Below, one piece after another: positions 1 through 64,000 of a stretch of 64,000 bases of DNA. Each line of letters starts with the position of its first letter. The first letter of the stretch is position 1. The stretch lies in assembly GCF_002744755.1 (NCBI RefSeq), contig NZ_KZ319287.1, forward strand, positions 310,001 to 374,000. Reading direction: 5' to 3'. The notes below the pieces were generated by a model that was not told the DNA's origin, searched no databases, and worked only from the letters and a program-made list of their open reading frames with translations. The stretch comes from Leeuwenhoekiella nanhaiensis. Its GTDB lineage: Bacteria > Bacteroidota > Bacteroidia > Flavobacteriales > Flavobacteriaceae. The translations under genes and the position numbers were made by a program.

Positions 1-568
1 CAACATCTTTCGCCCAGGGATGCTGATTTACAAAAACCGAAGCGCCATTAAGACCCAGTTCTTCGGCATCCGTAAAAAGAATTATGATGTTGTTTTTAGC
101 AGGCGCATCCTGCGCAAGAAAGGCTCTGATACTTTCTAGAACTGCAGCAACTCCGCTACCGGCGTCGCTGGCTCCGTGAGAAGCGGTATGCGGCGCGCTG
201 TCGTAATGTGACATCAGCAGGAGGGTCTGGTCGCCCACGCTGCCGTGGATGCGGGCGATGATGTTTTCGGCCCGGCTTAAAGCACCCCAACCCGGTTTGT
301 AGGCAAAATCGCTTTGCACTTCAATCTCAAGTCCCATTTCTTCAAGCGTATTTATGATATAGTTCTGTACCTGCCCGTGTGCCGGCATTCCTACGGCGTG
401 GGGTTTTTGAGCTAACGAATCAACATAGACCATCGCACGGGCGGTTGAGAATTCGGTAAGCGGGGTATCAGGACCTGATACGCTTTGGGGTTTGTGGGTG
501 TAAAAACTGAAATAGGTAAGCCCCATCAGGAGCAAAAAGGAGAGTATCGCAGCGTAGTTGACTTTCAT
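1..568 (-). CDS. M28 family metallopeptidase, N-terminal part (runs off the window)
   Basis: Reading the minus strand from an ATG at 566-568 gives 189 codons that leave the window at its left edge, so only the N-terminal portion is visible. A hydrophobic segment at about residues 6-22 looks like a signal anchor, so the catalytic part is probably extracytoplasmic. The M28 zinc-site signatures are present: LMSHYDSAP (H121, D123), GASDAGSGVAA (D135) and TDAEELGLNGA (E169, E170). M28 enzymes are co-catalytic di-zinc amino- or carboxypeptidases; the ER-type/FXNA-like branch fits the SHYDS wording. The substrate cannot be told. The remaining C-terminal ligands lie outside the window. Confidence 0.88.
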   Translation of the reverse strand, partial: MKVNYAAILSFLLLMGLTYFSFYTHKPQSVSGPDTPLTEFSTARAMVYVDSLAQKPHAVGMPAHGQVQNYIINTLEEMGLEIEVQSDFAYKPGWGALSRAENIIARIHGSVGDQTLLLMSHYDSAPHTASHGASDAGSGVAAVLESIRAFLAQDAPAKNNIIILFTDAEELGLNGASVFVNQHPWAKDV

Positions 569-762
569 CTGTTTAAAGTTTTGTGATCTACAGATAATCC
601 CTATTTGCTTACACCTGTAGGTATTGACTATTTATGAAACATCCATTTTGGGCTTTCCTGGATATAGTACGGGTTTAAAGGTAGTGGCTCTTTCGCTTTT
701 AAACAAGATACGGGCAAATTTGACGGTATGTTAAAGAAAACGTTTTCGAAAATTCAAATAAA

Positions 763-1257
763 ATGCCTAATTTAAAGAGTCTAAAATCTAACTATATGGG
801 AATCAAGAGTTTTATGGGCAAGCGGTCTAAAGCCGTCGCCGAGGAAGTAAACATTAAAGTGTCAGACTATATGACCACCAAACTGATCACCTTTACACCA
901 GACCAGTCGATTATGGATGTGATGCAGAAGCTGATCAAACACCGCATCTCCGGTGCGCCCGTGGTCAATGAGAATTATGAACTGCTGGGCGTGATCTCAG
1001 AAGGGGATTGTATTAAGCATATTTCAGACAGCCGATATCACAATCTGCCTATGGACAATGCCACCGTGGGTCAAAATATGGCGATTGATGTAGAAACCAT
1101 AGATGGAAATATGAATGTTTTTGACGCCGCCCGTTTTTTTATAGAGCGAAAGCACCGGCGTTTTCCAATCGTGGAGAACGGTAAACTGGTAGGTCAAATC
1201 AGCCAGATGGATGTGATTAAAGCCGCCTTAAAACTGAAAGGAAACACGTGGAAATAA
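763..1257 (+). CDS. CBS domain pair protein
   Basis: A 164-residue cytoplasmic protein made almost entirely of two CBS motifs, about residues 32-88 (VSDYMTTKLITFTPDQSI start, GAPVVNENYELLGVISEGD core) and 103-158 (RRFPIVENGKLVGQIS core). Paired CBS motifs form a Bateman module that binds adenine nucleotides or SAM and usually acts as an energy sensor. No catalytic or transporter domain is fused, so the partner is unknown. It is a single-gene unit: the upstream M28 gene is divergent and a strong hairpin terminator follows 25 bases after the stop. The first 30 residues are basic and not part of the CBS fold. Confidence 0.9.
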   Translation: MPNLKSLKSNYMGIKSFMGKRSKAVAEEVNIKVSDYMTTKLITFTPDQSIMDVMQKLIKHRISGAPVVNENYELLGVISEGDCIKHISDSRYHNLPMDNATVGQNMAIDVETIDGNMNVFDAARFFIERKHRRFPIVENGKLVGQISQMDVIKAALKLKGNTWK

Positions 1258-1281
1258 CTAAAACTACAACAGGAAACAGAT

Positions 1282-1310
1282 AAGCGATTGGGCGGCCAAT
1301 CGCTTTTTTT
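1282..1310 (+). terminator. Rho-independent terminator of the CBS gene
   Basis: A perfect 10-bp stem (AAGCGATTGG at 1282-1291 with CCAATCGCTT at 1296-1305) and a 4-base loop run into seven T residues. It closes the CBS-protein transcript. Confidence 0.85.
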
Positions 1311-1401
1311 GGTTTTAGGGAAAGCTATTTTTTAAAGAGTAATTTGCTTTGGTAGAATTTGATAAGTTTGAAAATTTATTAAACTTACCGGAAAGCTTTA
1401 T

Positions 1402-2163
1402 TTAAATCACCTTCCTTACCCCAATAAAAACAGGAATTAAAAACGTCATTACCAAAAATACCGGGATTACAAATCCCTCCAATCCCGTGGCCAGCAAAAT
1501 ACTGATCAGCAGCAGTTGAAACCCTAAACCAAATACAGACACCAGGGTCATAAACCAGCCGGGCAGTTTACTGCTTTTTACCGCACTTGGATCAAGCCTG
1601 TAAATGATTTTATCAAAACTGCTATAGAGCAGGGTGTAGAGAAAATACATCGCATTTACCGCGACCTGACTCTCGCCGGCAAGGGCAAGCGGTCTGGAGT
1701 CTTCAAAAATACGACTGGTTGTATCCCCGTTATGGCGGTTACGTAAAATCACATAATAATAATTGTAGAGGGTGCCTTGCAGTTGCAAGCCTATAAATGC
1801 CAGAAAAGCTAACCAAAGAGGTGTTTCGGTGATAAGCGCAAGTGTGGTGAGCAGGACAAAATTGAGTACAATGTCTGCCACCGAATCGTAATAGCGGCCG
1901 GTATACGAGGGCGTGTTTTTAAGACGTGCAAGTTCGCCATCAGACGCGTCGAGTATCGATTTTAAAATGAGTAACAATGCCGCGCTTAGGTAATACCCGT
2001 AGCTGATGCAAATCACTGCAGCCAGCCCCGCAACTATAAATGCGGTAGTCAGATGAATGGGAGTACAGGAGGTTTCTTTAAAACGTTCGGCTATAGACCG
2101 GCCGGCCGGTCTTCCGTAATCGGAAAGATCTGTAAAGGCGTATTTAGGAGGAAGTTTAGACAT
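1402..2163 (-). CDS. CDP-alcohol phosphatidyltransferase family membrane protein
   Basis: The 253-residue protein carries the complete CDP-alcohol phosphotransferase signature D-x2-D-G-x2-A-R-x8-G-x3-D-x3-D: D72, D75, G76, A79, R80, G89, D93 and D97. These acidic residues bind the metal and CDP-diacylglycerol (or another CDP-alcohol) in this integral membrane family. About six hydrophobic segments surround the motif. The acceptor alcohol (glycerol phosphate, inositol, serine or other) cannot be read from the motif, and the length is somewhat above the 180-220 residues of PgsA. It overlaps the upstream DUF4375 gene by 8 bases, so the two are probably co-transcribed and translationally coupled. 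Confidence 0.88.
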   Translation of the reverse strand: MSKLPPKYAFTDLSDYGRPAGRSIAERFKETSCTPIHLTTAFIVAGLAAVICISYGYYLSAALLLILKSILDASDGELARLKNTPSYTGRYYDSVADIVLNFVLLTTLALITETPLWLAFLAFIGLQLQGTLYNYYYVILRNRHNGDTTSRIFEDSRPLALAGESQVAVNAMYFLYTLLYSSFDKIIYRLDPSAVKSSKLPGWFMTLVSVFGLGFQLLLISILLATGLEGFVIPVFLVMTFLIPVFIGVRKVI

Positions 2164-2644
2164 CGCCCTGCGTATTGGAAAGCGGCATAAACTGCTCCTG
2201 ATTCTTCCGGATGTAGGTCGCCAATAAATCGGCTACGGGCTCTCCACTTTCAAATAGTTGGTTAAATAGACTTTCCCAGTGTTTGCGGGTGCTTTCGTGC
2301 AAACCTTTGATAATTGAAAGACGTTCGGCCTTGTTTTTCGGTACCTTTTTATCCGGAAAAACACTCATAGCTTGTTCGAGCAAGCGTACGGTTTTATAAG
2401 CTTTGATGTTGGAATAGGCCCCAATAATCTCGTGTGTAAATTGCCCGGAATTCAAAAAAAAGGACTCCAAACTGCCGGTATTTAAGGCAGCTTCAAAAAC
2501 GTCGAGATAGATAAAGGTTTGTTCTGCCGGGTTGAGGTGTTCAAACTGATCGCGTTGTTTGATTTTTGGAGTGATGATTTCGCCAACGGCCAGAATAAGC
2601 GCCTGATTGTCTTCAAGCGAAAAAACAGAATCGGGATTATGCAT
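2156..2644 (-). CDS. DMP19/DUF4375 domain protein
   Basis: A 162-residue soluble protein. The middle section (about residues 45-115: FIYLDVFEAALNTGSLESF, LNSGQFTHE, KTVRLLEQAM) matches the pattern I know for the DMP19/DUF4375 family, small helical proteins with an FxNSG-type turn and no assigned enzymatic role. It is the first gene of a two-gene unit with the CDP-alcohol phosphatidyltransferase (8-base overlap). A TATCTTTG -7-like box lies at 2712-2719 on the minus strand, about 70 bases upstream of the start. The function is unknown. Confidence 0.72.
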   Translation of the reverse strand: MHNPDSVFSLEDNQALILAVGEIITPKIKQRDQFEHLNPAEQTFIYLDVFEAALNTGSLESFFLNSGQFTHEIIGAYSNIKAYKTVRLLEQAMSVFPDKKVPKNKAERLSIIKGLHESTRKHWESLFNQLFESGEPVADLLATYIRKNQEQFMPLSNTQGDV

Positions 2645-2754
2645 GCAACTAAGAACTAAACCTTTTAAGAAAGGTTTTTGAGCTCCAAACTACACCGGTG
2701 CTCTTCTGCTGCAAAGATAGGTTATAAAAGTGCAACACCGTATCTTTTAATTAC

Positions 2755-4644
2755 CTAGCGCTTGAGTGTAAAATGCCCAATAACAACCTGATCATTATCA
2801 AATAGAGCACGATACCAGTAATCATCAGAAGGTAAATTTTTTCCGTTATACGTACCGTTCCAGCTTTGTCCTTTCTCAATAGATTTAAGCAGTTTTCCAA
2901 AGCGATTATAAATATAAATGGTATCAATAGGGTTTTCGTTAGAAGAAACTGGAGACCATAAATCGTTGTATCCATCCCCATTTGGAGTAAAAAAATCAGG
3001 AAAAACAGATTGATCAAGTCTTTCCTCATCCCTGTCAGGATTTTCTTCTTCTTCCGGTAGATTTGCATCGCAATTTTCCAAGAGACCTACCTGAACTATT
3101 TCTTCCGTAAAACATGTGCCTGTTTGGTAAACCTTTACACGATAAACACCCAGGTTTTCATCATTAAGCTTTGATATTATGGGATTTTGTAATGTACTTG
3201 AAAAACCATTTGGACCATCCCATTCATATCGTACGCCATCAGATGCATTTAACTCAATATTAGAATCAGGACATTCAAAAAGTGAAATTATTCTGTTGTT
3301 TTCAAGGGTATCAAAGTCATCAGAAATTGCTGATTTTATAATCCACCAATCTCTACTGTAATTATCTTCTGTTTTATCTCCAGATTGACCTGAACCAGAC
3401 CAGCCTACTTGCACATAATTACCATCTGTATCTTGAATTGCGGCCATATTGCGGTCAAGACCATTACCTCCATAACGCTTATCTTTAATAAAATCACCGT
3501 TTTGATCAAGAATCGCCAGCCAATAGTCAGAATCGCCACGAGGTAATTCACTCACGTATCCTACAGGTTGTGAATACGAATCTCCACTTACAACAATATT
3601 ACCCTTTGAATTTTCCAATATAGATCTTGGCTCATCTGTACTGTCACCACCCAAGGTCTTATCCCAAATTATTGTTCCGTCAGGTTCAAATTTTAAAATC
3701 CAGAAGTCAATAGAATTACAGATGGGAGACTCAGACTTATCAAACCCTATTTGTGACAATGATGAGCCTGCAATAACAAAGTTTCCATCAGAGGTTTGAA
3801 TTATATCTGCGCTATAATCGCCATTATCCCCACCATATATCTCCTCCCAAATAATATCACCGTTTGAATTGATTTTAATTACCCAAAAATCTGCTGTGCC
3901 GGAGGGACTGATCGCATCTTCTGATTTATCCGCTGAAGAAGGAGAGTTTGAACTTCCTGCAATTATAAAATTAGAATCTCCTGCTTCAATTATTTTTGAA
4001 GATAAATCTATACCACTACCACCCAAAGTTTTTTGCCAAATTTCATTACCGTCAAAATCTAACATTACAAGCCAAATATCTGAGTTGCCTTTTAGCTCGG
4101 CTGTTTTATTTCCTGAAACAGGACTGTCAGATTCACCAAGAATCAGGTAGCCTTCAGAGGTTACTACTGCATTTTTAGGTTCATCTCTACCGGTTCCACC
4201 AAAGGTTTTGTCCCATACAATATTACGATCGGCATCTAATTTAATTATCCAATAGTCTCCATTACCTCCATAATATGGAGCTGTTTTATCACCAGAAATG
4301 CGAGACCAGGAATCACAAATAAGTAAATAACCTCCATCGTCTGTTTCAATTACATCATGCACATATTCAATAAAGTCACTTCCAATGGTTTTCTGCCAAA
4401 TAATATCACCATTTGTTTTATCCAGGGATACGAGCCACAAATCAGAAGATCCATTATTTGACCCTGTCACATCACCACTTGAATTATAGGTATACCCGGC
4501 CAGAAGATAATCTCCATTTTTATCTTGTTTAATAAAGCTGCACCAGTCGTTTTCAGATCCTCCCAATGTTTTTTGCCAGATAATTTCCTGAGCAAAAAAG
4601 TTATGGGTAAAGCAGAGAAGAATTATGAGTATTAGTTTATTCAA
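2755..4644 (-). CDS. Secreted T9SS type B substrate with seven propeller-like repeats
   Basis: A 629-residue exported protein. Residues 1-19 form a signal peptide ending in FFAQ. Residues about 22-440 hold seven copies of a roughly 55-65 residue repeat, each opening with a W-x-K-T-x-GG-type strand (IIWQKTLGGSENDW, IVWDKTFGGTGRDE, EIWQKTLGGSGIDL, IIWDKTLGGDSTDE and weaker copies) followed by a GNYLLAG or DGGYLL strand; seven copies suggest a beta-propeller. An Ig/PKD-like section follows at about 450-525. The last 85 residues (FTPNGDGYNDLW, IYNRFGKLL) are the gliding-motility-associated type B C-terminal sorting domain used by the type IX secretion system. It is therefore probably a cell-surface or released protein; the ligand is unknown. 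It stands alone. Confidence 0.9.
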   Translation of the reverse strand: MNKLILIILLCFTHNFFAQEIIWQKTLGGSENDWCSFIKQDKNGDYLLAGYTYNSSGDVTGSNNGSSDLWLVSLDKTNGDIIWQKTIGSDFIEYVHDVIETDDGGYLLICDSWSRISGDKTAPYYGGNGDYWIIKLDADRNIVWDKTFGGTGRDEPKNAVVTSEGYLILGESDSPVSGNKTAELKGNSDIWLVMLDFDGNEIWQKTLGGSGIDLSSKIIEAGDSNFIIAGSSNSPSSADKSEDAISPSGTADFWVIKINSNGDIIWEEIYGGDNGDYSADIIQTSDGNFVIAGSSLSQIGFDKSESPICNSIDFWILKFEPDGTIIWDKTLGGDSTDEPRSILENSKGNIVVSGDSYSQPVGYVSELPRGDSDYWLAILDQNGDFIKDKRYGGNGLDRNMAAIQDTDGNYVQVGWSGSGQSGDKTEDNYSRDWWIIKSAISDDFDTLENNRIISLFECPDSNIELNASDGVRYEWDGPNGFSSTLQNPIISKLNDENLGVYRVKVYQTGTCFTEEIVQVGLLENCDANLPEEEENPDRDEERLDQSVFPDFFTPNGDGYNDLWSPVSSNENPIDTIYIYNRFGKLLKSIEKGQSWNGTYNGKNLPSDDYWYRALFDNDQVVIGHFTLKR

Positions 4645-4725
4645 TAAGGTCTATTAAGAATGGGATGGCAAAATAGAAATTTTATACAAAAGAGAATATT
4701 TTTTCTTCATGAACGAGACGAATAC

Positions 4726-5073
4726 CTACTTGCGTTTCACCAGCGCATAATAATCGCCTTCAAGCGGTAAATAGCCCTGATCGTACACAAAGTAATAAAC
4801 GGTGCCGGCTTTGGTAGTATAAATGCTGGTAAAGAGATTAAAATCAAAGCCCAAAACTGCAAGCTTGTCGCGGGTAGTTTTGGTTTTGTCTTCGGGATTG
4901 AGCTCTTCGAGAATGCGGTAATTTTTACGTAATTGGTTATTGGTGTTGCGCACCAGATTGCGTTGATCGCTGTTGAGCTTATTGTTTGCCGCATTACGAC
5001 AGGCGTCGCTGCAATACTTTTTATCAGCGCGGCCAATAATCTTATCACCACATTCAGGGCAGGTCTTGCTCAT
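4726..5073 (-). CDS. Small zinc-ribbon protein
   Basis: The 115-residue protein opens with a four-cysteine zinc ribbon: CPEC (C5, C8) and CSDAC (C21, C25), of the kind grouped with DUF2116. The rest is helical and basic (DQRNLVRNTNNQLRKNYRIL) followed by a short beta-rich C-terminus. Similar small proteins are common in flavobacteria with no assigned role; nucleic-acid or protein binding through the ribbon is an inference. It is 33 bases downstream of the DinB-like gene on the same strand, so it could be the last gene of that unit. Confidence 0.75.
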   Translation of the reverse strand: MSKTCPECGDKIIGRADKKYCSDACRNAANNKLNSDQRNLVRNTNNQLRKNYRILEELNPEDKTKTTRDKLAVLGFDFNLFTSIYTTKAGTVYYFVYDQGYLPLEGDYYALVKRK

Positions 5074-5106
5074 ATTCTTAGAAATTCATTCTAAAATAGT
5101 GATTTT

Positions 5107-5634
5107 CTAAGATTTAAGCGCGATTTTCATATGTTCTAAATGATGACGGCAATGCCAGTCATACATACCTGTGGCTTCGGCAAGGCTAAAACGCTTTCCG
5201 TGTTCGGGATGTATATATTCACGGGCAAGATCATCACTTTGTAACGATTGAAGCAATGTTGCCCAGCGTTTGTGCAGCGCTTTTAAGAGTTGTAGTGAAA
5301 CTTCCGCATCAATGGAAACCACATCGGGTAATAAAGCCCAGCGATCTTCTAAATAAGGCCTGATGACCGGTGACTCTTCGGTAAGGGAGAGTTTAAAACG
5401 GATAAAGGCGTTCATATGGCTGTCTGCACAGTGATGCACCAGTTGCAAAACCGACCAGCCTCCGGGTCTGTAGGTTTTATCGTAATCACTCGTGGAAACC
5501 CCATCCAGTTGTTGCGCTACCAGCTGCGGAAATTCTTCCATCGTAGCAATCCATCGGTTCAGGTGGGAAGAAGTTATGACTTCCGGCTTTTGAAACTTGC
5601 CAATTGGGTATTTTAAATGTTCAATATCAGACAT
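5107..5634 (-). CDS. YfiT/BstA-like DinB-fold putative metal-dependent hydrolase (bacillithiol transferase family)
   Basis: The protein follows the YfiT family closely: YPIGKFQKPEVITSSHLNRW start, GGWSVLQLVHHCADSHMN and DWHCRHHLEHM near the end. The histidines of the VHHCADSH and WHCRHHLEH segments are the family's metal ligands in a DinB four-helix fold. Characterised relatives transfer bacillithiol to electrophiles; others are annotated as putative hydrolases. I chose the ATG at 5634 because homologues begin around MSDIEHLKYPIG; upstream in-frame ATGs at 5646 and 5688 are possible and the last would start 4 bases after the stop of the preceding aminotransferase. That spacing implies one operon with the sulfur-transfer enzyme. 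Confidence 0.85.
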   Translation of the reverse strand: MSDIEHLKYPIGKFQKPEVITSSHLNRWIATMEEFPQLVAQQLDGVSTSDYDKTYRPGGWSVLQLVHHCADSHMNAFIRFKLSLTEESPVIRPYLEDRWALLPDVVSIDAEVSLQLLKALHKRWATLLQSLQSDDLAREYIHPEHGKRFSLAEATGMYDWHCRHHLEHMKIALKS

Positions 5635-5692
5635 CGTTGGGTTCATTATATAGTCTGAAATTAACCATTTTTGCCTGCGCAGGCCCATGCTT

Positions 5693-7072
5693 TCAGCTTA
5701 ATTCTTTCGCGAATGCGATAAAATAATCCAGATCTGCCTTTGTGGTTGCAATTCCCACCGATATCCTTGCGGCACCACGCATCTTTTGTAAGGCATTGAT
5801 GATCTCTCTATAGCCTCCCTGAATATTTGCAGTAAAAAAGTCGGATAACTCTTCTGGAGATAAATCGTTGTTGATTTCGTCTATCCCGGGATTGCAAAAA
5901 CAACCCGTGCGCAGGGAGATGTTGCAGGCATTAGCCTTTTGCTCCACTTCTTCAAAAGGGATGGTTCGGCCCTGAGCATCAAAAAAGTTCATAATAAGCG
6001 TACCTCCGGTTTTTTCGCGATTCCCGGGGCCATAAATTTTCACTTTAGAAATCCCATTAGCATGCCTAAGGTTTTTAAGTTGGTCAAAAAGGTAGTGGGT
6101 AAGCGAATTTACGCGCGCATTAATGCGATCAATACCAATGTTGTCTATGTGATCAAGCCCTATTTTTAAAGCAGGAATGTCCAGATAGTTTAGTGTTCCG
6201 TTCTCGTAGCGCTCGTGATTGTTGGCTAAAAAGTGGTGTGCTGACTTCACACTGGCCAGAGTCACAGTGCCACCGGCGAACCAGGGTTTGCAAAGTTTGT
6301 TGAATTTCGATTTTTTCACCAAAAGACAACCTAATCCCGTGGGGTACCCAAAAATTTTATAAAATGAGATGGATACAAAATCGGGTTGAACCTCTTGTAA
6401 ATCAAGTGGCGAACTCGGCACAAAAGCGGCGGCGTCGAGCAAAACGTCCCAGCCTTTTTGCTGAGCATAGGAAACCCAACTCAGGTCGTGCTGCACGCCC
6501 GAAACATTGGACTGAGCGGGATAGGCAAAAAGCCGGTTTACTCCCTGAGGCGGAGCCGAAAGGGCTTCTTCTAAAGCCCCGCTATCTACGCGCAGGTCTT
6601 CTAATTGCATCGGGATATGGTGATGTTGCCCCCCTTTAGACCTGCAATATTCCCTGATTCCGTTTACCGAATTGTGATTGTCTGCAAACAACACGTATTC
6701 TGAACCTTGCTGAAAAGGATAGCATTCACCAACGATTTTAAGTGCTCCCGAGGCATTTTGGGTAAAAATGCAGAAGTAGTCTTTGGCATTGAAATACTCC
6801 AAAACGCGATCCCGTGCTCCCTCAACCAGGCGCGTGGCGTGCATAGAAGTAGGATTGGTAGAATGCGGATTACCAAACGTATGTTGCTTTAACACCTGAT
6901 GATGCGCATCAAGCTGACTTGCTGCATACAGATTTCCACCCGTATAATCCAGATAAACATGTTTCTGTTCATCAAGGCGGCTGTATTCCTTCTTGCGTAA
7001 TTCATTAAAAAAATCCTCATCTACGAGCGTATGGAGCTGGCGTCGTTTTGGTTTAAAGAGTGTTGCAAACAT
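5693..7072 (-). CDS. Class V aminotransferase, molybdenum-cofactor-sulfurase-like / cysteine desulfurase-like
   Basis: A 459-residue PLP enzyme. The Schiff-base lysine is K239 in SISFYKIFGYPTGLG; PLP-site histidine and aspartate lie in FADNHNSVNG and VLLDAAAFVPS. The segment RTGCFCNPG (about 388-396) supplies the persulfide cysteine and, with GNPHSTNPTS and AGGTVTLAS, matches the N-terminal NifS-like domain of Moco sulfurases rather than IscS/SufS. No MOSC domain follows, so it is the desulfurase half only. It probably mobilises sulfur from cysteine or a related thiol; the acceptor is unknown. It lies directly upstream of the bacillithiol transferase-like gene on the same strand, a context consistent with thiol metabolism. 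Confidence 0.85.
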   Translation of the reverse strand: MFATLFKPKRRQLHTLVDEDFFNELRKKEYSRLDEQKHVYLDYTGGNLYAASQLDAHHQVLKQHTFGNPHSTNPTSMHATRLVEGARDRVLEYFNAKDYFCIFTQNASGALKIVGECYPFQQGSEYVLFADNHNSVNGIREYCRSKGGQHHHIPMQLEDLRVDSGALEEALSAPPQGVNRLFAYPAQSNVSGVQHDLSWVSYAQQKGWDVLLDAAAFVPSSPLDLQEVQPDFVSISFYKIFGYPTGLGCLLVKKSKFNKLCKPWFAGGTVTLASVKSAHHFLANNHERYENGTLNYLDIPALKIGLDHIDNIGIDRINARVNSLTHYLFDQLKNLRHANGISKVKIYGPGNREKTGGTLIMNFFDAQGRTIPFEEVEQKANACNISLRTGCFCNPGIDEINNDLSPEELSDFFTANIQGGYREIINALQKMRGAARISVGIATTKADLDYFIAFAKELS

Positions 7073-7499
7073 AGTCTGGTGTTAGTTGGTAATTACTGAA
7101 ATCCCGTTTCTCTAGTTACTTTATGAAGGAAATAGGCTTTGGTTAACAGGATGCTGCAAGTTCTTTTGAATTTGAATTTGGGTCAACGGGTAATTTCCCC
7201 TTTTGACAGGGGAAATAGGAGGAAATAGTTTAAGGGAATTAATTAGGGAAGAAATAGTAGCGGACAGCTTTTTAAATTTTAAAATTCTGATTTTCAATTT
7301 TTTGTATGAAAAATATCCGTTTGCAAATGCTTACAAACGATTATAAACGAAAGTAACTGTTTACTAACCGATTGTTTTTTGGTGGCTGTCTAATCTTTGC
7401 ATCGTCAATCAGTTACAGGAAACCATCTGTGGTGAAGACAAATGAGATTTCCGCCTTCGCGGAAAAATATATTAACTGTTTAACGTAAAAACAAAAATC
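7073..7499. other. Intergenic region upstream of ssb
   Basis: No gene is visible in these 427 bases between divergent genes. The distal part is AT-rich. A motif close to AYAAACGA is repeated at about 7333-7350 (ACAAACGA then ATAAACGA). A plausible promoter for ssb is TTG at 7372-7374 followed after 17 bases by AATCTTTG (7392-7399), one base off the TAnnTTTG box, giving a leader of roughly 95 bases. Confidence 0.5.
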
Positions 7500-7832
7500 A
7501 TGAGCACATTAAGAAACAAAGTACAGTTGATCGGAAACTTAGGAAATGATCCTGAAATCGTAAATCTGGAGTCAGGCAAAAAGCTGGCGAAATTCAGCAT
7601 TGCGACTAATGAAACCTACAAAAACACCAGGGGCGAGCGGGTCACAGATACGCAATGGCACAATGTGGTTGCCTGGGGTAAAACTGCGGAAATCATTGAA
7701 AATTATGCTACCAAAGGAAAAGAGGTTGCCATAGAAGGTAAATTGACTTCCCGCTCGTATGAAACCAAGCAGGGCGAGAAGCGCTACATCACCGAGATCG
7801 TATGTAATGAATTGTTGCTGTTGAGTAAATAG
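7500..7832 (+). CDS. ssb: Single-stranded DNA-binding protein, short form
   Basis: A complete OB-fold of the SSB family in 110 residues: LRNKVQLIGNLGNDPEI start, KLAKFSIATNE, TQWHNVVAWGKTAEI, GKEVAIEGKL and the final ITEIVCNELLLL strand. The protein stops right after the OB fold, whereas housekeeping SSBs are about 140-180 residues and end in a flexible tail with an acidic DIPF-like tip that recruits repair proteins. That tip is absent. It is a single-gene transcript with its own leader and terminator. Short paralogues of this kind are frequent in Bacteroidota beside a full-length SSB; its specific role is not known. Confidence 0.93.
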   Translation: MSTLRNKVQLIGNLGNDPEIVNLESGKKLAKFSIATNETYKNTRGERVTDTQWHNVVAWGKTAEIIENYATKGKEVAIEGKLTSRSYETKQGEKRYITEIVCNELLLLSK

Positions 7833-7854
7833 TTTCGACGCAATTTTTAATCAC

Positions 7855-7897
7855 AAAAAATCACTCAGCTGCCTGTATTGTGGCTGGGTGATTTTGT
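7855..7897. terminator. Bidirectional terminator between ssb and the HD hydrolase gene
   Basis: The stem AAAATCACTCAGCTGCC / GGCTGGGTGATTTT (one G-T wobble) with a loop at about 7874-7881 has T runs on both strands, six on the minus side. It serves the two convergent genes. Confidence 0.8.
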
Positions 7898-8512
7898 TTA
7901 TTTTGATAATTTTTTGAGCTCCGCCTTTAGATTTGTTTTGGCCTGAAACTCATATTTTTCTTTAAAATGGGGAGTTTTAAATAGTTGCTCTTTGTCTAAG
8001 AAGCTCTTGAGAACCTGGATTCGTCCTTTTTGGTATAAAAAGTTAGGATAGATGGAATATTCCTTTCTGATATTTTCAGTATAGGTTTCGTAATCTTCCG
8101 GACTTTTCCCGAGCACATGAAGGTCTAAGTCTAAAAGAATATTAGTGTCATTGTGCTCAGACCATTCGTGGTGTTTTGTTGCCAGAATTTGATCAAAGCT
8201 ATTATCTACGTACTTAAATTTAGTTGGGGCAATATGTTCCCTAAATATCTGGGCACTTTTATATTCATTGTTTTTGCGTGTCACCTTATAAATGATGTCG
8301 TGATAAAAGATCGAAAACAATATTGCATCCTTATTTTCAATATGCTGCTCAACTTCCGGCAAAAGAAGAAGCATATCTTCAAGGTGTTTTATATTGTGAT
8401 AATGTCGTGACCGGTGGTTGTAGTTCTTAAATAGTTGATCCCAACATTTTAGATTATAGGATAGATCTTCAGAATACCTGTTCAGAAGCTCTAAAAATCT
8501 ATCCTTGATCAT
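7898..8512 (-). CDS. HD-domain metal-dependent phosphohydrolase (COG4339 type)
   Basis: A 204-residue protein with the predicted HD-superfamily hydrolase pattern: RHYHNIKHLEDML near residue 40, FYHDIIY (H71, D72), ATKHHEW and LDLDLHVLG. The alternating H, HD, HH and D residues form the divalent metal site. Length and wording match the COG4339 group of predicted HD phosphohydrolases, whose substrate is not established. It lies 10 bases downstream of acsA on the same strand and ends at a shared terminator, so it is likely the last gene of the acsA transcript. Confidence 0.83.
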   Translation of the reverse strand: MIKDRFLELLNRYSEDLSYNLKCWDQLFKNYNHRSRHYHNIKHLEDMLLLLPEVEQHIENKDAILFSIFYHDIIYKVTRKNNEYKSAQIFREHIAPTKFKYVDNSFDQILATKHHEWSEHNDTNILLDLDLHVLGKSPEDYETYTENIRKEYSIYPNFLYQKGRIQVLKSFLDKEQLFKTPHFKEKYEFQAKTNLKAELKKLSK

Positions 8513-8522
8513 AAACTTGAAA

Positions 8523-10433
8523 TTACTTAATCACATTATCCATCACTTCCTGAACCACTTCAGGGTTTAACAGGGTACTGGTGTCGCCCAGGTTTGAGGT
8601 GTCGTTTGAAGCGATTTTACGCAAAATACGACGCATTATTTTTCCGCTTCGGGTTTTGGGAAGGCCGCTGGTAAACTGAATTTTATCCAGTTTAGCGATG
8701 GGGCCAATACGGTCTGAAATCAACTGATTGATTTCCTTCCTCAGATTGTCCTGATTTCGGGTTTCTCCGGTTTCTTTAAGAATCACATACCCGTAAAGCG
8801 CGTTTCCTTTTACCTCGTGCGGGTAGCCCACGATGGCACTTTCGGCCACTGCGGGGTGTTCGTTAATCGCATCTTCAATGGGTGCGGTTCCCAGATTGTG
8901 ACCACTTACGATCACTACATCATCTACCCGACCGGTAATACGGTAATAACCTACACTATCGCGTAAGGCACCATCACCGGTAAAATACATATTTTTAAAG
9001 GCGGAAAAATAAGTGTCTTTATACCGCTGGTGATTGCCCCAAATAGTGCGCGCCATAGACGGCCACGGGAATTTGATACACAATCTACCGTCCACCTGAT
9101 TGCCTTTGATCTCTTTTCCTTCCTCGTCCATAAGCGCGGGCTGAATTCCGGGCAACGGCAAGGTCGCAAAAGTTGGGATCGCCGGGGTAGAGTAGGGAAT
9201 GGGCGAGATCATAATACCGCCGGTTTCCGTTTGCCACCAGGTGTCAACAATCGGGCATTTTTTCTTCCCGATATTTTCATCATACCAGTGCCAGGCTTCC
9301 TCATTAATGGGTTCGCCAACGGTGCCCAAAACCTTCAGCGAAGACAAATCGTATTTCTCCACGTGTTCCAGGTTTTCTTTGGCCAGAGCGCGTATTGCGG
9401 TAGGGGCGGTATAAAACTGCGTCACTTTATGCTTGTCTACGATTTCCCAAAAGCGCCCGTAATCGGGATAGCTGGGTACGCCTTCAAACATTACTGAGGT
9501 GGCGCCATTGGCCAGCGGACCGTAAACAATATAGCTGTGACCGGTGATCCAGCCGATGTCCGCAGTACACCAGTACACATCGCCATCGCGATATTGAAAT
9601 ACATTTTTAAACGTAAACGCGGTATACACCATATAACCGGCGGTGGTGTGCACCATACCTTTGGGCGTTCCGGTTGAGCCTGAAGTGTAGAGAATAAACA
9701 GCGGGTCTTCGGCATCCATTATTTCGGGTTCGCAGGTGGCTTCGGCGGTATCGAGAAGGGGTTGCAACCATTTGTCGCGGCCTTCTTTCATCTCTACTCC
9801 AGAATCAATTCGGTTAACAACCAAAACCGTTTCTACACTATCGCATTTTTTCAATCCTTCGTCAACGATTCCTTTTAAATCGATTGTTTTGCTACCGCGA
9901 AAAGAGCCGTCGCTGGTGATTACCATTTTACAATTGGAATCATTAATACGTGTGGCAAGAGCGGTCGAAGAAAAACCGGCAAACACCACCGAATGAATAG
10001 CACCTATACGCGCGCAGGCCAGAACCGCAACCGCCAGCTCCGGGATCATCGGCAAGTAAATACAGACGCGATCGCCTTTTTCAATGCCTTCGGCCTTTAA
10101 AACATTAGCCATTTTACACACCCGGTCGTGCAGTTCGTTGTAGGTTATGTGCAGCGCCTCTTCGTCCGGATTATTGGGTTCAAACAAAATAGCCGTTTGA
10201 TCCCCTCGCGTGCGTAAATGCCGGTCGATGCAGTTTTCGGTGATGTTGAGTTGGGCACCTTCAAACCATTTAAATTCGGGTTTTTCAAAGTCGTAGCTTA
10301 ACACGTTATCCCAGCGTTTGTGCCACATAAAATGCTCTTCGGCGATCTCTTCCCAGTAACTTTCAGGATTGCGTACTGATTTGCGATAGACTTGAAAATA
10401 TTCTTCTAAATGTTTGATATGGTAATTACTCAT
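8523..10433 (-). CDS. acsA: Acetyl-CoA synthetase
   Basis: A full-length 636-residue AMP-forming acetate:CoA ligase. The adenylation P-loop is YTSGSTGTPKG, with the later FTGDGALRD and RVDDVVIVSGHNLGTAPIE core motifs and the catalytic lysine K598 in LPKTRSGKIMRR, the residue that Gcn5-type acetyltransferases modify in known Acs proteins. It converts acetate, ATP and CoA to acetyl-CoA in the cytoplasm. The nearby symporter pair (11.2-13.3 kb) and an HDAC/AcuC-like deacetylase (14.1 kb), all on the same strand, suggest an acetate uptake and activation neighbourhood. Its upstream region (10434-10645) is shared with the divergent secreted-protein gene. Confidence 0.96.
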   Translation of the reverse strand: MSNYHIKHLEEYFQVYRKSVRNPESYWEEIAEEHFMWHKRWDNVLSYDFEKPEFKWFEGAQLNITENCIDRHLRTRGDQTAILFEPNNPDEEALHITYNELHDRVCKMANVLKAEGIEKGDRVCIYLPMIPELAVAVLACARIGAIHSVVFAGFSSTALATRINDSNCKMVITSDGSFRGSKTIDLKGIVDEGLKKCDSVETVLVVNRIDSGVEMKEGRDKWLQPLLDTAEATCEPEIMDAEDPLFILYTSGSTGTPKGMVHTTAGYMVYTAFTFKNVFQYRDGDVYWCTADIGWITGHSYIVYGPLANGATSVMFEGVPSYPDYGRFWEIVDKHKVTQFYTAPTAIRALAKENLEHVEKYDLSSLKVLGTVGEPINEEAWHWYDENIGKKKCPIVDTWWQTETGGIMISPIPYSTPAIPTFATLPLPGIQPALMDEEGKEIKGNQVDGRLCIKFPWPSMARTIWGNHQRYKDTYFSAFKNMYFTGDGALRDSVGYYRITGRVDDVVIVSGHNLGTAPIEDAINEHPAVAESAIVGYPHEVKGNALYGYVILKETGETRNQDNLRKEINQLISDRIGPIAKLDKIQFTSGLPKTRSGKIMRRILRKIASNDTSNLGDTSTLLNPEVVQEVMDNVIK

Positions 10434-10645
10434 GCCTTTTTGGTTGTTATTTGACTTTAGTCCCTAAAAATACTAAATCGATGTCGAACATGTTGATTCT
10501 TAATTTTCACATCCCTTTTATAAATGTTAATAATTTCAAAAATCAGCATTTTGTGGTAGGGTGATTGAATGTTCAGTTGTCTTATTGACAAACAAGGACA
10601 AATCCTAAACTCTTAAACCCTGAATAATAAGAATTACACTTATTT

Positions 10646-11143
10646 ATGAATTTTCTAAATTTTAGAACGATGAAGACACAAAAGAATATGCTGTTACTAC
10701 TGGTTTTACTACTATTTCCGGTTTTTTATCTAAAAGCTCAGGAAACAGAAATAAAACAGGGCACAGCGGTAAGTGCTGAAGTACAACAGGAATCAAAAGA
10801 AGCATACTATACCCGAAGAGCACGGGAAGATGCAAAATTTGAACAGCAATTTGAGGCCAAAACGGAAGCAGAAGAAGAGGAATTTTGGAAAAATCAAAAA
10901 GATTATGAGAAAAATCTTAAAAAAAACGATCCAAAAGCTTACCGGGCTTATAAAAGAGGAAAACGGGATGCCTATCGTGAGCATCAGGAAGTATGCGATG
11001 CCCATTGTCACCATAGTGCCCATTATCACAATCATGTAAGCTTTTACTATCAACGGGAATACCGTCCTGCCCCCAGGCCGGCGAGTACGCACATCTCAAC
11101 CGGCTTACGGGTAAATACACCCAGAATCGGGATTGGTTTTTAA
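10646..11143 (+). CDS. Small secreted protein with histidine-rich segment, function unknown
   Basis: The 165-residue product has a signal peptide (hydrophobic LLLLVLLLFPVFYLKAQ, cleavage probably after AQ at about residue 32); an internal ATG at 10670 would give a more ordinary signal peptide and may be the real start. The mature part is charged and helical (about 45-115, rich in E, K and R) and then carries a cluster with H113, C117, H120, C121, H122, H123, H126, H128 and H130, which could bind metal. A proline-rich end follows. I do not recognise a family. The gene is monocistronic between acsA (divergent) and the symporter gene (convergent). Confidence 0.62.
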   Translation: MNFLNFRTMKTQKNMLLLLVLLLFPVFYLKAQETEIKQGTAVSAEVQQESKEAYYTRRAREDAKFEQQFEAKTEAEEEEFWKNQKDYEKNLKKNDPKAYRAYKRGKRDAYREHQEVCDAHCHHSAHYHNHVSFYYQREYRPAPRPASTHISTGLRVNTPRIGIGF

Positions 11144-11165
11144 AAACAGATTGGTACTAAATCAG

Positions 11166-11189
11166 AAACAGCCCGGATGCGGGCTGTTT
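11166..11189. terminator. Hairpin terminator between convergent genes
   Basis: A perfect 10-bp stem, AAACAGCCCG (11166-11175) with CGGGCTGTTT (11180-11189), and a 4-base loop sit between the secreted-protein gene and the symporter gene. The T runs are short on both sides. Confidence 0.7.
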
Positions 11190-11193
11190 GTAT

Positions 11194-12966
11194 TTAATGA
11201 CTTTGCGCTTCTCCCGCACCGCTGGGGATGCGTATATGTTCCACAATTTCCTGAACGCTCTCGGGTGGTGCCGGTGTGAGTCTGGAAACGATTACTGAGA
11301 TGATCACATTAACCGTCATCGCTACCGTCCCAAAACCTTCTGGCGAAGTGTCAAACCACCATGCTGAAGCCGGAAGCGGTTCCATGACTCCTATGAGGCC
11401 TGTTTTAAAACGTATCATATAAAACAGCATCAGGATGATGCCCACAACCATCCCACTGATGGCGCCTTGCTTGTTCATACGTTTGTCAAAAATACCCAGA
11501 ACGATTGCGGGGAAAAACGATGCGGCGGCAAGCCCAAAAGCGAGCGCTACAACCGCGGCCACAAATCCCGGCGGATAAATCCCAAACAAGCCTGCAACGA
11601 TAATGGCCACAAAAATGCTGATGCGGGCGGCCATCAATTCGCCTTTTTCAGAAATATTGGGTTTTAATTGTTTTTTGATCAAATCATGAGAGACTGAAGT
11701 TGAAATCACCAATAAAAGTCCGGCTGCAGTAGAAAGCGCAGCGGCCAGTCCGCCGGCAGCGACCAAAGCAATCACCCAAGCAGGCAATTGTGCAATTTCT
11801 GGATTTGCCAATACCATAATATCCCGGTCTACATAAAGTTCATTGGTTTCGGCTGAAGCATTTGCGATAAGACGTTCACCGCTGGCGCCGCGCGCCTTGG
11901 TAAATTCGGGTTTTCCGGTGGTGGCTTCCCCGTTTACATATTGAATTTTTCCGTCCCCGTTTTTATCGCTCCAGGCGATCAGACCGGTGTCTTCCCAGTT
12001 TTTAAACCATTGCGGCAAAGCAGTATATTCCTGATTGCTCACAGTTTCGATTAAATTAGTACGGGCAAAAACCGAAACAGCAGGTGCGGTGGTGTATAAA
12101 ATGGCGATCAGTAAAAGCGCGAGACCGGCAGATTTACGGGCGTCTTTTACGTTAGGCACGGTAAAAAACCGCACAATTACGTGCGGAAGACCCGCCGTCC
12201 CGGCCATTAGGGCAAGCGTAATGGCAAAAACATCCCAGGTAGATTTGCTACCTTCGGTATATTCCTTAAAGCCTAATTGGGTGTGAAGGGTGTCGAGTTT
12301 TTCAAGCAGATAGGTGCCATCTTCCACACGACCACCCATTCCGATCTGAGGGATGATGTTGCCGGTCATTTGGATGGAAATAAAAATCGCCGGTACCATA
12401 AAGGCAAAAATCAACACACAATATTGTGCAACCTGCGTGTACGTGATGCCTTTCATTCCGCCTAAAAAAGCAAAAACCAAAACCACAGCCATGCCTATAA
12501 TTACGCCGGTTGTGATTTCAACCTGAAGAAATTGAGAAAAAACAATACCCACGCCGCGCATTTGCCCGGCCACGTAGGTAAACGAGACGATGAGCGCACA
12601 AATCACCGCAACGGTACGCGCGGTATTTGAATAATAGCGGTCGCCTATAAAATCGGGTACGGTGAACTTGCCAAATTTACGGAGATAGGGCGCCAGTAAA
12701 AGCGCCAGCAAAACGTAACCGCCTGTCCAGCCCATCAGGTACACCGAACCGTCGTAACCGGCAAATGAGATAATCCCGGCCATAGAAATGAAAGAAGCAG
12801 CACTCATCCAGTCGGCAGCGGTGGCCATCCCGTTTGCGAGCGGAGAAACGCCACCACCCGCGACGTAGAATTCTTTGGTAGAGCCGGCACGCGCCCAGAT
12901 GGCGATCCCAAAATACAGGGCAAAAGTGATTCCTACTAAAATCCAGGTCCAGAGTTGAACGCTCAT
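11194..12966 (-). CDS. Sodium:solute symporter family protein, large subunit (acetate-type)
   Basis: A 590-residue transporter with about 13 membrane segments of the SSS family. Family hallmarks are KEFYVAGGGVSPLANGMATA and DWMSAASFISMAG near the N-terminus and GTAGLPHVIVRFFTV in the middle. The DUF4212 small subunit immediately upstream identifies it as the VC_2705-like two-component type rather than ActP/YjcH. A soluble loop at about 305-375 contains an EF-hand-like stretch (SDKNGDGKIQY, D334, N336, D338). Acetate or another short monocarboxylate is the likely cargo because acsA is the neighbour; this is inferred from context. Confidence 0.9.
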   Translation of the reverse strand: MSVQLWTWILVGITFALYFGIAIWARAGSTKEFYVAGGGVSPLANGMATAADWMSAASFISMAGIISFAGYDGSVYLMGWTGGYVLLALLLAPYLRKFGKFTVPDFIGDRYYSNTARTVAVICALIVSFTYVAGQMRGVGIVFSQFLQVEITTGVIIGMAVVLVFAFLGGMKGITYTQVAQYCVLIFAFMVPAIFISIQMTGNIIPQIGMGGRVEDGTYLLEKLDTLHTQLGFKEYTEGSKSTWDVFAITLALMAGTAGLPHVIVRFFTVPNVKDARKSAGLALLLIAILYTTAPAVSVFARTNLIETVSNQEYTALPQWFKNWEDTGLIAWSDKNGDGKIQYVNGEATTGKPEFTKARGASGERLIANASAETNELYVDRDIMVLANPEIAQLPAWVIALVAAGGLAAALSTAAGLLLVISTSVSHDLIKKQLKPNISEKGELMAARISIFVAIIVAGLFGIYPPGFVAAVVALAFGLAAASFFPAIVLGIFDKRMNKQGAISGMVVGIILMLFYMIRFKTGLIGVMEPLPASAWWFDTSPEGFGTVAMTVNVIISVIVSRLTPAPPESVQEIVEHIRIPSGAGEAQSH

Positions 12967-13006
12967 AATTGGGTTGTTTTAATTTGTAAAGCGAAAGTGT
13001 AAGCGG

Positions 13007-13282
13007 TTATTTTTTTCGGCTATTGGGTTCGTTACAGCCGTATTTCTTATCAAGGCGATTCATAAGCCACACGTAAACGAAAATGAGCATAACAAAAACA
13101 TAAATGCTGCCTTGCTGCGCAAACCAGAAGCCCAGTTTAAAACCGCCTAAACTATATCGATTGAGAAAATCTTTGAAGAGGATACCGCAGCCAAAGGAAA
13201 CTGCAAACCAAATGAGGAGTAAGACAGCAAGATACTTGAGATTGGCGCGCCAGTATTTACGGGCATTTTCAGGAATGGACAT
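13007..13282 (-). CDS. DUF4212 small subunit of the sodium:solute symporter
   Basis: A 91-residue membrane protein with two hydrophobic helices (about 15-37 and 55-75), the N-terminal YWRANLKYLAVLLLIWF motif and FAQQGSIYVFVMLIFVYVW, which are typical of DUF4212. Family members sit next to a VC_2705-type symporter, here 40 bases downstream, and are thought to form a complex with it. It is the first gene of the pair. Confidence 0.9.
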   Translation of the reverse strand: MSIPENARKYWRANLKYLAVLLLIWFAVSFGCGILFKDFLNRYSLGGFKLGFWFAQQGSIYVFVMLIFVYVWLMNRLDKKYGCNEPNSRKK

Positions 13283-13370
13283 AACAGTTTAATTGTTAAT
13301 TTTTTACTAATATAATTCATTAATTAGAAGTGTGCTACCTGCACTTACCCGTTTTACGAAAAAACAGGGC

Positions 13371-13402
13371 ATAAAAAAACCCGTTTCTATTGAAACGGGT
13401 TT
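13371..13402 (-). terminator. Terminator of the small lipoprotein gene
   Basis: A 10-bp stem AAACCCGTTT / AAACGGGTTT with a short loop is followed on the minus strand by a run of seven T residues, 20 bases past the stop codon of the 13.4-13.9 kb gene. Confidence 0.85.
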
Positions 13403-13421
13403 AAGAAGTGATTTAAATATT

Positions 13422-13934
13422 TTATAAACCAACGGTTACTTTAGCATTAGACTTAATTGTTAATGTGAAAGTAGCACCGTCAGCGTTGCTTATGGTACCA
13501 TCTACAGAGACTGTAGCTTTGGCATCAGATTTAAAATCGTTTTGTAAAGCGTTGATAAATGCGGGATCACTTACTGTACCTGTGGTACCGTTTGCAATAG
13601 CAACATTTGTTAAAGTAACAGATTTATCACCGTTGCTGATAGTTCCGGTCAACGTAGTTCCTTCAGTAGCAGTTACGTTAGAAATGGTGTAGGTAAAGCC
13701 CTGAACCGCTACAACTTTAATACGATTTAGATTATCTAGTACGTCTTCATCTTCAATTTCAATTACATAATCCTGCTCTACAGAGGTATTTCCTTCAGGA
13801 ATTACGACCGTTCCAGAGGCACTTAGATCGTTCAAATTTACTTCAAGATCTGGAACTAAATCTTCAACTGCATCACACGAGTTAAGCGTCAAGGCGAATA
13901 GGCTAAGGGCAAAAAAGGTTTTTAAGGTTTTCAT
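13422..13934 (-). CDS. Small putative lipoprotein, function unknown
   Basis: A 170-residue protein with a lipoprotein signal (KTFFALSLFALTLNSC, lipidation cysteine C20 in the LNSC lipobox). The mature part is acidic at first (DAVEDLVPDLEVNLND) and then a threonine-, valine- and asparagine-rich beta sequence with no cysteine or obvious catalytic site. It probably sits in the outer membrane facing the periplasm or surface. It is a monocistronic gene with a good flavobacterial promoter (13963-13992) and its own terminator, so it may be well expressed. No family is recognised. Confidence 0.72.
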   Translation of the reverse strand: MKTLKTFFALSLFALTLNSCDAVEDLVPDLEVNLNDLSASGTVVIPEGNTSVEQDYVIEIEDEDVLDNLNRIKVVAVQGFTYTISNVTATEGTTLTGTISNGDKSVTLTNVAIANGTTGTVSDPAFINALQNDFKSDAKATVSVDGTISNADGATFTLTIKSNAKVTVGL

Positions 13935-13962
13935 AATTTATTTGGGTTGTTAAATTCGTTAA

Positions 13963-13992
13963 CAAAAATAACGCAATCCTGATATTGTACAA
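13963..13992 (-). promoter_or_regulatory. Bacteroidota-type promoter for the small lipoprotein gene
   Basis: On the minus strand TTG (13992-13990), a 19-base spacer and TATTTTTG (13970-13963) match the TTG-N17-23-TAnnTTTG consensus of flavobacteria. The start codon is 29 bases further on. Confidence 0.6.
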
Positions 13993-14067
13993 GTGCTAAA
14001 CGGAAAAAGGGGGAAAATCACCGCATTTTTAGGGTAATCTCTTTAAAGTGAGGGATTTATTGCGTTT

Positions 14068-14970
14068 TTAGAAATAGATTTCCTGCGCCAGACGATAGGT
14101 ATTCGCGTGGGCCTCAATAATGATTTTAATATCGGGAGAATAGCCGCCGCCCATACTCACCTGTACCGGAATTTCGCTTTCGCGAAAACAACTCAATGCA
14201 AACCGATCGCGTTCCCTGCAACCTTCAGGGGTACACGATAGCCTTCCGAGTTTATCGGTTTCCAGAATGTCAACACCGCTTAGGTAGAAAATAAAATCGG
14301 GTTTTACCTGCTCAATTAAGCCAGGCAGGGTTTCTTTCAGCTTTGCTAAATAATAGTCGTCGCCACTTTTATCTGGAATAGCGATGTCTAAATCTGAAAC
14401 CTCTTTTTTAAACGGATAATTCCCCGCGCCGTGCATACTAAGGGTAAAGACCGAAGCGTCATTTTGAAAAATCTCTGCCGTGCCATTGCCCTGATGCACA
14501 TCGAGATCTACGATAAGGATTTGTTTGGCAAGTCCGTTTGACTGCAGATAGCGCGCTCCAATCGCCTGATCGTTCAGCAAACAAAAAGCTTCGCCGTGAT
14601 CGCTGTAAGCGTGGTGGGTGCCGCCTGCGATATTAAAACTGATCCCGTGTTCTAAAGCAAACTCACAACCCAAAATGGTCCCCTGTGCAATAATCTGCTC
14701 GCGATCTACCAACTCCTGAGACAACGGAAAACCAATTTTTCGCGCTGCGCGCCTGTCGAGATTCAGGGCTTTTAGATTGGTGACGTATTCTTTAGTATGA
14801 ACGGCAGTGATATAGCGTTCTTCGGGAAAACCCGGCTCGTAAAAGTTGGCCTGCGTACAGGTGCCTTCGTGCAGGAGCTGTTTGGGGAGCAGTTCGTATT
14901 TTTCCATCGGGAAGCGGTGCCCTTCGGGTAAGGGATGGCGGTAGATGGGATGGTAGGCGATTTTAAGCAT
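14068..14970 (-). CDS. Histone deacetylase/AcuC superfamily deacetylase
   Basis: A 300-residue member of the arginase-deacetylase fold. The active-site histidine pair is H119-H120 (IAGGTHHAY), the zinc ligands are D157 and H159 (IVDLDVHQGNGT) and D234 (YLSGVDILETDKLGRLS), and MGGGYSP supplies the late conserved loop. Bacterial relatives remove acetyl groups from lysine or small amines; AcuC of Bacillus reverses acetylation of acetyl-CoA synthetase. acsA lies about 4 kb away on the same strand with the acetate-type symporter between, so Acs is a reasonable but unproven substrate. It follows the MG2/plug gene by 24 bases and may share its transcript. Confidence 0.92.
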   Translation of the reverse strand: MLKIAYHPIYRHPLPEGHRFPMEKYELLPKQLLHEGTCTQANFYEPGFPEERYITAVHTKEYVTNLKALNLDRRAARKIGFPLSQELVDREQIIAQGTILGCEFALEHGISFNIAGGTHHAYSDHGEAFCLLNDQAIGARYLQSNGLAKQILIVDLDVHQGNGTAEIFQNDASVFTLSMHGAGNYPFKKEVSDLDIAIPDKSGDDYYLAKLKETLPGLIEQVKPDFIFYLSGVDILETDKLGRLSCTPEGCRERDRFALSCFRESEIPVQVSMGGGYSPDIKIIIEAHANTYRLAQEIYF

Positions 14971-14994
14971 TAAACAAGGGTAGCGTATACAACA

Positions 14995-17466
14995 CTATTC
15001 GTACAGGCTGCTATTTGAAGCAAATTCCTGAACTAAATGCACAAGAGTCCCATCCTGAGACAAGCCATTAATAACGACTTTATAGTCCACTGACGGTTTT
15101 TTTATTTTGAAGGAAAGGTTTCCGTTTTCATTTACCTGCATTTCGGGCATCCAATCAATTACTCCATAATTTTTATAAACCTCATCGGTATAACTTGAAA
15201 ACTTGGGAATGTAATAGGCTTTCTTTTGAGCGAAAGCCACAGGAAAATTATAAGTGGGATATTTTTTTGTTTCATAAGGGCCAAATGATGAAGTAAATCT
15301 GGAGTAAACTTTTATTGATCCGCCACTTCCGAGGAAACCACTCCCCATTCCGGTATTATTTATTTCTACATAATCAACATTGGCAAGTGGATATTCAGCG
15401 AAAAAGGAACTATCCATTATCATATCGTCTAAGTAAAAAATTACCCCATCCATAGCTGCCGCCAAACTACTTTGATTCTCGTCAGGTATCTGTGTAACCC
15501 CGTTTGGGTTTTCATCATCGCTAGCAGAGTATTGAGAACCATCATTGATAAGTCGAAACCCTACATTAAATTGTCCAAGATTATCAAATACCTGTACACC
15601 AGGTTTAGTGGCGAGATATTTACCAAGAGTCCCAAAGAGTAAAATATCCTTTTCATCAACCACGCTTATTCTACCCCAACTGTGGTTTGCTAACTCACGC
15701 TCTCGTTTTTTTACTTTATCATAAGTAGTCTCAATTAAAACTTCGTCAAGCTGTTCTCTATCTGCGTCATCAGAAAAAGCAATTCTGGTGTTATTACCAC
15801 TAACATCGGTTAAAATCTTCTCTTTAAAAGGTACATTAAGATAACCGGTATTAGCAATGTACCCGGGAATCTTAATCGGCATAGACCTGATGTATAGGGG
15901 AGGTGAGGAAAGTACCTCATTCTCTAATCTGGATATGGAGAGTGGTTCATTCTCATACTGCATAAAATTTTCTACGATAAAAGAATCCTGGTCACCCGGA
16001 ATGGTAATAACCTGCGGTGCTCTGCTTTTGGTTGCGTGAATAAGAAATTTTTGATTTTCTTTTCGTGGTTTGAAGTTGTTGATAACAACCTGAAATTCCA
16101 GCAAATTCTCGGGTTTATAGCTAATGTTTATATCATTATTAAAAATCGCGTGCCAGTCATAACTGCTCCAGCCCTGCGTAATTAGCAGGTTGTCGAGTTC
16201 TTGTATTTTTCGCTCATCAATATTGGTGAAATACCATGTTGCCCGTTCTATTCCGCCTTTCACATAGGGCTGAAGCAAATAATAAGAAGCGATAGAATGA
16301 TTTTGTTTGTAAGGCAATACGTTTTTAGGGAGAATCGACACACTTAATCTTGCAGAGTCTAAGGCTTTTTGAGCACGCATTACAATTTCTAAAGAATCTC
16401 GAGTCGCTCTAATTGTAGGTTTACTCAATGATGCCAGAGGTAAATTTTGGTAATTAAAAAATATACGTTCTGCAATAACCTTGTTATCAGCATTGAAGAG
16501 GGTTAAGGTATTGATACCATACTCCAGGCTTTTAAGATTAAAAATAAAGTCCAGATTTAGTTTGTTTTCAAAATTCACCTGATAGAGGCTGGTAGATTTT
16601 AGATTGTGAAGCATCAGGGAATATTCCTCTGCGTTTATCTGAGGGAGGCTTTCAGCATTGGTTTTGACCTGCAATCTTAAATCGTCTTTTGAGGTAATTG
16701 CGCTCAGAATAATCCCTTTAGGTTCAATATTAAAATCTATGGGCGTTTCTGTTATTTTACCATTAACATCTACGACCTTAGCCTTATATTTAATGCCCAG
16801 TTCAGGCACAAAAGCAAATTTACCAATGCCCACTTCATTGAGACTGAGATTTGCTATCATCTTGTCGTTTTGATCTGTGATCGTTATCTGCGCTTGAGAT
16901 AAGCCCATCCCATTTTTACCTTTGGCGATAACGCCTACCGTATTCAAAACGTTGTTGAGCAAATGCCCGCTCTCTGGTAAGAACTGTACATCAACAGCAG
17001 CAGTGTTTGCAACTTTATCGGTTTGATTTGAATCGTTAAGCTCAACCACTTTAAATTGATCGATAAAATGATTTTGCTCTTTAAAATTGCGCATCCAGTT
17101 TGTAAAGGCCCGTATGGTATAGTTGCCTGAAGAAAAGGTAGAATCTATTGTGATGGTATGTGAAGCCCGCCCATTCTCGAGCAAAACAAGCTTTTCTTTA
17201 ACAACTTTATTATCACCATCTTTAATTTGCACATAAAGGTTGGTGCTGGTTTTTGAGGGTGTGAGATCTTGTTTATTCACCACATAAGCGGTAAAACCTA
17301 TTTGTTCTCCCTGAAGATAAACAGCCTTATTGAGATGTAAGTATGCGAGTTCACGAGGCATTTCCAGATAATTTTCCAGAGCTTGTTGCGGGCTACTTGA
17401 AGAATCCTGAGCTGTGGTGGTGGCGATGTTTAATAAAACAAGGAGTGTGAGTAGTATTCTTGCCAT
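14995..17466 (-). CDS. Exported MG2-domain protein with TonB-receptor plug-like C-terminal part
   Basis: An 823-residue exported protein. Residues 1-20 are a signal peptide ending in TTTAQ. Residues about 37-125 match an MG2/macroglobulin-like beta domain (LAYLHLNKAVYLQGEQIGF, TIRAFTNWMRN), and a second MG-like domain follows (FLPESGHLLNN). From about 590 to 735 it resembles the plug of TonB-dependent receptors (LGKYLATKPGVQVF, VDYVEINNTG, GSGGSIKVY), but no beta-barrel comes after. Such barrel-less plug proteins are frequent in Bacteroidota and their role is not settled; periplasmic face of the outer membrane is likely. Located upstream of the HDAC-like gene. Confidence 0.78.
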   Translation of the reverse strand: MARILLTLLVLLNIATTTAQDSSSSPQQALENYLEMPRELAYLHLNKAVYLQGEQIGFTAYVVNKQDLTPSKTSTNLYVQIKDGDNKVVKEKLVLLENGRASHTITIDSTFSSGNYTIRAFTNWMRNFKEQNHFIDQFKVVELNDSNQTDKVANTAAVDVQFLPESGHLLNNVLNTVGVIAKGKNGMGLSQAQITITDQNDKMIANLSLNEVGIGKFAFVPELGIKYKAKVVDVNGKITETPIDFNIEPKGIILSAITSKDDLRLQVKTNAESLPQINAEEYSLMLHNLKSTSLYQVNFENKLNLDFIFNLKSLEYGINTLTLFNADNKVIAERIFFNYQNLPLASLSKPTIRATRDSLEIVMRAQKALDSARLSVSILPKNVLPYKQNHSIASYYLLQPYVKGGIERATWYFTNIDERKIQELDNLLITQGWSSYDWHAIFNNDINISYKPENLLEFQVVINNFKPRKENQKFLIHATKSRAPQVITIPGDQDSFIVENFMQYENEPLSISRLENEVLSSPPLYIRSMPIKIPGYIANTGYLNVPFKEKILTDVSGNNTRIAFSDDADREQLDEVLIETTYDKVKKRERELANHSWGRISVVDEKDILLFGTLGKYLATKPGVQVFDNLGQFNVGFRLINDGSQYSASDDENPNGVTQIPDENQSSLAAAMDGVIFYLDDMIMDSSFFAEYPLANVDYVEINNTGMGSGFLGSGGSIKVYSRFTSSFGPYETKKYPTYNFPVAFAQKKAYYIPKFSSYTDEVYKNYGVIDWMPEMQVNENGNLSFKIKKPSVDYKVVINGLSQDGTLVHLVQEFASNSSLYE

Positions 17467-17538
17467 AATGAGATGATTTTAACAAAAAAAGCCACAATTA
17501 TCCTGCCAGCTTCTTATTGATTTGAAAAATACTTAAGT

Positions 17539-19677
17539 CTAAGTACTCTTCAATTTATACAATTTTAGCTGAATACGCTTGCGTTTAATGTCAATTTCCA
17601 GCACTTTAACCACCACCTGTTCCTGGAGACTCACGTGGGCATTTACATCACTCACAAAACCATCGGCAAGATTGGAGATGTGAATCAAACCACTTTCTTT
17701 GATGCCGATATCTACAAAAGCGCCAAAATTGGTAATGTTGTTTACAATGCCCGGAAGCAGCTGACCTACCTCGAGATCTTCGATTTTGCGAATGTTTTGA
17801 TTGAAGGTAAAAGCTTTTGCAGGTTCACGTGGATCGAGACCCGGTTTTTCGAGTTCGTCAAGAATGTCTTTCAGCGTAGGTAGGCCCACTTCATCGGTCA
17901 CAAAATCGTTGAGGTTGATTTTTTTCAATAAACTGGTATTCCCAATGAGTTCACGCACCGAAACTTTCAGTTTATCTGCCATATCTTCAACCACTTCATA
18001 ACGCTCAGGATGCACGGCGGAGTCGTCCAGTGGATTTTCAGCCTGTTTAACGCGCAAAAAACCTGCGGCCTGTTCAAAGGCTTTGGCACCCAGTCGGGGA
18101 ACATTGAGGATTTGATTTCGCGAAGCGAAAGCCCCGTTTTCATCCCGGTAGCTCACAATATTTTCGGCGAGTTTAGGCCCAATACCCGAAACATAACTCA
18201 GCAGCGGCACACTGGCCGTATTGAGGTTAACGCCCACCGTATTTACACAGCTTTCTACCACGCGGTCGAGTTCGCTTTTCAATTTGGTTTGATCCACATC
18301 GTGCTGGTATTGCCCCACGCCAATGGACTTTGCGTCTATTTTCACCAGCTCGGCCAGCGGATCTGCCAGCCTGCGGCCAATGGAGACTGCACCCCGCACG
18401 GTCACATCATAATTTGGAAATTCGACGCGCGCGATTTTTGAAGCCGAATAAATACTGGCTCCTGCCTCGCTTACTACAAAAACCTCGAGGTCCCGATTGA
18501 ATTGCATGCGTTTGATAAATTGTTCGGTTTCCCGACTAGCGGTTCCGTTACCAATAGCGATAGCTTGTATCTTGTGCGCGTCTACCAGAAAACTGATTTT
18601 ACGCATCGCGCCTTTGGTATCGTTTTTAGGTGGGTGCGGGTAGATGGTTTCGTTATGCTGAAGACCGCCATTTTCATCCAGACACACCACTTTACAACCG
18701 GTTCTAAAGCCGGGATCTATCGCCAGGATTCGTTTTTCGCCCAAAGGTGAACCCAGCAAGAGTTGGCGCAGGTTTTTGGCAAAAACGGAGATCGCCTTGG
18801 CATCTGCTTTTTCCTTAGCAAGACTTAAAGCCTCATTGCTCAGCGCCGGAAACAGCAAACGTTTGTAGGCATCAGCTGCGGCGAGTTCAATTTGCTCTGC
18901 ACAGGCGCCGTTAGATTTAACAATTCGACTGCTTATATTTTGTAACGCACGGTCGTCATCAATCTCCAGTTTTAAGCGAATAAAACCTTCATTGGCCGCC
19001 CGGGTGAGCGCTAAAAACCGGTGTGAGGGTATGCGAGATAATGATTCATCCCAGTCAAAATAATCTTTGTATTTCAGAGCCTGCTCCTCGTCTTTTTTAG
19101 ACTTGACCACCCTGGTGACAATCTGGGCGTGGCGTTCTATTTGATTGCGTAGATAATTACGAATATCTGTGCGCTCATTAATCCATTCTGAAATGATGTG
19201 GCGTGCGCCCTCCAGTGCTTCTTCAATCGAATTTACAGCCTCACTACGATAATTATGCGCGGTGCTTTCCAGATCACGGGATTTCTGGGCCATAATGATT
19301 TTAGCAAGCGGTTCGAGTCCGTTTTCGCGCGCGGTATCGGCTTTGGTTTTTCGTGTTTTTTTATACGGAAGGTATAAGTCTTCTAAAACCGTAGCATCGG
19401 TGGTGTTCTCAATTTGTTTTTGAAGTTCGGGTGTTAAGACATCCTGTTCTTCTAGGGCTTTTAAGATTGAAACTTTCCGCTTTTCTAAAGCTTCAAACTG
19501 TTCTTTAAACTTGAGGATTTCGCCCAGCTGTACCTCATCCAGATTTCCCGTGCGCTCCTTCCGATAGCGTGAAATAAAAGGAATGGTAGCGCCTTCTTCC
19601 AGCAGTTGAAGGGTGTTTTTAATACCTGCTTCGGGTAAGTTGGTTGATGATTTTAAGTAGGAGAGGATTGTGGGCAT
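17539..19677 (-). CDS. tex: Tex family RNA-binding transcription accessory protein
   Basis: A 712-residue Tex protein from the ATG at 19677: N-terminal helical region (EGATIPFISRYRKERTGNLDE), YqgF/RNase H-like domain (ILAIDPGFRTGCKVV), helix-hairpin-helix repeats (LLSYVSGIGPKLAENIV, LNVPRLGAKAFEQAAGFLR) and a C-terminal S1 domain (GIVNNITNFGAFVDIGI). The frame stays open for another 72 codons upstream, but that stretch has no similarity to Tex and runs through a palindromic repeat, so the longer version is rejected. Tex binds nucleic acids and is a conserved transcription accessory factor. It sits downstream of the GIY-YIG module. Confidence 0.94.
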   Translation of the reverse strand: MPTILSYLKSSTNLPEAGIKNTLQLLEEGATIPFISRYRKERTGNLDEVQLGEILKFKEQFEALEKRKVSILKALEEQDVLTPELQKQIENTTDATVLEDLYLPYKKTRKTKADTARENGLEPLAKIIMAQKSRDLESTAHNYRSEAVNSIEEALEGARHIISEWINERTDIRNYLRNQIERHAQIVTRVVKSKKDEEQALKYKDYFDWDESLSRIPSHRFLALTRAANEGFIRLKLEIDDDRALQNISSRIVKSNGACAEQIELAAADAYKRLLFPALSNEALSLAKEKADAKAISVFAKNLRQLLLGSPLGEKRILAIDPGFRTGCKVVCLDENGGLQHNETIYPHPPKNDTKGAMRKISFLVDAHKIQAIAIGNGTASRETEQFIKRMQFNRDLEVFVVSEAGASIYSASKIARVEFPNYDVTVRGAVSIGRRLADPLAELVKIDAKSIGVGQYQHDVDQTKLKSELDRVVESCVNTVGVNLNTASVPLLSYVSGIGPKLAENIVSYRDENGAFASRNQILNVPRLGAKAFEQAAGFLRVKQAENPLDDSAVHPERYEVVEDMADKLKVSVRELIGNTSLLKKINLNDFVTDEVGLPTLKDILDELEKPGLDPREPAKAFTFNQNIRKIEDLEVGQLLPGIVNNITNFGAFVDIGIKESGLIHISNLADGFVSDVNAHVSLQEQVVVKVLEIDIKRKRIQLKLYKLKST

Positions 19678-19704
19678 GCTGTCTGATATTAATTGTTTGG
19701 GAGG

Positions 19705-19828
19705 CATCTCGACTGCGCCCGATGCGACATAAAATTCACTTTTGTGAGTGTTGAAAACGTTGTTGAGCACGGTTAATTTTGTCATGACGAGCGCAGTCGA
19801 TTCTGTCCTGTCGAGCGCAGTCGAGACA
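19705..19828. repeat. Palindromic repeat copies on the left of the GIY-YIG gene
   Basis: Three copies of one short sequence lie here: ATCTCGACTGCGCCCGATG within 19705-19729, TGACGAGCGCAGTCGA at about 19785-19800 (opposite orientation) and TGTCGAGCGCAGTCGAGACA at 19809-19828. The last abuts the stop codon of the GIY-YIG gene. The unit is an imperfect palindrome bounded by TCGA half-sites. Confidence 0.75.
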
Positions 19829-20143
19829 CTAGTCAGGTTTATACTTATGATGTGTTGCGTTTCTACACTCAGCAAGAATTTGGAGCAAATCATAGTCTCC
19901 AGAAATTAGAGCTGTTTTCTTCTTGGCGCTCCATTTTTTAATTTTCTTTTCAAAGAATATGGCCTGATTAACATCATTGAAATCCTGATAAAAAGCCAGT
20001 TCAACGGGTCTTCTGTTAAAGGTGTAACTATCTGGATTTATACCGGCATTATGTTGAGATAAACGTAAATCTATATTATTAGTTAATCCGGTGTAATAAG
20101 TGCCGTCTGAACATTTTAATATATAAACAAAATACGTTTTCAT
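19829..20143 (-). CDS. GIY-YIG nuclease family protein (UPF0213/YhbQ-like)
   Basis: A 104-residue single-domain GIY-YIG protein: FVYILKCSDGTYYTGLTNN carries the VYI...YTG signature (Y7, Y17), R27 follows in DLRLSQHNAG, and the EKKIKKWSAKKK segment contains the metal-binding glutamate. GIY-YIG domains cut DNA with one metal ion. This stand-alone form has no DNA-binding partner domain. It lies between tex and metG and is flanked on both sides by copies of a TCGAGCGCAGTCGA palindrome; its stop codon touches one copy. This arrangement recalls small nucleases that move or maintain short palindromic repeats, which is an inference. Confidence 0.9.
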   Translation of the reverse strand: MKTYFVYILKCSDGTYYTGLTNNIDLRLSQHNAGINPDSYTFNRRPVELAFYQDFNDVNQAIFFEKKIKKWSAKKKTALISGDYDLLQILAECRNATHHKYKPD

Positions 20144-20159
20144 TTATGAATATTTGAAG

Positions 20160-20240
20160 CATCTCGACTGCGCTCGATGTGACAACCTATTACAATACTA
20201 TTGGAAGATTATTCTAGTTATGTCGAGAGCAATCAAGACA
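20160..20240. repeat. Palindromic repeat copies on the right of the GIY-YIG gene
   Basis: ATCTCGACTGCGCTCGATGT within 20160-20184 is an inverted copy of the repeat left of the nuclease gene, and TGTCGAGAGCAATCAAGACA at 20221-20240 is a degenerate direct copy that abuts the stop codon of metG, just as the left copy abuts the nuclease stop. Confidence 0.75.
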
Positions 20241-22322
20241 CTAACTAATAACCCCACCATTTTTTACCCCGGCAGTATCGGGATTCATAAATACCAGTTT
20301 ACCCTGTGCGTCTTCAGTCATGAGGATCATACCCTGACTTTCTACGCCGCGTAATGCACGCGGAGCAAGATTTACCAAAACGGTTACCTGTTTGCCAACA
20401 ATATCTTCAGGCTTAAAGCTTTCGGCTATACCCGAAACAATGGTGCGTACATCAATACCGGTGTCTACTTTTAGAATCAGTAATTTTTTGGTTTTCGGCA
20501 TTTTTTCGGCTTCCAAAATCGTGCCTACACGCAAATCGAGTTTGGTAAAATCATCAAATTGAATGGTGTCTTTTTGCGGTGTTACCGCTGTATTTTCGGC
20601 TTGATTACTCATTTTAGTAGCTTCCAGTTTATCGAGTTGTTTTTGTATTTGTTCGTCTTCAATCTTGCTAAACAGAAGGGCGGCGGCATTAATCGTGTGT
20701 CCTACCGGCAGCAGGTCAATTTTTTCACCTAAAGATTTCCACGTCAGAGGCTGCGGCAAACGCATCAGTGGGTCTTCACTTTCAATATTGAGCATGTCTT
20801 TCAGCGTTTTTGCCGTATGAGGCAGGAAGGGTTCGCTTAAAACCGCCAGTGTAGCTGCGATTTGCAGGGCAACGTACATCACGGTCTGGGTGCGTTCCGC
20901 ATCGGTTTTTACAGTTTTCCAGGGCTCTGCGTCAGCAAGGTATTTGTTTCCTAAACGGGCGACATTCATCAGTTCGTTTTGCGCTTCGCGGAAGCGATAC
21001 CGCTCAATCGAACTCGCGATAACCGCGGGATAAGCTTTCATTTCGGCCAGCGCCTGCTCGTCTTCTTCAGTAAAGTCAAAGGCCTGCGGAATTTTCCCGT
21101 CGTAATATTTATTGGTCAATACCACCACGCGGTTGATAAAGTTTCCAAAAATCGCCACGAGTTCGTTGTTGTTACGCGCCTGAAAGTCGTTCCACGTAAA
21201 ATCGTTGTCTTTGGTTTCGGGCGCATTTGCGGTGAGCGTATAGCGCAACACATCTTGCTGCCCGGGGAAATCCTGAAGGTACTCGTGCAACCACACCGCC
21301 CAGTTTTTAGAGGTCGAAAGCTTATTGCCTTCCAGATTTAAAAATTCGTTTGCAGGCACGTTATCGGGCAAAATGTAGCTGCCTTCAGCTTTAAGCATAC
21401 TTGGGAAAATGATGCAGTGAAAAACGATGTTGTCTTTCCCGATAAAGTGTACCAGTTTGGTGTCTTCGGCTTTCCAGTAATCCTCCCAGTTTTTGCCTTT
21501 GCGCTCGGCCCATTCTTTAGTAGAGGAAATATAACCAATAGGTGCATCAAACCACACGTAAAGTACTTTGCCTTCGGCGCCTTCAACCGGTACGGGAATT
21601 CCCCAGTCCAGATCACGGGTCACCGCCCGTGGGCGCAGACCTTCGTCTATCCAGGATTTGCACTGGCCGTAAACATTCGATTTCCAGTCTTTTTTATGGT
21701 CTTCAAGAATCCATTGCTTCAGAAAATCTTCATAGCGCTCCAAAGGTAAAAACCAGTGTCGGGTTTCCTTTAAAACCGGCTTAGCGCCTGAAATAGTTGA
21801 TTTGGGATTGATCAAATCGGTCGCGTTGAGCGACGAACCGCAATTTTCGCACTGATCGCCGTAGGCTTCCTCGTGGCCACATTTTGGGCAGGTGCCGGTC
21901 ACAAACCGATCTGCCAAATATTGATTGGCTTCCGGGTCGTAGAGTTGCTCGGTCACTTCTTCAATAAAGTCACCTTTTTCATAAAGGGTCTTAAAAAAGT
22001 CTGAAGCCGTATCGTGATGTACCTGCGCTGAGGTACGGGAATAATTGTCAAACGAAATCCCAAATTCTTCAAAAGAATCTTTGATGATTTTGTGATACTT
22101 ATCTACCACTTCCTGCGGAGTAATTCCCTCTTTTTTGGCCTTGATGCTTATAGCCACCCCGTGCTCATCGCTTCCGCAGATATAGGCGACATCCTTATCA
22201 AGCCCTCGCAAATAGCGCGCATAGATGTCAGCAGGTACATAAACGCCCGCCAGGTGACCTATATGTATAGGGCCGTTTGTGTAGGGCAAAGCAGCAGTAA
22301 TGGTATATCTCTTAGGATCCAT
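20241..22322 (-). CDS. metG: Methionyl-tRNA synthetase
   Basis: A class I synthetase of 693 residues from the ATG at 22322 (an in-frame ATG at 22355 adds 11 residues unlike the family). The HIGH motif is [10 protein letters not shown] near residue 15, the KMSKS equivalent is [13 protein letters not shown], and the zinc knuckle has CPKCGHE and CENCGSS. The last 110 residues form the EMAPII/Trbp111 tRNA-binding domain ([33 protein letters not shown]), the dimerising form of MetRS. It charges tRNA(Met) in the cytoplasm. A TATCTTTG -7 box at 22344-22351 suggests a leader of about 15 bases. Confidence 0.97.
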
Positions 22323-22552
22323 GAGGTTCAAAATTTTGTGCGGCAAAGATACCATTATGCGATTAAACCTACTAACCGCTACGGCTACAAATACAAAGTG
22401 CGTATATTAGTGGTCTGACGGGAATCTTTATTTTTGATTGGCTGCGCCAAAGGGTTTACTATCCTTAGGCCTGACCTAAACTCAAGGTTACGTTTCCTTT
22501 TTACGCCTTACGGGTTTTCCCGGAGGTAGTTTTATGAATAAAATTTGCAACT

Positions 22553-23464
22553 ATGTTAACACCACCCTTTTTAAAAGCAGGAGATAAAGTAGGTATCGTG
22601 TGTACCGCCCGTAAAATTGATCGTGATGAACTCGATGAGGGTATTGCCATGCTTAAAAGCTGTGATCTTGTACCGGTTTTGGGTAAGACCATTGGGGCAG
22701 CAGATGATCAGTTTGGTGGGGATGATAAATTACGGGCGGCAGATTTGCAGGATATGCTTGATAATGAAGAAATACGTGCGGTGTGGTGTGCCCGTGGCGG
22801 GTATGGTACGGTACGTATTATTGACTGGATCAATTTTTACAAGTTTGTAAAATATCCCAAGTGGATCATTGGGTACAGCGACATAACGGTGCTGCATTCG
22901 CAGATTCATAAACTGGGTTTTGAAACCATACACGCTGTAATGCCGGTTGGAATTTCCAAAAACACCGCTCTTGCCAAACAAACCCTTGAAAATGCCTGGT
23001 TTGGAAGACCTCTGCATTACACGGTGCCTGCTTCGCCCCTAAATCGAATGGGAGAGGCACGTGCGCAATTGGTCGGCGGAAACATTTCAATATTATATTC
23101 CCTTTGCGGCAGTTCGAGCTCTATAGATACCGATAATAAAATTCTATTCCTGGAAGATTTGGACGAATACCTCTACCACGTAGATCGCATGATGGTAAAC
23201 CTGAAGCGAAATGGGATGTTGCGCAACCTGAAAGGGCTTATAGTGGGCGGACTCACCAAAATGCACGACAACAGTGTCCCCTTTGGAAAAACCGCGGAAG
23301 AGATTGTATTTGATGCCGTATCTGAATACGAGTATCCGGTTTGTTTTGATTTTCCGGCAGGGCATTTAGATGATAACCGGGCTCTTATTTTTGGTCGCGA
23401 TATCTCATTTGTAGTTAACGAGCGCGGTGCGAAAGTGTATTTTGAAGAACCTGAAATGCAATAG
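22553..23464 (+). CDS. LD-carboxypeptidase, peptidase family S66
   Basis: A 303-residue S66 serine peptidase. The nucleophile is S109 in IIGYSDITVLH, and the dyad partners are E201 (ILFLEDLDEYLYH) and H271 (FPAGHLDDN); CARGGYGTVR is another family signature. Members cleave the L,D bond to the terminal D-alanine of muropeptides during peptidoglycan recycling, in the cytoplasm in Gram-negatives (LdcA); no signal peptide is present here. It is followed 9 bases later by yraN, so the two are probably co-transcribed. A TATTTTTG box lies at 22429-22436. Confidence 0.93.
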   Translation: MLTPPFLKAGDKVGIVCTARKIDRDELDEGIAMLKSCDLVPVLGKTIGAADDQFGGDDKLRAADLQDMLDNEEIRAVWCARGGYGTVRIIDWINFYKFVKYPKWIIGYSDITVLHSQIHKLGFETIHAVMPVGISKNTALAKQTLENAWFGRPLHYTVPASPLNRMGEARAQLVGGNISILYSLCGSSSSIDTDNKILFLEDLDEYLYHVDRMMVNLKRNGMLRNLKGLIVGGLTKMHDNSVPFGKTAEEIVFDAVSEYEYPVCFDFPAGHLDDNRALIFGRDISFVVNERGAKVYFEEPEMQ

Positions 23465-23473
23465 ATCAGGATC

Positions 23474-23830
23474 GTGAATCATAACGAACTCGGGATTTGG
23501 GGCGAAAAATTTGCAGCAGATTATTTGCTGCGTAAAGGTTACGAGATTCTGGAACGCAACTGGTTTTTTGATAAAGCCGAAATAGACATCATCGCCAGGC
23601 AGGGAGAACAGCTTGTTATCGTTGAGGTTAAAACCCGTAACTCAGATTTTTTCGGCGATCCGCAGGAATTTGTAAAGCCTTCTAAAAGAAAACTACTGGT
23701 CAAAGCCGCAAACGAGTACATCATCTCAAACGATCTGGATATCGAGACCCGCTTTGATATCATCGCCATTTTAAAAAACTCCAAACAGGAAGAACTGGAG
23801 CATTTTGAAAATGCGTTTTATCATTTTTGA
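23474..23830 (+). CDS. YraN family (UPF0102) predicted endonuclease
   Basis: A 118-residue protein with the UPF0102 pattern: LGIWGEKFAADYLLRKGYEI, NWFFDKAEIDIIARQGEQL and IVEVKTRNSDFFGDP. The D-x(n)-E-x-K core is that of the restriction-endonuclease-like fold, so a nuclease activity is predicted although the cellular role of the family is not established. The start is GTG at 23474, preceded by an AGGA-containing stretch (23468-23471), 9 bases after the S66 peptidase stop. No ATG fits the conserved N-terminus. Confidence 0.9.
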   Translation: MNHNELGIWGEKFAADYLLRKGYEILERNWFFDKAEIDIIARQGEQLVIVEVKTRNSDFFGDPQEFVKPSKRKLLVKAANEYIISNDLDIETRFDIIAILKNSKQEELEHFENAFYHF

Positions 23831-23910
23831 AAATATTTTGGCGGAAAAGCGTATTTAAAATTGTAAAATTTAGTTAAAAATACGAGCTTAGAAGCTTAAA
23901 AGCTTTTTCT

Positions 23911-26025
23911 GTGAGTTCATTACTTTATCCTGCAAGTCCCACCTCAATCCCTGACAAGTTAACTTCTTTAGCCTCTTCTTATAAGTACAGAGCTGCTTTA
24001 GCCGTTTTGGGTATTTTTCTGTTTTTCCTATTATACGCCGCCCTGGTCGCTTTTTTGGGATATTCTATTTATTACGCATTTACTTATGAAATAACCAACT
24101 ACAACAAATGGACTATTTTGCTCAAAATAGGTTCTATTGCTGCGAGCATCATGTTGTTTTTGTTTACGCTCAAGTTTATCCTAAAGCTTAAAAATCCTAA
24201 ACCATCCAACCGCATTAAGCTTAAAAAAGAGGAGCATCCTGATTTATGGAATTTTATAAACGCTATCTGTGAAGAAACAGGAGCTCCTAAACCCAAGAAC
24301 ATATATGTAGATCCTGACGTTAATGCCTATGTTAGGTATACAAATATCTGGTTGAGCCTCATTCTGCCGGTGAAAAAGGAATTGACAATAGGATTGGGTT
24401 TACTGGACTGCCTCAATCTTTCTGAATTCAAAGCCGTGACTGCTCACGAGTTTGGTCATTTCGCCCAAAAAAGCATGAAAATTGGCAGTTACATCAATTC
24501 TGCAAATACCATAATTCACGACATGATTTTTGATCGCGATAAATGGGACGATCTGCTTGATAAATGGCGCGGGACAGATATCCGATTATCTTTTGCGGCC
24601 TGGGCAATCACACCGGTAATCTGGCTGATTCGTCAGTTGTTGCGTTTATTCTACCAGTTTTTGAACGTTATGTATTCATCGCTTTCGCGGGAAATGGAAT
24701 TTAATGCAGATAAGGTAGCGGTTAAAGCTTCGGGAAGTGATCCTATAGTTTCTGCACTGTGGAAACTTGACGATGGCTCTAATGCCTGGAATAATACCGT
24801 GAACTATGCCTATGTGGCTTCACAAAAGGGAATTGCGGTTAACAATTTATATGAGCACAGTTCGCACGCGACACAGGAAATTTTAAGCAAACTTCAGGAA
24901 AAGTTCAATGCGCTGCCGGTTCATCCGGAAGGTGGAAAGCGTTTTTTTGATGATGCCGACCATGCTGTTGTTGGTATGTACGCCAGTCATCCTTCCAATC
25001 AGTCCCGGGAAGAAAATGCTAAAAAGCCCTATGTACCTTGTGATTACGATGAGCGCTCCCCCTGGTTGCTTTTTGGTAATTATACCGGATTGCAGGAGCA
25101 AATGACCCGTGTGATTTATAAAGAATATTTAAAAGCTGAGGTAAACGAGCCGGTTAGTTTCAATGCATTTCAGGAATTCATCAAAGAAGAATCCTCCGGG
25201 ACAGAACTTCTTGAGGCCTATCATCATACCTTTCAGGATCGCTATTTACATATTCCGGATCTTAGAAATATTGAAGCGATCAAGGAAAAAGGAATTCAGG
25301 ATCCCTTATACTTTAAAAATTTACGGGATGAGGTAAAAGAACTGATGAAGCCCGTCAAAGAACTGAATCAGTTGCTTGTTCAGATTGTAAAGATTGCTCA
25401 GGGGGAAAGCAAAGAAAAATCAGTCACTTATAAAGGAGAGACCTATTCTAAAAAGAAAATGGAGTCTATATATCAGACGGTTTTAGAAGATCGTAATTTG
25501 CTGCTAAATACGTCTTTTGCAACCTGGGATAAAAAATTTTGCTACGCTTACTTAAATATTGCTCTCGAGCTTGACGCATACGATCAACTTTATAAACATT
25601 ACAAACAGCACGAGGCTATCAGCACCATTTATAAGGATTTCGCAGATAGCAAAACGGGTATTTTGAATGCCCTTCAGGATCTTCAGGCGAAAGGATCTGC
25701 AACGGAAGATGATGTCAGGGAACTTTCTACAACCATCAAAAATACCGCTTCGGGTTTAGAGCTTAAATTGAGCCGATTAGATGAAATAGATTTTGTAAAA
25801 CTTCCTAATATTGGTACCAATCAGGAGTTAAAAGAAGCGATTATAAAACCCGGAGAACTTGCTGTAAAACCAGGTAATATTTTTGAAACAGGTCATTTTC
25901 AGGTTATTCTCAATACGATTGATAAAATCCTTACCAATTTGCAACGCATTGATCAGAAGAGTATGGCATCGCTTCTTCAAAAACAGCAAACCCTTGAAGA
26001 ACGCTGGAAAAATACCTTGGATTAA
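23911..26025 (+). CDS. M48 family metallopeptidase, membrane-anchored
   Basis: A 704-residue protein starting at GTG 23911. Two membrane segments lie at about 30-55 and 68-92. The zinc site is H179-EFG-H183 (VTAHEFGHFAQKSM) with the downstream glutamate E263 in LSREMEFNADKVA, as in HtpX/Ste24-type M48 enzymes; another hydrophobic pair follows at 230-255. The C-terminal 300 residues are helical and hydrophilic, longer than in HtpX, with no family I can name. It may act in membrane protein quality control. Located 80 bases after yraN on the same strand. Confidence 0.88.
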   Translation: MSSLLYPASPTSIPDKLTSLASSYKYRAALAVLGIFLFFLLYAALVAFLGYSIYYAFTYEITNYNKWTILLKIGSIAASIMLFLFTLKFILKLKNPKPSNRIKLKKEEHPDLWNFINAICEETGAPKPKNIYVDPDVNAYVRYTNIWLSLILPVKKELTIGLGLLDCLNLSEFKAVTAHEFGHFAQKSMKIGSYINSANTIIHDMIFDRDKWDDLLDKWRGTDIRLSFAAWAITPVIWLIRQLLRLFYQFLNVMYSSLSREMEFNADKVAVKASGSDPIVSALWKLDDGSNAWNNTVNYAYVASQKGIAVNNLYEHSSHATQEILSKLQEKFNALPVHPEGGKRFFDDADHAVVGMYASHPSNQSREENAKKPYVPCDYDERSPWLLFGNYTGLQEQMTRVIYKEYLKAEVNEPVSFNAFQEFIKEESSGTELLEAYHHTFQDRYLHIPDLRNIEAIKEKGIQDPLYFKNLRDEVKELMKPVKELNQLLVQIVKIAQGESKEKSVTYKGETYSKKKMESIYQTVLEDRNLLLNTSFATWDKKFCYAYLNIALELDAYDQLYKHYKQHEAISTIYKDFADSKTGILNALQDLQAKGSATEDDVRELSTTIKNTASGLELKLSRLDEIDFVKLPNIGTNQELKEAIIKPGELAVKPGNIFETGHFQVILNTIDKILTNLQRIDQKSMASLLQKQQTLEERWKNTLD

Positions 26026-26109
26026 ACCAGTAGAAATATGTGATCAGAACTCAAACACCAAATGAAATAAGGCCGTTTTAATCCTGACTAAATCTCAGTT
26101 CATTCAGAT

Positions 26110-29100
26110 TTAAATTTCAGCCTTCTCCACTTTCTTCGGCATCAGGGGTTTCAACAACTCTACAGCTTTGTTCACTGAGGAAATACCGGGAGCGGTAAGT
26201 AGTAATCGCAATCCTTTTGAAGTTTTCTTTTCTTTAAGCGTAACGCGGTTTGCGTGGGTTTGCACAAACTGAAGCATTCTTGAGAACGCAGCGCTCTGGT
26301 AGAATTTAGATTGCTGGTCTGCAATAAAAAAGCCGATAAGTTTTTTGTTTTTCATCACCACTTTTTCGAGTCCGTAATGGGTGGCGACCCACTTGATGCG
26401 CACCGAATTCAGTAAATCTTCGGCTTGCGATGGTAATTCACCAAATCGGTCAATCAGGCGGGCTTCAAAAGCTGCGAGTTCTTCTTCGGTCTTGAGACTG
26501 TTGAGTTCGGTATACAGATTTAAACGCTCGGTGATGTTGTTGATGTAATCATCAGGGAAAAGCAGTGAGAAGTCCGAATCAATCACCGTATCCTTGACGT
26601 ATTCTTTGTTTTCGTCATCCGCATTTTGATCGGCATACAGATCGGCGAACTCGTTTTCTTTAAGCTCTTCAATGGCCTCGTTGAGGATTTTTTGATAGGT
26701 ATCAAAACCTATTTCGTTGATAAAGCCACTTTGCTCTCCGCCTAATAAATCCCCGGCGCCACGAATCTCCAGATCTTTCATAGCAATATTAAAACCGCTG
26801 CCCAGACTTGAGAATTGCTCCAAAGCGGTCATACGCTTACGCGCGTCTTCGGTCATTGCCGAGAGTGGCGGCGTAATGAAATAACAGAATGCTTTCTTGT
26901 TGCTTCGGCCCACACGACCCCGCATCTGGTGCAGGTCTGAAAGTCCGAAATTATTAGCGTTATTGATGAAAATCGTATTGGCATTCGGCACATCAAGCCC
27001 ACTCTCCACAATTGTGGTAGAGACCAAAACGTCAAACTCCCCGTCCATAAATTTCAGCATCAGCTCTTCCAGCTTTTTGCCGTCCATCTGGCCGTGGCCA
27101 ATTCCTACCTTAGCATCCGGAACCAGACGCTGAATCATTCCTGCAACTTCCTTGATGTTCTGCAGGCGGTTATGAATGAAAAATACCTGTCCACCGCGTT
27201 GTATTTCATAAGAAATAGCATCGCGTATCACTTCCTCAGAAAGGCGAACGATATGCGTCTCAATGGGATAACGGTTGGGCGGTGGCGTTGTAATAGTGCT
27301 CAAATCGCGCGCGGCCATCAGGCTAAACTGCAGCGTACGCGGTATGGGTGTAGCGGTTAGCGTGAGCGTATCTACGTTCTCTTTGATGGTCTTGAGCTTG
27401 TCTTTTACGGCTACGCCAAACTTTTGCTCCTCATCAACGATGAGCAATCCCAGATCTTTAAACTTTACGTTTTTACTGGTAAGCTGGTGGGTGCCAATGA
27501 TGATGTCTACCCTTCCGTTAGCAAGTCGCTCCAGCGTTTCTCGTTTTTCTTTCGCTGTGCGAAAACGGTTCAGATAATCTACCGTAACGGGTAAATCTTT
27601 AAGCCGCTCGCTGAATGTTTTATGATGCTGAAAGGCCAAAATCGTCGTGGGTACTAAAACTGCAACTTGTTTGCCGTTATCTACCGCTTTAAAGGCTGCA
27701 CGTATGGCAACCTCGGTTTTACCAAAGCCCACATCGCCACAAACCAGGCGATCCATGGGGCGGGTACTTTCCATATCTGCTTTTACAGCTTCGGTGGCCG
27801 TGCTTTGATCGGGCGTGTCTTCGTAGATAAAACTGGCTTCGAGTTCATTTTGTAAATAGGTGTCGGGCCCAAAAGCAAATCCTTTTTCAAGCCTGCGTTT
27901 CGCATACAGCTTGATGAGGTTAAAGGCGATCTCCTTGACCTTGGTTTTGGTCTTTTGCTTCAGTTTTTTCCAGGCGGCGCTGCCTAACTTATAAATCTGG
28001 GGTGGTTTGCCGTCTTTACCGTTGTATTTTGTGACCTTGTGCAGCGAGTGAATGCTGAGGTACAGCACATCGCGCTCGCCATAAATCAGTTTGATGGCTT
28101 CCTGACGCTTGCCTTCAACTTCAATTTTCTGGAGTCCGCCAAATTTCCCGATCCCGTGATCAATATGCGTTACATAATCGCCTATCTGCAGGCTGGTCAA
28201 CTCTTTAAGCGTAATCGCCTGCTTTTTGGCGTAGCCGTCTTTCAGCTTAAACTTGTGATAGCGTTCAAAAATCTGATGATCGGTATAGCAAACAATTTTT
28301 AAATCTTCATCAATAAAGCCGCGGTAGAGCGAAATAATGATGGTTTCGTACTGCCTGACGTTGAGGTCTGCATCGTCAAAAATATCCTGAAAACGTTTGG
28401 CCTGTTGCTCGCTGGCGCAGCAAATGTAATTGGTGTAACCGGCCTCGTAATTTTCGTTCAGGTTTTCAATAAGCAGGTTGAATTGCTTATTAAAAGCCGG
28501 TTGCGGCTGCTGATTGAAGGTAATCGTAACCCCTGATGATTCGTTTGCGGTGGTGTCGTTGACGCGCACCAGCTGAAAATCGAGCAGTTGCTTGCGTATC
28601 AGTGCCGAATCGCAAAAAAGTTCGCCCGGATCGGTGCGTTTGATTTCGCTGTCCAGCTTATTGTAAGCTTCCTGGGCTTTTTCAAAATTGGTATCTATAC
28701 GTGCCGAAAGCTGCTCCAGATCCTGCGCAAAAACCACCGTGTCTGCCGAAATGTATTTAAAGAAACTCTCGCATTTTTCCTGAAGCATTTTATGCTCCAC
28801 ATTGGGCATCAGGCTTATTTTATTCACTTTGTTGACCGAAAGCTGCGTCTCCACATCAAAGGTGCGGATGCTGTCTACCTCATCGCCAAAAAACTCAATG
28901 CGATACGGCTCGTCGTGGGAAAACGAGAACACATCTATGATTCCCCCGCGTACCGAAAATTCTCCGGGTTCGGTCACAAAATCCACACGCTTGAACTTGT
29001 ATTCAAAAAGCATTTCGTTTACAAAATCGAGCGAAAGCTTATCGTTGAGTTTTACCTTAAGCGTGCTTTTGTCAAGTTCTTTACGGGTGACTACTTTTTC

Positions 29101-29487
29101 AAAGAGCGCATCAGGGTAGGTGACAATGAGTGCCGGTTTTTTGCGGCTGTTGATGCGGTTAAGCACTTCGGCGCGCAACAATACATTGGCATTGTCTGTT
29201 TCTTCGATTTGATAGGGCCTGCGGTAGCTTCCGGGATAAAAGAGTACATTACTTTCCTTAACCAGTTGTTCCAGGTCATTCAACACGTATGCCGCTTCTT
29301 CCTTATCATTTAAAATGACCAGAAAAGGTTTTGTGGCTTCCTTAAAACTTTCGGCAATAACCAGAGAAAGCGAAGAGCCTATAAGGCCATTCAGGTTGAT
29401 GCGGTTTTGAGAACCGGCAATAGCGTTTTGCAGATTCTGCAGTTGCAGAGCCTGTGAAATGGGCCTTGTAATTTTTGAACTACTCAA
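26110..29487 (-). CDS. mfd: Transcription-repair coupling factor
   Basis: A full-length 1125-residue Mfd. In order: UvrB-like N-terminal modules, the CarD-like RNA polymerase interaction domain (GDYVTHIDHGIGKFGGL), a RecG-type DNA translocase with Walker A CGDVGFGKTEVAIRAAF, DEEQ box LLIVDEEQKFGV, TATPIPRTL and the QMRGRVGRS motif VI, and the TRCF C-terminal domain. It dislodges stalled RNA polymerase and recruits UvrA. The start is TTG at 29487; the frame has a stop four codons upstream and no ATG in the first hundred codons. A well-formed promoter lies at 29566-29597. Confidence 0.97.
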   Translation of the reverse strand: MSSSKITRPISQALQLQNLQNAIAGSQNRINLNGLIGSSLSLVIAESFKEATKPFLVILNDKEEAAYVLNDLEQLVKESNVLFYPGSYRRPYQIEETDNANVLLRAEVLNRINSRKKPALIVTYPDALFEKVVTRKELDKSTLKVKLNDKLSLDFVNEMLFEYKFKRVDFVTEPGEFSVRGGIIDVFSFSHDEPYRIEFFGDEVDSIRTFDVETQLSVNKVNKISLMPNVEHKMLQEKCESFFKYISADTVVFAQDLEQLSARIDTNFEKAQEAYNKLDSEIKRTDPGELFCDSALIRKQLLDFQLVRVNDTTANESSGVTITFNQQPQPAFNKQFNLLIENLNENYEAGYTNYICCASEQQAKRFQDIFDDADLNVRQYETIIISLYRGFIDEDLKIVCYTDHQIFERYHKFKLKDGYAKKQAITLKELTSLQIGDYVTHIDHGIGKFGGLQKIEVEGKRQEAIKLIYGERDVLYLSIHSLHKVTKYNGKDGKPPQIYKLGSAAWKKLKQKTKTKVKEIAFNLIKLYAKRRLEKGFAFGPDTYLQNELEASFIYEDTPDQSTATEAVKADMESTRPMDRLVCGDVGFGKTEVAIRAAFKAVDNGKQVAVLVPTTILAFQHHKTFSERLKDLPVTVDYLNRFRTAKEKRETLERLANGRVDIIIGTHQLTSKNVKFKDLGLLIVDEEQKFGVAVKDKLKTIKENVDTLTLTATPIPRTLQFSLMAARDLSTITTPPPNRYPIETHIVRLSEEVIRDAISYEIQRGGQVFFIHNRLQNIKEVAGMIQRLVPDAKVGIGHGQMDGKKLEELMLKFMDGEFDVLVSTTIVESGLDVPNANTIFINNANNFGLSDLHQMRGRVGRSNKKAFCYFITPPLSAMTEDARKRMTALEQFSSLGSGFNIAMKDLEIRGAGDLLGGEQSGFINEIGFDTYQKILNEAIEELKENEFADLYADQNADDENKEYVKDTVIDSDFSLLFPDDYINNITERLNLYTELNSLKTEEELAAFEARLIDRFGELPSQAEDLLNSVRIKWVATHYGLEKVVMKNKKLIGFFIADQQSKFYQSAAFSRMLQFVQTHANRVTLKEKKTSKGLRLLLTAPGISSVNKAVELLKPLMPKKVEKAEI

Positions 29488-29565
29488 TCGTATCGATTAA
29501 TGCGGGATCTAAGTCCCGTTAGTATCAGTTAATCTGCAATTGCAGAACGAAGCATTTTCGGAGCG

Positions 29566-29597
29566 CAAAGATAAGGGCTTAAGGCCTTCTTTCACAA
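29566..29597 (-). promoter_or_regulatory. Bacteroidota-type promoter of mfd
   Basis: On the minus strand TTG (29597-29595), a 21-base spacer and TATCTTTG (29573-29566) match the flavobacterial TTG-N17-23-TAnnTTTG promoter. The leader to the TTG start codon is about 70 bases. Confidence 0.65.
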
Positions 29598-29706
29598 TGG
29601 CGATAAGGGATTTATCATTTCTGTAACACAAGATGGGCAAAGGCTTTCCTATTTTTGAGAAAAGCCGAAACAGGCCACCTGCATTAATTTTCCACTAAAC
29701 ATTACT

Positions 29707-30489
29707 ATGGATTTACAACTCAACTCAAAACGAGCCTTTATTTCGGGCTCTACTAAAGGAATAGGACGCGCGATTGCTAAAACCCTGGCGGAAGAAGGAG
29801 CAGAGGTTATCATTAACGGCAGATCTCAGGATTCTATTGATGAAGCGATCAAAACTGTTAAGGCTGAAGTGCCACAGGCTAAAATAAGCGGAATCCCTTG
29901 CGATTTTGCCAAGCCTGAAGAGATAGATGCACTGCTAAAGCAATTGGGAAAAGTTGATATTCTCGTAAATAACGTAGGCGTTTTTGAACCGAAAGACTTC
30001 CTGGAAATTCCTGACGGGGATTGGCAGCGTTTTTACGATATTAATGTGATGAGCGGCGTGCGGTTGTCACGGGCGCTGCTTCCTGCAATGCTGGAGCAGA
30101 ACTGGGGGCGTATCATTTTTATTTCGAGCGAGAGCGGATTGAATATTCCGGTAGAAATGGTGCATTACGGGATGACCAAAACCGCGCAACTGGCTATTTC
30201 GCGGGGAATCGCCGAGACTACTAAAGGAACCGGCGTAACTGTAAACAGCGTGTTGCCCGGACCAACCTTGTCTGAAGGGGTGCGCGAATTTGCAAATATT
30301 GGGGAAGACGCTTCCCGCGAAGAGGTGGAAAACGAGTTTTTTACCACAGAACGGCCTACTTCACTCATTCAGCGTTTTGCAGAACCTCAGGAAGTGGCCA
30401 ATATGGTTGCTTATGTGGCGAGTCCTAAATCTGCCGCAACTAACGGCGCCAGCCTGCGTGTAGACGGCGGTTGTGTAAAAATCATCTAG
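29707..30489 (+). CDS. SDR family NAD(P)-dependent oxidoreductase
   Basis: A classical short-chain dehydrogenase of 260 residues: cofactor motif GSTKGIG (14-20), NNVG (about 88-91), serine at 140-141 (IIFISSESG), catalytic Y154 and K158 in VHYGMTKTA. An arginine at N39-GRS in the second strand region suggests NADP(H). The C-terminal segment has an insertion (about 195-225, with EEVENEFFTTERP) sometimes seen in FabG-like oxidoreductases. The substrate is unknown. The next gene starts 5 bases after the stop, so they form an operon. Confidence 0.9.
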   Translation: MDLQLNSKRAFISGSTKGIGRAIAKTLAEEGAEVIINGRSQDSIDEAIKTVKAEVPQAKISGIPCDFAKPEEIDALLKQLGKVDILVNNVGVFEPKDFLEIPDGDWQRFYDINVMSGVRLSRALLPAMLEQNWGRIIFISSESGLNIPVEMVHYGMTKTAQLAISRGIAETTKGTGVTVNSVLPGPTLSEGVREFANIGEDASREEVENEFFTTERPTSLIQRFAEPQEVANMVAYVASPKSAATNGASLRVDGGCVKII

Positions 30490-30494
30490 AAATT

Positions 30495-31850
30495 ATGGGA
30501 ATTGAACATTACGATCTTTTTATAATAGGAACCGGTAATGCCGGTAAGCACGTGGCTTACGATGCGGTTGATGCCGGTTTGCGGGTTGCTATTGCAGACA
30601 ATCGCGAGTACGGCGGTACCTGCGCCAATCGCGGTTGTGACCCCAAAAAAGTTCTGGTGGGGATCACCGAAGTTTTAGAACGCAGCATCGATATGCAGGG
30701 TAAAGGCGTTTGTGATTTGCCCAGAATAGACTGGAAGGATCTTATTGCCTTTAAAAAAACATTTACAGAAGCCGTTCCTTTTACCACCGAGCGAAAACTG
30801 GAAGATTTAGGCATCAAACTGTATCATCAATCGCCTAAGTTTTTGGGCGAAAATACCTTGTCTGTAGAAGGAAAAACGGTAACGGCAGACAAGATCGTCA
30901 TCGCTACCGGAAACATTCCGCTTGAATTGAAAATTCCCGGGAGAGAGCATTTGCTCATCAGCGATGATTTTCTGGAGCTTGAAGAACTGCCGGAAAGCAT
31001 GATTTTTATCGGCGCGGGCTACATTGGGATGGAGTTTGCCCATATCGCTGCCCGCTGTGGCGTAGACGTCACTTTGGTTGATGTAAACGAACGCATTTTA
31101 TCCAATTTTGATAAAGGGCTAGCCTTGTATCTTCAAGAAAATTCGGAGCAGCTGGGCATCAAATTTATTTTCAATGCAAGAGCTGTGGGGGTTGAAAAGC
31201 TTCGTAAAAATCACCGTGTAACACTTGAGGTTGATGGCAAGGAGCAGGAGATCAAAGCCGAATTGGTTTTCAATACAGCCGGAAGAGTTCCTGCTGTAGC
31301 TGATCTGGATTTGGAAAAAGGCAACGTAGCTTACACGCCTAAGGGAGTTACCGTAAATGAATATACCCAAAGCACTACCAATCCTAATGTGTATGCCTGT
31401 GGAGACGTCGCCAATACCGGAGAATTACCGCTTACGCCCATTGCTCATCAGGAAGCGCGTATTACAGCCAAAAATATTCTGAAAGGCAAGAATTATATGA
31501 AACTCGACGTGCCGCCTACACCTTCAGTGGTTTTTACGCAGCCTCAATTGGCTATGGTTGGGATGAATGAAAAGCAGGCCCGCGAAGCCGGCTATGATTT
31601 TGTGGTAAATGAGCAAAATGTGCCAGACTGGTATAACTCCAAGCGGATGAATCAAAACTGCTACGCCTATAAAACGCTGGTTGATAAAGAAACGGGTTAT
31701 ATTTTAGGGGCTCATCTTCTCAGTTGGGACGCTGCAGAAACCATCAATATGTTTGTGATGGCGATGTGTGGAAGGCTCGATGTGAACACTTTAAAGGGCA
31801 TGGTATTTACCTATCCCAGCTGGGCAAGTGACATTAAATCAATGATTTAA
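30495..31850 (+). CDS. Class I pyridine nucleotide-disulfide oxidoreductase homologue lacking the catalytic histidine
   Basis: A 451-residue flavoprotein of the glutathione reductase/dihydrolipoamide dehydrogenase family: FAD motif IIGTGNAGKHVAYDA, redox pair C43 and C48 (GGTCANRGCDPKKV), NAD(P) motif FIGAGYIGMEFAHIA and YACGDVANTG. The C-terminal dimer-interface motif, normally HPTxxE with the proton-relay histidine, reads FTYPSWASDI here, so Y440 stands where His should be and D446 near the usual Glu. I chose ATG 30495, 5 bases after the SDR stop; an upstream in-frame non-ATG start would overlap that gene. Substrate unknown. Confidence 0.88.
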   Translation: MGIEHYDLFIIGTGNAGKHVAYDAVDAGLRVAIADNREYGGTCANRGCDPKKVLVGITEVLERSIDMQGKGVCDLPRIDWKDLIAFKKTFTEAVPFTTERKLEDLGIKLYHQSPKFLGENTLSVEGKTVTADKIVIATGNIPLELKIPGREHLLISDDFLELEELPESMIFIGAGYIGMEFAHIAARCGVDVTLVDVNERILSNFDKGLALYLQENSEQLGIKFIFNARAVGVEKLRKNHRVTLEVDGKEQEIKAELVFNTAGRVPAVADLDLEKGNVAYTPKGVTVNEYTQSTTNPNVYACGDVANTGELPLTPIAHQEARITAKNILKGKNYMKLDVPPTPSVVFTQPQLAMVGMNEKQAREAGYDFVVNEQNVPDWYNSKRMNQNCYAYKTLVDKETGYILGAHLLSWDAAETINMFVMAMCGRLDVNTLKGMVFTYPSWASDIKSMI

Positions 31851-32644
31851 TTACTGATACGCTCTTTGCATTTTTCTATTGGATTGGTTTTACGGTTTCG
31901 ATAGCCGTGAATTCCCGCGGCGACGCTAAGTACAATTGCTCCCGCCAGTGCATAATAGGCAATGGCCGGGATTTCACCATTATGCCTTATGAAAATGGCA
32001 AAAAGCGCCCAGGCACCTACCATTGCAAATTCCCGCATATTTCGCAAATTGATCATCAAATTGTTGAGGTAAACGGCTATGGTAATTAATACCATTGTTG
32101 TGATAATTTGGGTGAGTTGAGAAAATTCAATCCCCAGACTTACAATAAAAGCTGAAATGTTAGCGATTGTCGCCACGGCAATCCACCCGCTGTAAATACA
32201 AATGGGCCACCAGACGAATGCGATAATTTCAATAGGCGCATCCCAGCGTTCCATATTGGTTTTAAGAACGGTTTTAAGAAGCGAAATTAGTATTCCCAGC
32301 ATAATCAGGACTGAAAGCCAAATCTGGTCGTAAATAAAAGCAAGCACCCAGCCGGCATTGAGCACATTGGCAATGGCAAACCAATATCCTGTTTGCTCCA
32401 AATGCGGTGTGTCCTTTTTACTGAAAAATGCCCGTCTGATACCGAAAAGTGCATAACCCACCAGTCCCAAAAAGATCACTCCCCAAATCGAAAAAGCATA
32501 ACCGGCAGGCGTAAACAGATTGTCGTAACGCGCGCTCATTTCGCCAATGGTCGTATCATTCCAGCGCTGTGCCTGTGAAAGTCCGTTTATGGTAAGCACC
32601 AGTACCACTGAAAGCAGGTTGAGGATGGCAAGTTTCTTTTTCAT
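31847..32644 (-). CDS. TspO/MBR-related tryptophan-rich membrane protein
   Basis: A 265-residue integral membrane protein with about eight hydrophobic helices. Tryptophan-rich signatures include FTPAGYAFSIWGVIFLGLVGYALF, VLNAGWVLAF and FVWWPICIYSGWIAVA. These match the larger relatives of TspO that are annotated as tryptophan-rich sensory proteins; classic TspO is about 160 residues with five helices. Ligand and role are not known. It overlaps the convergent oxidoreductase gene by 4 bases at the stop codons. Confidence 0.78.
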   Translation of the reverse strand: MKKKLAILNLLSVVLVLTINGLSQAQRWNDTTIGEMSARYDNLFTPAGYAFSIWGVIFLGLVGYALFGIRRAFFSKKDTPHLEQTGYWFAIANVLNAGWVLAFIYDQIWLSVLIMLGILISLLKTVLKTNMERWDAPIEIIAFVWWPICIYSGWIAVATIANISAFIVSLGIEFSQLTQIITTMVLITIAVYLNNLMINLRNMREFAMVGAWALFAIFIRHNGEIPAIAYYALAGAIVLSVAAGIHGYRNRKTNPIEKCKERISN

Positions 32645-32687
32645 AGTACGTTTTTAAAGTCCTCCCTTCAGGAGTATTTAGCAGGGT

Positions 32688-33344
32688 TTAACACACCCGG
32701 ATCACCTCATTTTTGGTCACGGCAAAAACCTGATCGCCGGTTTTGGGTTCCAAATAGTAATTTCCCGTAAATGTACCAAATGCGGGTAAAATCAACTGAT
32801 TTTCAGTCTTAAAGAAACACGAAAGTTTCAGTACCTGACGGCCTAATCCGCCCATTCGAATTCCCGGATGAATATGCCCGCAAAAATTAAAAAGACCTTC
32901 CCGCTCTTCAGGATGATGGGTGAGTAAAAAACCTTCGGTTATAATTTCAGAATAGATCGCGATACCCAGCTTTTCATACTTTAACGGATTGATGATGTCG
33001 TGGTTACCGGCAACCAAAATCACGTTTTCCTTCCGCGATTTAACCCAATCCTCAAAGAGTTGCCATTCGGTATTCAAACTGCTGTGAAACAAATCGCCCA
33101 AAAAGCAAATGTTGTTGGCCTTAAAAGCATCTGCGATACGGGTGAGCTGCTTAAAATTTTCGGCCACGGCCTTGAAGGGAACTGGGCTTCCATGTTTTCT
33201 AAAATGCGAAACTTTCCCCAAATGCACATCGGCAATGAGCAAGGTTGACTTTTCGATCCAAAAAATCCCACCCGAAGGATGCAAGACAAAATTTTGGCCT
33301 AAAATGGAAAGCGACTGATTCATAGCGCTGCAAATTTCAGTCAT
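32688..33344 (-). CDS. pdeM: Ligase-associated DNA damage response endonuclease PdeM
   Basis: A 218-residue calcineurin-like phosphoesterase with all five metal motifs: LLIADVHLGKVSHFRKHG, FLGDLFHS, LVAGNHDII, LLTHHPEE and FCGHIHPGI. Its size, the HLGK-x2-HFRKHG wording and the neighbouring helicase, ligase and MBL exonuclease identify it as the PdeM of the four-gene ligase-associated set found in many bacteria. It is the last gene in the cluster on this strand, separated from the helicase by the VOC gene. Confidence 0.92.
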   Translation of the reverse strand: MTEICSAMNQSLSILGQNFVLHPSGGIFWIEKSTLLIADVHLGKVSHFRKHGSPVPFKAVAENFKQLTRIADAFKANNICFLGDLFHSSLNTEWQLFEDWVKSRKENVILVAGNHDIINPLKYEKLGIAIYSEIITEGFLLTHHPEEREGLFNFCGHIHPGIRMGGLGRQVLKLSCFFKTENQLILPAFGTFTGNYYLEPKTGDQVFAVTKNEVIRVC

Positions 33345-33370
33345 TTTAGCGGGCTAGTCAACGCTATAAC

Positions 33371-33404
33371 AAAAAAATGCCGAAGCATTAACTTCGGCAT
33401 TTTA
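33371..33404 (-). terminator. Terminator of the VOC-family gene
   Basis: A perfect 12-bp stem (AAAATGCCGAAG at 33374-33385 with CTTCGGCATTTT at 33392-33403) is followed on the minus strand by a T run, about 20 bases after the VOC-gene stop. It should separate that gene from pdeM transcription. Confidence 0.85.
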
Positions 33405-33425
33405 ATCTATTTTGATAGCAACTGA

Positions 33426-33833
33426 TTAGTTCAAGTCAGCATTCAACATCCAGTTTACGCCGTACTTATCGCGTACACGAGCATAAAAGGCATTCCAGCT
33501 GGTTTCTTGCGGATCTGCCAGGCTTTGACCTTCAGCAGACAGTTTTTTAAACAGCTCACTTACTTCTTCTTTACTGTCGAGATCTACACCCAATTGCACC
33601 GTATTACCCTGTTGCACCGGGGTATCGGGGGAAGCATCATAGGCCATCAGATGAATTCCTTTTCCTTTAAGTTCTGCGTGTTGCAGTTTATTGCGGTAGC
33701 TTCCGGGAATATCAATTTCTTTCCCTTCGTAGGTTTCTTTATTAATGATATCACCACCAAAGCAATCCTGATAAAAATTCAGCGCTTCCTGGCATTCTCC
33801 TCTAAACGTTAAATATGGTTTTACAGTCGTCAT
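33426..33833 (-). CDS. VOC family protein, PhnB-like
   Basis: A 135-residue single glyoxalase-fold protein with the PhnB/3-demethylubiquinone-methyltransferase-like wording: YLTFRGECQEALNFYQDCFGG start, ELKGKGIHLMAYDASP, and ARVRDKYGVNWMLN at the end. Several of the usual metal ligands are absent in this subgroup, so catalysis is uncertain. It lies between the helicase and PdeM genes of the DNA repair cluster but has its own terminator and is not a recognised member of that system. Confidence 0.87.
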   Translation of the reverse strand: MTTVKPYLTFRGECQEALNFYQDCFGGDIINKETYEGKEIDIPGSYRNKLQHAELKGKGIHLMAYDASPDTPVQQGNTVQLGVDLDSKEEVSELFKKLSAEGQSLADPQETSWNAFYARVRDKYGVNWMLNADLN

Positions 33834-33941
33834 AATTTTGATTTTTTAGTTCTCTTAAAGATACGCAGTAAAGCCTGTATTTATAAGCTCTCACGTGTTA
33901 TAGTGTTCTTAAGCAAAGGCTAAAGTCTGTTAAGAGAAGGG

Positions 33942-36410
33942 CTAAATCTTATCCAGATAGCGCAGCATGTTTTTAATGCGATCTTCCAGCTTCTCACTGC
34001 TCAGTTTTTCCCGAAGACGGTCTGTAATAATAGGGAAGGAGAAAGGAGTGGCTTTTTCGCAGGCTTTAACCACTATTTCCTGTTTTTCTATACGCTCCAG
34101 TGCCAGGCGCAAGCGGACTTCTTCGAGCTGATGTTCAAAAGTCTCCCGGTATGCCTGCTGAAAAAGTAAATTTTCGGGTTCGTAATCTCTGAACACTTCA
34201 AACAACAACTGACTGTTGCTTTGCAGATGTTTGTTTTTGACGATTTTCCCCGGAAAACCGGTAAATACCATCCCGCTGATGACCGCAATATCACGGAATT
34301 TCCGCCGGGCCATTTCGGTGCTGTTCAGGCTTTTTTGAAGGTCTTCTACTAAAAAACGAGCCGTAAATAAGTCGTTGTCGAGCACCTGCTGCATATCGAT
34401 TTTTTGGTCTGAAAGGATTTCAAAACCGTAATCATTAAATGCGATGCTGAAGGTTATGGGCGAAAGTAAACTGATGCGGTAGGCCAGTAAACTTCCTAAA
34501 GCCTCGTGTACAAAGCGGCCTTCAAAGGGATAAAATATATGGTGAAAACCCTCCCGGCTTTTGAAAGTTTCAATTAAAAACTGATCGTTATTGGGAACAA
34601 TTGATTCCAAGCGCTGCCGGTCGAAGATATCTTTTAACGCCTGAAGCTCCCGGGTTTGTTGTTCAAAAGGCAAATTTGCCGAATATAATTCTTCGCGCAG
34701 CAACTCGCTCATTTGTGCCGAAAGCGTCAACCGACCGCCCATCCAACTCACCACTTTTGCCTGCTTTTTGGTTTTAGCCTTTTTCACCAAAACCTGCATG
34801 CCTTTGATGCGATACAGCTCCAGGTTTTTACCGGCAAACGTAAAGACATCACCAGGCGAGAGTTTAGAGATAAACCATTCTTCAACGGTGCCAATGTAGC
34901 CGCCTTTTAAATATTTGACCTGCAGGGCGGCATCGCCTACAATGGTACCGATCTGTAACCGATGGCGCATCGCGACGGCTTTGCTGTGCACTTTAAACCT
35001 GCCGTCCTCTTCAATTTCAATCTTTTTATACTCGTCGTAGGCCTGTAGCGACTGACTGCCTTTGGTGATAAAATTCAGAATCCATCGCCATTGCTCTTCG
35101 CTCATCGCCTGAAAGCAGAAAGTTTGTTTGACTTCCTTCCAGATTTCTGCCGGGTAAAAACCGTCTGCGACTGCAAGCGTGGTTAAATATTGAATCAACA
35201 CATCAAAACTCAATAAATAGGGAATACGGTCTTCAACCACCTGATTGATCGCTGCCTTCCCCAGCGCCGAAGCTTCTATGAGTTCAATCGCGTGCGTAGG
35301 TAAAAAGTAGATTACACTTTCTTTCCCGGGTTGATGCCCGCTGCGACCGGCACGTTGTAAAAAACGGGCAACGCCTTTAGGACCACCAATTTGAATGATA
35401 CTTTCTACCGGAGCAAAATCAACGCCCAGATCGAGACTTGAGGTGCAAATCACGGCTTTCAGGCTTTCGTTTCTGATGGCCTGTTCAACCCAGAGCCGGG
35501 TTTCTTTGTTGATGCTGCCATGATGCATAGCGAGTTCGCCGGCATACTCCGGGTGCTTGTACATCATTTTCTGAAACCAAAGTTCGCACTGCGCCCGTGT
35601 ATTGGTAAACAAAAGTGTGGTTTTGCTGTTGTTGATGATAGGTACGACTTCTTCCAACAGGTGCAATCCCATATGTCCGCGCCATGGAAATTTCTCCATA
35701 GTTTCGGGGATTATGCTTTCAACCTTGTAGGTTTTTCCCAGATTGGCTTTGACTAAAACCGAATTTTTAAAGGCTTTAGAATCAGGTCCCAAAAGGACCT
35801 CGCGTGCCTGATCGAGATTACCTATGGTTGCTGAAATTCCCCAGATACGCAGTTTTGGGGCAATAGCTTTAAGCCGGGAGAGTCCAAGTTCGGTTTGTAC
35901 CCCACGTTTGCTGCCCAGCAGTTCGTGCCATTCGTCAATTACGATAGCCGTACAATTCTTAAAAACCTTCTTATAGCCTTTGCTCGTCAGCAAAAGCTGA
36001 AGGCTCTCTGGAGTAGTTATGAGCAAGTCGGGCATTTTGCGTTTTTGCTTTGCCCGTTCCGTCTGAGGCGTGTCACCGGTTCGTATGCCTACCGTTAGTT
36101 GGGTTTCCAAACCATCTGCAAAACGCGCTGCCGCCTGCGCAATTTCCACCGAAAGTGCCCGCAAAGGCGTAATCCAAATTGCTTTAAGTCCCGGTTTATG
36201 TTTGGTTTTATAATCAGGATTGTTTTTGATGTAATCCAAAACAAATGCTACCCAAAGGGCGTAGGTTTTACCGCTTCCTGTAGGCGCGTTAAGCAGACCA
36301 TTTTTACCTTCCAAAAACGCTCCCCAGGTCTCTTCCTGAAACGCAAAGGGTTTCCATCCCTGATTTTTAAACCAGGATTGCGCGAGTTTATGGAGTTGGT
36401 TTTTTGTCAT
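33942..36410 (-). CDS. Ligase-associated DNA damage response DEXH-box helicase
   Basis: An 822-residue Lhr-core-type superfamily 2 helicase: Walker A NAPTGSGKTYALW, DEWH motif II in IVIDEWHELLGSKRG, SAT motif GISATIGN, and motif VI FLQRAGRSGHQPG. The winged-helix and Lhr-specific region follow after about residue 430. The size and context (ligase, MBL exonuclease and PdeM on the same strand) make it the helicase of the ligase-associated set, thought to remodel RNA:DNA or damaged DNA for the ligase and nucleases. Its start is 122 bases downstream of the DUF559 gene, which separates it from the ligase. Confidence 0.93.
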   Translation of the reverse strand: MTKNQLHKLAQSWFKNQGWKPFAFQEETWGAFLEGKNGLLNAPTGSGKTYALWVAFVLDYIKNNPDYKTKHKPGLKAIWITPLRALSVEIAQAAARFADGLETQLTVGIRTGDTPQTERAKQKRKMPDLLITTPESLQLLLTSKGYKKVFKNCTAIVIDEWHELLGSKRGVQTELGLSRLKAIAPKLRIWGISATIGNLDQAREVLLGPDSKAFKNSVLVKANLGKTYKVESIIPETMEKFPWRGHMGLHLLEEVVPIINNSKTTLLFTNTRAQCELWFQKMMYKHPEYAGELAMHHGSINKETRLWVEQAIRNESLKAVICTSSLDLGVDFAPVESIIQIGGPKGVARFLQRAGRSGHQPGKESVIYFLPTHAIELIEASALGKAAINQVVEDRIPYLLSFDVLIQYLTTLAVADGFYPAEIWKEVKQTFCFQAMSEEQWRWILNFITKGSQSLQAYDEYKKIEIEEDGRFKVHSKAVAMRHRLQIGTIVGDAALQVKYLKGGYIGTVEEWFISKLSPGDVFTFAGKNLELYRIKGMQVLVKKAKTKKQAKVVSWMGGRLTLSAQMSELLREELYSANLPFEQQTRELQALKDIFDRQRLESIVPNNDQFLIETFKSREGFHHIFYPFEGRFVHEALGSLLAYRISLLSPITFSIAFNDYGFEILSDQKIDMQQVLDNDLFTARFLVEDLQKSLNSTEMARRKFRDIAVISGMVFTGFPGKIVKNKHLQSNSQLLFEVFRDYEPENLLFQQAYRETFEHQLEEVRLRLALERIEKQEIVVKACEKATPFSFPIITDRLREKLSSEKLEDRIKNMLRYLDKI

Positions 36411-36432
36411 ATGGGGCTACGAATCCTTCCGT

Positions 36433-36534
36433 TTTTGCCTTCGGCAAAACCACCTTCCCTTATCAAGGGAAGGAGCTTAAAAGCTCCCCTCTTAGTATAG
36501 GAGGGGTGTCCCGATTTTCGGGACGGGGTGGTTT
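36433..36534. repeat. Left multi-hairpin element of the DUF559 module
   Basis: A compact array of perfect hairpins: TTTTGCC/GGCAAAA (36433-36449), CCTTCCCTT/AAGGGAAGG (36453-36473), GAGCTT/AAGCTC (36473-36486), CCCCTC/GAGGGG (36486-36506) and GTCCCGA/TCGGGAC (36508-36524). An outer 8-bp stem AAACCACC (36447-36454) with GGTGGTTT (36527-36534) encloses the inner hairpins. The stop codon of the DUF559 gene lies in the outer stem. Confidence 0.8.
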
Positions 36535-36898
36535 ACTCCTTTTTAAAATTATCTTCAATCTCATTCAATACACTGGGTAAAAAGTCAAACACCATTTTGT
36601 TTTCAAAACGTATGACGTTAAAGCCCAGTTCATTTAATTTTTCAGTTCTGTACGCATCATATTCTGCAACGTCCGGATTTTGATGATAATGACCGTCTAA
36701 CTCTACAATCAGTTTTTCTGAAGGACAGTAAAAGTCAACAATAAAGTAGGTGATGCTGTGTTGTCTTCTAAACTTTCTACCCGCAAGTTGAGATTTTTGT
36801 AAGTGTCTCCATAAAAAAGCTTCGGCAGGAGTTAGATGCGACCGCAAATACTTCCTTCTGCTCTCCAGTATTTTTAAGTTGTGTATTTGTTTTTTCAT
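36533..36898 (-). CDS. DUF559 domain endonuclease-like protein
   Basis: A 121-residue protein of the DUF559 group, a restriction-endonuclease-like fold related to the Vsr patch-repair nuclease. Key segments are LTPAEAFLWRHLQ, AGRKFRRQHSITYFIVDFYC and LIVELDGHYHQ (D55, E66, D68, H70) and the closing FNVIRFEN. The N-terminal ARxLRxxxTxAE-type opening is also typical. It interrupts the ligase-helicase interval of the DNA repair cluster and is bordered by related hairpin elements in inverted orientation (36433-36534 and 36914-36985). It has no obvious repair-cluster role and looks like an insertion. Confidence 0.9.
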   Translation of the reverse strand: MKKQIHNLKILESRRKYLRSHLTPAEAFLWRHLQKSQLAGRKFRRQHSITYFIVDFYCPSEKLIVELDGHYHQNPDVAEYDAYRTEKLNELGFNVIRFENKMVFDFLPSVLNEIEDNFKKE

Positions 36899-36913
36899 AA
36901 ACTAGCGGGATCA

Positions 36914-36985
36914 CGAACCACCTCTTTCTTTGCCTTCGCCAAATTCATTCTCCTCCTTAAAAAGGAGGAGAGCTTTTTAGAGCTT
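36914..36985. repeat. Right hairpin element of the DUF559 module
   Basis: Reads AACCACC, then a TTTGCCTTCGCCAAA stretch, then a perfect 9-bp hairpin CTCCTCCTT/AAGGAGGAG (36950-36970), then GAGCTTTTTAGAGCTTTT. This is the same order of parts (ACCACC, CTCC hairpin, GAGCTTTT) as the reverse complement of the left element, so the two form an inverted pair around the gene. Together with the rest of 36899-37049 it contains no gene. Confidence 0.7.
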
Positions 36986-37049
36986 TTGATTTCAGTCCAA
37001 TTTACAAATAGTACCTTAATCAACATTTAGCTTGCATCATAAGATTCCT

Positions 37050-38660
37050 TCAGCCGGCTCTGCCCGGCTTCGGAATCAATTGCTTAAGATCTTCTAAAGT
37101 GTTGGCATCTTCAATCTTTTTGTCTTTACGCCAGCGGAGCATACGCGGGAAACGGGTGGCGACACCGCTTTTGTGACGCTTGCTGAGGGCGATTCCCTCG
37201 AAGGCGATTTCAAAAACGTGATGCGGTGTCACGCTGCGCACGGGCCCAAAGCGTTCCAAAGTATTCTTCTTAATCCATGCATCCAGACTGCGAAACTCGG
37301 CGTCTGTTAGGCCGGAGTAGGCTTTGGCAAAAGTTACGAGTTCCTCTTTGTTGTCATCCCAAAGTCCAAAAGTATAATCGGTAAACAGATTGCTACGGCG
37401 GCCGTGACCGCGCATCGCATAGGTGAGCACCGCATCAATAGTGAGCGGGTCAACCTTCCATTTCCACCAGTCGCCTTTTTTACGACCTACCAGATACGGC
37501 GAATCTTTCCGCTTGAGCATCAAACCTTCAGACATCACCTCGCGGCTGCGTTCCCGTTCTGCGGCAGCTTCTTCCCAATTTGAAAACGCGATAGTTTCAG
37601 AAAGGTGTAGCGGTAACTCATCCGTCTTAACCTCAGTATATAATTTTTCTAATAGTTTCCGCCTTTCGGCGAAAGCCAGATCCCGAATATCCTTGCCTTC
37701 CCATTCCAGAATATCGTAGGCTTTGAGAATCACGGGTGTTTTTTTCAGTTGGGCTTTGGTGATATTTTTACGCCCGATGCGGGTTTGCAAATCGTTGAAA
37801 GTACCAATCATCCCTTTCTTAAACGGAAGGATTTCACCATCGAGCACCGTCCCGTTTGGGATAGCCTCCACGAAGGCTTCAAACTCCGGGTATTTATCGG
37901 TCACCAGTTCTTCACCTCGGCTCCAGACAAACAGCTCGTCTTCGCGAATGATGACCTGTGAGCGGATGCCGTCCCACTTATGCTCGGCAAACCATTCGTT
38001 GACATCGCCCAGATCTTCCGGAGTGTCTTCAATGGCATAAGCCAGATAAAAAGGATAGGGCTTGCTTAGGAAATCGGCTTTATTTTCTTCTAAAATGAGT
38101 GTTTGAAAACTGATGGTTTTGGGATCCCAATCGCCCATCAGTTTGTAGGCCAGCACGTCAACATCAATATCTGTAGCCTTTGCCAGCGCACGGGTCATCA
38201 ATTTTTGACTTACGCCAATGCGAAAACTACCGGTGATGAGTTTGCTGAACACAAAACGCTCGTAATAGTTAAGGCGCGTCCAGTTCTCATGCAGGTATTC
38301 ACGTTTTTCGTCTTCGGGCTTTTTTTTGAGGGCGATAATTTCTTCACAGAATTGCGTAAGGCTTTTATCGGTATGTTCTTCGGAAGCGGGAATAATCAGC
38401 GCAATGGTTTCTGCCAGATCGCCTACAATGTGATAGCTTTCTTCAAACAGCCACAAGGGAATCTGAGCCAGTTCGGTAGCCCAGGTTCTTAATAAGGTAG
38501 TATTGACCGGCCGAGGCGGACGGCGATGCGACAAAATCGCAATCGTCCAGACCTTGTCTTTGGGTGGCGCTTCGCGAAAGTATTGCGTAAGCGCATCAAC
38601 CTTGATGTTAGTCTTGTTTGTACTGTCAATTTTCCGAATAAGTTCTGCAAAGGCCCTCAT
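37050..38660 (-). CDS. ATP-dependent DNA ligase (ligase-associated repair cluster)
   Basis: A 536-residue ATP-dependent ligase. The adenylated lysine is K228 in AEHKWDGIRSQ; earlier residues form the ligase N-terminal domain (FSKLITGSFRIGVSQKLM), and DGEILPF, EGLMLKRKDSPYLVGRK and DWWKWK are motifs III to V. The C-terminal OB domain ends at about residue 530. It seals nicks with AMP chemistry and is the namesake of the ligase-associated damage response set. The MBL exonuclease gene lies 51 bases upstream on the same strand, so these two are probably co-transcribed. Confidence 0.94.
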   Translation of the reverse strand: MRAFAELIRKIDSTNKTNIKVDALTQYFREAPPKDKVWTIAILSHRRPPRPVNTTLLRTWATELAQIPLWLFEESYHIVGDLAETIALIIPASEEHTDKSLTQFCEEIIALKKKPEDEKREYLHENWTRLNYYERFVFSKLITGSFRIGVSQKLMTRALAKATDIDVDVLAYKLMGDWDPKTISFQTLILEENKADFLSKPYPFYLAYAIEDTPEDLGDVNEWFAEHKWDGIRSQVIIREDELFVWSRGEELVTDKYPEFEAFVEAIPNGTVLDGEILPFKKGMIGTFNDLQTRIGRKNITKAQLKKTPVILKAYDILEWEGKDIRDLAFAERRKLLEKLYTEVKTDELPLHLSETIAFSNWEEAAAERERSREVMSEGLMLKRKDSPYLVGRKKGDWWKWKVDPLTIDAVLTYAMRGHGRRSNLFTDYTFGLWDDNKEELVTFAKAYSGLTDAEFRSLDAWIKKNTLERFGPVRSVTPHHVFEIAFEGIALSKRHKSGVATRFPRMLRWRKDKKIEDANTLEDLKQLIPKPGRAG

Positions 38661-38711
38661 CGCTCTCTATCTTTCGTACATCTTTCTCCTAGGGAGAGAA
38701 TGCCTTGATTT

Positions 38712-39761
38712 CTATTCGTTTTCATTTGCCTCTTCTTTTTTATTTTCTTCTCCGAGTTCGCCCTCGTATTGGGTGGCTTCGGTGCGGGCGTCGTAGCCTT
38801 GCTCCAGTAAAAAGCGGGTAAAAATATCGGTATAGCCGTGGGTGCTGATTATTTTTTCGGCGCCGGTGGCTTTGATGCTTTCTAGAAGTCCCTGCCAGTC
38901 GCAGTGATCGCTCAGCACAAAACCTTTGTCTATGGCGCGTCTTCTGCGCGCTCCGCGAAAGGTCATCCAGCCGCTTGCCGAAGCGGTCACATACGGCACC
39001 ATTTTGCGAATCCAGGTGCTGCCGTGGGCGCTGGGCGGCGCAACAACAATATTGCCTTTGAGTTCTTCTTTTTTGGTTTCGCGGGTTACCCGGGTGGTTT
39101 CGGGCATTGGGGTGAGTGGCCTGATGACTTCGGTCATATTTTCGATGGCGCCATGGGTGTAAATCTTACCAATGTCGGTATCGAGATAGCGCAGCAAGCG
39201 TTGGGCTTTGCCCAGAGAATATCCAAAAATCACCGAGGTTTTACCTTCGGCTTTATTTTCTGCCCACCAGTTGTTGATATCGGTAAATACTTCGCTTTGC
39301 GGACGCCATTTAAAAGCCGGAAGCCCAAAAGTACATTCGGTGATAAAGGTGTGGCATTTTACGGGTTCGTAGGGAACGGCGATGCCATCATCTTCGGTTT
39401 TATAATCGCCGGTAAATACCCAGACTTCGCCTTTGTGCCCTACGCGTATCTGCGAACTGCCAATGATATGTCCGGCGGGATGCAGGCTGAATTTGACGTT
39501 GTTGATTACAAACGTCTCACCCCATTCTTTACCGGTAACGTTGATGTCTCCCAGCCGGTGCCTGATGATGGGGATATTGGTATGATGGGTGATGTAGGCC
39601 TTGTGTCCCCAACGGCTGTGATCTGCATGACCGTGTGAAATGATGGCTTTGTCTACCGGTCTCCACGGATCGAGATATACGTCTGCAGCGGCACAATAAA
39701 TACCTTTGTCGTTGAATTGTAAAAGTGGTTCTGCGATGATTGTAGCGTTTTCCTCGATAAT
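38712..39761 (-). CDS. Ligase-associated DNA damage response exonuclease (MBL fold), non-canonical start
   Basis: The reading frame from 39767 to 38712 encodes a full MBL-fold/beta-CASP-type exonuclease: LLQFNDKGIYC opening, metal motif SHGHADHSRWG, HPAGHIIGSSQI, VFTGDYKTEDDG, ECTFGLPAF, then SVIFGYSLGKAQ and SDHCDWQGLL near the end. Homologues are about 340 residues and start roughly where this frame opens. No ATG, GTG or TTG codon occurs between the in-frame stop (39768-39770) and a GTG at 39233, which would delete the active site. I set the start at ATT 39761; ATC at 39758, 39740 or 39737 are alternatives. A sequence error or decayed start codon is also possible. Confidence 0.8.
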   Translation of the reverse strand: MIEENATIIAEPLLQFNDKGIYCAAADVYLDPWRPVDKAIISHGHADHSRWGHKAYITHHTNIPIIRHRLGDINVTGKEWGETFVINNVKFSLHPAGHIIGSSQIRVGHKGEVWVFTGDYKTEDDGIAVPYEPVKCHTFITECTFGLPAFKWRPQSEVFTDINNWWAENKAEGKTSVIFGYSLGKAQRLLRYLDTDIGKIYTHGAIENMTEVIRPLTPMPETTRVTRETKKEELKGNIVVAPPSAHGSTWIRKMVPYVTASASGWMTFRGARRRRAIDKGFVLSDHCDWQGLLESIKATGAEKIISTHGYTDIFTRFLLEQGYDARTEATQYEGELGEENKKEEANENE

Positions 39762-39767
39762 CGAGAT

Positions 39768-40220
39768 TTAACAGATTTAGGACTTTTCCAAATTGAAAAT
39801 TTCAGAGAAGACCTTTTGCTTATGATTAAAATTACAAAGGGTGATAGAATGTGGTTGGGTGATTAAGAAAACATTAGCTTCGGTACAGTTTTTTGGCAGA
39901 GCCAAAAAATCACTCACCTTCCTTTTGGAAGTAAGTAGTCTCAGTGGGTAGTCGTCCAAATTTGAGATTCAATGTTGAACATTCAAGATTTGGATAGAAA
40001 ACATCTTCTCTTCTTTTCCTCTTCGATTCCATCGCAAACCGTAAACGGAAAACAAAAAACCTACTCTTTACTGAAAACTGCTACTGCCAACTTGCTGCTG
40101 CCCAATGAGAACTGGAAACGGGATAGGGATAGGAGCGGGCTACCGTGTAGCGCGGATAGCCCGGTGCCTGTGCGGCCTTGTTGCCGCGCAGGCAATCCCC
40201 CAAATTATTGTTATTCTTTT
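39768..40220. other. Intergenic region between the exonuclease and TerB genes
   Basis: About 450 bases without a convincing gene. It holds a perfect 9-bp T-flanked hairpin TTTTTTGGC/GCCAAAAAA (39889-39909), a stretch of short low-complexity sequence from 39970 to 40120, and the double-hairpin element described separately at 40121-40201. Confidence 0.5.
40121..40201. repeat. GC-rich double-hairpin element
   Basis: Two adjacent hairpins in GC-rich sequence: GGGCTA/TAGCCC (40137-40142 with 40157-40162) and GCCTGTGCGGC/GCCGCGCAGGC (40166-40176 with 40183-40193, one wobble pair). GGGAT at 40121-40125 and ATCCC at 40195-40199 can close an outer stem. It looks like a REP-type or small structured element and stands out from its AT-rich surroundings. 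Confidence 0.55.
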
Positions 40221-40249
40221 TTGTTAAGATATAGGAAATAGTATCTTTG
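40221..40249 (+). promoter_or_regulatory. Bacteroidota-type promoter of the TerB-like gene
   Basis: TTG (40221-40223), an 18-base spacer and TATCTTTG (40242-40249) match the flavobacterial consensus; the ATG is 20 bases downstream. Confidence 0.7.
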
Positions 40250-40268
40250 ACGACTTAAAATTACAACC

Positions 40269-40694
40269 ATGTCTTTTACAGATTTATTTGATAGCGGCGA
40301 GCACAGACGCAACCTTGGGCACTTCGCAGCAATCGCAAATATGGCCACCGTTGACGGTGAATTGAATGCCGAAGAAATCAAACTTTTAAAGCGCTTTGCA
40401 GTTAAACTGGATATAGACCAGGATGAGTACGTTGATATCGTAGAAAATGCACGCAGATACCCGATCAATCCGCCAAATACTTCAGAAAAGCGTTTAGAGC
40501 GTTTGCACGATTTGTTTAAAATGATTTTCATCGATCACGAGATTGATGATCACGAGCGTTTTCTGATTGAGAAATATGCGATAGGACTTGGTTTTAGTGC
40601 TGAGCAGTCTAAGAAGTTGATTGAGCGTTCTATCCAGATTTTTCAGGGTGGCGTTGACTTTGAAGATTATGTTTATCTTTTAAATAAAAAGTAA
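40269..40694 (+). CDS. TerB family protein
   Basis: A 141-residue all-helical protein with the TerB/DjlA-N pattern: AIANMATVDGELNAEEIKLLKRFA, then a second half FIDHEIDDHERFLIEKYAIGLG. The paired acidic DGE and DDHE turns are the metal-binding positions of TerB domains. Family members occur in tellurite and stress response systems and as N-terminal co-chaperone domains; no ter operon is present, so the exact role here is open. It is a monocistronic gene with a clear promoter and terminator. Confidence 0.85.
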   Translation: MSFTDLFDSGEHRRNLGHFAAIANMATVDGELNAEEIKLLKRFAVKLDIDQDEYVDIVENARRYPINPPNTSEKRLERLHDLFKMIFIDHEIDDHERFLIEKYAIGLGFSAEQSKKLIERSIQIFQGGVDFEDYVYLLNKK

Positions 40695-40715
40695 AAAACC
40701 AAAGCGATATAAATT

Positions 40716-40747
40716 AACCCACTGCCGCCGGTAGTGGGTTTTTTGTT
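40716..40747 (+). terminator. Terminator of the TerB-like gene
   Basis: Stem AACCCACT / AGTGGGTT extended by the GCCGCCGGT loop region, followed by a run of T residues from 40739. Confidence 0.85.
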
Positions 40748-40807
40748 TTTAGGATGCCAACTTATGCATTCTGAAAACTGTATATTTAGCAAGGAAAATA
40801 CGCATTT

Positions 40808-41296
40808 ATGAACGCAACAATACGAAAAGCTGATGCCAATGATATGGCTCAGGTTTTACGCCTTATCAAAGAACTGGCTGCTTACGAGAAAGAGCCTGAT
40901 GCGGTTGAGGTTACTGTAGATGACCTGATCGCTTACGGAACCGGTGACGACGCTCAGTTTACCTGTTTTGTGGCCGACCGGGATGGTGAAATTTTGGGCA
41001 TCGCCCTGGTTTATTACCGCTTTTCTACGTGGAAAGGGCGTACCATTCACCTGGAAGATCTTATTGTGCGCCAGCAGTACCGCGGCCAGGGTCTTGGGAT
41101 GGCATTATATACCGAAGTGATCAAATACACACACGAGTTGGGTCTAAAAAGACTGGAATGGGTGGTGCTAGACTGGAACAAATCTGCTGTTGATTTTTAT
41201 GAAGCATCAGGCGCCAACGTGATGACCGAATGGAACACGGTACAGATGGATGCTGCGGCGATGAAAGCTTTTCTTGCTCAAAAAGGCCTGCTGTAG
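40808..41296 (+). CDS. GNAT family N-acetyltransferase
   Basis: A 162-residue acetyltransferase of the diamine acetyltransferase-like GNAT group: MNATIRKADANDMAQVLRL, ALVYYRFSTWKGRTIHLEDL, and the acetyl-CoA loop VRQQYRGQGLGMALY (motif A), then WVVLDWNKSAVDFYEASGA. These features resemble spermidine/spermine or thialysine acetyltransferases but the substrate is not proven. The aspartate kinase gene begins 3 bases after its stop, so the two genes are in one operon. Confidence 0.9.
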   Translation: MNATIRKADANDMAQVLRLIKELAAYEKEPDAVEVTVDDLIAYGTGDDAQFTCFVADRDGEILGIALVYYRFSTWKGRTIHLEDLIVRQQYRGQGLGMALYTEVIKYTHELGLKRLEWVVLDWNKSAVDFYEASGANVMTEWNTVQMDAAAMKAFLAQKGLL

Positions 41297-41299
41297 CCT

Positions 41300-42553
41300 A
41301 TGGGATTTAAAGTCTATAAATTTGGCGGGGCTTCGGTTAAAGATGCCGAAGGAGTGCGCAACGTGGTACGAGTAATTCAGGAAACTCAAACGACAGATGC
41401 GGTAATTGTGGTCTCGGCAATGGGTAAAATGACCAATGCTTTTGAGGCACTCGTTAAGGCGTATTTTGAAGATCGAAGCATTACCGAGGCATTAGAACCT
41501 ATAGCGGCATATCATCACACGATAGCCCTTGATCTTTTTGGGGATCTGCAGCATCCCGTTTTTAAGGCATTACGCGCTCTTTTCAATGAGATTGACGGCT
41601 TTTTAAAGCGCAACAAGTCGCCAGACTATGATTTTGTCTACGACCAGTTGGTGGTTTACGGCGAGTTACTGAGTACAACCCTGGTTAGTAACTACTTTAA
41701 TGAAGCAGGTCTTGCCAACACCTGGCATGATGTGCGTAATGTTATTAAAACCAACACGCGTTATCGAGAGGGGAAAGTAGAATGGGAGCTTACGATGCGC
41801 AATATCAACCGGACAATTCCCAAAAAAGGATTGCAAATCACTCAGGGTTTTATAGGTTCTGACCCTAACGGATTCAGCACCACTCTGGGAAGAGAAGGTA
41901 GTGATTATACCGCAGCGATTATCGCGTATTGTCTCAATGCAGAAAGCGTTACCATCTGGAAAGACGTTCCCGGAGTGATGAGTGGCGATCCGCGTTATTT
42001 TGAAAATGTTGTTCTTCTAACAAGCGTATCGTATACCGAAGCGGTAGAACTTGCCTTTTACGGGGCTTCGGTCATACACCCCAAAACCCTGCAGCCTTTG
42101 CAGCGTAAAGAGATACCGCTTTATGTGAAATCCTTTTTAAATCCGGCTGATGCGGGGACGCAGGTTTGTCTTGGTGAAGCCATTCAGCCTAAAGTTCCCT
42201 GCTATATTTTAAAACGGGATCAGGTATTGCTTTCGTTGTCTTCGCTTGATTTTTCATTTATGGATGAGGATAATATCGGGGAGATTTTTAAACTTTTGGG
42301 TCAGTATAAACTCAAGGTTGACCTCATACAAAACTCGGCGATCAGCTTTTCGGTTTGTGTAGAAGATAAATACCGAAATCTTCAAAAACTGGTATCGCGC
42401 CTAAAAGCAGATTATAAGGTGACTGTCTATGAGCAGGTTTCCCTCTATACCCTTAGGCATCCTGATCAGAAAGCGGTAAATCAGTTAGAAGAAAATAAAG
42501 AAATCCTGTTAAAGCAGGTGACCCAAAATACGGTGCAGCTGGTAAGCCTGTAA
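41300..42553 (+). CDS. lysC: Aspartate kinase (monofunctional)
   Basis: A 417-residue aspartokinase: KFGGAS (residues 7-12) binds ATP, followed by VVSAMGKMTN, TLGREGSDYTAAI and the WKDVPGVMSGDPR substrate motif, then FYGASVIHPKTLQP. The C-terminal 130 residues carry ACT-like regulatory sequence (KVDLIQNSAISFSVCVED). It phosphorylates aspartate at the head of the lysine, methionine and threonine pathway. No homoserine dehydrogenase domain is fused. Located in an operon with the preceding GNAT gene. Confidence 0.92.
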   Translation: MGFKVYKFGGASVKDAEGVRNVVRVIQETQTTDAVIVVSAMGKMTNAFEALVKAYFEDRSITEALEPIAAYHHTIALDLFGDLQHPVFKALRALFNEIDGFLKRNKSPDYDFVYDQLVVYGELLSTTLVSNYFNEAGLANTWHDVRNVIKTNTRYREGKVEWELTMRNINRTIPKKGLQITQGFIGSDPNGFSTTLGREGSDYTAAIIAYCLNAESVTIWKDVPGVMSGDPRYFENVVLLTSVSYTEAVELAFYGASVIHPKTLQPLQRKEIPLYVKSFLNPADAGTQVCLGEAIQPKVPCYILKRDQVLLSLSSLDFSFMDEDNIGEIFKLLGQYKLKVDLIQNSAISFSVCVEDKYRNLQKLVSRLKADYKVTVYEQVSLYTLRHPDQKAVNQLEENKEILLKQVTQNTVQLVSL

Positions 42554-42686
42554 GCACCTCAAGTCGTTTTTTGCTATATTTGCCGGTATACACCATCGAT
42601 TTTTTGACCAGATTAAAATCGATTTTTTGATATCAAACCCAGATTGGCCTGCCTTCTCGTAGCTCAATCGCTTTATTTCAATATTC

Positions 42687-44519
42687 ATGGGATTAGTTAC
42701 AGCAAAAGAAGTTGCGCGGGCAATAAAAGTTGATAAGTATGGCTTTGCGGGTACTTTTTTAGGTTGGTCCCTGATGAAGGTTCTCAAAATTTCGAAAGCA
42801 AACGAGATCTACGACCGCAACAAGCACCTGAGTGATCTGGAGTTTTTAAACGCGATTTTGGGTGAGTTTCAAATCAATTTTGAAATCCCCGAAGAGGATT
42901 TAAAGCGTCTGCCTAAAACCGGGAGTTACATTACCATAAGCAATCATCCGCTGGGCGGAATAGACGGGATTTTGTTGCTGAAACTGATGATTGAGCAGCG
43001 ACCTGATTTTAAAATCATCGCAAACTTTCTGTTGCATCGTATAGAGCCGCTAAAGCCTTATGTGATGCCGGTTAACCCGTTTGAGGAGCATAAAGACGCC
43101 AAGTCTAGCATTGCCGGGTTCAAACAGGCGATACGGCATATTCGAGACGGGCATCCGCTTGGGATATTTCCGGCGGGTGAAGTTTCTACTTACAAAGACG
43201 ATAAGCTCATCATAGACAAACCCTGGGAAGAGGCGGCTATGAAGCTCATTAAAAAGGCTGAAGTTCCCGTAGTACCTATTTATTTCCACGCAAAAAACAG
43301 CAGGTTATTTTACCAGCTTTCGCGTATAAGTGACACTTTGCGAACGGCCAAACTGCCTTCGGAATTGCTCACGCAAAAGAACCGCGTCATTCACGTGCGG
43401 ATAGGTAATCCTATCAGTGTTAACGCCCAAAAAGAGCATGAAAGCCTCGAGGACTTCACCGATTTCCTACGGAAAAAAACCTATATGCTCGCCAAGACTT
43501 TCGAGAAAAAGTCGATTTTGAGCACCATTCCGCAGTCTTTAAAAGTGCCTAAGGAACCCAAGAAAATAGTCAAGGAAATTAAAGGCGAACTCATTGAGCA
43601 GGAAGTGGACAAGCTTCGGGAAAATGACCGGCGTCTGTTGCAAAGTAAAAACTATGAGGTGTTTTTGGCTTCCGCCGAAAACATTCCAAATATCCTAAAA
43701 GAAATAGGGCGCTTACGCGAAATTACCTTCCGCGAGGTAGGTGAGGGAACTAATGAGCCAACTGATTTAGATCCTTATGATCATCATTATCATCATCTCT
43801 TCTTGTGGGATGAGGATACCAAAAAAATTGCCGGGGCCTACCGTATGGGACTGGGCTCGCATATTATGCCCGAGCACGGTATTAATGGGTTTTACCTGCA
43901 AAGTCTGTTTCGCTTTGAGCCCGAATTGCATAAAATGATGGGCGAAAGCATCGAGATGGGAAGGGCTTTTGTGATTAAAGAATACCAGCAAAAACCAATG
44001 CCGCTGTTTTTACTGTGGCGCGGTATTGTACACACCACGCTGCGTTTTCCGGAGCATAAATACCTTATTGGCGGGGTAAGCATCAGCAACCAGTTTTCCA
44101 ATTTTTCCAAATCGCTGATGATCGAGTTTATGAAGTCGCATTATTACGATCCTTATGTAGCGCAATACGTGAGGCCGAAGAAGGAGTTTAAGGTTAAACT
44201 GAAGGATGCCGATAAGGAATTTGTATTTGATGAGACCGAAGCAGACCTGAATAAGTTTGATAAAATCATCGAAGAAATGGAAACCGGAAACCTGCGTCTC
44301 CCGGTTTTGATCAAAAAATACATCAAGCAAAATGCGAAAGTGGTCGCGTTCAATGTAGATCCGTTATTCAACAATGCGGTAGACGGACTCATGTATATCA
44401 AAATTGCAGACCTTCCGGAAAGTACGGTAAAACCCGTGATGGAAGAATTTCAGGCGGAGCTGGAGCTCAAACTCGAGCAGTCTAAACGGGAGGAAGAAGA
44501 TGCAGCTAATAGATCTTAG
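42687..44519 (+). CDS. olsF: Bifunctional acyltransferase, probable ornithine-lipid synthase OlsF
   Basis: A 610-residue two-domain protein. The N-terminal half (about 70-270) is a PlsC-type O-acyltransferase with SNHPLGGIDG (H87, D93) and FPAGEVSTYK. The C-terminal half (about 320-520) is a GNAT-like OlsB/hemolysin-type N-acyltransferase (REITFREVGEGT, AGAYRMGLGSHI, ESIEMGRAFVIKEYQ, LLWRGI). This order matches OlsF, described in Flavobacterium and Serratia, which makes ornithine lipids without separate OlsB and OlsA. A TATATTTG box lies at 42575-42582, giving a leader of about 100 bases. Its end overlaps the convergent GNAT gene by 14 bases. Confidence 0.85.
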   Translation: MGLVTAKEVARAIKVDKYGFAGTFLGWSLMKVLKISKANEIYDRNKHLSDLEFLNAILGEFQINFEIPEEDLKRLPKTGSYITISNHPLGGIDGILLLKLMIEQRPDFKIIANFLLHRIEPLKPYVMPVNPFEEHKDAKSSIAGFKQAIRHIRDGHPLGIFPAGEVSTYKDDKLIIDKPWEEAAMKLIKKAEVPVVPIYFHAKNSRLFYQLSRISDTLRTAKLPSELLTQKNRVIHVRIGNPISVNAQKEHESLEDFTDFLRKKTYMLAKTFEKKSILSTIPQSLKVPKEPKKIVKEIKGELIEQEVDKLRENDRRLLQSKNYEVFLASAENIPNILKEIGRLREITFREVGEGTNEPTDLDPYDHHYHHLFLWDEDTKKIAGAYRMGLGSHIMPEHGINGFYLQSLFRFEPELHKMMGESIEMGRAFVIKEYQQKPMPLFLLWRGIVHTTLRFPEHKYLIGGVSISNQFSNFSKSLMIEFMKSHYYDPYVAQYVRPKKEFKVKLKDADKEFVFDETEADLNKFDKIIEEMETGNLRLPVLIKKYIKQNAKVVAFNVDPLFNNAVDGLMYIKIADLPESTVKPVMEEFQAELELKLEQSKREEEDAANRS

Positions 44520-44997
44520 CACTTCGGCGCTCTAGAAAGGTATTGTCCTGCCAGTTGCCATTGCGCCTGGCGATTTTTTCGTGTACCCCCAGAATGCGGA
44601 AACCCAACTTTTGATGCAAGGCCAGGCTCGCTTTATTCTGCGGAAAAATATGCGCCGTCAGCGTCCAGAAACCTGCGTCTTCGCTGGCATCAATAAGTGC
44701 CGAAAGCAACCGAAAGCCAACTTGTTTGCCCTGATGAAGCGGCGAGACGTAAAGCGTAACTTCTGCCACTCCGCTATACACTTGTCGCTTAGAAACCGGA
44801 CTCAGTGCAGCCCAACCAATAACCTTGTTGTCTAAAACCGCGACCAGTCTGCAGGATTTATGAAACCTCAAATCCCAGTCGCCATAAGTAGGAGCCTGTA
44901 CTTCAAATGTCGCAATACCGGTATCAATACCCTGCTGGTAAATCACCGCAACCTCGGGATAATCTGATTCCTGAAACGGGCGTACACTGATATTCAT
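44506..44997 (-). CDS. GNAT family N-acetyltransferase, phosphinothricin acetyltransferase-like
   Basis: A 163-residue protein of the Pat/YncA type: VRPFQESDYPEVAVIYQQGI, TGIATFEVQAPTYGDWDLR, and the acetyl-CoA loop YVSPLHQGKQVGFRLLSALI, then ASLALHQKLGFRILGVHEKI. Family members N-acetylate phosphinothricin, methionine sulfone or similar compounds; the natural substrate here is unknown. It is convergent with and overlaps olsF by 14 bases, and lies 38 bases downstream of the MarR-like gene on the same strand. Confidence 0.9.
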   Translation of the reverse strand: MNISVRPFQESDYPEVAVIYQQGIDTGIATFEVQAPTYGDWDLRFHKSCRLVAVLDNKVIGWAALSPVSKRQVYSGVAEVTLYVSPLHQGKQVGFRLLSALIDASEDAGFWTLTAHIFPQNKASLALHQKLGFRILGVHEKIARRNGNWQDNTFLERRSAKIY

Positions 44998-45035
44998 ACG
45001 GGTTGAAGTTTTGAAGATTAAAGGGTTTTAGAGTA

Positions 45036-45641
45036 TTATTTTTTCGGAATGTACTCCGGGCAATCAAGCCTTCGGTTTTCAGGAGGCAATTGTACGCGTA
45101 ATTGCATACAAAAGGCATAATTCAGCGGGTCTGAGCGGTATGCCTGGCAATCGAGACACGAGCGGTTTAGCGTGGCGAGTTGAGGTTGATTGAGGCGACC
45201 CAGCAAATTATACAGCGATTTGTATAGCTCCTTGAGGTTCTCTTCAGAATCTTGCGCTAAAGCCTTTTGCAGAGGTTCAGAAAAGTCGGTTAAGCCCTTT
45301 AGCTTTTCTTCGCCCTGAGCGGTAAGCTCAATGTAAAACCTGCGGTTGTCTTTGTGATTGAGCTGTTTGCTGAGCCATTTTTTGGAAACCAAAGTGCTGA
45401 TGCAGTCGCTCACGGTAGCTTTAGTAAGGTTAAATTCCTGAACCAGGTTGCTTACTGTGTTTTCTTCCGGTTTATGGCTGGCTACAAAAATTAAAAGCTT
45501 TTGCTGTAACGGCGAAAGCTGATGTTCTTTTTGACTTTCCCAAAGCAGTGTTTTAAAAACGTCTGCCAGTTTATCGAGCGCAGCGGTTGTGCGCAAGGCG
45601 AGACTTTGATTTTGGTAAGCAGGATCGTAGAGGTGTTGCAT
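45036..45641 (-). CDS. MarR-like winged-helix regulator with a C-terminal four-cysteine tail
   Basis: A 201-residue protein. Residues about 40-115 form a MarR-type winged helix (LSPLQQKLLIFV, LVQEFNLTKATVSDCISTLV, WLSKQLNHKDNRRFYIELTAQGEEKL). The last 40 residues contain C162, C165, C178 and C194 (CLDC-x12-C-x15-C), which ordinary MarR proteins lack and which could bind zinc or an iron-sulfur cluster. It may regulate the downstream GNAT gene (38 bases away) or itself. The inducing signal is unknown; a redox or metal sensor is an inference from the cysteines. Confidence 0.85.
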   Translation of the reverse strand: MQHLYDPAYQNQSLALRTTAALDKLADVFKTLLWESQKEHQLSPLQQKLLIFVASHKPEENTVSNLVQEFNLTKATVSDCISTLVSKKWLSKQLNHKDNRRFYIELTAQGEEKLKGLTDFSEPLQKALAQDSEENLKELYKSLYNLLGRLNQPQLATLNRSCLDCQAYRSDPLNYAFCMQLRVQLPPENRRLDCPEYIPKK

Positions 45642-45721
45642 ATCTGGGTCTTAGGTTCTTCTAAAATACTAAAAACCTTGCAAATAGGCATCTCCTTCCC
45701 TAAAGTCAGGAAACCGAAGTA

Positions 45722-46660
45722 TCAGGGCATCGCTAAAATTTTATCTACAATAGTTTGCGCCAGCTTGATTTTGCTTTCTACCGTCCACCCTGCGATATGT
45801 GGGGTGAGCACCACATTTTCAGCAGTGATCAGGTATTTAAGAGGTTCGGGCATTTGTGTAGTATCTGTGAAGAGGTTTTCAAACGAAAGCTTCTCATACT
45901 CCAAAACATCGAGACCCGCGCCCAGAATTTTTTCGCTTTTTAGGGCTTCAACCAGATCAGCGGTAACAACGCTTTTTCCCCGGGCAGTATTGATAAGCCA
46001 AAACGACTTTTTAAAGCCCTTTATAAAATCGGCATCAACCATCTTATCGGTGAGTGGTGTCCAGGGTGTGTGCAGGCTTAAAACATCTGATTTTTCCTGT
46101 AATTCTTCGAGCGATACCTGGCGTGCGTTGGCATTACCCAGATTAGGTCTGATGTCGTAACAAAGTACCTCACAATCAAAACCCTGTAATTTTTTCGCGA
46201 ATGCATTACCCATATTGCCATAACCTATAAGTCCTACCGTTTTGCCCTCGAGTTCCAAACCTCTGTTTTTCTCGCGGTTCCACTGGCCGTTACGTACCTC
46301 GGCATCTGCCTGTTTCAGTTTATTGAATAACATCAGCAGCATTCCCAGAGCGTGCTCGCCTACGGCATTTCTGTTTCCTTCGGGAGCGGCGATGAGGTGT
46401 ACGCCTGTTGATTCGGCGTACGGGATGTCAATACTTTCGAGCCCGGCACCTACGCGGGCGATGAACCTGAGGTTTGTTGCAGCATCCAGAAATTGCCTGT
46501 CAATCTTAAACCTGCTGCGAATGACCACACCCTCATAATCGGCGATTTTTGCTTCGATCTCCTCTTTGGTAGAAGTATAATCCTCGTGATTGATATGACC
46601 TGCAGCGGCCAGTTGTTCAATCATGAGTTCGTGGTTGCTGTCGATGTGGAGTATTTTCAT
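45722..46660 (-). CDS. D-2-hydroxyacid dehydrogenase (phosphoglycerate dehydrogenase-like)
   Basis: A 312-residue NAD-dependent dehydrogenase: nucleotide-binding GLIGYGNMGNAFAKKL, catalytic arginine in LINTARGKSVV, glutamate region LDVLEYEKLS, and histidine in VVLTPHIAGWTVES. The C-terminal ACT domain of many SerA proteins is absent, which fits the short-form phosphoglycerate or other D-2-hydroxyacid dehydrogenases. The 9-base gap to the upstream thioesterase gene suggests co-transcription. Confidence 0.88.
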   Translation of the reverse strand: MKILHIDSNHELMIEQLAAAGHINHEDYTSTKEEIEAKIADYEGVVIRSRFKIDRQFLDAATNLRFIARVGAGLESIDIPYAESTGVHLIAAPEGNRNAVGEHALGMLLMLFNKLKQADAEVRNGQWNREKNRGLELEGKTVGLIGYGNMGNAFAKKLQGFDCEVLCYDIRPNLGNANARQVSLEELQEKSDVLSLHTPWTPLTDKMVDADFIKGFKKSFWLINTARGKSVVTADLVEALKSEKILGAGLDVLEYEKLSFENLFTDTTQMPEPLKYLITAENVVLTPHIAGWTVESKIKLAQTIVDKILAMP

Positions 46661-46669
46661 TAGAATAGT

Positions 46670-47077
46670 TTATTGGTTCACTTCTTCGTAATACGCGGTA
46701 AAGGATGCCGGTACACGCAGGGGTTTTCGGGTTTGCATATCGAGCAGGCACCAGTTTGTTACCGCTGTGGCCAGCACTTTCTCATCTGCCGGTCTGTGAA
46801 TTTTAGTATGCCGAATAGAACGTACGCCTTCAAACTTCTCAACCCAGGTTTCAACTATAATCTGTTCGCCCTCAAAAGCAGGCGCGTGGTATTTTATGGT
46901 GTGTTCCAAAGCAACCCAGGCGTATTGTTTTAGCATTTTTGGGGTTGAATTGTGCTGCCAGTGTGCTTCGGCCACGTCCTGCACCCATTGCAGATAGATG
47001 ACATTGTTTACGTGACCCAAACCGTCAATGGCTTCGGCGGGAATGGTAACATCAAGGGTAAAAGTTTTCGCATTCAT
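46670..47077 (-). CDS. Acyl-CoA thioesterase, 4HBT family
   Basis: A 135-residue hot-dog-fold protein with the 4-hydroxybenzoyl-CoA thioesterase pattern: IDGLGHVNNVIYLQWVQDV (with the DxxGHVNN-type active site), TIKYHAPAFEGEQIIVETWV and RADEKVLATAVTNWCLLD-like strand. It likely hydrolyses short or aromatic acyl-CoA thioesters in the cytoplasm. A TATTTTTG box at 47082-47089 lies just upstream of its start. First gene of a pair with the dehydrogenase. Confidence 0.88.
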   Translation of the reverse strand: MNAKTFTLDVTIPAEAIDGLGHVNNVIYLQWVQDVAEAHWQHNSTPKMLKQYAWVALEHTIKYHAPAFEGEQIIVETWVEKFEGVRSIRHTKIHRPADEKVLATAVTNWCLLDMQTRKPLRVPASFTAYYEEVNQ

Positions 47078-47147
47078 TTTTCAAAAATAGGAAACAAAAA
47101 TGGCGAAGCGGATAGAAGACCGGATTTTGAGAATTATTTGGGAAGGT

Positions 47148-47438
47148 CTAGAGGTGTGCTTCAAAATCCATTTGCTGACCCAATATGCGTACGATGAGAA
47201 TCGATTTCTTTTTGGGAATAAAAAAGAGGTAGTGCGATTTAAACGGAAACATTCTTAAATCATTCTGAATTACTGACATGTCCTGACCTATTAATGGATT
47301 TTTTGCCAATAAATTAAGGCAGGAAAGGAGATCGTTCAGGTATTTTTCAGCTTGTCGCTCACCCCATTCCAGATGCGTGTAAAAGGAAATGTCCTCAAGG
47401 TCACTTTCAGCTTCACGTGAAATCTGAATGCTAAGCAT
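47148..47438 (-). CDS. ParE/RelE-family toxin
   Basis: A 96-residue protein with the ParE/RelE fold: LSIQISREAESDLEDISFYT start, WGERQAEKYLNDLLSCLNLLAKNPLIGQ-type middle and the closing ILIVRILGQQMDFEAHL. The start is ATG 47438, overlapping the antitoxin stop by 8 bases, an arrangement typical of translationally coupled toxin-antitoxin pairs. ParE toxins poison DNA gyrase; RelE relatives cleave mRNA. ParE is favoured by the partner type. An in-frame ATG further upstream is rejected because it overlaps the antitoxin deeply. Confidence 0.88.
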   Translation of the reverse strand: MLSIQISREAESDLEDISFYTHLEWGERQAEKYLNDLLSCLNLLAKNPLIGQDMSVIQNDLRMFPFKSHYLFFIPKKKSILIVRILGQQMDFEAHL

Positions 47439-47697
47439 TTTCACGCTTCTGATTTTCCTCAAAGCGCTTTTTACCCGCATTCCAGATTTCTTCAACGGTT
47501 TTAGAGCTTAAACCACTTTCCAAACCTTTGTCTATCTTCGACTTTAAATTTAAAAATTGCGAATTATTGCGCTGTTCACGGCGAATGAGCGATCTGATGT
47601 ACTCACTTTCATTGGTAAAATCACCTTTGCTGATTTGCTCCTTAATCCAGTCGTCCTGCTTTTCAGTAACGGTAATGGTTTTGCGTACGGTACCCAT
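47431..47697 (-). CDS. ParD-like antitoxin (ribbon-helix-helix)
   Basis: An 88-residue protein: GTVRKTITVTEKQDDWIKEQ forms the ribbon-helix-helix DNA-binding part and SEYIRSLIRREQRN continues the CopG/ParD helix; the C-terminal half (KGLESGLSSKTVEEIWNAG) is the toxin-binding tail. It would neutralise the ParE-like toxin encoded next and repress the pair. A near-palindrome at 47704-47726 just upstream is a candidate operator. ATG 47697 is preferred over the one at 47709 because the family starts at M-x-T-V-R-K. Confidence 0.87.
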   Translation of the reverse strand: MGTVRKTITVTEKQDDWIKEQISKGDFTNESEYIRSLIRREQRNNSQFLNLKSKIDKGLESGLSSKTVEEIWNAGKKRFEENQKRENA

Positions 47698-47703
47698 AAT
47701 TAA

Positions 47704-47726
47704 CGTCAATTATCATACTATTGATG
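47704..47726. promoter_or_regulatory. Candidate operator of the ParDE pair
   Basis: An imperfect inverted repeat, CGTCAAT (47704-47710) with ATTGATG (47720-47726) and one mismatch, lies 7 bases upstream of the antitoxin start, where ParD-type proteins bind their own promoter. Assignment is by position and symmetry only. Confidence 0.4.
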
Positions 47727-47811
47727 TAAATATAGTTCAATTCCGCTTACATTTAATTGAGGTGTAAGGAGTTTATGAGAACAGATACTTGGGATTGGGA
47801 AATAAAGGTTT

Positions 47812-49161
47812 TTAAAACCCTAAAATAAGTTTCGCCAGGCTGAAGTAGATAAGAATACCAAAAATATCGTTGCTGGTGGTGATAAAAGGTCCGGTTGCAA
47901 TAGCCGGGTCAATCCCGCGCCAGTCTAGTAAAATAGGCACAAAGGTACCTACCAGCGCTGCTACAATAATTACGGAAAGCATCGCTACCGCTACGGTTGA
48001 ACTCAGCAGCCATCCAAAACCAAAAATAACTCCAAAGCTTACTACCAAAATACCGAGCGCCAAGCCGTTTATAAGCCCAATGCTTATTTCTTTAAGCAGA
48101 CGCAGCCACATACTGCCGGTCACATTGTCGTTCGCAAGACCCTGCACGATAATCGCGCTTGACTGTACCCCTACATTACCGGCAACCGCGGCAACCAGTG
48201 GCGTGAAGAAAAACAGTTCGGGGTGTACTGAAAGTGCTCCTTCAAAGCTTTTCATAATATTCACTGCACCAAGACTTCCCACAAGACCCAAAACCAGCCA
48301 GGGCAAGCGGGCACGTGTAAGTTCCCATACCGTATCATCGGCCTCAACGCCCTGCGAAAGACCGGCGGCCATACGGTAGTCTTCATCAGCCTCATCTCTA
48401 ATGAAATCGAGAATGTCATCAACGGTAATTCGGCCGAGCAGTATCCCCGAATCGTTGACTACCGGCACGGCTTCCAGATCGTACTTTTGCATCAGTCGGG
48501 CGACATCTTCTGCGGTGTCGTGCACGTTAACCGAGTCTACATTGGGAATATAAATGTCAGAAATTTTCGATTTGGCATCAGCAGTAAGCAGGTCTTTGAG
48601 TGAAAGCCGGCCTATCAACCTATCGGTGCGATCTACCACATAAACCGAATGTACCCGGGTCACATTTTGGGCCTGCGCCCGCATTTTGCGCACACAGCCT
48701 GCAACCGTCCAGGTTTCGCGAACGCGCACCAATTCTTTTGCCATAAGCCCCCCGGCAGAATTGTCGTCATACCGAAGCATCTCAACAATATCCCGGGCGT
48801 GGTCCTCGTCTTCAATGGCGTCGATTACCTGCCGCTGAATTTCTTCATCCAGTTCTGACAAGAAATCTACTGCGTCATCGGTGTCGAGTTCGTTAAGTTC
48901 GTCTGCAATTTCCTGTGGAGAGAGGTTGTCCAGAATTTCTTCCCGATAGTCCTCGTCAAGCTCCATAAGGGCTTCCGAGGTTTTTTCACTATCTAAAAGC
49001 TTAACCAGATAGGTGGCCTCTTCGGTAGTGACCTCGTCCAGAATCTCGGCGATATCAGCGTGGTGCACATCTTCAAGAAGATTAAGTATGCTTTGATTGT
49101 CGCCTACCTCGATCAGGTTCTCAATTTGCTCTATCAGGTCTTCGGTAAGTTCAAAAGCCAT
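47812..49161 (-). CDS. mgtE: Magnesium transporter MgtE
   Basis: A 449-residue MgtE: an acidic N domain of about 130 residues (HADIAEILDEVTTEEA and repeated DE-rich helices), two CBS motifs (MAKELVRVRETWTVAGC; PVVNDSGILLGRITVDD), the plug helix and about five C-terminal membrane helices (AVAGNVGVQSSAIIVQGLA, GTFVPILLDWRGIDPAIATGPF with the conserved DP acid). It is a Mg2+-gated channel; the N and CBS domains close it at high Mg2+. A TATATTTG box at 49203-49210 suggests its own promoter. Confidence 0.95.
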   Translation of the reverse strand: MAFELTEDLIEQIENLIEVGDNQSILNLLEDVHHADIAEILDEVTTEEATYLVKLLDSEKTSEALMELDEDYREEILDNLSPQEIADELNELDTDDAVDFLSELDEEIQRQVIDAIEDEDHARDIVEMLRYDDNSAGGLMAKELVRVRETWTVAGCVRKMRAQAQNVTRVHSVYVVDRTDRLIGRLSLKDLLTADAKSKISDIYIPNVDSVNVHDTAEDVARLMQKYDLEAVPVVNDSGILLGRITVDDILDFIRDEADEDYRMAAGLSQGVEADDTVWELTRARLPWLVLGLVGSLGAVNIMKSFEGALSVHPELFFFTPLVAAVAGNVGVQSSAIIVQGLANDNVTGSMWLRLLKEISIGLINGLALGILVVSFGVIFGFGWLLSSTVAVAMLSVIIVAALVGTFVPILLDWRGIDPAIATGPFITTSNDIFGILIYFSLAKLILGF

Positions 49162-49320
49162 GGTCGCTACTGTATCGGGGTTTGTACTCGTTTAAGGTCG
49201 TGCAAATATAATCAAACTAGGCCTTGCGCTCTGTCGCTTTAGCATAGATTTACAGAGGGGCGGGATCTCATAGCTCTAAGTAAGGGGCAAACAAGTTAGG
49301 TTTCAGTATTTGCAAGTCTT

Positions 49321-50175
49321 TTACTTCACTTGAAGATCATTCTGAATCGCTCGGGTAAGCTCTATAAAGCGGTTAACGCTGAGTTGTTCAGGTCTAAGGT
49401 TGAAAATTTCGCTTTCGCGAAAGGCTTCACTGAGTTCAAGTTGTTTCAGGCTGTTGCGCAGGGTTTTACGTCGCTGCTGAAAGGCCATTTTGACCACCTT
49501 GTAAAGCGCTTCAGGGCTGCAGGCCAGATCTTTATAGTTTTCTTTTCGCGTAAGCCGTAAAACGCCGCTGTCTACTTTTGGCGGTGGATTAAAGACCGAA
49601 GGAGGTACGGTAAACAGGTATTCGGCATCGTAAAACGCCTGGGCTAAAACCGAAAGAATTCCGTAGGCCTTACTGCCTTCGGGCTCACAGATGCGCTGGG
49701 CAACTTCCTTCTGAAACATCCCGGTAAACTCGGGCACCTGATCGCGCCACTCGAGCATTTTAAAAACGATTTGAGTCGAAATATTATACGGGAAGTTTCC
49801 CGTGATTGCAAAAGGTTTGTCGCCAAAAAAGGTGCTGAGGTCTACTTTGAGAAAATCGGCTTCCACCACCTCGAGCTTGCAGCCTTCCATTTGCTCAGCA
49901 TACTCCAGCGGAAAGCTGTGGTTGAGGTACACGATAGACTCGCTGTCGAGGTCCATCGCGGTGATGTTGATGTCTTTCCGCAGTAAATATTTGGTGAGCA
50001 CTCCCGTACCCGGGCCAATTTCCAAAATATCGGAATAGCCACTGTAAGAAAGCGTTTCAGCAATTTTACGGGCGATGTTTTCGTCCTTTAAAAAGTGCTG
50101 CCCCAGATGTTTTTTAGCTTTTACGGGATCATCAGCCCGGTGTTGATTTTCGGTCTTTTTAAACTTTTTCTTCAT
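49321..50175 (-). CDS. rsmA: 16S rRNA (adenine1518-N6/adenine1519-N6)-dimethyltransferase
   Basis: A 284-residue KsgA/RsmA enzyme: [15 protein letters not shown] start, SAM-binding [15 protein letters not shown], acidic loop VEADFLKVD and catalytic N-x-P-Y in [10 protein letters not shown]. It dimethylates two adjacent adenines near the 3' end of 16S rRNA in late 30S assembly. The C-terminal helical domain ([16 protein letters not shown]) is complete. The DUF4286 gene lies 48 bases upstream on the same strand and mgtE follows downstream. Confidence 0.96.
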
Positions 50176-50223
50176 TACCCGTAAAATAGCGATTTGAGAA
50201 AAACTAAAGCTTCCGGCTTCGGT

Positions 50224-50556
50224 TTAATGCGGATTAAATTCGGTTTGTTCGGTAACGATTTCCAATTCGGTTTTGAAAAACAACACCTTATCGCCGTACT
50301 TTCCGGCCTCGCCGTCCAGACGATTTGCATCTTCCTTATAAAAACGCGCCAGGGCATCTTTACTTTTGGCCGTGTATTGTATGGAATAGCTTTGCCCGCC
50401 CATTTCTTCCTCTACGAGTACTTTGGTCATCAAGGCTTTAATAAATTTTCCGGTTGCGAGCATCTCGGGGATGTGCTCATTGCGTATCCAGTACAACCAG
50501 TCGCTGTGTACGCTGTCGTCTACATTTACGGTGACGTTATAAATTATCATAGGCAA
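50224..50556 (-). CDS. DUF4286 family protein
   Basis: A 110-residue cytoplasmic protein with the DUF4286 pattern: MIIYNVTVNVDDSVHSDWLYW start, HIPEMLATGKF, SYSIQYTAKSKDALARFY. It looks like a small ferredoxin-like alpha-beta fold. No function is known. It lies between the TPR protein and rsmA genes with short gaps (12 and 48 bases), so all three are likely one transcript. The first ATG (MPMII) or the third codon ATG could start it. Confidence 0.85.
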   Translation of the reverse strand: MPMIIYNVTVNVDDSVHSDWLYWIRNEHIPEMLATGKFIKALMTKVLVEEEMGGQSYSIQYTAKSKDALARFYKEDANRLDGEAGKYGDKVLFFKTELEIVTEQTEFNPH

Positions 50557-50568
50557 TTTTGTTAGTGA

Positions 50569-52353
50569 TTAGTTGATGGAATCTCCCCGCAATCTGCGGT
50601 ATTTTTGCTGGGCGTCTACATAAAAAATGCTGTCTGCAAAGTTAAATAGGATTTGCTCGTACTGCTCTTTTGCCTTTTCGGGCTGGTTGAGTTGAGCGGC
50701 ATAGAGGTTTGCAAGCCGGTAATGGGCATCATCTGCGAGAATATCGCTACCATGGCTTTCCAATATTTTCAGGTAATTGTCTGCTGCTTTTTGATATTCT
50801 TTTTTGTCCTCAAAAAGCAGGGCTTGAGCCAGTAGGGCTTCGTCTTCAATTTTTTCGCCCGCGAAATCCTTTAAAACCCGGTCGTAGATGGCAATAGCAT
50901 CTTCATCGCGATTCTGGTAGCTGCGTAAATCGGCCTGCGCGTAGGTTTTTAAAGCGATTTGGGTCGAATCGTTAACGGTATTGTCTGTGATAAGCAGGTA
51001 CAAATCCTGAGCATCGTTTGCAATAAGTTGTTCTGCGGAAGATTTAAGAACCTTCAACTGGGTTTTGGCCCATTCAAAATCGCCTTTATAGTAACTGGTT
51101 TTGGCCACTTTAAAACGAGCTTCCTGAGCAATGACGTTGTCTTTCAGCTTTTTCTGAATTTGCGAATAGTAAATCAGCGCGGCATTAAAACGCTCTTCAA
51201 GTACGAGAATATCGGCCAGTTCCATTTTGATACGGGCTTCCTGAAAGTTATTAAGTGGAAGGTTGAGCGCTTCTTCCAGCAGGTTTGTTGCCTGTTCTTT
51301 TTTCGCAAAGCGGAAGGCTAAAAAGTGGGCGTAATCTGCCTGAACCTCTAAGGTTAAAGCCGATTTACCATAGGTTTCAAGCAGGGAGGCATACTGCGCG
51401 TCGATATCCTTTAGTTCTTCAGGATTTGCAGATTTGAGTTTAAGTTCCAGGTATTTTTGACGGGCAAAAAGGCGCTGTTCCTCGTCGATGGTTTCGTTAA
51501 TCAAATACTCCAAAATGCCAATAGCCAAAGTATCTTCTTCATTCTGTTCGGCGACAATGGCGAGGGTAGTGATCCCCGAAAAATTACCGCTGCGCTTTGC
51601 GATTGCTTTCTCCTGTATAAAAGCCTTGTCGTATTCTTTTTGTTGAATAAACAGCCAGCTGAGCATACGATTGTAGAGCAGGTCTGGGTTGTCCTGCATA
51701 CGCGTTAATATAACTTTGCGCAGGGTTTGATTGGCGAGGTTTGTATTGTCGTCGGTTATAAATCGGCTGATATTGCGCTGAGCATTTAGGGTTTGATTAT
51801 CACCCTGCTCCAGCATATTCAGGTTCATTTGAAACATGGTTTCATAATCTCCAAGCTCACCGTATAATGAAGCTAATTGATAATCAAAACGGTTTGCGGG
51901 ATTAATCTCCTGCGCGGTTTCATAAGACTTTATCGCTTCTTCCAGCAAACTGTATTTTTGAAAAGTGCGGGCTACGCCACTGGCATAACCCGGGTTTTCA
52001 GCTATGCCCGCGATGGCCTTATTGTAAAGAGCCTGCGCTTCGGTCTCCTTTCCCTGCAGCTGTTTGTTGTAACCCAGTTCAACCTCAAGAACGGGTTTGT
52101 TTCGGGTATTTTCCAGTGTGTTAAGCAGCAGACTATCTGCTTTGGAATAGGCTTCCGTTTGCTGATAAGCTTCAACCAGACCGGTTACAAAGGTGAAGTT
52201 ACCCGGCGTTTCTTTAACCAGACTTTCAAACACGGTAACGGCTTTGTCATAGTCGCCCTGCTCCATATAATTACGGGCAAGCAGCTCGTTTTGTGCGAAA
52301 GCACTAACGCCTGAAATCAGAATTACCGCTAAGAGAACAACTTTACGCAACAC
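50569..52353 (-). CDS. Exported tetratricopeptide repeat protein
   Basis: A 594-residue protein with a signal peptide (about residues 1-21, ending in VSAFAQ) and many TPR-like helical pairs: NYMEQGDYDKAVTVFESLV, AIAGIAENPGYASGVARTF, AIKSYETAQEINPANRFDY, then a later group (YYKGDFEWAKTQLKVLK, YQKAADNYLKILESHG, QPEKAKEQYEQILFNFADS). It should be periplasmic and probably holds a protein complex together; there is no catalytic domain. It lies upstream of DUF4286 and rsmA on the same strand. Confidence 0.88.
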   Translation of the reverse strand: MLRKVVLLAVILISGVSAFAQNELLARNYMEQGDYDKAVTVFESLVKETPGNFTFVTGLVEAYQQTEAYSKADSLLLNTLENTRNKPVLEVELGYNKQLQGKETEAQALYNKAIAGIAENPGYASGVARTFQKYSLLEEAIKSYETAQEINPANRFDYQLASLYGELGDYETMFQMNLNMLEQGDNQTLNAQRNISRFITDDNTNLANQTLRKVILTRMQDNPDLLYNRMLSWLFIQQKEYDKAFIQEKAIAKRSGNFSGITTLAIVAEQNEEDTLAIGILEYLINETIDEEQRLFARQKYLELKLKSANPEELKDIDAQYASLLETYGKSALTLEVQADYAHFLAFRFAKKEQATNLLEEALNLPLNNFQEARIKMELADILVLEERFNAALIYYSQIQKKLKDNVIAQEARFKVAKTSYYKGDFEWAKTQLKVLKSSAEQLIANDAQDLYLLITDNTVNDSTQIALKTYAQADLRSYQNRDEDAIAIYDRVLKDFAGEKIEDEALLAQALLFEDKKEYQKAADNYLKILESHGSDILADDAHYRLANLYAAQLNQPEKAKEQYEQILFNFADSIFYVDAQQKYRRLRGDSIN

Positions 52354-52495
52354 GTTTTTTTATTTTACCCCGAAAAACCGGGATTGATGTCAATGGCAAA
52401 TTGGAGGTACAAATTAAAAGCACCCGATTAAAGATACTAAAGATGTGCCAGAACACTTCTGTACTAAACGTAATACCTGTGTAAAACGTACGCGG

Positions 52496-53767
52496 CTAGT
52501 CTATTTTATCAAAACCACAATACGGAACCAAAACCTCAGGGATTTTGATGCCGTCTTCGGTCTGGTAATTCTCCAGAATTCCGGCGAGAACGCGGGGCAG
52601 GGCCAGAGCGCTTCCGTTGAGAGTGTGTGCCAGTTGCTTGTTGCCGTCTTTGTCTTTGTAACGCAGTTTTAAGCGGTTAGCCTGAAAGGTTTTAAAGTTA
52701 GACACGCTGCTGATTTCGAGCCAGCGGTCCTGTGCGGTTGAGAACACTTCAAAATCGTAGGTAAGGGTAGAGGTGAAGCCCAGGTCGCCTCCACATAATC
52801 TCAATATACGATAAGGCAATTTAAGTTCGTCAAGAATACCTTTTACGTGTTCAACCATTCCGTCAAGGGCGGCGTCGCTGTCTTCTGCGCGTTCGATGCG
52901 TACGATTTCGACTTTGTCAAACTGATGCAGACGGTTAAGTCCTCGTACGTGAGCCCCGTATGAACCGGCCTCGCGACGGAAACACGGGGTGTAGCCCGTA
53001 CATGTGATTGGCAGGTCTTTATCTTCCAGCAACTCATCGCGGAACATATTGGTCACCGGTACTTCGGCAGTTGGGATGAGGTATAAATCATCAAGACCTA
53101 CGTGGTACATCTGGCCTTCTTTATCAGGCAGCTGACCGGTACCAAAGCCGGAAGCTTCATTTACCAAATGCGGCACCTGATACTCGGTGTAACCCGCAGC
53201 GGTGTTTTTATCCAGAAAATAGTTGATCAAAGCCCGCTGTAAACGCGCGCCTTTGTTTTTATAAACCGGAAAACCGGCGCCGGTAATCTTGTTACCCAGC
53301 TCAAAATCGATGATGTCGTATTTCTTGGCCAGTTCCCAGTGCGGCAGGCTGCCTTCAGCCAAAACGGGAATGTCACCTTTTTTAAAGACCTCTTCGTTGT
53401 CGGCATCGCTTTTCCCTGCAGGTACACTCTCTTGCGGGATGTTTGGGATGGTGTACAGCAATTGGTCAAGGGCGGCGATGGTTTCGGTTAGGGTTTCCTG
53501 AAGATTTTTGGAGTCTTCTTTCAGTTTACCGGTGCGCTCCTTAAGGATGTTTGCTTTTTTGGGTTCGCCGTTTTTAAACAGCATCCCGATTTCTTTAGAA
53601 AGTTTATTGCTTTCAGCCAGCGTATTGTCTAGCGAAGCCTGTGTGCTACGGCGTTTTTCGTCAAGTTCAAGTACCTGATCAAAAATGGCGGAAGCCTCAA
53701 AATTCCGTTTTGTAAGTGCTTGAATATAGGCTTCTTTGTGTTCACGAATGTCGTTAACGTGTAGCAT
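52496..53767 (-). CDS. serS: Seryl-tRNA synthetase
   Basis: A 423-residue class II synthetase: the N-terminal coiled-coil arm (about 25-105) binds the long arm of tRNA(Ser); motif 2 is TCTGYTPCFRREAGSYG with the TAEVPVTN loop before it, and motif 3 is GSALALPRVLAGILENYQ. It charges serine to tRNA(Ser) in the cytoplasm. A TATTTTTG -7 box at 53786-53793 would give a leader of only about 12 bases. Confidence 0.97.
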   Translation of the reverse strand: MLHVNDIREHKEAYIQALTKRNFEASAIFDQVLELDEKRRSTQASLDNTLAESNKLSKEIGMLFKNGEPKKANILKERTGKLKEDSKNLQETLTETIAALDQLLYTIPNIPQESVPAGKSDADNEEVFKKGDIPVLAEGSLPHWELAKKYDIIDFELGNKITGAGFPVYKNKGARLQRALINYFLDKNTAAGYTEYQVPHLVNEASGFGTGQLPDKEGQMYHVGLDDLYLIPTAEVPVTNMFRDELLEDKDLPITCTGYTPCFRREAGSYGAHVRGLNRLHQFDKVEIVRIERAEDSDAALDGMVEHVKGILDELKLPYRILRLCGGDLGFTSTLTYDFEVFSTAQDRWLEISSVSNFKTFQANRLKLRYKDKDGNKQLAHTLNGSALALPRVLAGILENYQTEDGIKIPEVLVPYCGFDKID

Positions 53768-53853
53768 AGCTTAAATTTTAGACGGCAAAAATACGGAATT
53801 GGGCTTTAAAAGAGTGTTTAAAACGACATGTCTGCACTTAAATAAGTGAAGCA

Positions 53854-55203
53854 TTAATCCAGGACGTGCTCTTTAACCTCTCGTTTACTCAAATCAGGTG
53901 AAGGCATCAGCCAGTCGTTGTGCCAGAAATAATCCCATTTGGCATCAGCCATATCTACCTCGGGATTGATCAGAGTGTGATAGGGGCGGGCGTTGACGCT
54001 TACTTTACAATCTACATAAATCGCAACATCGGTGCCTTTTGCGGCATAATCTTTTTTTACGCGCTGGCAAAACTGCCAGATACAATCCGGTTTCGTACTT
54101 ACGCTGCGCAGTTCTTTACGTGAAAGCCAGTCGCGGTGGTTAAAGGGAAGTGCTTTCCCTGTGCTTTTATCTACAACTTTAAAATGAATTCTTCCGCTCT
54201 TAGAACGCAGCATCATACGCCAGCTGAGGCGATGGCCTTCTTCAGTCCAGAGTACATTGTCCTGTATAAACCAGTGGCGCAGGGGTAGCGTTATTTGTAC
54301 CAAAAAGTACAGGCCAAAAACCATAAGAATGGGTTTATAATTTTTAGGTCTGATGATTTCACCGGCATCGTAAAAGCTCTTTTTGGGCAGAAAAATGTGT
54401 TGTACGGTTTCCGCCGGAAAGAAAAACAGCGTAAATGCCAGTGACAAATACGGAAAAATCCCAATGTGGAAAATAAACGAATTGAACAGGTGAAAGAAGA
54501 TCGAAATGATAAATGCCGTCTTTCGGGTGCGTTTCCAAAGCAGGGCCGGGATGATGAGCAGATCAAAAAAGATCCCGAAATACGCGATGCACCAGTGCAC
54601 CCATTTTTGCTGAAGCATTTCGCCCACCAGCCAGTAATCGGCTTTTGACTGCATAAGCTGACCGGCAACGCTGGCGTCAAGCCAATCAGGGTATAATTTG
54701 GCCACCGAAGCATAGGTATAGACAATCCACAACTGGGCGATGATGACGATATACACCCAGCGGGGCATATGATTCTGTTTAATCTCCGGGTTTTGCTTTG
54801 CATCAAGCGATAAATACCGATTCGCCGGAAAGCAGGCCATAATGCCCAAAAGCAGCATCAACAGGTAATAATGGTTGTTGTAGGAAGACTTTTGCATCAG
54901 GTACACGCAGGTCCACATCACGCCGTAGGCAAGTACACTAAAACGGTATTTGTAGCCCAGCATCACGAGCACACCGAAAAAACCCATCAGCCCATAGTAG
55001 TAATACATCAGGTCGCCGGGAAGTGGCTGTAAAAAGTCAAGGCCTATAAAGTTGAAGGTAAACTGCGGTTCAACGAGTGTGGTACGTATCCAGCTTGTCG
55101 CGATGGCACCCCAGGCCTCACAGGTAATCAAAAACCCAAACAGGACCCTAAACACGACCAGCGCGCTGTTGTCAACCTGCTTATAGAGCCATTGATTAAG
55201 CAT
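53854..55203 (-). CDS. HTTM domain membrane protein (vitamin K-dependent gamma-carboxylase-like)
   Basis: A 449-residue protein with about eight hydrophobic helices in the first 310 residues and a soluble C-terminal part. The segments VFRVLFGFLITCEAW, YNNHYYLLMLLLGIMACFPANRYLSLD and FLVQITLPLRHWF match the HTTM family related to vitamin K-dependent gamma-carboxylases. The C-terminal region (WTEEGHRLSWRMMLRSKSG) is also typical. In flavobacteria the activity is not established; protein modification or lipid chemistry has been suggested for relatives. It overlaps ribF by 8 bases. Confidence 0.88.
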   Translation of the reverse strand: MLNQWLYKQVDNSALVVFRVLFGFLITCEAWGAIATSWIRTTLVEPQFTFNFIGLDFLQPLPGDLMYYYYGLMGFFGVLVMLGYKYRFSVLAYGVMWTCVYLMQKSSYNNHYYLLMLLLGIMACFPANRYLSLDAKQNPEIKQNHMPRWVYIVIIAQLWIVYTYASVAKLYPDWLDASVAGQLMQSKADYWLVGEMLQQKWVHWCIAYFGIFFDLLIIPALLWKRTRKTAFIISIFFHLFNSFIFHIGIFPYLSLAFTLFFFPAETVQHIFLPKKSFYDAGEIIRPKNYKPILMVFGLYFLVQITLPLRHWFIQDNVLWTEEGHRLSWRMMLRSKSGRIHFKVVDKSTGKALPFNHRDWLSRKELRSVSTKPDCIWQFCQRVKKDYAAKGTDVAIYVDCKVSVNARPYHTLINPEVDMADAKWDYFWHNDWLMPSPDLSKREVKEHVLD

Positions 55204-56131
55204 TTAATTTTGCGATATAATCCCGGGAAAAGACTTCGTCTTCCTGCATTGCAGCGATGAGCTCATCAACTCCGTTGAATTTTTTTTCATCCCTGATGCG
55301 GGTAAGCAGCGTAATCTCCAGATGCTGCTCGTACAGGTCGCCTTCAAAATCAAAGAAGAAGGTCTCAATGCTGAGATCACTGCCGCCCACGGTAGGATTA
55401 GTGCCTATGCTCATCATCCCAAAAACCATTCGGTTAGCAATAACAGACTGTACCACGTAAACCCCTTTTGCCGGAATGATTTTATAGTCCTCTGCGATTT
55501 TTAGATTTGCTGTTGGGTAATTAAATGTACGTCCCAGGCCTTTGCCACGGGATACGATTCCGCTAAGCATAAACGGGTAGCCCAAATATTCGTTGGCACG
55601 ATCGAGATCGCCTTCAAGCAGGGCTTTGCGTATTTTGGTCGAACTCACCGCCACATCGTCCACATCCTGCTTGGAAATTTCTTCCACCTCAAAATCATAC
55701 TGTTTTCCGAAGGCTTTTAAATCTTCTATATTGGCATTTCGGTTACGGCCAAAACGATGATCATAACCTATGATGACTTTGCGGGCTTTGAGTTGATCAA
55801 CCAGAATATCCCTGACGAATTCTTCTGCGGTAAGCCTTGAAAATTCCTGCGTGAAGGGGTGAATCACCAGATGGTCAAGACCGGTGGCTTCAAGTAAAGC
55901 GATGCGCTCGTTAATGGTATTGATGAGTTTGATCTGCGCTTCTTTTTGCAGGACCATTCTGGGATGTGGGAAAAAGGTGAGTACCACAGATTCCAGGTCG
56001 TTGCCGGCCGCACTGGCCAGCAGACGCTTGATGATCTTGCGATGGCCTAGATGCACCCCGTCAAAAGTGCCAATGGTGACTACCGTACCTTTTGTACCGT
56101 TAAATTCTTGTGCTGATGTATGCTGTCTCAA
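55196..56131 (-). CDS. ribF: Bifunctional riboflavin kinase/FAD synthetase
   Basis: A 311-residue RibF. The N-terminal nucleotidyltransferase has GTFDGVHLGH (21-30) and the family's GYDHRFGRNR; the C-terminal riboflavin kinase has RGKGLGRTFNYPTANL and the PAKGVYVV strand. It converts riboflavin to FMN and FMN to FAD. It starts one base after the end of pth and overlaps the HTTM gene by 8 bases, so pth, ribF and the HTTM gene are likely one transcript. Confidence 0.96.
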   Translation of the reverse strand: MRQHTSAQEFNGTKGTVVTIGTFDGVHLGHRKIIKRLLASAAGNDLESVVLTFFPHPRMVLQKEAQIKLINTINERIALLEATGLDHLVIHPFTQEFSRLTAEEFVRDILVDQLKARKVIIGYDHRFGRNRNANIEDLKAFGKQYDFEVEEISKQDVDDVAVSSTKIRKALLEGDLDRANEYLGYPFMLSGIVSRGKGLGRTFNYPTANLKIAEDYKIIPAKGVYVVQSVIANRMVFGMMSIGTNPTVGGSDLSIETFFFDFEGDLYEQHLEITLLTRIRDEKKFNGVDELIAAMQEDEVFSRDYIAKLNA

Positions 56132-56132
56132 A

Positions 56133-56753
56133 CTATTTGCCGTTATACGCGTTCATCGTATTTGTAATCCCCGAAGCTATAAAACTTTCTATAACCTTGC
56201 ACGAGATATCCAGTCTTTCGGGCATGTCTTTTTCTTCTTCGTTGTCCCACTCGCCTAAAACGTAATCGATTTGTTTGCCTTTGCTAAAACGGTCGCCTAT
56301 GCCAAACCGAAAGCGGTTGTAGTTTGAAGTGAGCAGCTGGTTTTGAATGTCTTTTAGTCCGTTATGACCGCCGTCGCTGCCTTTGGTCTTTACGCGAATG
56401 GTGCCAAAATCGAGATTGAGATCGTCTGTAATAATGAGCAGGTTCTCCAGGCTTATTTTTTCTTTTTGCATCCAGAATTTTACTGCCTTGCCGCTCAGGT
56501 TCATATACGTATTGGGCTTAAGCAAAATCACGGTTTTACCGCGCACTTTAAGCTGGCTGATATCTCCGAGTTTTTCGGTAGACCAGGTTTCTTCTTTTTC
56601 TGCCGCGTAGGCGTCCAGAATTTTAAAGCCGATATTGTGGCGGGTGTTGTGATATTTGGGGCCAATGTTGCCCAATCCCACAATGAGGAATTTTTTCATG
56701 GGGTCAATGTTCTCTTGTTTTGTGCCGAAAAGTTTTTCGAAAAATGAAATCAT
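56133..56753 (-). CDS. pth: Peptidyl-tRNA hydrolase
   Basis: A 206-residue Pth: FLIVGLGNIGPKYHNTRHNIGF contains the conserved N and catalytic H39, followed by LLKPNTYMNLSG, ITDDLNLDFG and GSDGGHNGLKDI. It frees tRNAs from prematurely dropped peptidyl-tRNA. The first 18 residues (MISFFEKLFGTKQ) precede the family start at M19; similar short extensions occur in flavobacterial Pth, so I keep the longer form, with ATG 56699 as the alternative. Confidence 0.95.
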   Translation of the reverse strand: MISFFEKLFGTKQENIDPMKKFLIVGLGNIGPKYHNTRHNIGFKILDAYAAEKEETWSTEKLGDISQLKVRGKTVILLKPNTYMNLSGKAVKFWMQKEKISLENLLIITDDLNLDFGTIRVKTKGSDGGHNGLKDIQNQLLTSNYNRFRFGIGDRFSKGKQIDYVLGEWDNEEEKDMPERLDISCKVIESFIASGITNTMNAYNGK

Positions 56754-56905
56754 ACGGTATTGCGGGTATGAAGTGCTTACATCCTAATTTTTGTGCCCGC
56801 GTCACGCCCGAAGCATTACGAGAAGCGACCCGGTTTTTAGGCACGCTGCAAAGTTACTATTTTGAATGGTAGCCGGTCTTAAGGAAATTAGAAATAGTTT
56901 TAGTG

Positions 56906-57023
56906 AGTAGGCAGTCTCAGTTTTCAGTTGACAATTATGAGCGAGAAGTAGTAGGTTAGTTCGGAGTTGATTGAACTCTGAATTCCGCATTCCGCATTAG
57001 TAGGCAGTCTCAGTTTTCAGTTG
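56906..57023. repeat. 25-bp direct repeat
   Basis: AGTAGGCAGTCTCAGTTTTC plus five more bases is found identically at 56906-56930 and 56999-57023, 93 bases apart. Between the copies lies ATTCCGCATTCCGCATT, itself a small tandem repeat that recurs as CATTCCGCATTC near 57056. Confidence 0.8.
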
Positions 57024-57291
57024 GCAGGTAAAAGCTAAAAAGTCAAAAAACTCAGCATTCCGCATTCTTAACTAGTCAGACAGTCATTTCGAAGGAGCCC
57101 TAAGCAACTGAGAAATCACATCAGACTGGAGTTGCCGATATATCTCTTCCTGGGAGTAGGCGATCTTCGAAAATTAGAAATCAGAAATTTTGCTTTACGT
57201 GACGTATGGTGTTTGCTTTTGCACGATTGTATCGCGCGGTTTGGGTATTGTTTTTATAGAGGAAGCCTGTGCGAATGACTTGATTTTCCGT

Positions 57292-57377
57292 GCGTGAGGG
57301 ACAGTAGTGGAAATCCCGCAGTCCCGAAAGATCGGGACGAGGAATTGCAACGGATGGCCCGACCCTTGTGGTCACGC
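57292..57377. repeat. Structured intergenic element (GCGTGA...TCACGC)
   Basis: An 86-bp element closed by GCGTGA (57292-57297) and TCACGC (57372-57377), with an inner perfect hairpin GTCCCGA/TCGGGAC (57321-57327 with 57332-57338). The minus-strand wording (GGGCGTGACC, AAGGGTCGGGC, then TGTCCCTCACGC) resembles a recurrent intergenic sequence I associate with Bacteroidota genomes. No protein is encoded. Confidence 0.55.
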
Positions 57378-57399
57378 CCAAAACACGATTAGTATAAAG

Positions 57400-57435
57400 C
57401 AAAAAAAAAGAGGCTGCCGATGCGGCAACCTCTTT
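57400..57435 (-). terminator. Terminator of rplY
   Basis: Stem GAGGCTGCCG (57410-57419) with CGGCAACCTC (57423-57432), one mismatch, followed on the minus strand by nine T residues; it lies about 25 bases past the rplY stop. Confidence 0.88.
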
Positions 57436-57457
57436 GATTTGTAAAAGGAAACAGGGT

Positions 57458-58096
57458 CTACTCTTCAGCTTTTGCTTCTTCAGTTTCTCCTTCTGCAGCA
57501 GCAGTTTCTCCTTCTTCACCTTCTTCTTCCTCGTCTTCAAGATCTTCAACCATGTTACGTGAAGTACGTACCTGACAAACGATGGTGTCTTCCGGGTGCA
57601 TATATTTCCAGGGACCTTGCTCGATCTCAGAGATTGAACGCTTATCGCCAATTTTAAGGTCGCTGATGTTAACCGTAACGTAATCTGGAAGGTCTTTAGG
57701 AAGAGCCTTAACACGTAGTGTACGGTAGGTTTTACGCAATACACCCCCGTTACGTACCCCGCGAGAGTTACCCTCGTAGTGTACCGGTACGGTCATAGCT
57801 ACTTCTTTACCTTCAAAGATTTGATAGAAATCGATGTGAAGTATGCGATCTGTTACCGGGTGAAACTGGATGTCCTGAAGGATCGCCATATAGGTGTTTC
57901 CGTCAAGCTCCAACGTCGCGGTATGCGCATCTGGAGTGTAAACCAAATCTTTAAACGCAATTTCCGGCGCGTTAAAGTGCACTGGTTCATCCCCTCCGTA
58001 AAGTACGCAAGGAACCTCTCCAGCATTACGTAGGGCTTTAGTTGCCTTTTTGCCCACGCTTTCTCTTTTAGATCCTGTGATCGTGATTGACTTCAT
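57458..58096 (-). CDS. rplY: 50S ribosomal protein L25/general stress protein Ctc
   Basis: A 212-residue bL25 of the long Ctc type: [20 protein letters not shown] start, [41 protein letters not shown], then the C-terminal TL5-like domain ([20 protein letters not shown]). The last 30 residues are a low-complexity acidic tail rich in E and A. It binds 5S rRNA. It lies 26 bases downstream of prs on the same strand, the usual flavobacterial order. Confidence 0.95.
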
Positions 58097-58122
58097 TTAA
58101 ATATATATTAAGTATTAATAAA

Positions 58123-59064
58123 TTACATTAAGAATTTTGACGCGATTGAGGTGTTGCTGTGCACCCGGTGCATCACGTCTGCAAATAAATCTGCACAGCT
58201 TACGATGCGCACTTTATCACTTTGTTGTTTTGGAGGAATACTGTCTGTAACAATCAATTCCTGCAATTTGCTTTTTTCGAGTCGCTCATAGGCGTTACCA
58301 CTTAGCAGGGCGTGTGTACAAATCGCACGTACGCTCAAGGCACCACGCTCCATCATCAAATCTGCTGCTTTGGTCAGGGTGCCGGCGGTGTCTACCATAT
58401 CATCTACCAGAATAACATTGCGTCCTTCTACGCTACCTATCAGTTCCATATAGCTGATGACGTTTGCCTTCTCGCGTTGTTTGTAACAGATTACCACATC
58501 ACAATCTAAAGCTTTTGAATAGGCATAAGCCCGTTTAGAACCTCCCATATCGGGTGATGCGATGGTGAGATTGGGCAGGTTGAGTGAGCGCAAATACGGC
58601 AGAAACACCGTTGATGCAAAAAGGTGGTCTACGGGGCGCTCAAAAAAGCCCTGAATCTGATCGGCGTGCAGGTCCATCGTAATAATACGTGTCGCGCCTG
58701 CGGTCTCTAATAAATTGGCTACCAGTTTTGCAGCGATAGGTACGCGTGGCTTGTCTTTACGATCCTGGCGTGCCCAACCAAAGTAGGGAAGCACCGCGGT
58801 AATATGACGTGCCGAAGCGCGTTTTGCTGCGTCAAGCATCAGGAGCATTTCCATCAGGTTTTCACTGCTGGGCATGGTTGAACCTATAATAAATACCCGT
58901 GTGCCGCGTATCGATTCTTCAAAGGAAGGCTGAAATTCGCCGTCGCTGTAAGTAGATGTGATGATTTTGCCCAGAGGTTGCCCGTAAGCTTTAGCTATTT
59001 TTTCGGCTAAATCCCGGCTTTGTGTGCACGGGAAAATTTTGGCTTCAGGCGTTGATACTGACAT
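58123..59064 (-). CDS. prs: Ribose-phosphate pyrophosphokinase
   Basis: A 313-residue PRPP synthetase: TYSDGEFQPSFEESIRGTRV, catalytic loop region YFGWARQDRKDKPRVPI, ITMDLHADQIQGFF, SPDMGGSKRAYAYSK and the PRPP-binding VILVDDMVDTAGTL. It makes PRPP for nucleotide, histidine and tryptophan synthesis. I use ATG 59064 (MSVSTPEAK); an in-frame ATG at 59238 adds 58 residues absent from the family and crosses the probable promoter. A TACTTTTG box at 59106-59113 lies about 42 bases upstream. Confidence 0.96.
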   Translation of the reverse strand: MSVSTPEAKIFPCTQSRDLAEKIAKAYGQPLGKIITSTYSDGEFQPSFEESIRGTRVFIIGSTMPSSENLMEMLLMLDAAKRASARHITAVLPYFGWARQDRKDKPRVPIAAKLVANLLETAGATRIITMDLHADQIQGFFERPVDHLFASTVFLPYLRSLNLPNLTIASPDMGGSKRAYAYSKALDCDVVICYKQREKANVISYMELIGSVEGRNVILVDDMVDTAGTLTKAADLMMERGALSVRAICTHALLSGNAYERLEKSKLQELIVTDSIPPKQQSDKVRIVSCADLFADVMHRVHSNTSIASKFLM

Positions 59065-59195
59065 GGTTATCTTATGTTTAGAGTTCCTCAATTTATAAGA
59101 GGGTGCAAAAGTATAAATTAAATTGGCTTTGAGAGATTTATTTGAGGTCTTTTTTGCTTGGTAAAATAGAATTTTTAGTATTTTTGCCCTCCAAT

Positions 59196-59227
59196 TGCCT
59201 CGGTGGTGGTCCCGAATTAAATCGGGA
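59196..59227 (+). repeat. Partial tRNA-Leu 5' duplicate with hairpin
   Basis: TGCCTCGGTGG at 59196-59206 repeats the first bases of the tRNA-Leu gene (59257-59267), 61 bases upstream, followed by a TCCCGA/TCGGGA hairpin (59210-59227). There is no complete second tRNA. Confidence 0.55.
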
Positions 59228-59257
59228 GGTAGATTCACTGAGATTTAAATTGAAAAT

Positions 59258-59337
59258 GCCTCGGTGGCGGAATTGGTAGACGCGCTGGATTCAAAACCCA
59301 GTTCTTACGAGTGCGGGTTCGATTCCCGCCCGGGGTA
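59258..59337 (+). tRNA. tRNA-Leu (CAA)
   Basis: A complete cloverleaf: acceptor GCCTCGG with CCGGGGT, D arm GCGGAATTGGTAGACGC, anticodon loop TTCAAAA (anticodon CAA, reads UUG), a class II variable arm (GTTCTTACGAGT region) and T arm GCGGG-TTCGATT-CCCGC. The discriminator is A and CCA is not encoded. The anticodon stem CTGGA/CCCAG has an A-C mismatch next to the loop. It borders the AT-rich island, and tRNA-Leu genes are common integration sites. Confidence 0.95.
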
Positions 59338-59649
59338 CTTAAAGGGCTTAGGTGAAAACCTGGGCCTTTTTTTATTACTCAGGTACAACATAGGTACAAC
59401 ATTATGCTGATTTCTTTGTAGTAATAAAATCTAGAATCCTTTGGATGTTTTTAATTTCAATATTTATTTATATCCTGAAATTACTCACACTCCTCCGTCG
59501 CCACCATAATGATGTATTAATCCTATTTTGCCAGTGCTGCTTCAGATAATGCTTTGAATAGTGTGATTGATTTTTAATTATAACTATTCAAAATTTTAAA
59601 TAAAAAACTGTTTTTAGGAAGTCTATTAAAGTGGAAGCATATACCAATA
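59338..59649. other. Intergenic region after tRNA-Leu
   Basis: No gene is seen in these 312 bases. They hold the tRNA terminator, a near-tandem AGGTACAACA-TAGGTACAAC pair (59381-59400), and then AT-rich sequence with no recognisable feature. Confidence 0.55.
59341..59373 (+). terminator. Terminator after tRNA-Leu
   Basis: A hairpin AAAGGGCTTAGGT - GAAA - ACCTGGGCCTTT with minor mismatches, followed by TTTTTTT, 4 bases after the tRNA. Confidence 0.82.
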
Positions 59650-59955
59650 TTATTTGTGATCACCCCTAAAAGTTGAATTCCATAATTCAATTATATCAGA
59701 TTTTAATTCAGGTGTTAGTTCTGATTCGTTTCTAAAGCCAATAAGTTTTTTACCATTGATACTATTGGGTGCTATATAATTTTCAACGCTATTTTTTTCT
59801 AACGATTTATTTGCAAAAAAGGACTGATGCTTTTCATTAATTTTCAATAATCCATTTATAAATTCATCCTTATTTTCTCTATTTTCTAACATTCCAAACT
59901 CAAAATAATCTGAAATTTTTCTCTTTAAATCTACCATTTCTTTAATATTTGACAT
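59650..59955 (-). CDS. Hypothetical island protein, 101 residues
   Basis: A soluble, charged, probably helical protein with no family I recognise; its composition is rich in K, E, N, I and F, like the other island genes. It begins inside the last codons of the upstream secreted-protein gene (14-base overlap in another frame), so it is probably translated from the same mRNA. Nothing in the sequence indicates an enzymatic function. Confidence 0.55.
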   Translation of the reverse strand: MSNIKEMVDLKRKISDYFEFGMLENRENKDEFINGLLKINEKHQSFFANKSLEKNSVENYIAPNSINGKKLIGFRNESELTPELKSDIIELWNSTFRGDHK

Positions 59956-60802
59956 AAGCTTTCGCCGTTGATATAATTTTATCGATTAGAGGTTGCAGGT
60001 AGTATCGTCTACCTTCTATTTTTTCAAAGTCAATCGTATCTTTATCTCCATAATGCCTTACCTTAATAAAATAACTTAAGCCATTACCTGAATTATTATC
60101 AATAAAGGTATAGTTGTCAGTTATTCCTTTTTCAAATGCATCTTCCCAGGCAATTGTCATTTTATAACCTTTAAAGCCATAAATCGTTGAGCGATTTAAA
60201 TCTTTCATATGGATAAAAATTTTGATTGAATTATTTTGATCATCTATAGCTTCTGTTTCCTTGCCAACAATAACTTCTTCATATTCCTTCTGAGCACTAT
60301 TAATTTCTTTATTATCACTATTGTAATTAGGTAAATAAAATATAATATCAGTATTAATACCTTCTATACTTACGCTCTGCAAACGATGAATACTTACGAC
60401 ATTAAAAATTTGAGGATTTGGCACAACATAATCAATTCTAAACTCCTTTATACCATATTTTTTTCTAACATCTTTTAAAAGATTTCTATCCCAAGTATTA
60501 CTTGAAATACTTTGCAAAGTACCATATTCATATGCTTTCAGAGGATTATTTGAAATTTCGATCGCTATTTCCTTTAATCGTAAATCTCGATATTTTAAAT
60601 TTTCTAGCCTATTTAATTCATTCTGCGCATTTGCAATTTCTAAAGCACCATAATCAATTGTCTTAATGGTTTTGTATTCAGACACACTACCATTAACATT
60701 TATATTCTTATTTATATTTGCGTTGATAGTATAATATCCAGAATATTGAGCATTTAAATCAAAACAGCTTAATATTGTAAATAGTAATATTGAAATTTTC
60801 AT
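59942..60802 (-). CDS. Exported protein of unknown function (island)
   Basis: A 286-residue protein with a signal peptide (residues 1-18, ISILLFTILSCFDLNAQ). The mature part starts with a coiled-coil-like stretch (ALEIANAQNELNRLENLKYRDLR), followed by beta-rich sequence. The cysteine before LNAQ (SCFDLNAQ) does not form a convincing lipobox because it is followed by a hydrophobic phenylalanine and Gln cleavage is better. I do not recognise a domain. It overlaps the downstream 101-residue gene by 14 bases and follows the DUF2971 gene by 19 bases. Confidence 0.65.
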   Translation of the reverse strand: MKISILLFTILSCFDLNAQYSGYYTINANINKNINVNGSVSEYKTIKTIDYGALEIANAQNELNRLENLKYRDLRLKEIAIEISNNPLKAYEYGTLQSISSNTWDRNLLKDVRKKYGIKEFRIDYVVPNPQIFNVVSIHRLQSVSIEGINTDIIFYLPNYNSDNKEINSAQKEYEEVIVGKETEAIDDQNNSIKIFIHMKDLNRSTIYGFKGYKMTIAWEDAFEKGITDNYTFIDNNSGNGLSYFIKVRHYGDKDTIDFEKIEGRRYYLQPLIDKIISTAKAYVKY

Positions 60803-60821
60803 TTTTGGCTGCTGAGGTTTA

Positions 60822-61631
60822 TTAGAATAAAATTCTTTTTGGTTTTAATCGAAATGAATTCTTCATTTTTTTCATTTTGTATAGCTCAATGTTAGATAAA
60901 TTTACTTTACAGAAATTTTTAATCCACTTCTCATCATTTTCTTCTACATTGATGCCTAATATAATTTTAAAAATTGCCCTTTTATCAAATTCAAAAATCA
61001 TTTTTTTATGATGGTTAAAAGTCAGGTCAGTAAATAAGACCCGCACTTCTTCTTCGTAATTCCAGAGTGATGATTTCGTTCCAACCAAATGGTGTATTGC
61101 ATAATCTTTATTTTGTAAATAATCAATGGAATCAAATTTCTCTGTGTATTCAATTTCAACTAATGCTAATTTTCCAGGTCTCAATAAACTGAGGCTTAAG
61201 TATAACTTCATTATATCAAAGCCAATACATACTCCTTTATGAGAATATGTATAATGAGACCACATTAAGGAGTTATCGCAGTTTTTAGAAAAACAGGCAA
61301 TTCCAAAGGTATCAAGTAAATTGGGTAGTACCAGTTTTTTATAAGTCTCTTTAATCTTTTCAGTCGTCAAATTCTCGTAATCAATATATCTATTAGGCTG
61401 AGAAGAATTAAACTGTTCGATAGATTTTTTTAACCTCTCTTTCTTAGCAGAATTAAAATTTATAAGTCGTAAATCACAGTCATAAGGGTCATTGAAGGTT
61501 AGGGGATTTTTAATCATTAAAGTCATTTCCTCTAAGAGAGCTTTTGCTCCTTCCATTGACGAATATTGATAAATCACAGGATTTTCCTGCAGTAATTTTT
61601 GAAAATGATCAATTGTTACTATTTTATTCAA
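60822..61631 (-). CDS. DUF2971 domain protein
   Basis: A 269-residue soluble protein with the DUF2971 pattern: IYQYSSMEGAKALLEEMTLMIKNP-type opening, PLTFNDPYDC, GIACFSKNCDNSLMWSHYT and HKGVCIGFDI, then an E-V-R segment (NYEEEVRVLF). DUF2971 proteins are found in accessory and phage-defence settings, with no agreed biochemical role. It is the first of three overlapping or closely packed genes (60822, 59942, 59650) on the minus strand, directly downstream of the attC-like palindrome. Confidence 0.85.
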   Translation of the reverse strand: MNKIVTIDHFQKLLQENPVIYQYSSMEGAKALLEEMTLMIKNPLTFNDPYDCDLRLINFNSAKKERLKKSIEQFNSSQPNRYIDYENLTTEKIKETYKKLVLPNLLDTFGIACFSKNCDNSLMWSHYTYSHKGVCIGFDIMKLYLSLSLLRPGKLALVEIEYTEKFDSIDYLQNKDYAIHHLVGTKSSLWNYEEEVRVLFTDLTFNHHKKMIFEFDKRAIFKIILGINVEENDEKWIKNFCKVNLSNIELYKMKKMKNSFRLKPKRILF

Positions 61632-61646
61632 ATCTTAATTTGCTTT

Positions 61647-61786
61647 CCTGCCAACGGTCCCGGTTAACGACAAGTGGAGTGGAATTATAGAAGTGGATTT
61701 GTCGGCTGACGGTTTGGTTTTTTACGTAAACTAATTTAGTTCTTTTATATGAAACCCGCCATCTGTGATAACCGTTGTTAGCAGGC
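61647..61786. repeat. attC-like imperfect palindrome (candidate cassette boundary)
   Basis: Terminal inverted sequences CCTGCCAACGGT (61647-61658) and ACCGTTGTTAGCAGG (61772-61786) bound 140 bases; their reverse complements agree apart from a short bulge. The GTTAGC-type end and the internal GGTTAAC and ATAACC steps recall integron attC sites or the attC-like repeats seen between gene cassettes in Bacteroidota. The site lies exactly between two minus-strand gene groups of the island. Confidence 0.55.
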
Positions 61787-61788
61787 TC

Positions 61789-62238
61789 TTACTTTAGAAC
61801 TCCATAAATTACTAGAAGTATAATTGATAAGCTTGAACTCAAAAGGAAAACAATTTCAGCTAATTTAAAATACCATTTACGATTAATAGGAATAGTTATT
61901 AGATTATCCGTTTCGCCACTTAGCCGTCTATACAATGCTATCCTTTTGTTTTTACTAATTTGACTTAATTCATCAATACTTTTATAACCAAAAACTACCC
62001 CTGAAAAAATGCCAATTCCTATTGAAATTAATATTGCTGAGAAAATAATTTGTAGATAACCATTTAAATCATTTGTCGCACCAAATGCAACTAAAACTGA
62101 TAATAAAGCAATAAGAATGGTTACAATATGTTTTACCCAATCAATTAATTTTGTTGAATGTTCACTTTCTTGATCAGAAATTTCATTAATTAGATTTGAA
62201 TAATATTCATATTCATTTTGATCCATATTTCTACCCAA
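61789..62238 (-). CDS. Small membrane protein of the island, function unknown
   Basis: A 149-residue protein with an acidic N-terminus (residues 1-30), two closely spaced hydrophobic helices (about 36-56 and 63-86) and a third at about 125-146. The loop between carries positive charges (KNKRIALYRRLSGE). The layout, an N-terminal helical part then a pair of membrane helices, resembles SLATT-type effectors of bacterial conflict systems, but I cannot make that call from sequence alone. Its stop is 3 bases from the attC-like palindrome. A second in-frame ATG four codons downstream (MDQNEYEYY) may be the true start. Confidence 0.62.
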   Translation of the reverse strand: MGRNMDQNEYEYYSNLINEISDQESEHSTKLIDWVKHIVTILIALLSVLVAFGATNDLNGYLQIIFSAILISIGIGIFSGVVFGYKSIDELSQISKNKRIALYRRLSGETDNLITIPINRKWYFKLAEIVFLLSSSLSIILLVIYGVLK

Positions 62239-62252
62239 ATTTATTTTTCAAA

Positions 62253-62579
62253 TTAAGATTTTTTCTTGATAACGAATTCTTTTGGAAGTTCTTGACATAG
62301 TTTATTTACTTCTTCAATGCAAGTTTGAATTTCTTCTTTATTTGATAAAACAACCTTTGGATATGAGTTTTCTCTAAGGATTAGGAATTCCTGAATTAAA
62401 TTTAAATATTCTTTTTTCTCATTTTCAGACAATCCTTCTTTTTGAAAGTGATCTTTGGTTCTTATTTCTAGCTGTAATTTTTCAACCTCACTTTTTCTAT
62501 TTTCAACAAATTCATTGCGAATAAATCTTTGGTCAAAATCAGCTTTGTAAAGTTGAATTAATCTATTCAAGTCAGTCAC
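62253..62579 (-). CDS. Hypothetical coiled-coil protein (island), 108 residues
   Basis: A lysine- and glutamate-rich, helical protein (FVENRKSEVEKLQLEIRTKD, FLILRENSYPKVVLSNKEEI) with a predicted coiled coil in the first half. No family is recognised. It ends 14 bases before the start of the membrane-protein gene on the same strand, so the two are probably co-transcribed. Confidence 0.55.
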   Translation of the reverse strand: MTDLNRLIQLYKADFDQRFIRNEFVENRKSEVEKLQLEIRTKDHFQKEGLSENEKKEYLNLIQEFLILRENSYPKVVLSNKEEIQTCIEEVNKLCQELPKEFVIKKKS

Positions 62580-62652
62580 AAATTCTCTAGATAAATATTG
62601 GATTCTCGGATTATTTGAGAATTTAAAAATGGAAAAAATATTCTCTTCGTGA

Positions 62653-62808
62653 TTATATTCTAACTTTAGTATTTGTTTTTAATCGTTTATTGAAATCTTG
62701 TAAATTTTTACTTGCAATTTCAATATATTTTCTATGTGGTTTTTTTAAAACTACACCATCTTTTGTTGTTGTAGAAATAATTAATCTGCTAAACTCTATA
62801 TTTTCCAT
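62653..62808 (-). CDS. Short hypothetical ORF (island), 51 residues
   Basis: An ATG at 62808 opens a 51-codon frame (MENIEFSRLIISTTTKDGVV start, ending KTNTKVRI) with a stop at 62653. It is basic at the C-terminus and has the same strand and AT bias as its neighbours. It lies 73 bases upstream of the coiled-coil gene. It is too short for a family call and could be a small regulator or a chance frame. Confidence 0.4.
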   Translation of the reverse strand: MENIEFSRLIISTTTKDGVVLKKPHRKYIEIASKNLQDFNKRLKTNTKVRI

Positions 62809-63198
62809 AAATAAAAATGTTTTCTAACATGCTTTAAAAACACTAAACATATACATTTCACCATTAAATTTAAGGAATATGAAAACTTTAGAGTTATGTT
62901 TATAAAAATAAACATTTGTCTTAAAATATTTTACAGAATCCCGTAATCTCCAAAAATGTATAGTTATTTCAGGATTAAGAAGCCGGGATGTATAGCAATA
63001 CTCGGATTAAGACTTTAATTATAGAGAAAAAAGAGGCAAAATCAAGCCTCAGGCAGGGCAACTCCCACTCAAAGGCATAGCAAAGCCTAGGATAGAGTAT
63101 GAAAACGAGTTTGAAAAAGGCTAAATTTAAGATTTTGTTAACAATGTGGCGAATGCTCTATTTTAATAGTAAGCAGTTTTAAAAGGTAATTTAAGAGG
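62809..63198. other. Intergenic region at the right edge of the island
   Basis: No gene is seen in these 390 bases. AT content is very high to about 62940, then it eases. A small hairpin GAGGC/GCCTC lies at about 63032-63049. The transition probably marks where the most AT-rich island sequence ends. Confidence 0.5.
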
Positions 63199-63612
63199 CT
63201 ATTTCTTCTTAAGTAACTCTTCCAAATAAGCCACTTTATCTTTCTCCGCCTGAAGTAATCTCTCATAAAGTTTTTCCTTTTCTTCGTAGGCTATAATTAA
63301 CTTATCTAAAGGATTAAAGGTGCAATGAAAATTTGTTAAAGGTCCATTATTTACACTGTTATCATTAAAATTATTGATATTGTGGAAGATAGACTCTTCC
63401 GAGAAATTCTGAATTCCTTCTTTAGTAACCCCGAGCACTTTAGCCACTTCTTCCAACTTTATATCATCCAAAGTTTCGCTTTGTTCAATATGCGAGACAC
63501 TTTGCTGGCTGATTCCCAGTTCGTGTGCCAGAGCTTCCTGTTTCATCCCACGCAATTCGCGAATGCGGGCGATCTTTCTTCCGATGTGGTTGGGCTTGGT
63601 TGTAGTGGTCAT
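63199..63612 (-). CDS. XRE-family helix-turn-helix regulator
   Basis: A 137-residue protein from ATG 63612: an N-terminal XRE HTH (IGRKIARIRELRGMKQEALA, HELGISQQSVSHIEQSE) spans about residues 8-65, a short asparagine-rich linker (FHNINNFNDNSVNNG) follows, and the C-terminus is a coiled coil (KEKLYERLLQAEKDKVAYLE). This architecture is very common in Bacteroidota. It is divergent from the partial gene at 63839 and may regulate it or the adjacent island. An in-frame upstream ATG (63657) adds 15 residues that lack HTH character. Confidence 0.86.
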   Translation of the reverse strand: MTTTTKPNHIGRKIARIRELRGMKQEALAHELGISQQSVSHIEQSETLDDIKLEEVAKVLGVTKEGIQNFSEESIFHNINNFNDNSVNNGPLTNFHCTFNPLDKLIIAYEEKEKLYERLLQAEKDKVAYLEELLKKK

Positions 63613-63838
63613 AATCCTGGAATTTATGAAGTGTGCATGTTGATAAATCGTAGACAAGGTAAAACTTTATCTCCAGTTTTATAAATCCTTATGGTATTTT
63701 TCAGTGCTATACCTTTAAAAAGGTTTATCCCTCATAGTCTCCTGGTAACTTACCAATCTCGATGGGTCAATTACTATTAGGTTTGGTTCGGCACCGTTGG
63801 TACTGTCAGTAACATCCTGTACGTTAAAAACATCGGTT

Positions 63839-64000
63839 ATGACCACTTATTTGAATATTCCGCAGGATTTTCAGCACAAAGAACGCTTAGCGCAGTTGCT
63901 GCATCGTATTTTAAATGCAATTGTATTGGATTCATTTTATCTGTCCAGATTACAGCAAGAGGATGATTTGAGTTATTATTTTCTTACCGGTTTTATCGAC
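63839..64000 (+). CDS. Partial unknown gene, cut by the right edge
   Basis: An ATG at 63839 opens a frame that stays open for 54 codons to the end of the window (MTTYLNIPQDFQHKERLAQL opening). The visible part looks helical (LLHRILNAIVLDSFYLSRLQ) and has no domain I can name; a HEPN or nucleotidyltransferase-associated protein is conceivable but only a guess. It is divergent from the XRE regulator, with 226 bases between the two. Confidence 0.5.
   Translation, partial: MTTYLNIPQDFQHKERLAQLLHRILNAIVLDSFYLSRLQQEDDLSYYFLTGFID

Follow-up and report, generated by a model that had tools for sequence, protein, structure and literature searches.

Inverted palindromic modules around a DUF559 nuclease gene: a probable small mobile element in Leeuwenhoekiella and other bacteria

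Among described systems, those that the locus analyzed here would by analogy work like are the RAYT/REPIN systems and homing genes. RAYTs are chromosomal, and EDxHD homing endonucleases typically lie within introns or inteins, although such a location is not required. To our knowledge, the Vsr/EDxHD-like fold is not used in known REP-type systems. A review of EDxHD homing endonucleases includes I-Bth0305I (PMC3943268), a cyanobacterial genome paper counts a DUF559 gene as a member of the EDxHD homing family (PMC9403480) and Di Nocera et al. (2013) describe CGTC-tagged palindromes without a dedicated transposase (PMC3733652). Among the matches listed by a literature search, no title or abstract linked DUF559 to palindromes; that search does not reach the bulk of subscription papers and bioRxiv preprints, in which the association may be described. 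Here we analyzed a 64,000-nucleotide stretch of the Leeuwenhoekiella nanhaiensis genome (hereafter the window; contig NZ_KZ319287.1, positions 310,001 to 374,000), together with related loci in other bacteria.

At 36533..36898 on the minus strand, the window carries a gene for a DUF559 (Vsr/EDxHD-fold) nuclease of 121 aa, assigned by Pfam (PF04480, E 6e-32, 110.2 bits against a cut-off of 20.6), an AlphaFold model and structure neighbours. As a sequence-only reading of the locus had noted, this gene separates a ligase gene from a helicase gene: its host context is a ligase-associated DEXH-box helicase (33942..36410, minus strand; TIGR04121) on one side and a cisplatin-damage-response ATP-dependent DNA ligase (37050..38660, minus strand; TIGR04120) on the other. 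The same reading had described two related elements in inverted orientation around the gene, and arms at 36476-36504 and 36952-36980 were indeed found to be 76% complementary; the left element also overlaps the DUF559 stop codon (TTA on the plus strand, 36533-36535), with which it shares two bases. The further description of the left element as four perfect hairpins within an 8-bp outer stem was right as to the four hairpins and the stem, but only three of the hairpins are perfect, that at 36486-36506 having one mismatch in 9 pairs.

Hairpins were delimited by sequence and folding and the arms of the outer stem by sequence, without assignment to a strand. The outermost hairpin of the left element, TTTTGCC-TTC-GGCAAAA (36433..36449), lies just outside the outer stem, the left arm of which is AAACCACC (36447..36454). 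There follow the hairpin CCTTCCCTT-ATC-AAGGGAAGG, with a pyrimidine-rich 5' arm (36453..36473), the central hairpin GAGCTT-AA-AAGCTC (36473..36486), the mismatched hairpin CCCCTCTTA-GTA-TAGGAGGGG (36486..36506), the hairpin GTCCCGA-TTT-TCGGGAC (36508..36524) and the right arm of the stem, GGTGGTTT (36527..36534), which contributes the two bases shared with the stop codon. The left element is made of two inverted modules back to back, with the central hairpin as their centre of symmetry, and the right element (36914..36980) is a single inverted module, consisting of an AACCACC tail (36916-36922), a decayed inner hairpin and a perfect 10-bp hairpin, TCTCCTCCTT-AAA-AAGGAGGAGA (36949-36971). When folded as single-stranded DNA, the left element gave z = -6.1 on the plus and -5.4 on the minus strand, with none of 200 shuffles equally stable on either, and the right element gave a weaker signal (z = -1.9 and -2.4, with 8/200 and 2/200 shuffles equally stable). 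Nine hairpins in the 64-kb window passed a filter of stem at least 8, loop at most 8 and at least 4 GC; of the three among them whose 5' arm is pyrimidine-rich, two flank DUF559. The window genome (G000) contains four DUF559 matches; perfect hairpins lie near three of these on either side and near the fourth (L004) on a single side.

The AlphaFold model of the window protein (pLDDT 90.6) had as its nearest PDB folds in Foldseek 3hrl and 3r3p, the catalytic domain of I-Bth0305I (E 6e-5), with Vsr (1cw0) as a weaker neighbour (E 0.06, probability 0.99). The first of these, an endonuclease-like protein of Neisseria gonorrhoeae, is also a sequence relative (phmmer E 1.5e-19). A DUF559 gene of N. 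gonorrhoeae (L101), perhaps the gene of this solved structure, has similar repeat stretches on either side. Residues E25, D54, E65, D67 and H71 (alignment numbering, first Met omitted) were kept in 171-172 of 172 sequences, and the modelled protein combines a Vsr-like catalytic fold with the conserved acidic and histidine residues of EDxHD enzymes. Values of dN/dS were 0.04-0.11 in 10 of 11 pairs, in-frame copies included, and could not be computed for the eleventh (metH). The DUF559 nuclease is under strong purifying selection and seems to be maintained as a functional enzyme irrespective of what its host gene requires. A role in defence was rejected, PADLOC having given only weak matches in three DUF559 proteins (best E 6e-5). 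We also rejected phage or plasmid cargo: the window protein, used as query, had matches in 2 of 50,697 phage records and in 38 of 72,556 plasmid records, and some of these matching plasmid records are as large as chromosomes.

The association of DUF559 with hairpins was then quantified in two sets of loci: a family set of 92 (38 in frame with a host gene and 54 others, orthologues included), which leaves out eleven matches with E < 1e-20 plus further weaker ones, and an outside set of the best 80 of 532 confirmed loci, mostly Pseudomonadota, picked by likeness to an alphaproteobacterial query. Three weak loci with no tblastn match (L023, L024, L030) and two broken halves (L028, L029) were left out, and an intein-like locus (L229) was excluded from the side-enrichment counts, the residue and dN/dS analyses, the arm correlation and the CGTC counts. 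We counted hairpins with a pyrimidine-rich 5' arm, a stem of 8 or more, a loop of 8 or less and 4 or more GC that lay at most 200 bp from the end of DUF559 or of a control ORF; 4 DUF559 sides (5') and 5 (3') were dropped for short sequence. Across the family set and the best 80 of 532 outside loci, such hairpins were present at 106/168 5' sides and 95/167 3' sides of DUF559, whereas the other ORFs of these loci had them at 9/207 (5') and 15/243 (3') ends. Fisher tests gave p of about 1e-37 and 6e-31, values that are too small because many family loci are orthologues. Counted by locus, DUF559 genes of relatives are not rarely beside hairpins, which occurred at 59/92 family loci (21/38 in-frame and 38/54 other) and at 71/80 outside loci (best 80 of 532); the strict hairpin was absent within 200 bp from 17/38, 16/54 and 9/80, respectively. 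Hairpin density was 6.2/kb at 0-100 bp against at most 0.2/kb past 400 bp in 53 family loci, and 5.0/kb near against 0-0.4/kb far in the best 80 of 532 outside loci.

The hairpin copies, moreover, are alike in make-up: the 5' arm was rich in pyrimidines in 271 of 307 hairpins near DUF559 and rich in purines in 3, compared with 53 and 20 of 160 far from it, a polarity that is independent of which strand is read. Neither of the two outcomes that the sequence-only reading had named as contrary to its proposal was observed. Pyrimidine-arm hairpins stood on both sides of DUF559 in 81 of 184 loci, an inverted palindromic framing like that of RAYT/REPIN systems. Eight of 11 DUF559 loci from the plasmid collection (Sphingomonas, Azospirillum, Sinorhizobium, Methylobacterium, Deinococcus, Picosynechococcus and others) had a pyrimidine-arm hairpin, four of them on both sides. 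Judged from these sequences, hairpin framing of DUF559 is general and real beyond the window. That ordinary intrinsic terminators, or structures for mRNA stability at the ends of genes, account for the hairpins is most improbable; most of the hairpins do lie near gene ends and are GC-rich, but the ends of control ORFs rarely have them (the 9/207 and 15/243 above, on which the terminator reading was rejected), they occur also upstream of DUF559 and within in-frame fusions, and their arms have a polarity of 271 to 3.

By eye, modules are built alike from Bacteroidota through to Pseudomonadota, with a pyrimidine-arm hairpin that is often joined by a second, short one, and with a tail, ..GGGGTGGTT in the window type and ..TTAGGGTGAGGGG in Pseudomonadota, that looks like a terminal inverted repeat. 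Two inverted modules can form one long hairpin, as in the Sinorhizobium locus L105 (z -10.3, 0/200 shuffles equally stable). Very similar multi-hairpin units were seen by eye as direct repeats on both sides at L026, L044, L048, L050 and L052, and at L213 a 605-bp DUF559 segment is present in two copies 1.4 kb apart with 96.7% identity. In the Sphingomonadaceae locus L098, DUF559 and a hairpin lie between the annotated sufB and sufC; L108, from the same family, appears alike, and L110 seems by eye to carry a second DUF559 copy directly behind.

The 38 of 92 family loci in which DUF559 is in frame with a host gene comprise leuS (17), hemD (11), metH (4), recG (4), hisD (1) and a threonine-dehydratase-like gene (1), assigned by sequence reading; for one ORF per in-frame host gene, profiles matched both the host family and PF04480. 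DUF559 sits mid-protein in leuS, metH and recG (in the last between the DEQH and TAT motifs), at the front in hemD and the dehydratase-like gene and at the tail in hisD, and the hairpins of in-frame copies are translated, for example as LPPAPSQGGG or LPLGEDLGG. In 10 loci, including 5 in-frame ones, no Rfam family scored as high as its gathering threshold, and profiles matched no intein domain (E <= 1e-5) in any of 6 in-frame ORFs, on which grounds an intron or intein around the in-frame copies tested was rejected. Because the leuS query gave one match per genus genome, the interrupted LeuRS should be the sole LeuRS, and it is presumably functional. A separate observation concerns L229 (G137:C1:234800-238000), where an ORF at 1066-3201 on the minus strand has a partial DUF559-like domain inside intein-like sequence (..VNGVVVHNC..; PF14890, E 2.2e-6, below the cut-off), which fits this fold serving as a homing nuclease.

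We compared the leuS and hemD sites and the ligase-helicase gap among 13 genomes of the genus. The leuS site was filled in 8 and empty in 5, and the hemD site was filled in 6 and without DUF559 in 7, among them G008, whose hemD frame is 249 aa and whose single DUF559 match lies elsewhere. The ligase-helicase gap was filled in 7 genomes, empty in 4 (G001, 13 bp; G005, 3 bp; G008, 13 bp; G010, 93 bp without hairpins) and occupied by hairpins only in G011 (203 bp, no DUF559), one genome having no ligase match. The ligase cluster is therefore uninterrupted in relatives without the element, a comparison that the sequence-only reading had proposed, in 4 of the 12 genus genomes with a ligase match. 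Sister genomes in the host tree differed: leuS and hemD are filled in G000 and empty in G006 (94.4% host DNA identity); both sites are likewise filled in G010 and empty in G002, with the reverse at the ligase-helicase gap; and G003 and G005 differ at that gap. A target-site duplication was not established, and in hemD and leuS a short piece of the empty site appears to have been replaced by the insertion.

Two features of empty sites were also recorded. The empty leuS loop of G006, G005 and G009 (L061, L062, L063) has a tandem 7-mer (AATTCAG-like repeats, peptide KIQNSEF), which is absent from the empty leuS of G003 and G002 and could be a scar or else a small repeat that arose independently. 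At the empty hemD sites of G006 and G004 (L073, L076), CCTCATCCTC resembles the tail of the hemD element, CTCATCCT, a likeness that may reflect target preference or an excision footprint.

In a tree of the nuclease (66 rows, L051 left out), all 11 hemD copies formed one clade (99/99) and 8 ligase-helicase copies sat in a clade of 9 with one intergenic copy (97/84), while the leuS, metH and hisD copies (20 rows) grouped together unsupported (91/0), metH alone forming a supported clade (100/98). The leuS site holds three element types with 55-65% DNA identity. There, element identity between G000 and G001 was 90.4% against 80.4% for the host and between G000 and G008 90.4% against 81.9%, with 81.5% against 81.8% for G000 and G004. 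Element identity exceeded that of the host by more than 3 points in 4/28 leuS, 0/15 hemD and 1/21 ligase-helicase pairs and, with an excess in so few pairs, hemD and the ligase-helicase gap look mainly vertical or old. The relatedness of nucleases correlated with the similarity of their hairpin arms (r 0.26 over all loci, p 0.0005 by permutation; 0.20 in the family; r 0.14, p 0.009 in the best 80 of 532 outside loci), a weak correlation that may partly come from kinship, base composition or unfiltered orthologues, since orthology was judged by blastn only and orthologous pairs may remain.

The leuS flanks of G000 matched those of its empty sister G006 at 54-59/60 in every full 60-bp window up to the site, whereas in the windows next to the site G001 and G008 matched G000 at 47-52/60; in one right-flank window, 120-180 bp off, G001 (54) and G008 (55) equalled G006 (54). 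In 60-bp windows against G006, G001, G008 and G004 there was no clear co-converted flank at this site, at a resolution at which a tract well under 60 bp may go unseen. The leuS unit of G000 thus seems to have moved between species alone, without its flanks, and transposition with a preferred target would fit better than homing with a long repair tract; the pattern may instead reflect loss in G006 and uneven rates. As far as sequence comparison goes, the suggestion that the element is able to move is supported by filled and empty sister genomes and by an element identity above host identity at leuS.

These data also bear on classical homing, in which DUF559, as a homing endonuclease either standing alone or embedded, would cut the empty allele and be copied by homologous repair, with the hairpins as expression or RNA-stability elements or hitchhikers. 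The nearness of the fold to an EDxHD homing endonuclease, the placement of a DUF559 gene in that family in the cyanobacterial paper (PMC9403480), the conserved sites, the hemD-only clade and the DUF559-like domain within the weak intein match of L229 all speak for homing, which we nevertheless consider unlikely in view of the lack of a clear co-converted flank beside the G000 leuS element, the hairpins at 71/80 outside loci (best 80 of 532), which homing does not require, and the hairpins without a gene in G011. Less probable again, and by our estimate very unlikely, is a vertically inherited repair gene (VSP-like mismatch repair) that was randomly lost and around which repeats piled up by chance. 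In its favour, the window copy stands in a repair cluster, little excess identity is seen in the hemD and ligase-helicase pairs, and VsrA, a DUF559 protein of Caulobacter, has been linked with cytosine methylation and DNA damage (PMC12907096); but the hosts include leuS, hemD, metH, hisD, recG and a suf operon, three types of only 55-65% DNA identity share one leuS site, and the element exceeds host identity in G000-G001 and G000-G008.

We surveyed a hairpin pattern in 149 family genomes. At least 3 matches were found in 13/51 genomes with strong DUF559 (E < 1e-20) against 0/98 without, 21 of the 98 having weak DUF559 matches; the other 38 of the 51 positive genomes had fewer than 3. G108 had 16 pattern matches and one strong DUF559 match. 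Hairpin-only copies, such as RAYT/REPIN systems have, were thus seen in G108, besides the ligase-helicase gap of G011 and a repeat of E. coli described below. A reading of the hairpins as REPs that belong to a RAYT (HUH) transposase, with DUF559 as a passenger, is extremely unlikely: the window genome does have one strong Y1_Tnp gene (L188), but the hairpins that flank it differ in sequence, and Y1_Tnp was above cut-off in 6/13 genus genomes as against 13/13 for DUF559, so RAYT-driven palindromes were rejected for the genus of the window. Nor is the enzyme itself an HUH Y1 transposase (PF01797), as Pfam finds DUF559 and the fold is Vsr/EDxHD-like. The module is no RAYT, and those copies that were tested are neither inteins nor introns.

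The strict form CGTC-stem-loop-stem-CCA was found at 17 places in 101,803 bp near DUF559 against 3 in 456,823 bp far from it. It was present at 8/172 DUF559 loci; the idea of DUF559 as the partner of CGTC-REPs is unsupported as a general rule and, because of this low count, stands as a lead. At L055 (G108), a hairpin, GATTCCCGCCTTCGCGGGAATGACA, adjoins DUF559 elements at ~1276-1300 of the reverse complement of the locus; we take it to be similar to the CGTC-type REP. In E. coli, the DUF559 member ycjD was present in 3365/5426 genomes, with the order sapF-ycjD-fabI in DH5alpha (L251), and the palindromic repeat downstream of it recurs at a median of 4 places per genome, ycjD's own counted. We rejected ycjD as a clean insertion polymorphism, since the one ycjD-lacking strain examined (L250) has an efflux operon at the site; an efflux operon at this site in E. 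coli without ycjD is likewise reported in a 2026 paper (PMC12817139).

Taken together, our analyses suggest that the Vsr/EDxHD-fold DUF559 nuclease gene and the inverted palindromic modules that frame it are probably a small mobile element. The sequence-only reading had proposed a palindrome-nuclease module analogous to RAYT/REP on a Vsr/DUF559 fold, which is probably correct, the likeness being functional only, with a fold that is not HUH. In such an element, cutting, copying and target choice would fall to DUF559: the nuclease would bind its own hairpins, probably when these are single-stranded during replication or repair, and would nick or cut a target, into which repair would then copy the unit. 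A preference for few sites would hold lineages at the same site, and the nuclease may act in trans to move hairpin-only copies, much as RAYTs presumably do for REPINs. Whether DUF559 and pyrimidine-arm palindromes form a bacteria-wide mobile class, in which a nuclease of the Vsr type, and not an HUH, DDE or recombinase enzyme, spreads itself and hairpin-only copies and lives in essential genes as a translated, unspliced domain, we regard as evenly balanced. If true, a widespread gene of 'unknown function' would become a mobile-element enzyme and orphan palindromic repeats would gain a testable partner, and a nuclease could settle without splicing within what is apparently the only leuS gene. 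DUF559 may also provide the enzyme that is lacking in certain families of palindromic repeats reported to have no transposase. Since laboratory strains of E. coli (DH5alpha) carry ycjD, the idea is directly testable.

Compared with known systems, the element has in the Vsr very-short-patch repair endonuclease a weaker fold neighbour (1cw0), from which it differs in its patchy, element-like distribution and in that no methyltransferase gene was seen among the DUF559 neighbours looked at, unsystematically. Like the Rickettsia palindromic elements, it places palindromic DNA in frame within protein genes; these are, however, described as palindromic repeats (PMC3733652), whereas DUF559 units carry a whole nuclease domain. 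With the CGTC-tagged REPs, said in that same paper (PMC3733652) to lack a dedicated transposase, it shares intragenic copies and, in some inner hairpins, the form CGTC-stem-loop-stem-(T)CCA, although strictly so in only 8/172 loci. The EDxHD homing endonucleases resemble it in fold (3r3p), near-invariant acidic and histidine residues, conserved insertion sites and patchy presence, but the in-frame DUF559 copies tested are without intron or intein, DUF559 is framed by palindromes and the one leuS case tested is without a clear co-converted flank. As in RAYT/REPIN systems, finally, a nuclease gene lies between inverted palindromes, hairpin-only copies occur and DUF559 is rare in plasmid and phage collections, whereas the fold is Vsr/EDxHD-like instead of HUH and the hairpins have a signature of their own, a pyrimidine-rich 5' arm.
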